Of a DNA stretch of 28,506 nucleotides, positions 1-28,506 are shown in pieces. The notes below the pieces were generated by a model. The model searched no databases. It was not told the DNA's origin and saw only the letters and a list, made by a program, of their open reading frames with translations. A program made the translations under genes and the position numbers. The DNA comes from a virus. The stretch spans positions 1 through 28,506 of the IMG/VR virus record IMGVR_UViG_3300009106_000021. One strand, given 5' to 3'. Every line of letters begins with the position of its first letter. Position 1 is the first letter of the stretch.

Positions 1-1211
1 GCAACAACAAATGCTGTATTAGTATCAATTGTTACTAAGCCATCTCCATTTGGTGTTAGTGTTAAACCACCGTCAGAGTTGATAGCAGAAATAGTATTGC
101 CATCATGACGCATATTATCAACATCTAATGTACCAGTTACTTGTAATGTTGTACCATTGAATGTTAAATTAGCAGAGTCTTCAATCTCTCCACCAGGGCC
201 AGCAATAAGAACTCTATTATCTGTTAAGTCTACAACTTTTAATGTAGCAATAGTTGCAGAAGTATTTACATCTAAAGAACCCGTAATATGTTGATCACCA
301 TTTAAATATAGCGTTGAACCATCATAAGTTAAATCAGCTGAATCTTCTAATTCACCACCAGCACCAACAAATACCATTCTATCATTTGTTAAGTCCTGAA
401 CATTTAATGAATCAACAGTTAGTTGAGCATCAATGTTTGTAGCACCACCAATTTGTACTGTACCAGAAGTAGTAGTATTACCAGTTACTGTTAGTAGAGT
501 ACCGTCGAATGTAAAGTTACCTGAGTCTTCAATCTCTCCACCAGCACCAACAATAACAACACGGTTATTAGTTAGGTCTTCAACGTTAAGTGAAGCTAAA
601 GTAGATTGGCCATCAACGTGTAATGTACCATTAACTAAAGCATTACCAGTAGTTGTTTGGTTACCATTAAGTGTTAATAGTGTACCATCGAATGTTAAAT
701 CAGCACTATCTTCTACTTCACCTGAAACACCAGCTAATAAAACTCTGTTGTTTGTAAGATCCGTTACATTTAATGAAGCTAATGTAGTTTGTCCAGTAAA
801 TGCTGATGTACCTGATACTGTAAAGTTACCAACAATATTAGTTGTAGCTTGTACGTTAAATTCACCAGTACCGTTAGGGTTAACTGTTAAGTCACCATTG
901 GTATTAGTTGTTGTAATATCATTACCGTCAATAGTAATGTTATCAATATTGATTAAATCAATTTTATTATCAGAACCTGTAATGATTGCATGATTTGCAA
1001 TTGTCTTACCAAAGTCTACTGATGAAGCTTTTAATTGATCTGTATAAAATTTACCACCGATTGCAATTGGATCAATAACACCACCGTTATCCCAACCAAT
1101 CCATAGTTTGTCGCTTATATAAGAATAAGCCTGTTCGCCTTGAGCTAATGCATTACTTGCAGGTTGTGCATTGGCCAGGGAGAACTTAGTTACAATTACT
1201 GTACCTGACAT
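1..1211 (-). CDS. Repeat-rich tail-fibre-like virion protein (3' end outside window)
   Basis: This reading frame starts at ATG 1211 behind a strong ribosome binding site (AAGGAGAGACAAAT) and stays open for 403 codons to the left edge, so the C-terminus is missing. The N-terminus has a short conserved-looking segment with the words KLWIGWDNGG and IGGKFYTDQL, which I associate with fibre or structural proteins of marine T4-like phages. After an IDNITIDGN segment come at least four copies of a unit containing LASLNVxDLTNNRVxxxGxxGEIEDSxxLTFDGTLL, spaced 61, 61 and 55 residues apart. The composition (Asn, Thr, Gly, Asp, Val) and repeats suggest an elongated beta-rich trimeric fibre. It is the last gene of the baseplate/fibre operon in this window. 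The role is inferred from composition, repeats and context; there is no enzymatic motif. Confidence 0.75.
   Translation of the reverse strand, partial: MSGTVIVTKFSLANAQPASNALAQGEQAYSYISDKLWIGWDNGGVIDPIAIGGKFYTDQLKASSVDFGKTIANHAIITGSDNKIDLINIDNITIDGNDITTTNTNGDLTVNPNGTGEFNVQATTNIVGNFTVSGTSAFTGQTTLASLNVTDLTNNRVLLAGVSGEVEDSADLTFDGTLLTLNGNQTTTGNALVNGTLHVDGQSTLASLNVEDLTNNRVVIVGAGGEIEDSGNFTFDGTLLTVTGNTTTSGTVQIGGATNIDAQLTVDSLNVQDLTNDRMVFVGAGGELEDSADLTYDGSTLYLNGDQHITGSLDVNTSATIATLKVVDLTDNRVLIAGPGGEIEDSANLTFNGTTLQVTGTLDVDNMRHDGNTISAINSDGGLTLTPNGDGLVTIDTNTAFVV
197..790 (-). repeat. Four degenerate tandem repeats in the fibre-like gene
   Basis: The codon for the Arg of the DLTNNRV motif (Asp-Arg in one copy) falls at 744-746, 561-563, 378-380 and 213-215. 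The spacings are 183, 183 and 165 bp, all multiples of three, so the repeat is a protein-level unit of 61, 61 and 55 residues. The DNA has diverged but the motif order (ASLNV, DLTNNRV, GEIEDS, LTFDGT) is kept. Confidence 0.85.
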
Positions 1212-1267
1212 ATTTGTCTCTCCTTAAATTAAATTAAATTTACCAAGCGTGTTGCAATGCATGTGCA

Positions 1268-1480
1268 TTAAAAACTACCGCCAATTACCAAAACATTAGG
1301 ATTCTCAACTCTGCCTTGTACTTTAAAGGTTTGAGTTACATCATCCCAAATAATCACCGAACCATCTGCCCTGTTAGTTGTATCTACATCTACCAGTTCA
1401 CTCAATTTTTGTGTGGGTGTATAGGCCATTTGTTTAGCCTGGATAGATCTTTGTGGACCTATTTTTCCTTTTAGCGCCAT
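1268..1480 (-). CDS. Small virion-associated protein, 70 aa
   Basis: This is a 70-residue protein with a basic N-terminal half (MALKGKIGPQRSIQAKQ) followed by a sequence with SELVDVDTTNRADGSVIIWDD, which looks like a small beta-structured domain. Its ATG overlaps the stop codon of the upstream Ig-like gene by one base, so the two are probably co-translated. It lies in the fibre end of the late operon, between the Ig-like protein and the repeat-rich fibre-like protein. A minor structural component or fibre adaptor is plausible from position only. I do not recognise a named family. Confidence 0.7.
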   Translation of the reverse strand: MALKGKIGPQRSIQAKQMAYTPTQKLSELVDVDTTNRADGSVIIWDDVTQTFKVQGRVENPNVLVIGGSF

Positions 1481-1818
1481 TATAAGCTCCTAGTTACACC
1501 CGGTAATACTTCTACTTGTCCTTCTACTATACGAGTAATTTCCATAGTAGGACTTCTTACTTCAATATCATACACATATCTTCCTGGCTTCATTACATTT
1601 GTTACTGCGTTTGGTATAGTAATATTAACTACACCTGAAGCAGCATTAGTAATCACCACAACAAAATCGTAATGTGCACTGGAAGTATATGTTTTTCTAA
1701 TCTCACCAGCACCAATATAGCCGGTTAGATCTGCTGGGTTGCCAGTAGAATCTTCTACAGTTATTTGTGTAGAGAAGTCTGAACCTTGGTCAACCGTTAA
1801 ATTTGAATATATTGCCAT
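1480..1818 (-). CDS. Ig-like / BppU-N-like small structural protein
   Basis: This 112-residue protein has the pattern of a small beta-sandwich domain found in fibre and receptor-binding regions of many phages. An N-terminal strand (YSNLTVDQGSDFSTQITV) leads to the words DLTGY and IRKTY, then a GVVNITIPNA segment, PGRYVYDIEV, and a final IVEGQVEVLPGVT strand. This order resembles the N-terminal domain of baseplate upper proteins (BppU-like). It may link fibres to the baseplate or decorate them. There is no Shine-Dalgarno before the ATG. Instead, a TATAAATA late-promoter box (1824-1831, minus strand) lies five bases upstream, so the gene may be read from a leaderless late mRNA. The fold call rests on motif order, not on an alignment. 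Confidence 0.75.
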   Translation of the reverse strand: MAIYSNLTVDQGSDFSTQITVEDSTGNPADLTGYIGAGEIRKTYTSSAHYDFVVVITNAASGVVNITIPNAVTNVMKPGRYVYDIEVRSPTMEITRIVEGQVEVLPGVTRSL

Positions 1819-1823
1819 ATAGT

Positions 1824-1831
1824 TATTTATA
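1824..1831 (-). promoter_or_regulatory. T4-type late promoter box (TATAAATA), 5 nt before ATG
   Basis: The minus strand reads TATAAATA ACTAT ATG. In T4 late promoters this octamer covers roughly -13 to -6, which would put transcription start on or beside the A of the ATG at 1818. No Shine-Dalgarno is visible. Confidence 0.6.
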
Positions 1832-1833
1832 TA

Positions 1834-3270
1834 TTAGAACACTTGTGTTCCATTTACATCATAAACTGCTAAACTATTTGTGAAGTTTAGCTTACCTGAC
1901 GTATCATTATAATTAACATCCATACCTGATTCAGTATTACCCGTCACCATAGAACCAACAGTATCTTGAATATATTCTAATAAGTCAGTAATAGCCGAAG
2001 TAGGAATTGAATTAGATCCTGAAGCAGTATTAATGGTAATTGAACCTAGGTTAGTCATTGTTGCTGAACCTGTTACCGCACCTGTAATAGATATAGTAGG
2101 ATCGGAAACGTTAAAGTTCATCTTACCTGCAGTATCATCATATGTTACATTAATACCTGATTCAGAATTAGGATTTGATACCATTGTACCAACAATATCT
2201 TGAACCTCTTCGGTGAAGTTATCAATATTACTTGTTGTATGGTTATGACCATCATCAGCAATTGCTAAAGTAATTTTATTAGTACTATCATTATAAACAG
2301 CAGTAATACCACCAGACTCGGAATTGTTAGTAAATGATGAACCAATTTGATCAGAAAGATATTCAGTAAATGTAAAGCCAGAAGCATCATATATAGTTTC
2401 TGAACCAATAATAATATCATCAGAAAATGTAGTTGTACCTGTATGTTCAATGTTAGCCGAAATTTCAGCAGTACCACCTGTGGATGAATTAAGAATATAT
2501 CTATCATCTGTATCTTGCCCATCAATTCTTAATGTATCAACATTAATAGTACCATTTACATCTATCTTATATGAAGCATGTGATGCTTTACCAACACCTA
2601 TTCTCTGTTGATTATCAACTGTAATTGCTGTACCCGCGCCAACACCTAAGTTTAAAGTTGTTGTTGCCCCAATACCACCATCAGCAACTAATGAACCTGT
2701 CATTGTATCGCCAGTGGCATTTACAAAGTCAGTACCTAAGTTATCTTGAACACCTTTAATTGAATTTAAAGCAGCTACAATTGTAGCATCAGAACCATTG
2801 TAAGAATCCCAATCACCAATATCAGTATCAATAGCAGCTATATCAATATCATTATTAGTAATATTAGTTTGAATAGCAGCAATGTCAATATCATTAGTTT
2901 CTAATCTAGCAAAGTGGGCATTGAAAATATCAACCGCGGCTGTTTCTGTACCATCATAACCAGTTAATGAACTTGTCAATAGATCAATACCAGCCGTAGT
3001 AGCAATGGTATCGATATCTGATTTGGCATCATTAACTGCAGTAGTTAAATTATTATTACCACCATATAAAGTAGATGTATCACCAATCCAAGCAGCCTGA
3101 TTAGTTGTATCAATTCTTAATTCATTTAATGATGATATAATACTTTCATCACCAGCAACACCGGCAAGATTTAATGCATCAATATCACCAATCGCAGCAC
3201 CAATCTCATTATCTTTTACTCTCCATTGTTCGAAAGTATCTGTTAGTGCAATATTAACTATATTTGGCAT
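1834..3270 (-). CDS. Tail-fibre-like structural protein, 478 aa
   Basis: The protein begins MPNIVNIALTDTFEQWRVKDNEI, an N-terminus I associate with fibre proteins of marine T4-like phages, where this end attaches to the baseplate. Residues of the first third form heptad-like segments (DIDIAAIQTNITNNDIDIAAID), suggesting a trimeric coiled coil. The middle has DTMTGSL and QRIGVGKASHASYKIDVNGTI, words common in phage fibre shafts. The C-terminal third carries three copies of a unit of the type QDxVGxMV...ESGIxVxYxDTxGKxNF (DNA about 1870-2370). A ribosome binding site (GAGAAATAAT) precedes the ATG. It probably forms a short fibre or an adhesin-like shaft; receptor specificity cannot be read from the sequence. 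Confidence 0.75.
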   Translation of the reverse strand: MPNIVNIALTDTFEQWRVKDNEIGAAIGDIDALNLAGVAGDESIISSLNELRIDTTNQAAWIGDTSTLYGGNNNLTTAVNDAKSDIDTIATTAGIDLLTSSLTGYDGTETAAVDIFNAHFARLETNDIDIAAIQTNITNNDIDIAAIDTDIGDWDSYNGSDATIVAALNSIKGVQDNLGTDFVNATGDTMTGSLVADGGIGATTTLNLGVGAGTAITVDNQQRIGVGKASHASYKIDVNGTINVDTLRIDGQDTDDRYILNSSTGGTAEISANIEHTGTTTFSDDIIIGSETIYDASGFTFTEYLSDQIGSSFTNNSESGGITAVYNDSTNKITLAIADDGHNHTTSNIDNFTEEVQDIVGTMVSNPNSESGINVTYDDTAGKMNFNVSDPTISITGAVTGSATMTNLGSITINTASGSNSIPTSAITDLLEYIQDTVGSMVTGNTESGMDVNYNDTSGKLNFTNSLAVYDVNGTQVF

Positions 3271-3271
3271 A

Positions 3272-3466
3272 TTATTTCTCTAATAATTGTTTTAATAAAT
3301 CTTTAATCTCTGAAACATCATTTTCCAATTGATTAATACGATTCTGATCTTTTTCAAATTTCTTTTTTGCTTCCTTTGCAATACCTGCATTAGTCCTATT
3401 CTTATTTATAATAGCACCCGAAGATGGATCCCTATATAAATCAGCATGTCCCTTTACTGGTATCAT
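3272..3466 (-). CDS. Small coiled-coil protein, 64 aa
   Basis: This 64-residue protein starts MIPVKGHADLYRDPSSGAII, a segment typical of a short conserved protein found beside structural genes in T4-like marine phages. It ends in a predicted coiled coil (about residues 30-64: alternating I/L/V positions in NRINQLENDVSEIKDLLKQL). Its ATG overlaps the stop of the 1655-aa gene as ATGA, so translation is likely coupled. It may be a small adaptor or assembly helper for the fibre-like proteins on either side. The function is not known and the suggestion rests on position and shape. Confidence 0.7.
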   Translation of the reverse strand: MIPVKGHADLYRDPSSGAIINKNRTNAGIAKEAKKKFEKDQNRINQLENDVSEIKDLLKQLLEK

Positions 3467-6400
3467 GCTTGTAAAGCAATAGCCCTTAAGCTTTGTACTG
3501 ATGGAACCTTTGATGTTGTTTGTGATGTAAATACAATCTTAATAGCAAACAAAGTAAATTCATTAACATCAATAGTATATTCCATTTCAGTATAATCACC
3601 AGCATCAGAATATGGTATTGTTAATGGGGCTTCAACCCAATTTAAAGTATCAAAGGTACTTGATTCAGAACCAGTCTTATGATATACTTGTACATTAGTA
3701 AATGATGGTCTATTAACATCTAAATAAAGTTTAAGTTGATCTGATGAATCATCCAATTGAACTGTTTTAGTTAAATATTTAGAAAGAACAGAACCTTTAG
3801 TTGGGTCAGTTTCGTCAAAGTAATTAGCAACAACATTATGTCCAGCCGTGGTAGTAGCAGCAGGGTTATCAATTCTATTTGAAATAGTAATAACAGAACA
3901 TCTATCCATATCTACAACCGGAGACAAATTATCTTTAGTTGAAGTGAATATACCATTAAGCTCCAACGAAGGAGTTGAACCTTGTTTAATAATCTTAGGT
4001 GCTTGTGGAGTATAGTTCTCATTAATGATAATAGGTAAATATGTAGAACCAAGTAGACCTGTATCTTCCATTGAATCTTTAATACCCCAAACCATACCAG
4101 TATTAGGTAATGTAACTTCCTGTACTAATGGATACACTGTATTAAATGCCAGGTTTTGTGTGGCTGTGACTGTATTATTACCATCAATACCAGTACCAGA
4201 AGCATTACTTGAACATGTAATAGTATATCTATCACGTTCAACAGCTGAAATAGTATGAGTATCAGTAACTTCTGAAGTTGGAATACCATTAATAGAAGCA
4301 ATATTTTCATCAACATCGATTGTTACTGAATCACCATCAGACATACCATGGTTTCTATGAGACACAATAATTTCAGACGAACCATTAGTTGTTTGGAATG
4401 GATCATTTTCTAATGCTCTAGTAGGTAACTCTTTATTCTTAAGAACAAGAGAAGCTTCAGCCGAAGTATCAAATACTGCACGATTCAACACGAATGTTAA
4501 GTCTTTATTTTGATCCGGAGTCCATGTTGAAGCATTCTGTGATTTAAACATAACACCATTATATGGTTGTTTAGAGATTCTATTACCTTCTTCATCTTCT
4601 TCACCAATCTCTGCATATTGAACCATGTACTCATTTGAATTAGCCATAACAACAAAACAATATTCAATATTATCTTGTAAATAAACAGGTGAGTCAAATG
4701 TAAATGTAGTAGAGGTTCCATCAACATTTACATCAGAAGCATTAACTGTTGTGTCTGAGAAAGGAATAACTTCCTGGGTAGGAATACCTTGGTCCATTTT
4801 TCTAAATTGAATTTGAACTGGAATGTTTTCATCTTTAGTAGTAAAGAATATTTCAAGAGATGTAACAAATACACCACCATCATTATCCAATAGAATAGAT
4901 TGTGCAAGAGGATCACCCCAATTCATTGTCCATTCTCTTCTTCGAGAAGTTGAAGTAGAAGTAATTACCCTTGAATCAGATACATTTGTTCTTTGAATTG
5001 AAGGTACACGAGTAGAGATAACTACATTTTCTTTAGTCTCAATAAGACCTTTTGCAGAATATGTAGTTGCCGCGGATGTACCAGTTTCTTCTTCATTATT
5101 AGTAGATGAATCAGTCAATAAGAATGTTTTATCACCAGTCTTAAAGTTTAATGATGGGTTATTAGGTACAAAGAATGAACCAGATAAATTACCATTAGCA
5201 TCTGTAATTAATGTAGTAGAACCACCCGGAAAACTTGTATTATTATTAACACCAACCGAAGGTGTTACACTCGATGGTTGTGTTGATACATAATCAGCCA
5301 CAGATATATCATCAAAGAATGCAAACACTTCAGTATTAGGTCTTAATCTTGTTGCATTAAATGTAACAATACGTGATCTCATAAATGGTGCGAAGTTAAC
5401 TTCAACAACCCTATCACCAATATTTGTATTTACTGTTTCAGTACCAATAGATGTTCTAACACCTGATCTACCTTGGTTTCTTGTAGTAGTGGTAGTAGTA
5501 ATTCTATCACGTCTCCACCATCTAGAATCTGTTCTTGATGTAGTTGATCTACCAGTCCAATTAGTTCGCCAAGAGTTCCATACAGTACCTGTTGCAACTG
5601 ACTGATCAGCAATATCTCTCATTGCATCAAATATACCATCTTGGTTAACAACAACCTGTGGTCTTTGGTCAGTATCTTTCCACTCATCAGAGCTTGGTGA
5701 TAATGCAACAGAACCTGTCCAGTTAAATACATCAAATGGATTAACATTAATTGTACCAGAGGATTGCGTTTGTGATATAACTGCCTTTGTTGTATATGGA
5801 AGGGTTACTAAGTCACCAGTCTTTTGAGTGGTGGATGAAGCATCATAATCCATACCAATATTACCTTCAGAGAATAAAGGTCTTAATGCACCAGAATCTC
5901 TATCAATACCTGCTTTAAATTCAGTTGAAGATGCTCTTGCAATGTTAGTAGAAGTAAATGAATCAACAAGGAAGCCTGACTTCCATCTGTCCATACCATT
6001 AGAGCCAAGAATTTGTTTATTCTCTGCTTCTTTCTCTAATAGGTTAAGAGTAGTATAATACTCAAGGTTACCAATACGACGATCAAGCTTACCAATGTCA
6101 CGCATTGTGTATCTTCTATTGTCAATATATTTAATAGTAACTTCTTCCGGATTTAATGTATAGGCCGGAACAAATAAGTGATATAATACCATTGCATCTT
6201 TAGGTGTGCCTGGGTCTTTAGGATCAAGATCCGATACACCTTCAAGTACACCAAAGTCACCATCTTTATCTAAATAAACTTTATCAATTCTATTTAAGTA
6301 GTATTGGATGTCTGTTTCAAATTGTGTATCTGGTCTAGGAGTGTTAGACACTGAAGCACCATTACCCGTAAAGTTACCACCACCATTGTTCATACGAGGT

Positions 6401-8430
6401 CTAAAGTCTACGGCTGATCTTAATTCGATACCGCCATGACTTGGAATATCTTCATAGTTAGCTTGACCAGTATATGAATCAATTGTAAAGAAGTCGCCGG
6501 TACCATGATCGAAGTAATCATACACAACATCTAAGTCATCATTAATTACATAGTTAGTTGTTACTTTAAGTGTTATAGTACCTACACCATAATGTGTATC
6601 AGTTTGGCCATTATTAAAGTCAAAGTGATCAGTCACATCCTGGCCTGAAGTAGCTTCCTGAATAGACACAATACGTAATACATCACAATGGTCTAAATTA
6701 ACCGGTGATGTAAAGTCACCAGATTGTGGTAGTTGAACTCCTTGGTTAGACACAAGTGTTTTTGTCTTATGTTCTAATGTTCTGTTTGTTGGAGCAATAA
6801 GAGTTAAGTAATCTTGATCAATAGTTTGGTCAATCCCTGTAATAGTTACTTGAGGAGGGGTATTAGCATTATCAATTGTAATATCACCCGATGTAAATGG
6901 TACAATAAAACCAGTATCATTATTAGATAATATCCAGTTCGATGTGTCATATCCACCAAATGTTTCATTAGCTAATGAAGCAAGGAAAGATACTTGATTT
7001 GAAGCAACTTGTGATGTACCAATAACTCTATTTGTTTCAAAACGATAGTTAAAATCTGCCGGATTGTTTTCATCAAGTTCGGCTGAACATGTTTTAATTC
7101 TTGTATATGGTAATGCATATACTAATGTATCAGAAGCCAAGTTATAACCTTCAATAGCTGAAGCATTAAATGAGCTCGAAGGTGAATCAATTGACACAGC
7201 ACCAGTAATAGTACCTGTTAAATCAAATACATGTAATCTATAATGACCAGATGTAGGTAATGCTTGCATTGATCTAATTCTAGCTGTACCTGTTTGAGTA
7301 CCACCAACATCTAATAGTTGTACTGTATTATAATTATCAATTTCAGGTAACGATGTAATACCAGACACATCAATATAGTTATTATGTGTTACCTCAACAA
7401 CTTTATCTGTGGCTAAGTCTACTTCTCTTGCTTTATTAACATCAACATTTGTAGTGTTTAATGTTTGAATTTCATAGCCTCTTACATAAGCCTTCGAGGG
7501 TTCAATACCAATACTTAATTTAGTACTATCACCATCAACATTGTCTTTCATTTGTGCAGGGAATGGGTTAACTGTATAGTTACCACTCTCATCAAATGTT
7601 CTTCTTGCCATTGTATCTTCAATTATGGCATAATCTGTTGTTCTTGCATGCTTAGCAATAGAACCATTTTCAAGTCTTGCAAGTAATACAAAGTTACCTG
7701 TATTAGCATTGTTTGCTTGTTTAGTTAATGTTGTAGTAATTGAATATCTGTGGGCACCAGGTGCAGATTCATTAGGGGTACCTTGGGCATTATCATTTAA
7801 TGATGCATCATCACCTGCTCCTACAATTGATTCAGTAACTTTTAAACCAACATCATACGATACCGTAGTACTATATTTAGAAAGTACAATTGTAGCCTTC
7901 TTAACAATAACAAAATGTTTCTTAATGTAATATATACCATCATCAACAGATACTAGGGAACCAAAGCCACTTGAAGCTACTGTTGCTGTTAAGCTTGATG
8001 GGCCAGTTAAAGAAGTACCATCAACAAACTTATCAGAACCTGAAACATAATTAACAAATAATGTTACTGGGTCTGTATCAGTTGCTGCTTCGGCGTGCAC
8101 AACCTTTACTGTTGAAGTTCCATTAGTAAATTCTGATCCAATTAGATCTGACATATTAGTTGTATTAACCGCGGATAATTTTAAGTAATCAATCTTATTA
8201 TATACTGAAACTCCACCTGGAATTACAATTGAACCTTCTTTAAACATATGATCACCAACAGATGATACTTGGTTTTGAAGCATTGATTGTAATTGAGTTA
8301 ACTCTCTTGCTTGAACAGCATGCTCAGGTCTAAAAAGAATTTTATTATATTTTTCTTTTGGAGTTAATCCATCCGCAGTGGGTGTATTATAATCATCCCA
8401 ATATGGTTCAATGTTAAACTTAATTGCCAT
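3463..8430 (-). CDS. Giant DUF4815-type baseplate/fibre structural protein, 1655 aa
   Basis: This is the largest gene in the window. The N-terminus (YWDDYNTPTADGLTPKEKYNKILFRP, then AVQARELTQLQSMLQ and a GDHMFKEGSIVIPGG stretch) matches my memory of the DUF4815 family of large virion proteins in marine T4-like and SPO1-like phages. The rest is mostly beta-rich with Ser/Thr/Asn/Asp, and has an unusual tract at about residues 955-1010 rich in Arg, Trp and Thr (WRTNWTGRSTTSR, then RWWRRDR and a run of six Thr). It follows gp8, where T4 has the gp9-gp12 fibre-attachment genes, none of which I can recognise here. It may replace some of them as a baseplate-periphery or fibre-bearing protein. The ribosome binding site is AGGAATAACAA. 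The structural role is well supported; the exact position in the virion is inference. Confidence 0.8.
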   Translation of the reverse strand: MAIKFNIEPYWDDYNTPTADGLTPKEKYNKILFRPEHAVQARELTQLQSMLQNQVSSVGDHMFKEGSIVIPGGVSVYNKIDYLKLSAVNTTNMSDLIGSEFTNGTSTVKVVHAEAATDTDPVTLFVNYVSGSDKFVDGTSLTGPSSLTATVASSGFGSLVSVDDGIYYIKKHFVIVKKATIVLSKYSTTVSYDVGLKVTESIVGAGDDASLNDNAQGTPNESAPGAHRYSITTTLTKQANNANTGNFVLLARLENGSIAKHARTTDYAIIEDTMARRTFDESGNYTVNPFPAQMKDNVDGDSTKLSIGIEPSKAYVRGYEIQTLNTTNVDVNKAREVDLATDKVVEVTHNNYIDVSGITSLPEIDNYNTVQLLDVGGTQTGTARIRSMQALPTSGHYRLHVFDLTGTITGAVSIDSPSSSFNASAIEGYNLASDTLVYALPYTRIKTCSAELDENNPADFNYRFETNRVIGTSQVASNQVSFLASLANETFGGYDTSNWILSNNDTGFIVPFTSGDITIDNANTPPQVTITGIDQTIDQDYLTLIAPTNRTLEHKTKTLVSNQGVQLPQSGDFTSPVNLDHCDVLRIVSIQEATSGQDVTDHFDFNNGQTDTHYGVGTITLKVTTNYVINDDLDVVYDYFDHGTGDFFTIDSYTGQANYEDIPSHGGIELRSAVDFRPRMNNGGGNFTGNGASVSNTPRPDTQFETDIQYYLNRIDKVYLDKDGDFGVLEGVSDLDPKDPGTPKDAMVLYHLFVPAYTLNPEEVTIKYIDNRRYTMRDIGKLDRRIGNLEYYTTLNLLEKEAENKQILGSNGMDRWKSGFLVDSFTSTNIARASSTEFKAGIDRDSGALRPLFSEGNIGMDYDASSTTQKTGDLVTLPYTTKAVISQTQSSGTINVNPFDVFNWTGSVALSPSSDEWKDTDQRPQVVVNQDGIFDAMRDIADQSVATGTVWNSWRTNWTGRSTTSRTDSRWWRRDRITTTTTTRNQGRSGVRTSIGTETVNTNIGDRVVEVNFAPFMRSRIVTFNATRLRPNTEVFAFFDDISVADYVSTQPSSVTPSVGVNNNTSFPGGSTTLITDANGNLSGSFFVPNNPSLNFKTGDKTFLLTDSSTNNEEETGTSAATTYSAKGLIETKENVVISTRVPSIQRTNVSDSRVITSTSTSRRREWTMNWGDPLAQSILLDNDGGVFVTSLEIFFTTKDENIPVQIQFRKMDQGIPTQEVIPFSDTTVNASDVNVDGTSTTFTFDSPVYLQDNIEYCFVVMANSNEYMVQYAEIGEEDEEGNRISKQPYNGVMFKSQNASTWTPDQNKDLTFVLNRAVFDTSAEASLVLKNKELPTRALENDPFQTTNGSSEIIVSHRNHGMSDGDSVTIDVDENIASINGIPTSEVTDTHTISAVERDRYTITCSSNASGTGIDGNNTVTATQNLAFNTVYPLVQEVTLPNTGMVWGIKDSMEDTGLLGSTYLPIIINENYTPQAPKIIKQGSTPSLELNGIFTSTKDNLSPVVDMDRCSVITISNRIDNPAATTTAGHNVVANYFDETDPTKGSVLSKYLTKTVQLDDSSDQLKLYLDVNRPSFTNVQVYHKTGSESSTFDTLNWVEAPLTIPYSDAGDYTEMEYTIDVNEFTLFAIKIVFTSQTTSKVPSVQSLRAIALQA

Positions 8431-8444
8431 TTGTTATTCCTAAT

Positions 8445-9770
8445 TTAAAATGCTATTACTAATCTGATAGTTTCAATTTGGTCAGCACCACGTGATACTG
8501 AAGTTCTATTTTCCATAAACATTACATCACCAGAGTATTGTACAATACCAGCGTCATTAACCGAAGTACAATCTTGGCCGGATCCTGTATCACCTACAAC
8601 TCTAATGTTATCATCATCAGTGAAATTAACAAATCCAGTATCTTCATTTTGTACAAAGTAAATGATACCATTCACTGAATCATATTCAATAACCATTGCT
8701 GATGCGCCAGTATCAGTACCTTCAATCATTGAATCAGTACCAAATGAGCCACCAGTAGCTACTGATAATGACTTAGTTGTTGTGTATGCATTCTGAGAAG
8801 CCACAGCTGATGTGCTTGAATCAATAGGATCTCTAATAAGCGCAATTTGTCTAAAGTCATTAGATGCAGGAATATCACCTGACTCATCACCATTAAATAC
8901 TTTATTAATAGTAACATAATGTGATCTTAAATCATTTCGTGGATCAGCGCCAAAGCCACCAGCAGGACTAATTACCGGTCTTAATGAAGCACCAGAGCCT
9001 GACCCACCTGATACAGTGATAACTGCTTTAGTATAGCCTGTTCCTGCATTTGTAACTATAATATCTGTAACAACACCACCAGACACTGTTGCTGTTGCTG
9101 TACAACCTGTACCATCACCACTTACTGTAACAGTTGGAGCACTTGTATAACCTGTACCACCACTTGTAATTTTGATATTATATATTGCACCAACAATAGC
9201 ATTATCTTGTACTGACCATTGATTTAATAGGGCAGTATCTGACCCTGGAGCTGGTTGGCTTGTTAAATGGGTTACTGGAATAAATGATGCCGTAAGGAAT
9301 TTAGAACCTATATCAACTGGAATAGTAAACATATATTTCCAAATATAACCATCAGTTGATGAATGATCAATCACACCCGCAGTAGTCACACCAGCAATAT
9401 CAGGGTTAGTAGTAGATACGCCACCTGACTTAAGACACATATAAACATTATTATTATCTGATACAACAAAATAGTTTTTACCTTCGATGTTAGTATCTCT
9501 ATCATCATAATCAGAATATGTTACACCCGAGGTCCATAGAGTTCTTGGGCTTGAATAAATAATATCTGATGAGTCAATTTTCTTTATGGCAAACATATTT
9601 TCCCATAAAGTATTTACTGTGTAGTCATTTTCATATGGATTATCTGGTGTCGTATCATCTGCCCATGCATTTGATCTACCCAAGCCCATATAGAATTGAT
9701 TTGATGTAAGACTGTCAACAAATTTTTCAGTTGTATCTAATCTAAATTTACTTGTTATAATTGCTGACAT
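8445..9770 (-). CDS. 8: Baseplate wedge protein gp8-like
   Basis: This 441-residue protein resembles the gp8 baseplate wedge subunit of marine T4-like phages. The N-terminal segment FRLDTTEKFVDSL...FYMGLGR, the words WENMFAIKKI and RTLWTSGVTYSDYDD, and a NYFVVSDNNNVYMCL segment occur in order in that family. The C-terminus GDVMFMENRTSVSRGADQIE is also typical. It sits directly after gp7, as in T4 (order 6-7-8). It is longer than T4 gp8 (334 aa), partly because of a glycine-rich insertion at about residues 200-275 with two copies of a GTGYTxAxxTVSGxG motif. Gp8 joins gp7 and gp10 in the T4 wedge. The ribosome binding site is GGAGAGACACTAA. The assignment rests on remembered family motifs plus synteny. 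Confidence 0.7.
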   Translation of the reverse strand: MSAIITSKFRLDTTEKFVDSLTSNQFYMGLGRSNAWADDTTPDNPYENDYTVNTLWENMFAIKKIDSSDIIYSSPRTLWTSGVTYSDYDDRDTNIEGKNYFVVSDNNNVYMCLKSGGVSTTNPDIAGVTTAGVIDHSSTDGYIWKYMFTIPVDIGSKFLTASFIPVTHLTSQPAPGSDTALLNQWSVQDNAIVGAIYNIKITSGGTGYTSAPTVTVSGDGTGCTATATVSGGVVTDIIVTNAGTGYTKAVITVSGGSGSGASLRPVISPAGGFGADPRNDLRSHYVTINKVFNGDESGDIPASNDFRQIALIRDPIDSSTSAVASQNAYTTTKSLSVATGGSFGTDSMIEGTDTGASAMVIEYDSVNGIIYFVQNEDTGFVNFTDDDNIRVVGDTGSGQDCTSVNDAGIVQYSGDVMFMENRTSVSRGADQIETIRLVIAF

Positions 9771-9784
9771 TTAGTGTCTCTCCG

Positions 9785-10993
9785 TTATGTTTGTATTGTA
9801 CAATCATTTGAATCGTACGATGTATCTGTTGCTGGATCATCAGGGGTGCAAGACCAAATTCTTGCTCCTAATTGTAATCCGATATTGTTATTTATAACAT
9901 CCTGCAATGTATATTCACCATATTCTCGCATTGGTCTCCAATTCCAGAACTTGGTATTTTCCAAATGGTTCCACATACCAATTCTTGCAGGTGAATATGC
10001 ATATTCAAATTCCTTCTCTACATAAGTCCCAGCTTCATTTACAGTTGGTTGTATATGTATTGCAGGTATATTAATATTTATAGGTAATCCAGAACCTTGA
10101 TAACCAGGTTGTACTTCATTGTTGACTGATTCTAACATCTCAATAAGAATAAGAATCTCACCAAAGAATATAAATCCGGCCGGGTGAATTAGCCTTGTAA
10201 ATGCATTTTTCCAATCATCAATATTTTTACCTGTTTTAAGTAAATAAGAAAATTTTTGATATTTGTATGAATCTTGAATTTTAATTCTTTCTTCCGAAAG
10301 GAATCCATCACTCTTAGTGAATAGACCTTTAGGGTATGCTTTAACTACATCACCTATTACTAATTCATTAGGAAATATTAATGAGTATTTTATTTCATTA
10401 TCTGACTCATCATAATAAACCGTTTCTTTATAGTCACCATTCGAAATATATACATCATTTACAAATATAACATCATCATCAAACTTAGGTGCAAAACCTC
10501 TATCCGAATTAAAGTTAATGATTGAAGTATTAGTGCTTATTGTCCAAATATATGTTGGTGTATAATCACTTTGATTAGCAATGATGTCTTCTTTTTGATC
10601 ATGCCACTTACCATCAGATGGTATCAACATATCTTCTCTAGGGAAGTATATTTCTACCTCATCATCATAAATTAATTTAAAGAAGGCCTTAATTGATTCT
10701 GGCGTACCACGTGATCTATAAAATTCAACTAGATGTTTATAAAATAGTCTTGGATCAGCCGCAAAGTCTCTAGGAATTGGAGCTCCAATTTCATTTTGTA
10801 ACTCTGTTAATAGATGCTCTTCAATTAAATCAATGTCACGCTGATGATCAATTTGATTTAAGTAAAATGCAGATTTATTTTCTCTCTCTAGATATAAAGC
10901 ATATACTTTTATGAACTCAATAAGCTCAGGGTAGTCCTGATTAATATGCTCAGGGACCAAATCATCTATATAAGAGGATACATTAAAAGCCAT
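9785..10993 (-). CDS. 7: Baseplate wedge protein gp7-like, short form (402 aa)
   Basis: This protein matches only the C-terminal part of T4 gp7, which is over 1000 residues long. Key shared features are an ALYLERENKSAFYLNQ-type helix near residue 30-50, the region RSRGTPESIKAFFKLIYDDEVEI (about 93-115), and RLIHPAGFIFF (about 267-277), which corresponds to a RFVHPVGFGF segment in T4. Its position between gp6 and gp8 is the T4 order. In T4, gp7 is the backbone that clamps the gp6 dimer and connects to gp8, gp10 and gp53. Here the outer N-terminal half seems to be missing, leaving the part that binds the core wedge. The ATG overlaps the gp6 stop (TAATG). The identity is inferred from motifs and synteny. 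Confidence 0.72.
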   Translation of the reverse strand: MAFNVSSYIDDLVPEHINQDYPELIEFIKVYALYLERENKSAFYLNQIDHQRDIDLIEEHLLTELQNEIGAPIPRDFAADPRLFYKHLVEFYRSRGTPESIKAFFKLIYDDEVEIYFPREDMLIPSDGKWHDQKEDIIANQSDYTPTYIWTISTNTSIINFNSDRGFAPKFDDDVIFVNDVYISNGDYKETVYYDESDNEIKYSLIFPNELVIGDVVKAYPKGLFTKSDGFLSEERIKIQDSYKYQKFSYLLKTGKNIDDWKNAFTRLIHPAGFIFFGEILILIEMLESVNNEVQPGYQGSGLPININIPAIHIQPTVNEAGTYVEKEFEYAYSPARIGMWNHLENTKFWNWRPMREYGEYTLQDVINNNIGLQLGARIWSCTPDDPATDTSYDSNDCTIQT

Positions 10994-12852
10994 TAGTTAC
11001 TCGTTGTAGTGTAGTCAATACCGGCAGTAGTACCACCAGTAACCATTGTGTCAATTTCACCAACAATAATTGCTGAAGAAGAATTAATTGTTAATAGTTC
11101 ATTTCGTGTTGGTGCTATATCAGACGATGCCGGTTTAGTAATAATTTTAATATAATCATATGGGCCTACAATTGAATCAGGTGCAAAACCTTCAAGTGTT
11201 ACATTACCTGTATTATAGTTTACATGACCAATATTTGGATTCAAAGTTGTGCCTGACCCAGAAACAATTTGTATAATATTCTTATTTTCTTCCGTATCTA
11301 AATAGTCTTTAAGTCTACACGACTCACCTCTATATGTAAATTCTGTCGAAGTAATGTATTGAGTCTTACCTGATAAATAAGTGATTGGTTGGTTAAAATC
11401 AAATGTATATAATTTTTCATTGCCTAATTCAGGTACAAATTTCTTACTCATTTCAATTCTCATAATGGTTGAAATAACAGCAACACTTGAACTATCAATA
11501 TCACGTAATAGGTTTGAGTTTCTAAACACACCACCAAATGATTTTAGGTTAGTGTCATTATATGCTTCAATAGTTATTCTAATGTTCTCGGATAGTGTAG
11601 CTTTATCTGATGATGCTACATTAGGGTTAAACTTAAAATAAACTTCTAAGTCAATGTATGTGTAATCAGGGTCAACAAGAATAGGTGTAATTGATACTAC
11701 GTTCTTTGGCTTAAGAATATTACCAATAATAATTTCTTTTTCGGTATCTGTTAATACTTCTCTTGCTTTAGGTTTAATCGATACATATACTTTACCATAG
11801 TCTGGTGGAATATTATCTTCACCACCCCATACAGTAAGTGTATCAATATCTCCCCAAGAGTTTTGAATAATACCTTTATAATCATCTGGTGTTACGGCTC
11901 TATTTTGAGCAGTAAAAGCAAGTGGTGCAGAGAATCTAATTGATTCAGTCGATTCAGCACTAGCACCACCAGATGCATTTTGTATTGTTGTTATGGATAC
12001 ATTAGTGTTACCTTCAATAGTATCATTTAACGAGAAGATTGAAGCGCCATTAATATCACCTGGGCCAACAACTAAATAATTAATTTTAATAATATTACCT
12101 GCATCTAATTGAGTACCAATAATACCATCACCAAATTTAATTTCATAAAACCCATCTCTTGATTCTTCCAAGAAATATACATTTGATTCAGCAGTAATAT
12201 TTGTAATATTATTAGACTTAGTAAATGTAGTGGACTCAGTAGACGTAGATGATTCATAAATATCTACAATTAACGAATCTGTGTTTACATTATCACTTGT
12301 AATTGTATATGAATCAAAGTTTGATGGATCATATAGATATGATCTATTGGCGAGAACACCTTGCTCTAATTTAACATTTTTAAATATGTATTTACCTGAA
12401 TCATGTTCACCATACGCCGTTGTCATTGTCTCTGAAACAATTAAATTATATGATATAGAATTAATAATCGTTGTGAATACTGTACCACGATTTATAGTCG
12501 CGGGAAGATTATTACCATCAATATATAGACCGGTTGGTGAAACTAATTCAACATCAATATATGCTACAGCAGGTGATGTTGATCTTGGTGTATAACCAAG
12601 TAACTTAGCATGTGACACAACAGATTGTCTAAGTTGTGCTGTATCTAAAAATGTTTCATTAAGAGCAAAGTTAGCATTAACTGAGTTAATATGCGTGATG
12701 TATGATAACACATCAATCACTGTATTCATTGCAGAGCCTTCAAAATTATAATCTGCAAATGCACCAGGCTGGTCCTGCATATATGTAATTAAGTTACTCT
12801 TTAATGTATTAAAATCTAATTCTGATGCATTAATTCTTCTGTCTTGTGCCAT
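10993..12852 (-). CDS. 6: Baseplate wedge protein gp6 (Baseplate_J-like)
   Basis: This 619-residue protein (T4 gp6 is 660) has the hallmarks of the gp6/baseplate J family. The central segment RAVTPDDYKGIIQNSWGDI is followed by TVWGGEDN, PDYGKVYVSIKPK, and later VVSITPILVDPDYTYIDLEV, which matches the core fold that dimerises into the inner baseplate ring. The N-terminal region (NASELDFNTLKSNLITYMQ, then SAMNTVIDVLSYITHINSVNANFALNE split over about residues 7-66) forms the helical domain seen in gp6-like proteins. In T4, gp6 dimers link neighbouring wedges and contact gp25 and gp53. Its gene starts at the stop of gp25 (TAATG) and ends at the start of gp7, giving the order 25-6-7-8. Confidence 0.9.
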   Translation of the reverse strand: MAQDRRINASELDFNTLKSNLITYMQDQPGAFADYNFEGSAMNTVIDVLSYITHINSVNANFALNETFLDTAQLRQSVVSHAKLLGYTPRSTSPAVAYIDVELVSPTGLYIDGNNLPATINRGTVFTTIINSISYNLIVSETMTTAYGEHDSGKYIFKNVKLEQGVLANRSYLYDPSNFDSYTITSDNVNTDSLIVDIYESSTSTESTTFTKSNNITNITAESNVYFLEESRDGFYEIKFGDGIIGTQLDAGNIIKINYLVVGPGDINGASIFSLNDTIEGNTNVSITTIQNASGGASAESTESIRFSAPLAFTAQNRAVTPDDYKGIIQNSWGDIDTLTVWGGEDNIPPDYGKVYVSIKPKAREVLTDTEKEIIIGNILKPKNVVSITPILVDPDYTYIDLEVYFKFNPNVASSDKATLSENIRITIEAYNDTNLKSFGGVFRNSNLLRDIDSSSVAVISTIMRIEMSKKFVPELGNEKLYTFDFNQPITYLSGKTQYITSTEFTYRGESCRLKDYLDTEENKNIIQIVSGSGTTLNPNIGHVNYNTGNVTLEGFAPDSIVGPYDYIKIITKPASSDIAPTRNELLTINSSSAIIVGEIDTMVTGGTTAGIDYTTTSN

Positions 12853-13253
12853 TATCTTAGTCTCTCTAATGATGTTGCGATATTAGTAATCTGGTTTGTC
12901 GATATAATTTTAACAACAACTGTTATTGCTATTTTATTTAGGTCTGGTTTATTATTAACCTTAACATTTAATACTTCCACCCTAGGTTCAAAGTTAGTAA
13001 TTGCCTCTTTAATACTATCAGTAATAGCAATTGATGTTATTAAACCATTATTTTCAAATAAGTATTGTCTTAGGTTAGCCCCAAACAAAGGTTGGAATAC
13101 TTTCTCACCATGATTGGTATTTAGAATATGTAGCACACTTTGCTTAACAGAATTAATCTGCTTCTTTATTCCTATGTCACCCGTGTTGGGGTTTGATTTA
13201 AACACAAAGTCTAAATCAACATATTCTGTTTTGTTTGAGGTTGTAATGGCCAT
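12852..13253 (-). CDS. 25: Baseplate wedge/sheath initiator gp25
   Basis: This is a 133-residue protein, almost the same length as T4 gp25 (132). It has the GPW/gp25 family features: a YVDLDFVFKSNPNTGD N-terminus, a GEKVFQPLFGANLRQYLFE segment, and the conserved EPR motif at residues 89-91 followed by VEVLNVKV. In contractile injection systems gp25 seeds assembly of the sheath on the baseplate inner ring and bridges it to gp6 and gp53. The gene follows PAAR and overlaps the start of gp6. It lacks a Shine-Dalgarno; a TATAAATA box sits five bases before its ATG (13259-13266), pointing to a leaderless or near-leaderless late transcript. Confidence 0.93.
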   Translation of the reverse strand: MAITTSNKTEYVDLDFVFKSNPNTGDIGIKKQINSVKQSVLHILNTNHGEKVFQPLFGANLRQYLFENNGLITSIAITDSIKEAITNFEPRVEVLNVKVNNKPDLNKIAITVVVKIISTNQITNIATSLERLR

Positions 13254-13258
13254 AATGT

Positions 13259-13266
13259 TATTTATA
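13259..13266 (-). promoter_or_regulatory. T4-type late promoter box (TATAAATA), 5 nt before gp25 ATG
   Basis: The minus strand reads TATAAATA ACATT ATG, with the box just after the PAAR gene's stop. With T4 spacing the first transcribed base would be at or next to the A of the gp25 ATG. No Shine-Dalgarno is visible. Confidence 0.6.
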
Positions 13267-13270
13267 CCTA

Positions 13271-13570
13271 TTATCCACCAATAAATACATTACTAGATCC
13301 TGAAGTCATAGCTCCTGCATCAGCTGAATCACCTACTCTCGCTGCTGCACTTCCGCATATAAACACATTACCAGAACCCACATTAACATTAGCTACATGA
13401 GCAGGACATAATGGTGGTGATGTAGTATGACTTACTGTTGGGTCGCCTTGCCTTGCTGCTAATATCCCATTAATAAAAACAGTTCCTTGACCAGGAGTAT
13501 CTAACGTAGTAGTACTCGTGCATCCATGCCCAGTACTTAATGAATCACCTTTTCTACAAGCACTTGGCAT
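13271..13570 (-). CDS. 5.4: PAAR-repeat spike tip protein (T4 gp5.4-like)
   Basis: This 99-residue protein is a PAAR domain. It carries the AARQGD and AARVGD words, alternating short beta segments (GTVFINGILAAR, SGNVFICGSAAAR, SSNVFIGG), and His/Cys residues spaced for a metal site (H15, C17, H48, C55, H58). PAAR proteins form the sharp tip that caps the central spike of contractile tails and type VI secretion systems; in T4 this is gp5.4. It directly follows gp5, whose stop overlaps its ATG (TAATG), as expected for a spike and its tip. Which residues bind metal is inferred from the family pattern. Confidence 0.93.
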   Translation of the reverse strand: MPSACRKGDSLSTGHGCTSTTTLDTPGQGTVFINGILAARQGDPTVSHTTSPPLCPAHVANVNVGSGNVFICGSAAARVGDSADAGAMTSGSSNVFIGG

Positions 13571-15105
13571 TATTCGTTAATATCTATGCGTGGTGCAGTG
13601 AATTTCATATTACCTTTACTTTCACAAGTGTATGTCCCTTGAACTAAAGTATCCATATTTCCGCCAACATCTAAATCAACATTTCCACCAACGTCAATAT
13701 CAGCATCTTTTTTAACATCAACTTTAGCATTATTCAATACTGTTAAATCAACATTTCTATCAATTAGTCCTGTAACATCACCTTCAATATGCAAATCAAT
13801 ATGTCCAAATGAAGCAGGTAATGATTCACCTTTATAAACCCAATTACCATTTTCTAATTTAATATCTTGTGGTTTAAATCCATCTTCAACTTCAATTGAA
13901 TTTCCATATTCATCAATTGCATATTTTTGTGCTATTCGTGCTAATGAGTTATAATCATTAGCATCAAATGCTGATGCTATTTGAGATAGTGTATATAATG
14001 AAACATCCATCATAAAATATGTATTTTCATTAGTAGCACCATCGCTCGACATATCAGAAATTGTAATTTCTGCATCACCTTTAGTACCATCTGAAGATGT
14101 AGATATACTCATACTCACATAATATTGTCTTTGATTGCCATCCGCATCTTCAGATTCTAACAGCTTAGAACCAGAGGATAACATATCAGAACCACTAATT
14201 TCCGTTGTAATTTTTATATCAATTGGTGGGTTCCATATAGCAATCGCTTGATTTTTAGTATATCCTTCTGGTGCCGCTTTATGTATTGCCGTTCCATCAT
14301 CTGCATAAGTAACATGATCTGGTTCTTTAGGACCAACCCTCATTGATACATTACCTCTTACTTCGCCGTTAACATCACCTTGAACTAAGAAGTCTACGTT
14401 CTCCCCAACATTAGCAGTAACAGATCCTGCACAAGATAAATTAACATCTTCTGAAACAATAATATTTACATTACCTTTTACTTCAACAGTATCATTGCCA
14501 AGTATTAATTCGTAGTTATCTGCAACAACTCTTTCTATTTTAGATCCACCTGGTTGTACTTCATAATAAGTACCTGAATTATGTCTTTCTCTAATTCTAG
14601 TAGAACCAGGTGTATCATCGTATTCCTTAATATGACCAGACTCTGATTCATATACATGGTTATATGGATATTGAGGAGCATAAGCAGAACGAGGTTGATA
14701 ATTACCTTGAACCTCATAATCATTTGGATCTGGTCTACCTCTAACTCTTAAGTTATTATCTTCTTCCTCTAAATTTCTAGGGTATTTACCATTAGGATCG
14801 GTAAACCCCATTTGCGTGTTACCAAATTCGAATCCTGATTTGGTTGGTAATGAGCCCATAACCATAAAGTCTTGATGTTCTACATCAATAAATGCTCCAA
14901 CAACCCACGAACCTTGTAATAGAAATGATGAATGACCAACACCTGATATACCCGGTGATGTTGTTGTTCCCATAACCAAAGACCATGGAAGATCTTCAGT
15001 TTTAATTAAATCTTTTCTTGCGTCATGTACACCATGCACACGAACCTTTACTCTACCTTGTTTTTCAGGATCATATATATCCTCAACAATGCCATAATAT
15101 ATCAT
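13570..15105 (-). CDS. 5: Central spike gp5-like protein, without lysozyme domain
   Basis: Residues about 1-90 form the OB-fold of gp5/VgrG proteins (YYGIVEDIYDPEKQGRVKVRVHG, then DLPWSLVM and GSWVVGAFIDVEHQDFMVMG). A linker leads to beta-helix strands at about 205-258 and 436-511, with alternating Val/Asp and octad-like repeats (DADIDVGGNVDLDVGGN) like the T4 gp5 needle. Between the two helix parts, at about 259-435, is an inserted region of unknown fold with DIKITTEISGSDML and TLSQIASAFDANDYNSL. The T4-lysozyme domain that lies between OB-fold and helix in T4 gp5 is not present. The protein pierces the outer membrane during infection and is tipped by the PAAR protein. Its ATG overlaps the gp27 stop as ATGA. 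Confidence 0.88.
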   Translation of the reverse strand: MIYYGIVEDIYDPEKQGRVKVRVHGVHDARKDLIKTEDLPWSLVMGTTTSPGISGVGHSSFLLQGSWVVGAFIDVEHQDFMVMGSLPTKSGFEFGNTQMGFTDPNGKYPRNLEEEDNNLRVRGRPDPNDYEVQGNYQPRSAYAPQYPYNHVYESESGHIKEYDDTPGSTRIRERHNSGTYYEVQPGGSKIERVVADNYELILGNDTVEVKGNVNIIVSEDVNLSCAGSVTANVGENVDFLVQGDVNGEVRGNVSMRVGPKEPDHVTYADDGTAIHKAAPEGYTKNQAIAIWNPPIDIKITTEISGSDMLSSGSKLLESEDADGNQRQYYVSMSISTSSDGTKGDAEITISDMSSDGATNENTYFMMDVSLYTLSQIASAFDANDYNSLARIAQKYAIDEYGNSIEVEDGFKPQDIKLENGNWVYKGESLPASFGHIDLHIEGDVTGLIDRNVDLTVLNNAKVDVKKDADIDVGGNVDLDVGGNMDTLVQGTYTCESKGNMKFTAPRIDINE

Positions 15106-16274
15106 ATAATACCTCTAGATAATCTGATGTTTTGAGTATATAGGCCACCTTCAAAATGATGATCTATTGCTGATACAATATAGTTATTTGCATACTTATT
15201 ACTATACTTATCTTTAGGCGAATTGACTCTAACCACGGATGAATCAGAAACAATTAAGGTTACCATATTACCTACACATAAACCAGGAATTGCCGGAGTG
15301 TTATATGCATTAGCATTAATAGAAAAAGCAGTTGATGTATTATACTTAGCATGTGTCATTTGCATATCATTAGCTGATGTAAACAAAGAGGTTTCGGTGT
15401 TATCATACATATTAGCTCTATGAGGTTTAACCGAATTCGTGGCCGGTTTAGATGTTCCTCTAAATAAATCTTTATTATACGAAGAAGTATCTAAATTAAT
15501 AAACTCTAAAGACTTACCTTTTATACCGGTGGATGAAACACCAATAATATCTACATTATCATCAATAACAATATTCGTTGGTCTACCAATAGAATGTTTA
15601 ATTGGGCCCTTATTAATTTCATCGGCAAAACCAAGTCGAGGTGATATTTCAAATATAGGTTCCTGTTGTAGCATATTATATAAAGAATCTAATATAGTAA
15701 CACCATTAATAAATAAATTTTGATACATAAAGAATGAAGTGCCTTCTTCATCATATGAAGTATTCTTTAATGTATCAATAACCTTTTTGGGTGATATATT
15801 AGGCGCAATATATTTACCTGTACTTAATGAGTCTTTCTTAATAACAAGATCATCAAATACAAAATACTCAACAAAAACATTACCAATAATATCTGTTGAC
15901 TTACCCGAGTATGCCTTTGATACTAAGTGTGTGGCTGAAATGAAATCATTAATAGACCCAAGTGATATTTGATATGTTTTCTTATGTGCTTCAGCACCAA
16001 TATTAATATGTTTAATACCATTAAAGAAAAATGCATGCTTAATTTCTAAATCAAAATATGAAAAAGAAATATTAATAATTTCATCACCTGTTAAAATGAT
16101 ATTATCAATAATACCAGCATCATCAGTAACAGATAAAGTACCTACTAGGTCACCAGTAATGCTCTCTGCAATATTCAATGTGGTTACCATTGCACTTATA
16201 TCAAAGCCTTGCCCTTTATAATTAAAGGATACTATGATTTTTTCTAAGGCATTGGAGTTAGTTAAACTCTTCAT
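15102..16274 (-). CDS. 27: Baseplate hub protein gp27-like
   Basis: This 390-residue protein is nearly the same length as T4 gp27 (391) and lies directly before gp5, its partner in the T4 (gp27)3-(gp5)3 hub. It has a beta-rich N-terminus (KIIVSFNYKGQGFDISAMVTTLNIAES), a GTLSVTDDAGIIDNI segment, the helix NDFISATHLVSKAYSGKSTDII, and a KKVIDTLKNTSYDEEGTSFFMYQN stretch typical of hub/gpD-like proteins. In T4 gp27 trimers form the torus that joins the tube to the spike. It overlaps both neighbours by ATGA. In T4 gene 27 is in a different cluster (51-27-28-29-48-54); here it is beside gene 5. The assignment rests on length, motif style and context. Confidence 0.75.
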   Translation of the reverse strand: MKSLTNSNALEKIIVSFNYKGQGFDISAMVTTLNIAESITGDLVGTLSVTDDAGIIDNIILTGDEIINISFSYFDLEIKHAFFFNGIKHINIGAEAHKKTYQISLGSINDFISATHLVSKAYSGKSTDIIGNVFVEYFVFDDLVIKKDSLSTGKYIAPNISPKKVIDTLKNTSYDEEGTSFFMYQNLFINGVTILDSLYNMLQQEPIFEISPRLGFADEINKGPIKHSIGRPTNIVIDDNVDIIGVSSTGIKGKSLEFINLDTSSYNKDLFRGTSKPATNSVKPHRANMYDNTETSLFTSANDMQMTHAKYNTSTAFSINANAYNTPAIPGLCVGNMVTLIVSDSSVVRVNSPKDKYSNKYANNYIVSAIDHHFEGGLYTQNIRLSRGII

Positions 16275-17017
16275 TGACTAATTTCTATATTGAATTCTGA
16301 TATTACTTCTGTTATTAAATCAGGCTTAATAACCTTAATTGATCTATTTTTATCATTTAACATATCCTCATAATGATAATTAGTAAATGCTGTGGTGCCT
16401 GCACTTCTTGGCGCAGTAGGAACACCTGTTGAATCATCTAAATGATATTTTGGCGCGTAAGCATTAGAAACAATTGATGTACAGTTAATAGAATCATCAG
16501 CATTGCCTGGTGTATATATAGTTTCACCATTTTCATTAAATTCACCTGATATAATTTCAATGACTAAATACTTATTATTTCTATGTACTTCCTTTATGAT
16601 ACCTTGAGCACCAGAAGATGCTGTAACATTATTACCTACTTCAAACTTAGGTGATGCCTTACCTGTAACAGAATTAGTATAATACATATCATCCGAAGTT
16701 ATAGCAGCAATATGTTCATACTTTCTTTCACAATATTCTTTTAATTGTTGAGAAGACTTAGGCCAATCATTCCATATATTATTAATACCATTATTAATCA
16801 TTAAGAAAGTCCAATAGTAATTGGTTGACCCATATAACCTATAACTTAATTGCTCAGGTCTTTCCCCATCATATATATTAATTAAATCATAAAATGTAGT
16901 ATTATCAATTAATTCTTTTGATATTTTAGCAATGGATGATAAATTAGTAATATTATCATATATACCATCACCATTAATATCGTATTGAATAGTATTAAAA
17001 TTTGTAAAGTATCCCAT
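16271..17017 (-). CDS. 53: Baseplate wedge protein gp53
   Basis: This 248-residue protein contains the gp53 signature DGERPEQLSYRLYGSTNYYWTFLMIN in the region of residues 50-75, preceded by LIDNTTFYDLINI. In T4, gp53 has a LysM-like fold, links the wedges to each other and is the last wedge component to join. The C-terminus (DKNRSIKVIKPDLITEVISEF) is also typical. It is longer than T4 gp53 (196 aa); the extra part at about 122-170 (FEVGNNVTASSGAQGIIKEV and LVIEIISGEFNENGETI) resembles a small SH3/KOW-like barrel. The start overlaps the gp48 stop (TAATG), and its stop overlaps gp27 (ATGA). Confidence 0.88.
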   Translation of the reverse strand: MGYFTNFNTIQYDINGDGIYDNITNLSSIAKISKELIDNTTFYDLINIYDGERPEQLSYRLYGSTNYYWTFLMINNGINNIWNDWPKSSQQLKEYCERKYEHIAAITSDDMYYTNSVTGKASPKFEVGNNVTASSGAQGIIKEVHRNNKYLVIEIISGEFNENGETIYTPGNADDSINCTSIVSNAYAPKYHLDDSTGVPTAPRSAGTTAFTNYHYEDMLNDKNRSIKVIKPDLITEVISEFNIEISQ

Positions 17018-18360
17018 TAGTATCCTTCCTCAACATCAGCTCTATGTATAGGATGTATTTCTTGTAATTGAATATCCATTGAAATTTCAACCGGTTGTCC
17101 AGATTTTTTAAAGAATGAGGCTGAATTTGGATTGTATGTAATGTTTACATTAGTTAATGCGACTTCAGGCATCTTTACCATACCCGCAACATTGTGAAAT
17201 TTTATATCTAACATATTAGGAACTGTCATCGTAATATTAGAATGTTTAATAGGGTACATTGATGATCTGAATTGTTTTATAATTTTTTCTACTTGAATTG
17301 ATTCAGAGATACTATCAGGCAAAAACTTGAAATTAAGAGAAAATTGTCTTAAATTAATAGACTTGAATTGCATATAATCATTAGGATTTATTGCCTTACC
17401 TAATAATCTTAATTCTTCATCACCAACCAATTTAATTGTTTGACCCATTGTGGCCATTAATGACATATCGGAAAATCCTAATTGTGAAGCTGCAGCACCA
17501 ATAAGGCCACCACCCATAAGAGCTTCACCTGCACCTGCGGCTAAACCCACACCCATATCACCATTGAATTTAGGCTTTGTTACTGAGTCAACAGTGAATT
17601 TACCATCCTTATCTCTTAAGGCATTAGCAGCTTCAGCAGCATATGCCAAAGCCTTATTTGAATTTGGTGAATATTCTGCCGAATCCGAAATTTGCATTGA
17701 TGGTGGCATATATAAAGCCACTCTAGCTATTGTGCTCCTAATTGGTTTCTGGTCAATTGAATTAGACATAGTGACCGCAGCATCAGCTATATAACCAAGC
17801 GCTGCAAGATTTGAAGCCCATCCAGCAGCTTTATTTGCTGTATTTGCCAATGCTGATTTATCACCAGGAGCTAATGTATTTGAGCCACCTGCATCAAAAC
17901 CCAATGAGTTTGTTAAAGCCTTTACACCAGAACCAACAACCTTAGACACAACAACACCTTTAATTAGTTTAGTACTTTCAAATTTATGGGCGGCTACATC
18001 ATCCATAGTAGTAGATATTTCTTTAAAGTTAAATGATATGAATGGATCATTAGATTCACTAGATATAATAGCATCATCACCTTTATCTGGGGTATGTGAC
18101 ATCCATGAATCATCCTTTTCTGGGTCTGATTCATACATGGATTCATTTGCACCGGCTCCTAATGTTTCGGGGTATTGTAACATAGGTTTACTAGCAGAAT
18201 AATTAGATCCACCAGAAGCCATAGCATCTAATGGATTATCACCTTCAAATATACCTTTCGCTCCTTCAATAACTGAGTTAACTGAGTCACCAACAAATTC
18301 AGTGGCTGAATCGAATGCTGAAGAAGCATAATTTGTTACGTCATCAAAAGAAAAGTCCAT
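17017..18360 (-). CDS. 48: Baseplate tail-tube cap gp48-like
   Basis: This 447-residue protein (T4 gp48 is 364) carries features of the gp48/gp54 tube-initiator family. It has IARVALYMPPSMQISDSAEY in the middle, then at about 334-375 a NLRQFSLNFKFLPDSISES segment followed by an amphipathic helix (IQVEKIIKQFRSSMYP), which is the tube-like fold also seen in gp19. Gp48 caps the hub and binds the tape measure and gp54 to start tube growth. Two Ala/Gly-rich stretches (about residues 160-190 and 268-300) are unusually hydrophobic for a tube protein. It is the first gene of the leftward late operon, 27 bases downstream of a TATAAATA box, with a weak AAGG as possible ribosome binding site. Confidence 0.82.
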   Translation of the reverse strand: MDFSFDDVTNYASSAFDSATEFVGDSVNSVIEGAKGIFEGDNPLDAMASGGSNYSASKPMLQYPETLGAGANESMYESDPEKDDSWMSHTPDKGDDAIISSESNDPFISFNFKEISTTMDDVAAHKFESTKLIKGVVVSKVVGSGVKALTNSLGFDAGGSNTLAPGDKSALANTANKAAGWASNLAALGYIADAAVTMSNSIDQKPIRSTIARVALYMPPSMQISDSAEYSPNSNKALAYAAEAANALRDKDGKFTVDSVTKPKFNGDMGVGLAAGAGEALMGGGLIGAAASQLGFSDMSLMATMGQTIKLVGDEELRLLGKAINPNDYMQFKSINLRQFSLNFKFLPDSISESIQVEKIIKQFRSSMYPIKHSNITMTVPNMLDIKFHNVAGMVKMPEVALTNVNITYNPNSASFFKKSGQPVEISMDIQLQEIHPIHRADVEEGY

Positions 18361-18387
18361 TGTTTATATACCTTATACAATAATAGT

Positions 18388-18395
18388 TATTTATA
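18388..18395 (-). promoter_or_regulatory. Late promoter box for the baseplate operon
   Basis: The minus strand reads TATAAATAACTATTATT, close to the T4 late consensus TATAAATACTATT. It lies 27 bases before the gp48 ATG, giving a leader of about 22 nt. It is one half of a divergent promoter pair with the plus-strand box at 18401-18408. Confidence 0.72.
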
Positions 18396-18400
18396 CACAT

Positions 18401-18408
18401 TATAAATA
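18401..18408 (+). promoter_or_regulatory. Late promoter box for the head-completion/tail operon, 4 nt before ATG
   Basis: The plus strand reads TATAAATA AGAC ATG. The gap to the gp4 start codon is four bases and there is no Shine-Dalgarno, so the late transcript would begin at or next to the start codon if T4 spacing applies. Confidence 0.6.
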
Positions 18409-18412
18409 AGAC

Positions 18413-18916
18413 ATGCAAACATATAAAGGTAAGTACAAGGTTAAGTTTCCCGAGAAATACAAGGGTGATTATACCAAAGTAACATATAGATCATTTTGGG
18501 AAAAACAAACATTTAAATGGATTGAAAAACAAAAGAATGTACGTTGGTGGAATTCGGAGGAGACGATTGTTCCATACATCTGTGCCACCGATAATAAAAC
18601 CCACCGCTACTTCATTGATTTAACAATTAAATTTACCAACGGCAAAGTACTTTTGGTTGAAATTAAACCACACGGCCAAACACAACCCCCAAAAAGAAAG
18701 AACCTTAACGAGGCAATGAGGTACATGAAAAATACTTCTAAATGGAGATATGCTAAACGGTACGCCGAGGACAGAGGTTACCATTTTGAAATATGGACAG
18801 AGAAAACATTAGAGGGATTTGGTATTAATTTACTTACTATGAAAAATAGAGCATCAAAGACCAAAATGGGTAAGAAGGTTTGGAAGTCATTTAAAAAGAT
18901 TAAGAAGAAGGTATAA
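18413..18916 (+). CDS. 4: Head-completion protein gp4, TnsA-like nuclease fold
   Basis: This 167-residue protein matches the gp4 (gp50/gp65) head-completion family of T4 (150 aa). The sequence shows a PD-(D/E)xK-type arrangement: RYFIDLTI with Asp69, then LLVEIKP with Glu83 and Lys85, preceded by WWNSEETIVPY with acidic residues at 49-50. This resembles the TnsA endonuclease core. Gp4 works after DNA packaging, when the filled head is prepared for tail joining, and it may trim DNA at the portal. The C-terminus is a strongly basic tail (KKVWKSFKKIKKKV). It is the first gene rightward of the divergent late promoter. Its stop codon TAA lies inside the next late-promoter box. Confidence 0.88.
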   Translation: MQTYKGKYKVKFPEKYKGDYTKVTYRSFWEKQTFKWIEKQKNVRWWNSEETIVPYICATDNKTHRYFIDLTIKFTNGKVLLVEIKPHGQTQPPKRKNLNEAMRYMKNTSKWRYAKRYAEDRGYHFEIWTEKTLEGFGINLLTMKNRASKTKMGKKVWKSFKKIKKKV

Positions 18917-18919
18917 ATA
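18912..18919 (+). promoter_or_regulatory. Late promoter box (TATAAATA), 5 nt before next ATG
   Basis: The plus strand reads TATAAATA ACAAT ATG. The box contains the TAA stop of gp4 (18914-18916). An AAGAAGG stretch upstream lies about 14 nt from the ATG, too far to be a good Shine-Dalgarno. The start of a late transcript would fall on or beside the ATG at 18925. Confidence 0.58.
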
Positions 18920-18924
18920 ACAAT

Positions 18925-19509
18925 ATGGGATCACTTTTCGACAAATTAGAATCAGAAGCATATAGAGCCGGTATAACCAAAAGGTCTAAAGAAGCATCGA
19001 AATGGTTTAGGCAACAAATACAGGGCATGGGGCAAATTAACATGCACAAGATGCTTAAGGATGAAAGATTAGAACAAAAAAAAGTTCCTCGCATTGGTGA
19101 TATGTTCATGTATGTATATGATCCTAAAGGTAGAAAGACATTACCGTATTATGATAGATTCCCATTAACCATTATGGTTGGAAAAGCACCTGGTGGATTT
19201 TATGGACTTAATTTACATTATTTACCACTAAAACATAGAGCCATATTTTTAGATAGATTGTCTGATATTGCAAATAATAAGAAATTCGACGAAACAACCA
19301 GAATAAAACTAAATTATAAACTATTAAAGGCCGCGAGTAAATACAAATACTTTGCACCTTGTTTTAAACACTATTTAACCACCCACGTTGATTCAAAGAT
19401 TATGAAAGTTCAAGCATCGGAATGGGATATTGCTATATTCCTACCAACAGAGAATTTTGTTAGAAAATCTAAGAATTTTGTGTGGAATCAAAGTAAAAGG
19501 AAGTACTAA
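18925..19509 (+). CDS. gp2-like DNA end protector / head-completion protein (tentative)
   Basis: This 194-residue protein has a helical N-terminus (AYRAGITKRSKEASKWFRQQI) and a central conserved block: GDMFMYVYDPKGRKTLPYYD, followed by FPLTIMVG, GGFYGLNLHYLPL and AIFLDRL. Near the C-terminus are CFKHYLTTHV and AIFLPTENFVRKSK. I associate this block with a protein of T4-like phages usually annotated as gp2, the DNA end protector that joins the packaged head next to gp4. Its place right after gp4 agrees with the T4 head-completion cluster 3-2-4. It is shorter than T4 gp2 (274 aa), so the name is tentative. No enzymatic motif is evident; many basic residues fit DNA or neck binding. Confidence 0.55.
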   Translation: MGSLFDKLESEAYRAGITKRSKEASKWFRQQIQGMGQINMHKMLKDERLEQKKVPRIGDMFMYVYDPKGRKTLPYYDRFPLTIMVGKAPGGFYGLNLHYLPLKHRAIFLDRLSDIANNKKFDETTRIKLNYKLLKAASKYKYFAPCFKHYLTTHVDSKIMKVQASEWDIAIFLPTENFVRKSKNFVWNQSKRKY

Positions 19510-19511
19510 TC

Positions 19512-20240
19512 ATGTTGCCAGTAGGAATAGACACATTAAAATCCACCATTGGTAGACGAGGTGGTGTGGCTAGATCAAATAGATTTGCCATTTATATTAC
19601 ACACCCAAATAAAAAGCAAGGCCTTTTAAATACTGATTGGTCTGGCCTTGCATCCAATTTACTTACGACGGCAATACAACCAGGGCCAGGGAAGATAGAT
19701 CCTATGGTGTTCTTTAATGACCCTAGGGATATGTTCCTATTATGTGATTCTGTTCAACTACCAGGTCGAAGAATAGCGACAATGGAAAGACGTACCACAC
19801 ATAAAGCAATTAAGAAACCATATTCTTATCTTGTAGATGAAGTAACATTTACTTTTACTTTAACCAATGATTATTATATTAAGAAATATTTTGATTCTTG
19901 GCAAGATATGATTGTGTCTGGCTCCGATAAAGGCATTGCCTATAAGGATACATACACAACAGATATTGTTATTCAACAAATGGGATCAGGTAATGATTTT
20001 ATACCAGCATATGGTGTTAAATTAATTAATGCATTCCCTATCTCTGTTGGTACAATAGATTTATCTAACCAGTCTGAAAATGATGTGGTGAAGGTAACAA
20101 TAACAGTCGGGTTTGATGACTGGAAAGATGAAAGCTTATTAGATTCTGCAATGTCAGTAATCGATCAAGGTAAAAAGCTTTTAACTGGTACAGGAGCCCA
20201 ATTCGATTCAATTTATAATAGCATGAAAGGATTTTTTTAA
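19512..20240 (+). CDS. 54: Tail-tube family protein, probably tube initiator gp54
   Basis: This 242-residue protein has the tail-tube/initiator pattern: an N-terminal GGVARSNRFAIYI strand, then CDSVQLPGRRIATMERR (78-94), VDEVTFTFTLTNDYYIKKYFDSW (108-130), DTYTTDIVIQQM and NAFPISVGTIDLS, ending with VVKVTITVGFDDW. These are shared by gp19 and gp54. Gp54 binds gp48 and starts tube polymerisation, and in T4 it lies in the hub operon. Being next to a hub chaperone and the tape measure favours gp54, but a tail tube gp19 cannot be excluded without seeing the sheath gene. The ribosome binding site is AGGAAG. The gene ends GGA TTT TTT TAA and is followed after three bases, in the same frame, by the gp26-like gene. 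Confidence 0.68.
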   Translation: MLPVGIDTLKSTIGRRGGVARSNRFAIYITHPNKKQGLLNTDWSGLASNLLTTAIQPGPGKIDPMVFFNDPRDMFLLCDSVQLPGRRIATMERRTTHKAIKKPYSYLVDEVTFTFTLTNDYYIKKYFDSWQDMIVSGSDKGIAYKDTYTTDIVIQQMGSGNDFIPAYGVKLINAFPISVGTIDLSNQSENDVVKVTITVGFDDWKDESLLDSAMSVIDQGKKLLTGTGAQFDSIYNSMKGFF

Positions 20241-20243
20241 AAT

Positions 20244-20948
20244 ATGAATATATTACCAACAATTGAAGTGCCAGAGTATTCATTAGTTGTACCCTCATCT
20301 AATAAGAATATTAAATATAGACCATACTTGGTCAAAGAAGAAAAGATACTACTAATAGCATTAGAGTCTAAAGATGAAACGCAGATAGAAAATGCTATTA
20401 ATAATATAGTATTGAGTTGCACACAGAATATTACATTGGATGATTTAACTGTATTTGATCTTGAATATATCTTTGTTAAGATAAGAGCAATATCAGTGGG
20501 AGAAACAGCAGAATTAGGTTATAAATGTGGCGCGGAAGGGTGTGATATTGTAACAAATGTTAAAGTAAATTTTAATGATATTAAAGTGGTCGGTCTTGAA
20601 GATAATAATATGAGACATGACTTAGGTGATGGACTTATCATTGATTTAAAATATCCATCAATTGCTGATAAAGAAATATTTAAAGACATTGATGATGATG
20701 ATATTATTATTACATCTGTGGCTAATTCAATTGATACCATTTATTATGGGGATGAAATATACAATACAAAAACAATTGAATTGAGTGAAGTGATTGAGTT
20801 CTTAGGTAACTTAAATACTACTCAATTCAATCCATTGTTGGCAGGTGTACTTACAATGCCACATATCAATTATGATATTAAATGGGTGTGTAAATGTGGT
20901 GAAGAAAATCAAATAAGTTATAATTCATTATCTGATTTTTTTATATAG
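20244..20948 (+). CDS. 26: Baseplate hub assembly chaperone, gp26/gp51 family
   Basis: This 234-residue protein belongs to the T4 baseplate-hub family represented by gp26/gp51 (T4_baseplate type). Signs are a short N-terminal IEVPEYSLVVPSS, a helical KEEKILLIALESKDETQIENAI segment, FDLEYIFVKIRAISVGE, and two cysteine pairs (C95/C100 and C206/C208) that would form a zinc ribbon. It probably helps assemble the hub and does not stay in it, as tail-assembly chaperones do. Seven Ts (20936-20942) immediately precede the last codon and TAG stop. The -1 frame continues for 59 codons, so a longer form of about 292 residues is possible. No strong Shine-Dalgarno is visible; only AAAGGA about 15 nt upstream. 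Confidence 0.72.
   Translation: MNILPTIEVPEYSLVVPSSNKNIKYRPYLVKEEKILLIALESKDETQIENAINNIVLSCTQNITLDDLTVFDLEYIFVKIRAISVGETAELGYKCGAEGCDIVTNVKVNFNDIKVVGLEDNNMRHDLGDGLIIDLKYPSIADKEIFKDIDDDDIIITSVANSIDTIYYGDEIYNTKTIELSEVIEFLGNLNTTQFNPLLAGVLTMPHINYDIKWVCKCGEENQISYNSLSDFFI
20936..20942 (+). promoter_or_regulatory. Slippery T7 site for possible -1 frameshift
   Basis: The sequence reads GAT TTT TTT ATA TAG in the chaperone frame. T TTT TTT is a canonical X XXY YYZ heptamer, so both tRNA-Phe can re-pair after a one-base backward slip. The new frame reads TAT ATA GCT and stays open for 59 codons. I see no clear pseudoknot downstream; GGAGGAG at 21001 is too far to act as an internal Shine-Dalgarno stimulator. 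Confidence 0.55.
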
Positions 20949-21121
20949 CTCTTTCCAATAACTCCCTTGAAAATGTATACCGAGGGAATTTTATTATTGC
21001 GGAGGAGCATAACTTTACATTGAGTGAATTAGATAATATGATCCCTTGGGAAAGGGAAATATATGTAGCATTAATTGACAATAAAATTAAAGAAGAAACA
21101 AAACGATTAACTGAAGGTTAA
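20942..21121 (+). CDS. -1 frame extension of the hub chaperone (59 codons), likely made by frameshifting
   Basis: This frame is open from a TGA at 20933 to TAA 21119-21121 and has no ATG in its first 30 codons. Read by a -1 slip on the T7 run it begins YIALSNNSLENVYRGNFII and goes on with EEHNFTLSELDNM and PWEREIYVALIDNKIKEE, an ordered, helix-like protein sequence. It ends two bases before the tape-measure ATG. Other ways to make it are initiation at TTG 21020 (behind GGAGGAG at 21001-21007, 12 nt away) or ATG 21038, each leaving a much shorter product, or a homopolymer sequencing error that splits one gene. The position and content fit the second half of a tail-assembly chaperone. Confidence 0.65.
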   Translation, partial: YIALSNNSLENVYRGNFIIAEEHNFTLSELDNMIPWEREIYVALIDNKIKEETKRLTEG

Positions 21122-21123
21122 CT

Positions 21124-23133
21124 ATGGGAAAGACATCAATAGGCGGAAAAGGTATTAAGGCGGGTCAAAGAACAACCCGAGCTACAGCAGAAGTAAGTGA
21201 GGATGGATCCTCATTAAGTTCTACGGGATTCGATAGAGTTCAGTTTGGTCCTGCCTCAGGTGCAGGTGCCTTGGAAGGAGCAATACAACAAGGTAATGAA
21301 CAACAGTTAAATGCCTTAGGTGATGTATCGAATAGACTAGACTCAGTTAACGGTGCCCTCTCTGATCTTAATTCCAATATGGAAACTCTAAAGAAACTAG
21401 AGACAGCCACATTACTATTTGAATTTGCTAAGTTTGGTGACTTCGGTAAAACCTTTGATACCATGGATAATAAATTTGAATCTATGGGTAAAACATTTGA
21501 TAAAATGGATGATGTTGCAGAAAGAAATAAAGATTCAATTGATGCTAACTTCGATGAGTTAATTGCCCGTACTGATGCAGGTTCTAGAAGTATTGTTAAA
21601 GCAATAACTCGTATGCACGGTATGTTATCTGGTGACAGTGAAGCACAATTAAAGACACGAATGACTAATACCTCGGCGTCACAAAATGAGCAATTAATGA
21701 GAGCTCGTAATGTTAGAGATGCTCAGCGCAAAGTATATGCAAAACATGGTATATACAAAGTCACTGGTGAATCACCAAACGACGCCAGAGAAGATTTTGC
21801 TAAAGAAACTCGTAATGCTTCTAATAAGTCTAAGGCTCGAGAAGGGTTAAGAATTAAAGCTGGCCAGACCCATTGGGAAGTTAATCAAGTTTTAAGTAAA
21901 ACTCAAGGCTGGGCGGCAAGAAACAATAGAGAAGATGTATTAAATAAAGTCCAAAAAGAACGAAAAAAATTAAAAGCCAGAAATAAAGACTTTCATCAAC
22001 TACAAATATTTGACCATGGTGATTTAGCTTCTGTTAAAAATAGTTACACGGGCCCTGATGGAAAGCGAATAACAACAAAAGGCAGCCGCGTAGTTTATAA
22101 TAGAGACCATAATAGAAAGTTTTTTGGTGGCGGTGGCGGTGGCATGAATTGTTGTGATGATTTAGTATCAATATTAAAAGATATTGAAATAAATACCCAC
22201 GTTTTTAGAGAAGTTAAAGAAGAATTTAAAGCATCCTTTAAGAAACCATCGTCAATGGCATTAAGAGAAAATGCTAACGAGGTAGCCAATAGGAATAGAA
22301 ACCTTACTATTGCAAGTCAAAATACAGGTTTAAGCTCATCACAGAATAAGAATCCACTATTATTAGGTGGACCACAAAGGCAAGAAAAATATGCTGGGTC
22401 TAATTGGGATATGATACCTTATGGTGGTGGTGGTAAGAAAAATAAAATGCCTAAAGGTAAGCCTGGCTTAATTAAAAGATTTGGTCAAATGCTTGCTAAA
22501 TATGGTTGGGCATTTGCTGGATATGTTATTAGAATAGCTCCTTGGTTGGCTCCAATGTTTACCCCTATGGGTGCAGCAATTGCTGTAGGTGCTGCTATAT
22601 TATTCATTCAATATCAAGATGATATTATTAAACTTATGGATGATTATGAAGCAAATCAAAAAGCTATTGAAGCAGCCAATAAAGTTAAATTAGAAAATGA
22701 AAAGAAAGGTCTTGTTGCTGTTGTTGATTCTGAAACAGGCACTGCATCTAATATGTCTTTAGAGGATGCACAAAACCAACAACTTGAAGATGTAGCCAAC
22801 GGTCTACCCCCATCAACAATTGACGCTGTTGCAGGCGGCAAGGCCGATATATCAAATACTGTGGCCCCTTTAACTACACAATTAATTAAAAATAATGCCA
22901 AACGACTTAAGGCGCAAAGGATTGCTGAAGACAAAGCTAAGGCAGAGGCGGAAGCTAAGGCAGCTGCAGAAAAACAGAACGTAAATCTATATGATAATAG
23001 TAATAGTAATAATTCTACAAGTCATATTGTTCATCAATATGGTCATTTAATAGATGAAATGGTAAAAGGTGGTATTGATAGTACTCTTAGAACAGATGTA
23101 CCAACTTCAGGTACATTCACACCTGGTAACTAG
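21124..23133 (+). CDS. 29: Tail tape-measure protein (gp29-like)
   Basis: This 669-residue protein fits a tape measure by position (after the hub chaperone) and by makeup. It has long helical, charged segments (about residues 55-150 and 180-300), a hydrophobic stretch at about 461-496 (GWAFAGYVIRIAPWLAPMF then AAIAVGAAILFI) that could enter the host membrane, and an Ala/Lys/Glu-rich helix near the C-terminus. A hexaglycine at about 335-340 is followed by MNCCDD, an unusual flexible joint with two adjacent cysteines. T4 gp29 is 590 residues. Tape-measure proteins set tube length and are ejected ahead of the DNA. The start ATG lies two bases after the chaperone extension, with GAAGGT as weak ribosome binding site. 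Confidence 0.75.
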   Translation: MGKTSIGGKGIKAGQRTTRATAEVSEDGSSLSSTGFDRVQFGPASGAGALEGAIQQGNEQQLNALGDVSNRLDSVNGALSDLNSNMETLKKLETATLLFEFAKFGDFGKTFDTMDNKFESMGKTFDKMDDVAERNKDSIDANFDELIARTDAGSRSIVKAITRMHGMLSGDSEAQLKTRMTNTSASQNEQLMRARNVRDAQRKVYAKHGIYKVTGESPNDAREDFAKETRNASNKSKAREGLRIKAGQTHWEVNQVLSKTQGWAARNNREDVLNKVQKERKKLKARNKDFHQLQIFDHGDLASVKNSYTGPDGKRITTKGSRVVYNRDHNRKFFGGGGGGMNCCDDLVSILKDIEINTHVFREVKEEFKASFKKPSSMALRENANEVANRNRNLTIASQNTGLSSSQNKNPLLLGGPQRQEKYAGSNWDMIPYGGGGKKNKMPKGKPGLIKRFGQMLAKYGWAFAGYVIRIAPWLAPMFTPMGAAIAVGAAILFIQYQDDIIKLMDDYEANQKAIEAANKVKLENEKKGLVAVVDSETGTASNMSLEDAQNQQLEDVANGLPPSTIDAVAGGKADISNTVAPLTTQLIKNNAKRLKAQRIAEDKAKAEAEAKAAAEKQNVNLYDNSNSNNSTSHIVHQYGHLIDEMVKGGIDSTLRTDVPTSGTFTPGN

Positions 23134-23137
23134 AAAC

Positions 23138-23165
23138 TAAAAACCCCCAATTAAGGGGGTAAAAA
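23138..23165 (-). terminator. Rho-independent terminator for the gp32 transcript
   Basis: ACCCCC and GGGGGT (23143-23148 and 23155-23160) form a perfect 6-bp GC-rich stem around a 6-base loop. On the minus strand the stem is followed by TTTT, giving a U tract just after gp32. On the plus strand the stem is followed by A residues, so it is probably weak for the tape-measure transcript. It separates two converging operons. Confidence 0.85.
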
Positions 23166-23195
23166 CTGCTATCTAGCTCTTATAAATTTTAGTTT

Positions 23196-24068
23196 TTATG
23201 CCTCTGCAGCTAACTTAGCAAAGTAACTCATAGTATCATCACTTGAATTATCTGCAGTAGCTGTTGGAGCAGATTCAACAAAAGGTGATTCAACCTTTTC
23301 ATCTAAATCTACATCCTCTGCACTTGAAGTAACAGCACCTTCTTCACCTAACACACGAGTCAACTTCAAGTGAAGTTCATCATATGACTTAAATGAATCT
23401 GGATCCGTAAACTCTTTAAGAGAGTGTTGTGCATTGTAAATTGCCTCTAACTTAGTATCATCAGCTAATGGTTCAGCATTAGCGAATTCAGATCTATCAT
23501 AGTTTCTGAAACCACCTACTTGTGCCATTTTGATTTTAAAGTTAGCACCTTTCCACATATCAAATGGATTGATTGGTGTTTCATCAGCAAACTTAGGTTG
23601 CATAACATCCATAATCTTCTCAAAGATCTTAGCTCCGTATTCATATAAGAATACTTTACCATTGTTCTCTGGGTTATCAGGGTCAGAAACAACACAAATG
23701 TTTGACACATAGTGTAAACGACGTTTACGCTTACGTGCAATCTCTTTACCTTCTTCGGTACCATTATTCCATAGCTTGGAATTCATTTCTGATACTGGAT
23801 CATCTTTACCAATAGTAGTAAGACTCTTTTCTACATACCATTGACCTGTAGGACCTTGGAAGAAGTGATCCCAATATTTAGCCCAAGGAAGATCATCACC
23901 TTCTACGGCTGGTAGGAAGCGAATAACGGCATAACCATTACCTGCTTTATCAACTGTTGGCTTCCACATACGGTCATCACCGTATGTCTCTTTCTTAGTT
24001 TCTTTGTTGCCTGCACCAACTAAACTATCCATATTCATTGCTTTTTGTTTTAAATCAGCAAAACCCAT
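23196..24068 (-). CDS. 32: Single-stranded DNA-binding protein gp32 without zinc ligands
   Basis: This 290-residue protein is the gp32 homologue. The core OB-fold shows GYAVIRFLPAVEGDDLPW, HFFQGPTGQWYVEKSLTT, then RKRKRRLHYVSNICVVSDP, NPENNGKVFLYEYGAKIFEKI, GANFKIKMAQVGGFRNYDRSEF and SFKSYDELH, all lining up with T4 gp32. The C-terminal tail is acidic (about 250-278), as needed for protein contacts, and ends SYFAKLAAEA. Gp32 coats ssDNA in replication, recombination and repair and recruits gp59. T4 gp32 has a His-Cys3 zinc site. Here the matching segment (about 80-115) has no cysteine and the only Cys is in NICVV, so the zinc site is lost. The ribosome binding site is AGGAG. The order 33-59-32 is as in T4. 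Confidence 0.95.
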   Translation of the reverse strand: MGFADLKQKAMNMDSLVGAGNKETKKETYGDDRMWKPTVDKAGNGYAVIRFLPAVEGDDLPWAKYWDHFFQGPTGQWYVEKSLTTIGKDDPVSEMNSKLWNNGTEEGKEIARKRKRRLHYVSNICVVSDPDNPENNGKVFLYEYGAKIFEKIMDVMQPKFADETPINPFDMWKGANFKIKMAQVGGFRNYDRSEFANAEPLADDTKLEAIYNAQHSLKEFTDPDSFKSYDELHLKLTRVLGEEGAVTSSAEDVDLDEKVESPFVESAPTATADNSSDDTMSYFAKLAAEA

Positions 24069-24104
24069 ATTATTCTCCTATATATTTGTATATTATTTGT
24101 ATCA

Positions 24105-24683
24105 TTATGTAAAAGTATCTAATACAATCTTCAAGAACTTATCTCTATCAAAGTTCAAGAAAGGTTGATATTTAGTTACCTTTCTATAGATGTCCGGCCA
24201 CAGTATTGTTTCCGTAATCTTCCCGTTAGCATCTTCAATGAAACCTGTTAATGCATTAAGGATACACACTGTCTCTATCGACACTGTATCTTCCAAGTAT
24301 TTATTTATAATGATTGGATAGTTATCTTTATACATTCCTATCAAACCATCTAAACTATACTCAGAAAGTTCTTGTAGCTCATTCTTAAAGTTATAAGATA
24401 AGCTTTCTATTCGTTTAAGATAATCGGTGTATACATCTTCATCTCTAATCATATCACCTGACCATTTGTTGCCAGCTAACTGATGAGCCGCGAAGTAACC
24501 CATTACCTCTTCTTTAGTTTTAAATCGTTTTCCAATTTTTGTTAATTGATACTTATCAGGTCTACCCCAATAAGTCTTTTGGTTCACTCTAGTTTTAAAA
24601 TGATATTTAAAAGCATCATATTTACTATTAAAGTGCATATTAATAGCGTGAGCTATTGTAAAGGTATCATATCCATCCATCAT
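24105..24683 (-). CDS. 59: Helicase loader gp59
   Basis: This 192-residue protein (T4 gp59 is 217) sits between gp33 and gp32, as in T4. Its N-terminal part has MHFNSKYDAFKYHFKTRV, then GRPDKYQLTKIGKRFKTKEE, similar to the KYDVIKYNW and RRDKYFFQKLSEKY words of T4 gp59. A C-terminal helical half follows (SIETVCILNALTGFIED, YRKVTKYQPFLNFD). Gp59 binds gp32 and fork DNA and loads the gp41 helicase. There is no Shine-Dalgarno. A sigma70-like promoter lies so close that the transcript would start about at the ATG. The start could be the first ATG (24683) or the next codon, also ATG. Confidence 0.88.
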   Translation of the reverse strand: MMDGYDTFTIAHAINMHFNSKYDAFKYHFKTRVNQKTYWGRPDKYQLTKIGKRFKTKEEVMGYFAAHQLAGNKWSGDMIRDEDVYTDYLKRIESLSYNFKNELQELSEYSLDGLIGMYKDNYPIIINKYLEDTVSIETVCILNALTGFIEDANGKITETILWPDIYRKVTKYQPFLNFDRDKFLKIVLDTFT

Positions 24684-24690
24684 ATATTAT

Positions 24691-24719
24691 ATTATAACAC
24701 AAAACACACCAAAAGTAAA
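24691..24719 (-). promoter_or_regulatory. sigma70-like promoter for gp59-gp32
   Basis: On the minus strand TTTACT (24719-24714), a 17-base spacer and TATAAT (24696-24691) form a near-consensus promoter between gp33 and gp59. Start of transcription would be at about 24684, immediately before the gp59 ATG at 24683. A second TATAAT overlaps the first downstream. Confidence 0.7.
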
Positions 24720-24722
24720 CCC

Positions 24723-24956
24723 CTAAATCGGTAAAGTATATGAATTAGATCCATGAAGCATATTTAACTCTCTTGCTTCATATTCAATTCGCTCGATTAG
24801 TTCTTTTGATACTAACTTCTTAGCATCTCTTAAGTCCAATTCATTTTCATCACATAATTGAATAATGGCTTCCATATAATCACACCCTTTATGGGTACGA
24901 ACATATACCTCAACCATTCTACTAAAACTTTTCTTATTAATATCTTCTATTTGCAT
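24723..24956 (-). CDS. 33: Late-transcription co-activator gp33
   Basis: This 77-residue protein is shorter than T4 gp33 (112) but shows the pattern I associate with gp33 of marine T4-like phages: DYMEAIIQLCDENELDLRDA, then KKLVSKELIERIEYEARELN, all helical. In T4 gp33 binds the beta-flap of host RNA polymerase and couples it to the sliding clamp and gp55 at late promoters. The gene order 33-59-32 agrees with T4. Its ATG overlaps the end of the 365-aa gene upstream. The last residues SNSYTLPI may be the clamp-binding tail. The TATAAATA boxes elsewhere in the window are its likely targets. Confidence 0.75.
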   Translation of the reverse strand: MQIEDINKKSFSRMVEVYVRTHKGCDYMEAIIQLCDENELDLRDAKKLVSKELIERIEYEARELNMLHGSNSYTLPI

Positions 24957-26044
24957 TGTAATATTACCATATTTTCGTTTACCCTTCCATTAGCTTTTTT
25001 AGGTTTTGTTGTTAGTTTATCTATCTCTTTATCAATTTGTTTCACACTCTTTTTAAGAATGATTGGAATAAGATCATTTGGTTTTCTCAATGTAATTTTA
25101 ACAGAGGATGCTTGATCAAATCCCTTAATGGTAGAACCTGACACAGTCATACCATCTGGGCTCATAGAATGTAGAACAGTTAATTCTTTATTCTTTGTAT
25201 TAAATAAGTATATATGCATTGAAGTAGGTACCTTCAATGGGTTAATAGAAGTCAATTTATATTCTGAATTCTGTTTTTGGTATTTAAGCTTAGCGACCTG
25301 TTTATCCGCACCTTTAATCTTTTTGATTGTTACCTTTCGTGTGGCCTTCTTCGAGGCTTTAAACGACGCTACATCCTCAACAAATCCTTCCAGGATCTTA
25401 ACTCTACCTTGTACTTCTTTACGGGTTAAATGTTTATAACACTCAAGGATATATTCATCCTTTGCTAAGAACAAGTTGTAATCATTCAGGTATTCATTTA
25501 TCCAACCCTCAATTTCCTCAAAGCGTTTAATATCATGAACTTGCATTTGTTTGTATAAATTAATCTTTAATGGTTTACCACCTTCTAACCAACTATCTTC
25601 AAGTAAATAAAGATCTTCCATAACAGTATCAAGAACCTTTTGTTTCATTCTCATTTGAGGTGTAATAACAAATTTAGTTGCTTTTGCTTTTGTTTCAGCC
25701 AGAGCAGCATCAATAAGTGCTTGACCTGGTGCAATAAGAGTGTTAAACTTCTTTGTTAGGTAATCAATAGCATTACTATAATTATCTGGAAACTCCATGT
25801 CTAATTGATGCCAATAACATATCGCGGCAATGTGGGAATAACTATATTCATATTTGGGATTGGCCAGAATAGCCTTAGCGTCATCCTTACTCCAATTCTT
25901 TTTAACAAAGTTCTTTGTTACTTCAAGTGCATCCTTTACATCAACATCATAATGGAAATACATCTTGAACATATCCCATCCTTTATCAAGAGGTGCACCT
26001 GCAATGCCAACCTTTTGCCTACGTTGTATATGTTTCTTAGCCAT
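24947..26044 (-). CDS. Conserved-looking basic protein of unknown function, 365 aa
   Basis: I do not recognise a family. The N-terminal 130 residues are helical and include WDMFKMYFHYDVDVKDAL, KNWSKDDAKAILA, and SYSHIAAICYWHQLDMEFP. The middle (about 230-265) is very rich in Lys (KASKKATRKVTIKKIKGADK), suggesting nucleic-acid or surface contact. The C-terminal part looks beta-rich (TSMHIYLFNTKNKELTVLH, and TVSGSTIKGFDQASSVKITL), then ends with a Lys-rich helix. It lies between a short gene and gp33 and overlaps both, within a sigma70-promoter operon for replication and late-transcription genes. A role in replication or transcription is plausible from place only. Confidence 0.7.
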   Translation of the reverse strand: MAKKHIQRRQKVGIAGAPLDKGWDMFKMYFHYDVDVKDALEVTKNFVKKNWSKDDAKAILANPKYEYSYSHIAAICYWHQLDMEFPDNYSNAIDYLTKKFNTLIAPGQALIDAALAETKAKATKFVITPQMRMKQKVLDTVMEDLYLLEDSWLEGGKPLKINLYKQMQVHDIKRFEEIEGWINEYLNDYNLFLAKDEYILECYKHLTRKEVQGRVKILEGFVEDVASFKASKKATRKVTIKKIKGADKQVAKLKYQKQNSEYKLTSINPLKVPTSMHIYLFNTKNKELTVLHSMSPDGMTVSGSTIKGFDQASSVKITLRKPNDLIPIILKKSVKQIDKEIDKLTTKPKKANGRVNENMVILQCK

Positions 26045-26393
26045 AGTTTTCCTTATTCATAGTATCGTGTGCAATGTCTATTAAGCCTGAGTTGGCCCAA
26101 TCCTGTGCGTTTTCCTCATCACTTCCATACATCACTTCAGGTGAATAAGCACCACCATCACCCCATTTAGCAGGTTTAGTGTTATTTAACTTATTCATTA
26201 ATTTATCAATTTTTCTTTCTTCAATAGTTCTTTTATCTTTAGAGTTTCTTAATAGTTCATTAATTAAGTCTTCATCTTCAATTACAGCATGTGCAGCCAT
26301 AGAAATAGGAAGCTTAGAAGTTTTTGTCATATTTCTAATTCTTGCTTCATATTGTAATTTTTCTCTTCTTGACATTCCAGTAGTTGCACCCAT
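26037..26393 (-). CDS. Unknown protein, 118 aa, start at 26393
   Basis: The frame is open further upstream to an ATG at 26456, but that would lie upstream of the promoter at 26424-26452. The ATG at 26393 has AAGGAA seven bases before it and is the likely start, giving 118 residues beginning MGATTGMSRREKLQYEARI. The protein is charged and helical (EERKIDKLMNKLNN near residue 60-75) with an acidic C-terminus (GSDEENAQDWANSG). No known motif was seen. It is first in the operon leading to the 365-aa protein and gp33, and its stop overlaps the next gene's start. Confidence 0.72.
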   Translation of the reverse strand: MGATTGMSRREKLQYEARIRNMTKTSKLPISMAAHAVIEDEDLINELLRNSKDKRTIEERKIDKLMNKLNNTKPAKWGDGGAYSPEVMYGSDEENAQDWANSGLIDIAHDTMNKENYG

Positions 26394-26423
26394 TTTATTT
26401 CCTTTTTTATTTTGTATATGTAT

Positions 26424-26452
26424 ATTATAACATAAAAGTGTTGAAAAGTAAA
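26424..26452 (-). promoter_or_regulatory. sigma70-like promoter upstream of the 118-aa gene
   Basis: On the minus strand TTTACT (26452-26447), a 17-base spacer and TATAAT (26429-26424) are followed by a TATACATATACAAAATA leader and the AAGGAAATAAA ribosome binding site. The 32-base leader/-10 stretch is identical to the one upstream of the HNH gene. Confidence 0.78.
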
Positions 26453-26483
26453 CCATTTTATCGTTTACTTTTCATCTATTTGT

Positions 26484-26512
26484 GGATACCTTTTTGTATC
26501 CCATAGGGATAC
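26484..26512 (-). repeat. Alternative-hairpin repeat, copy 1
   Basis: The plus strand has GGATAC(C)TTTTTGTATCCC ATA GGGATAC. GTATCCC (26496-26502) can pair with GGATAC on its left (loop CTTTTT) or with GGGATAC on its right (loop ATA), but not both. It begins inside the TAG stop of the GIY-YIG gene and lies before the next promoter. It could be an attenuator, processing site or dyad operator. There is no U tract after either stem, so a plain terminator is less likely. Confidence 0.7.
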
Positions 26513-27181
26513 CTATCCTTTAGTGAAGTCACCCCATAATTCCATAGCTTCTTCAAGGTTTTTAACAGACCATGAAATAGTTTTCTTATTATCTGTAATT
26601 GGTTCATACCCATTATCAATAAGATTTTTAGAAAAAGCATCTCTCCAATCATCAGTTACATTTTTACCCCAAATCGAAACAGACACTCCATCAGAGTCTA
26701 CATATATTTTAAATGCCCTGCGTTCCTTATCGGATGATTCAACATAAAAAGATGATTTACGAGCAACAATCACAGCGACATTACCATATGATTCAAGTTG
26801 ATCTCTTAACTCATTACATTCAACAAAGAAATTTCTTTTAGATTCTTCATACTCATTAAATAGAAAATTTAGTTTACTCATTTCAAAACACTCCTTATAG
26901 TGACCAGCGACTTTATTGTCTGCCACATTATCATCATCATGTAGGTCATACCTACTAATTAAAAAAGATTCAAGCAATAAACTTGGTTTATTTTCAAATC
27001 GTTCTAAGTTCTTACCTAGTATATGTAGATCATCAAGGTCATATCCCTTTGTTTTAATATGAGACATACCTCGTTTACCAACACCTTTACCAACATAGAC
27101 CATTTTGCCTGTGTTAGGATCTAAATATGTGTAAACATATTCACCTAAGGTATCAAAGAATTCTTGACTTGGTTTTTTCAT
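26513..27181 (-). CDS. GIY-YIG endonuclease
   Basis: This 222-residue protein has a GIY-YIG nuclease domain at its N-terminus: EYVYTYLDP (YVY at 15-17), then MVYVGKG (29-33), Arg37 and His41 in GKRGMSHI, and a conserved Glu71 in LLESFLI. The order matches the catalytic tyrosines, Arg and metal-binding Glu of the family, close to the variant with VYVGKG and a following R...H. The C-terminal 140 residues have no motif I know and may bind DNA. The gene starts on the HNH gene's stop (TAATG), with GGAG upstream, so the two are probably translated together. A freestanding homing endonuclease is likely; a general phage nuclease is also possible. Confidence 0.82.
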   Translation of the reverse strand: MKKPSQEFFDTLGEYVYTYLDPNTGKMVYVGKGVGKRGMSHIKTKGYDLDDLHILGKNLERFENKPSLLLESFLISRYDLHDDDNVADNKVAGHYKECFEMSKLNFLFNEYEESKRNFFVECNELRDQLESYGNVAVIVARKSSFYVESSDKERRAFKIYVDSDGVSVSIWGKNVTDDWRDAFSKNLIDNGYEPITDNKKTISWSVKNLEEAMELWGDFTKG

Positions 27182-27606
27182 TATTTATCTCCATGATAAT
27201 GAATGTATGATAGTTTTCTATTCTCTTCACGTGTAACCAATTCTAGATTAGATGGATGAAAGTTAGTATTATCATGGTCAATATGATGAACTTCAAATGC
27301 CTGTCTTGCTATATTTTGTATTGACTTAGGTGTTCTTTCCCATTCATCAGCATCAATACTTGCGGGAAATTTAATAGTTGGATTTAATGTATAAAATACT
27401 GCAATATGAACTTGGATAGTTTTTTTATCATCTAACGTAACTGAAGGATATGCTTTACCACCTGTAGTAAGCATTCTAGGTTCTTTACCTTTAAAAGACC
27501 ATATGTCACCTGTATCATTATCGACACCATAATCATTATATTCTTTAAGATTAGTTCTTAAAGGGCTTTTTATAATAATTGGTTTAATGTTATTTTCGTT
27601 TTTCAT
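27181..27606 (-). CDS. HNH homing endonuclease with NUMOD4-like N-terminus
   Basis: This 141-residue protein ends in an HNH motif: EVHHIDHDNTNFHPSNLEL, then VTREENR, with His107, His108, Asp110, Asn120 and Asn127 in the usual pattern. The N-terminal part (EYNDYGVDNDTGDIWSF, then TLDDKKTIQVHIAVFYTLNP) resembles the NUMOD4/HNH_3 arrangement of phage homing endonucleases, where the first part binds DNA. It is complete and has a strong ribosome binding site (AAAAAAGGAGTTAC) and its own sigma70-like promoter. It cuts DNA to spread itself into related genomes lacking the gene. It shares its transcript with the GIY-YIG gene downstream, which is unusual as the two nuclease types are unrelated. Confidence 0.88.
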   Translation of the reverse strand: MKNENNIKPIIIKSPLRTNLKEYNDYGVDNDTGDIWSFKGKEPRMLTTGGKAYPSVTLDDKKTIQVHIAVFYTLNPTIKFPASIDADEWERTPKSIQNIARQAFEVHHIDHDNTNFHPSNLELVTREENRKLSYIHYHGDK

Positions 27607-27639
27607 TTTGTAACTCCTTTTTTTATTTTGTATATGTAT

Positions 27640-27669
27640 ATTATAACATAACTAAGCCAAAAGTGTAAA
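27640..27669 (-). promoter_or_regulatory. sigma70-like promoter for the HNH/GIY-YIG pair
   Basis: On the minus strand TTTACA (27669-27664), an 18-base spacer and TATAAT (27645-27640) are followed by the same TATACATATACAAAATAAAA leader as the promoter at 26424-26452. Transcription should begin near 27633, leaving a short leader before the ATG at 27606. Confidence 0.75.
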
Positions 27670-27687
27670 GAGTTTTGCAACTAAATA

Positions 27688-27718
27688 GGGATACCTTTTT
27701 GTATCCCCAAAGGGATAC
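27688..27718 (-). repeat. Alternative-hairpin repeat, copy 2
   Basis: The plus strand has GGGATAC (27688-27694), CTTTTT, GTATCCC (27701-27707), then CAAA and GGGATAC (27712-27718). It is nearly the same as the copy at 26484-26512 and likewise touches the TAG stop of the upstream gene (27719-27721) and precedes a sigma70-like promoter. The middle arm can pair with either neighbour. Confidence 0.7.
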
Positions 27719-27976
27719 CTATGTTTTGTATATAGATAGTATGTGTTCTTCAAATGCTTCAACCTTTTCAATTCGGTTTGGCCATTTGATATATTCCTTT
27801 TCAGGGTTTGACTTTAAATTATTTAATAAAGGAACAATTGCATTGTATAACTTATCAAGTTTGTCTTGTGCAGAGTCAAAGTTACTAGAACTTTGTTCAA
27901 CAACTTTATTCAGGTGCTGTACAGAGTCTAACTCATCCTCATCAACGAGGGTAAAACCAAAGTCAAAATCAGGCAT
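27719..27976 (-). CDS. Small unknown protein, 85 aa
   Basis: This acidic, helical protein begins MPDFDFGFTLVDEDELDSVQ and contains a long amphipathic helix (about residues 22-52: NKVVEQSSSNFDSAQDKLDK and on). It has no cysteine and no motif I recognise. A good ribosome binding site (AAGGAGTTATCAT) precedes the ATG, which overlaps the end of the 76-aa gene upstream. The stop codon leads straight into the hairpin repeat. It belongs to a set of small phage genes of early-type organisation. Confidence 0.7.
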   Translation of the reverse strand: MPDFDFGFTLVDEDELDSVQHLNKVVEQSSSNFDSAQDKLDKLYNAIVPLLNNLKSNPEKEYIKWPNRIEKVEAFEEHILSIYKT

Positions 27977-28199
27977 ATGATAACTCCTTAATTCCTAGTG
28001 TCCAATTTTCGGCAGCGTCCTCAACATATTGTAATGACTTAAACTTAAAGTCTTCGGTCGCTAAGCGAATACCATCTTTATCCTTATATGTAATAGAAAA
28101 GAATGAATGATCACCATCCATCTCTGTAATTACTCTATAAATTTTAGCTACGGCTCCATCTTCTTTATAGTATTCACTTATTAGTTTTGTATTTTTCAT
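27969..28199 (-). CDS. Small unknown protein, 76 aa
   Basis: The sequence runs MKNTKLISEYYKEDGAVAKI, then YRVITEMDGDHSFFSITYK and VEDAAENWTLGIKEL. It resembles small conserved proteins of T4-like marine phages with a short beta-sheet and a final helix, but I know no function. A ribosome binding site (AAGGAGTTAT) precedes the ATG. The gene overlaps the metallopeptidase-like gene upstream and the 85-aa gene downstream, so the three are one transcript. Confidence 0.7.
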   Translation of the reverse strand: MKNTKLISEYYKEDGAVAKIYRVITEMDGDHSFFSITYKDKDGIRLATEDFKFKSLQYVEDAAENWTLGIKELSYA

Positions 28200-28503
28200 A
28201 TAACTCCTTTTCTAGTTTATTAGCTTCATCTTCACAAAAATGTTCATCCCCTCTACATGATTGTCTAACATGAACCATTTCATGACACATTGTTAATATC
28301 TTTTTATCATTAGATAATGTTTCTTCTATTTCTATATCTATTTCATTACCAAATGCTAAATCATATGTCCATCCCATAGCATTATCATGTTTAAGACAAC
28401 ATTCATTAATAATAACTCTTACATTATATTGGTCAACACCTAATTCTTTAGCACAGAATAAGGCAACATCACCTAATAAAGCATTTGTTGTAGTTAAGTT
28501 CAC
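28174..28503 (-). CDS. Small HExxH metallopeptidase-like protein, GTG start
   Basis: This 109-residue protein has a zinc-peptidase motif HEMVH at 74-78 (ILTMCHEMVHVRQ) and a Glu-rich EDEANKLEKEL segment 13 residues later, which could supply the third ligand (Glu93). This layout resembles minimal M48/SprT-type peptidases found in phages. The start is the GTG at 28503, because an in-frame TAA stands directly before it (28504-28506) and no ATG occurs until residue 43. It may cleave a host or phage protein, but its target is not apparent. The gene is complete. It heads the three-gene group of small proteins in the window. Confidence 0.75.
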   Translation of the reverse strand: MNLTTTNALLGDVALFCAKELGVDQYNVRVIINECCLKHDNAMGWTYDLAFGNEIDIEIEETLSNDKKILTMCHEMVHVRQSCRGDEHFCEDEANKLEKELYEKYKTNK

Positions 28504-28506
28504 TTA

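What the first reader, a model, noticed from the sequence alone, without database searches (positions are those of the whole stretch)
20925..21124. Programmed -1 frameshift linking a T4-type hub chaperone to a 59-codon extension before the tape measure
Seen: a T7 run (20936-20942) sits just before the TAG of the gp26/gp51-family gene. In frame, T TTT TTT is an ideal slippery heptamer. A -1 slip enters a frame open to TAA 21119-21121 with ordered protein sequence and no ATG near its start. The tape-measure ATG follows two bases later. Known: in most long-tailed phages, two overlapping chaperone genes joined by frameshifting lie just before the tape measure (lambda G/GT; Xu, Hendrix and Duda). 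I know of no such frameshift described for T4 gp26/gp51. Inference: this T4-like branch uses the same strategy, giving short (234 aa) and long (about 292 aa) forms. A homopolymer miscall would be a simpler alternative.
Basis: partly seen in the sequence, partly recalled or inferred. Interest (0 to 1): 0.75.

Follow-up and report, generated by a model that had tools for sequence, protein, structure and literature searches.

The report
Phage tail-chaperone frameshift site
This marine T4-like virus almost certainly makes a short and a long version of its tail-building helper protein by having some ribosomes slip back one base; the trick is already published for T4-like phages, and what this site adds is an unusually clear RNA hairpin, expected to promote the slip.

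Summary
Window 20936-20942 is an in-frame T TTT TTT heptamer, two codons before the TAG of a PF12322 (T4 gp26-like) gene. The -1 frame is open to TAA 21119-21121, and the tape-measure ATG follows at 21124. The extension is the C-terminal domain that many cyanophage records annotate separately as "gp51".

Comparative evidence for a programmed -1 frameshift is strong. All 158 distinct junctions examined have the extension in the -1 frame and keep T TTT TTN. Against its nearest relative the -1 frame has dN/dS 0.13, the other two about 1.3. The predicted fold of the short form matches solved tail assembly chaperones best. In the window a -22.9 kcal/mol hairpin starts 5 nt after the slip site, and its basal helix is kept in five relatives. 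Most relatives also carry a Shine-Dalgarno-like stretch 8-11 nt upstream; the window lacks it.

The novelty claim fails. The tail assembly chaperones of T4-like phages were identified by Vladimirov, Gautam and Davidson (2022), and a later paper credits them with poly-T slip signals there. T4 itself uses two genes (26 and 51). This is a new member of a known kind. The slip itself is inferred, not measured.

The parts
20244..20948 (+). TAC-N: short tail assembly chaperone, T4 gp26-like, PF12322 / phrog_150, 234 aa
   Evidence: Pfam E 8.5e-53; PHROG E 4.6e-56; AlphaFold model pLDDT 91.6 whose best solved-structure matches are tail assembly chaperones
20936..20942 (+). slippery heptamer T TTT TTT, tandem -1 slip of two tRNA-Phe
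   Evidence: read in frame; T TTT TTN in 158 of 158 distinct junctions
20943..20947 (+). 5-nt spacer ATATA between heptamer and hairpin; the first two bases of the in-frame TAG (20946-20948) lie in it, its G is the first base of the hairpin
20948..21008 (+). predicted stimulatory RNA hairpin: basal helix 20948-20955 with 21001-21008, further pairing inside; -22.9 kcal/mol for the 72 nt after the heptamer
   Evidence: z -4.2 against dinucleotide shuffles, 0 of 200 as stable; z -5.6 against synonymous recoding, strongest of 157 loci; basal 8 bp paired in 6 of 6 clade members
20942..21121 (+). TAC-C: C-terminal domain reached by -1 frameshift, gp51-type (phrog_634), 59 codons plus TAA; long product TAC-NC 292 aa
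   Evidence: phrog_634 E 2.2e-20, phrog_150 C-terminus E 2.1e-5; -1 frame dN/dS 0.13 against L206
21124..23133 (+). probable tape measure protein, 669 aa
   Evidence: position directly after TAC-C; equivalent gene annotated tail tape measure in HTVC008M and Cr30; no Pfam family, and only weak hits to PHROGs of other or unknown function
19512..20240 (+). tail tube protein, upstream neighbour
   Evidence: phrog_45 E 5.5e-29

Best explanation
This is the tail assembly chaperone locus of an uncultivated T4-like phage whose nearest named relatives are Kyanoviridae. Most ribosomes stop at TAG 20946-20948 and make the short chaperone TAC-N (234 aa). At T TTT TTT (20936-20942) a minority slip back one base, helped by a hairpin that starts 5 nt downstream, read through 59 more codons and make TAC-NC (292 aa). 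By analogy with lambda gpG/gpGT, TAC-N coats the tape measure protein encoded next door, and the TAC-C part of the few TAC-NC molecules brings tail tube subunits to it. Shown here: sequence anatomy, conservation, purifying selection on the -1 frame, predicted chaperone fold, predicted hairpin. Inferred: that slipping occurs, its rate, and the assembly role.
For: Anatomy. TAC-C is in the -1 frame in every one of 171 loci where both domains were found, never fused in frame; T TTT TTN in 158 of 158 distinct junctions (93 TTC, 59 TTT, 6 TTA as last codon). The first Phe codon is always TTT, against 74% elsewhere in the genes, while the second varies freely. Against L206, dN/dS is 0.13 in the -1 frame and about 1.3 in the other two. 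TAC-C is conserved from the slip site onward, upstream of any start codon near it. Hairpin 5 nt downstream. The TAC-N model's three best solved-structure matches are 3fgx (Z 8.1), HK97 chaperone 2ob9 (7.4) and YqbN 3klu (7.2), with the next at 4.4. T4 gp26 carries TAC-N only, while T4 gp51 carries a diverged TAC-N plus TAC-C in one frame, which shows that a fused product exists in the family.
Against: No ribosome profiling, peptide or reporter data. The window lacks the Shine-Dalgarno-like element that most relatives have. The hairpin helix shows no compensatory double change, only one G-U to A-U, and its 5' arm was fixed by the search pattern that found some of the relatives. Z of 7-8 in the fold comparison is middling taken alone.
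Confidence: 0.95

Rival explanations
1. Homopolymer miscall: the real sequence has one T more and the gene is one intact reading frame.
For: A T7 run is an error-prone stretch; the contig that matches the window exactly (L001/L211) ends where the window ends and is probably the same contig, so it is no independent check.
Against: The same T7 run is in the related contigs L188, L190, L191, L200 and L206; the -1 relation holds in 171 of 171 loci and in isolate genomes such as S-PM2, S-SM1, P-RSM6 and HTVC008M.
Confidence: 0.01
2. Two separate genes: TAC-C is translated on its own from an internal start, as annotated (gp51) in many cyanophage records.
For: GenBank records give gp51 its own CDS.
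Against: Annotated starts cut off conserved residues FFxIALxHxxLE that begin at the slip site. The window has no ATG, GTG or TTG in that frame until codon 27 after the slip. An invariant heptamer is not needed for this; T4 gp51 carries the domain fused to a TAC-N.
Confidence: 0.02
3. The frame change arises by RNA polymerase slippage on the T run rather than by ribosomal slipping.
For: T7 is a long run, and seven-base runs are noted as prone to transcriptional slippage (PMC4066793).
Against: 93 of 158 relatives have T6 followed by C, with the run kept in codon phase as a ribosomal heptamer and synonymous freedom only at its last base; an SD-like element or a hairpin at ribosomal spacing accompanies it.
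Confidence: 0.02

Closest known systems
Tail assembly chaperones of T4-like phages (Vladimirov, Gautam, Davidson 2022, Virology 566:9-15)
   Same: Same gene family (gp26 as TAC-N, gp51-type TAC-C), same strategy; PMC12846349 cites that paper for poly-T slip signals in TAC-N genes of T4-like phages.
   Different: The paper itself is not held. From memory, its abstract says frameshifting is conserved in several T4-like groups, while T4 encodes the two forms as genes 26 and 51. Whether it covers this lineage, the hairpin or the SD-like element could not be checked.
Phage lambda gpG/gpGT (Xu, Hendrix and Duda 2004)
   Same: Overlapping chaperone genes before the tape measure, -1 frameshift near the end of the short form, short and long products.
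   Different: Different slippery heptamer (own knowledge); TAC-N here has an extra domain beyond residues 1-94.
T4 genes 26 and 51
   Same: gp26 matches TAC-N (E 2.8e-22); gp51 residues 200-245 match TAC-C (E 2.8e-7).
   Different: T4 makes the two forms from two separate genes, not by frameshifting.
Vandenendeviridae/Andersonviridae chaperone frameshift (phage Adele, PMC12846349)
   Same: -1 frameshift at a T-rich motif before the tape measure; downstream frame often mis-annotated as a separate gene.
   Different: GTTTTT motif, different phage families.
E. coli dnaX and IS911 frameshift signals
   Same: Slippery heptamer with upstream SD-like element and/or downstream hairpin; stimulatory structures generally start 5-8 nt after the heptamer (PMC4066793).
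   Different: Different heptamers; the window has the hairpin but no SD-like element.

Membership tests
Frameshifted tail assembly chaperone (TAC-N/TAC-NC), T4-like branch | TAC-N homologous to gp26 / PF12322 | tested here: met
   E 8.5e-53
Frameshifted tail assembly chaperone (TAC-N/TAC-NC), T4-like branch | TAC-C homologous to gp51-type domain, in the -1 frame, no own start | tested here: met
   phrog_634 E 2.2e-20; frame and starts
Frameshifted tail assembly chaperone (TAC-N/TAC-NC), T4-like branch | Slippery heptamer in phase near the end of TAC-N, conserved | tested here: met
   158 of 158
Frameshifted tail assembly chaperone (TAC-N/TAC-NC), T4-like branch | Directly upstream of the tape measure gene | tested here: inconclusive
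   Next ORF starts 2 nt after TAC-C and is long; called tape measure by position and by annotation of the equivalent gene, not by a family match
Tail assembly chaperone fold (HK97 gp13, 2ob9) | TAC-N N-terminal domain shares the fold | tested here: met
   Foldseek top hits 2ob9 (weak E, prob 0.69); VIA Z 8.1, 7.4, 7.2 for 3fgx, 2ob9, 3klu over residues 1-94, next 4.4; that 3fgx and 3klu are phage-type chaperones is own knowledge
Frameshifted tail assembly chaperone (TAC-N/TAC-NC), T4-like branch | Both products made in a fixed ratio and needed for tails | not testable with these tools
   needs peptides or mutants
Programmed -1 frameshift signal | Stimulator: hairpin 5-8 nt downstream and/or SD-like element upstream | tested here: met
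   Hairpin at 5 nt; SD-like element absent in the window

The most novel reading that the evidence does not exclude
Within one conserved T TTT TTN frameshift system, lineages appear to swap stimulators: most have a Shine-Dalgarno-like element 8-11 nt upstream, many also have lineage-specific hairpins of different design starting about 5 nt downstream, and the window's clade has weakened or lost the upstream element while keeping a strong hairpin. The slip rate would then be held by selection while the RNA parts that set it turn over.
Probability: 0.4. Interest if true: 0.5.

Novelty: new member of a known kind. Interest (0 to 1): 0.33.

Why it matters
It corrects a widespread annotation: in Kyanoviridae records 'gp51' is probably not a gene of its own but the end of a frameshift product. 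It supports the view that gp26/gp51 of T4-like phages are tail assembly chaperones, with a predicted fold close to the HK97 chaperone. It also offers a large natural series for asking how stimulators of a fixed slippery site evolve.

Tried and rejected
Sequence search of the PDB with TAC-N and TAC-C profiles: only chance matches. A common downstream RNA structure for the whole family: RNAalifold gave none; structures are lineage-specific. Compensation between SD strength and hairpin strength across loci: no clear trade-off (r 0.18). L001/L211 as an independent check of the T run: dropped, since it matches the window without a mismatch and ends where it ends. Klebsiella paper PMC13119998 with 'frameshift' peptides: its main text shows no link to gp26. 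NCBIfam: no match.

Full report
What is in the window. The gene at 20244-20948 is a T4 gp26-type protein (PF12322, E 8.5e-53; phrog_150). Its last codons read GAT TTT TTT ATA TAG, so 20936-20942 is an ideal X XXY YYZ heptamer in phase. The -1 frame is open from 20936 to 21121 and encodes FFYIALSNNSLENVYRGNFIIAEEHNFTLSELDNMIPWEREIYVALIDNKIKEETKRLTEG. A TGA directly before the run closes that frame upstream. The tape-measure ATG is at 21124, two bases after the TAA.

What the extension is. It matches phrog_634 (baseplate hub assembly catalyst, gp51; E 2.2e-20) and the C-terminus of phrog_150. tblastn finds it in 631 phage records, mostly cyanophages, where it overlaps the end of gene 26 and is often annotated as a separate gp51 or left out. 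In HTVC008M and Mosig the annotated gp51 starts at an internal codon and drops conserved residues.

Conservation. Scans of IMG/VR plus isolate records gave 171 loci with both domains; in all of them the second is in the -1 frame, in none fused. At 158 distinct junctions the heptamer is T TTT TTC (93), T TTT TTT (59) or T TTT TTA (6), usually followed by a stop within two codons. The first Phe codon is TTT in 158 of 158, against 74% TTT elsewhere in these genes; the base before it is always T, although T-ending codons for the same residues run at 35-82% elsewhere; the second Phe codon is free. For 106 representatives under 70% identity these have nominal chances of 1.6e-14 and 4.1e-20; the representatives are still related, so these are not exact probabilities. 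Against the nearest relative found, L206 (75% DNA identity), the -1 frame has no stops and dN/dS 0.13, while the other two frames have 5 to 11 stops each and ratios near 1.3.

Stimulators. After the heptamer the window RNA folds into a hairpin of -22.9 kcal/mol starting 5 nt downstream (dinucleotide-shuffle z -4.2, 0 of 200 as stable; synonymous-recoding z -5.6, the strongest of 157 loci). The basal helix (GCUCUUUC with GGAGGAGC) is paired in all six members of its clade. The 3' arm was not part of the search pattern; there the second Glu codon is GAG in all six and the codon before the Glu pair always ends in G, as pairing requires, while the first Glu codon, opposite U, varies between GAA and GAG. 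Sisters without the 3' arm have GCC in place of GCT at the Ala codon, with one exception. There is no double compensatory change, so the helix is supported but not proven. Over the family, the 72 nt after the heptamer fold better than codon-permuted versions (mean z -1.32, 105 representatives), more than later TAC-C (-0.32) or TAC-N windows (-0.38). Hairpins differ in design between lineages and there is no family-wide consensus structure. Upstream, an SD-like tetramer 7-16 nt before the heptamer is in 86% of representatives against 8% of background windows; pairing with the anti-SD exceeds a synonymous null (-6.3 against -4.8 kcal/mol, null sd 0.10), although the Glu-Gly motif there contributes. 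The window has none (+0.4), and its hairpin clade is weak in general (+0.4 to -4.9).

Fold and family. An AlphaFold model of TAC-N (pLDDT 91.6) has the HK97 tail assembly chaperone 2ob9 as top Foldseek PDB hit, with weak E-value. In the structural re-alignment the three best rows are 3fgx, 2ob9 and 3klu (Z 8.1, 7.4, 7.2 over residues 1-94), with a gap to 4.4. To my knowledge all three are phage-type tail chaperones. T4 gp26 matches the TAC-N profile only; T4 gp51 matches both TAC-N (weakly) and TAC-C at residues 200-245. So T4 encodes the two forms as two genes where this phage and the Kyanoviridae use a frameshift. Isolates Cr30, pf16, Ps15, K571 and PhiW-14 have TAC-C in the -1 frame after T TTT TTY; Rhizobium RHph_I46 has T TTT TTG.

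Prior knowledge. Xu, Hendrix and Duda described the conserved frameshift in tailed phages; a 2016 review states it is widely conserved 'except T4' (PMC5009743). Vladimirov, Gautam and Davidson (2022) identified the chaperones of T4-like phages. That paper is not held here, but PMC10885494 cites it for T4-like phages that use a separate fusion gene, and PMC12846349 cites it for poly-T slip signals in TAC-N genes of T4-like phages. The finding is therefore a new member of a published kind. No held paper that I found describes the stimulators of the T4-like sites, but the original paper might.

Limits. Nothing here measures slipping. Loci are related and partly selected by sequence patterns. The exact-match contig L001/L211 ends where the window ends and is probably the same contig, so it does not confirm the T run independently; the relatives do.

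Noticed in passing
L182 2263-2307, L184 2197-2241, L181 2182-2226: In Ackermannviridae (Dickeya Kamild, Salmonella allotria) and Vibrio phage D492 the gp51-type domain is also in the -1 frame, but the end of TAC-N reads GAA ATT TTC, GAG ATT TTC or TCA CTT TTC, which is no standard slippery heptamer. How these phages reach the -1 frame is unexplained; the D492 match itself is weak (E 0.035).
   Followed up: partly
L008 1708-2040, L009 1692-1964, L185 1722-2051: Pelagibacter and Methylophilales Kyanoviridae have an extra small ORF of unknown function between TAC-C and the tape measure gene, absent from the window.
   Followed up: no
window 3463-8430 (-): A 1655-aa protein matching phrog_358 (no known function) with a very high score, next to the baseplate wedge genes.
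   Followed up: no
window 27181-27606 (-): HNH endonuclease-like gene (phrog_59, E 8.5e-13), possibly a homing endonuclease, among replication-type genes.
   Followed up: no
phage records such as KC465899, MT647606, HQ634193, GU071094, LN828717: 'gp51' in many Kyanoviridae records is probably the frameshifted end of gp26 rather than a separate gene; some records leave it unannotated (KU686202).
   Followed up: yes
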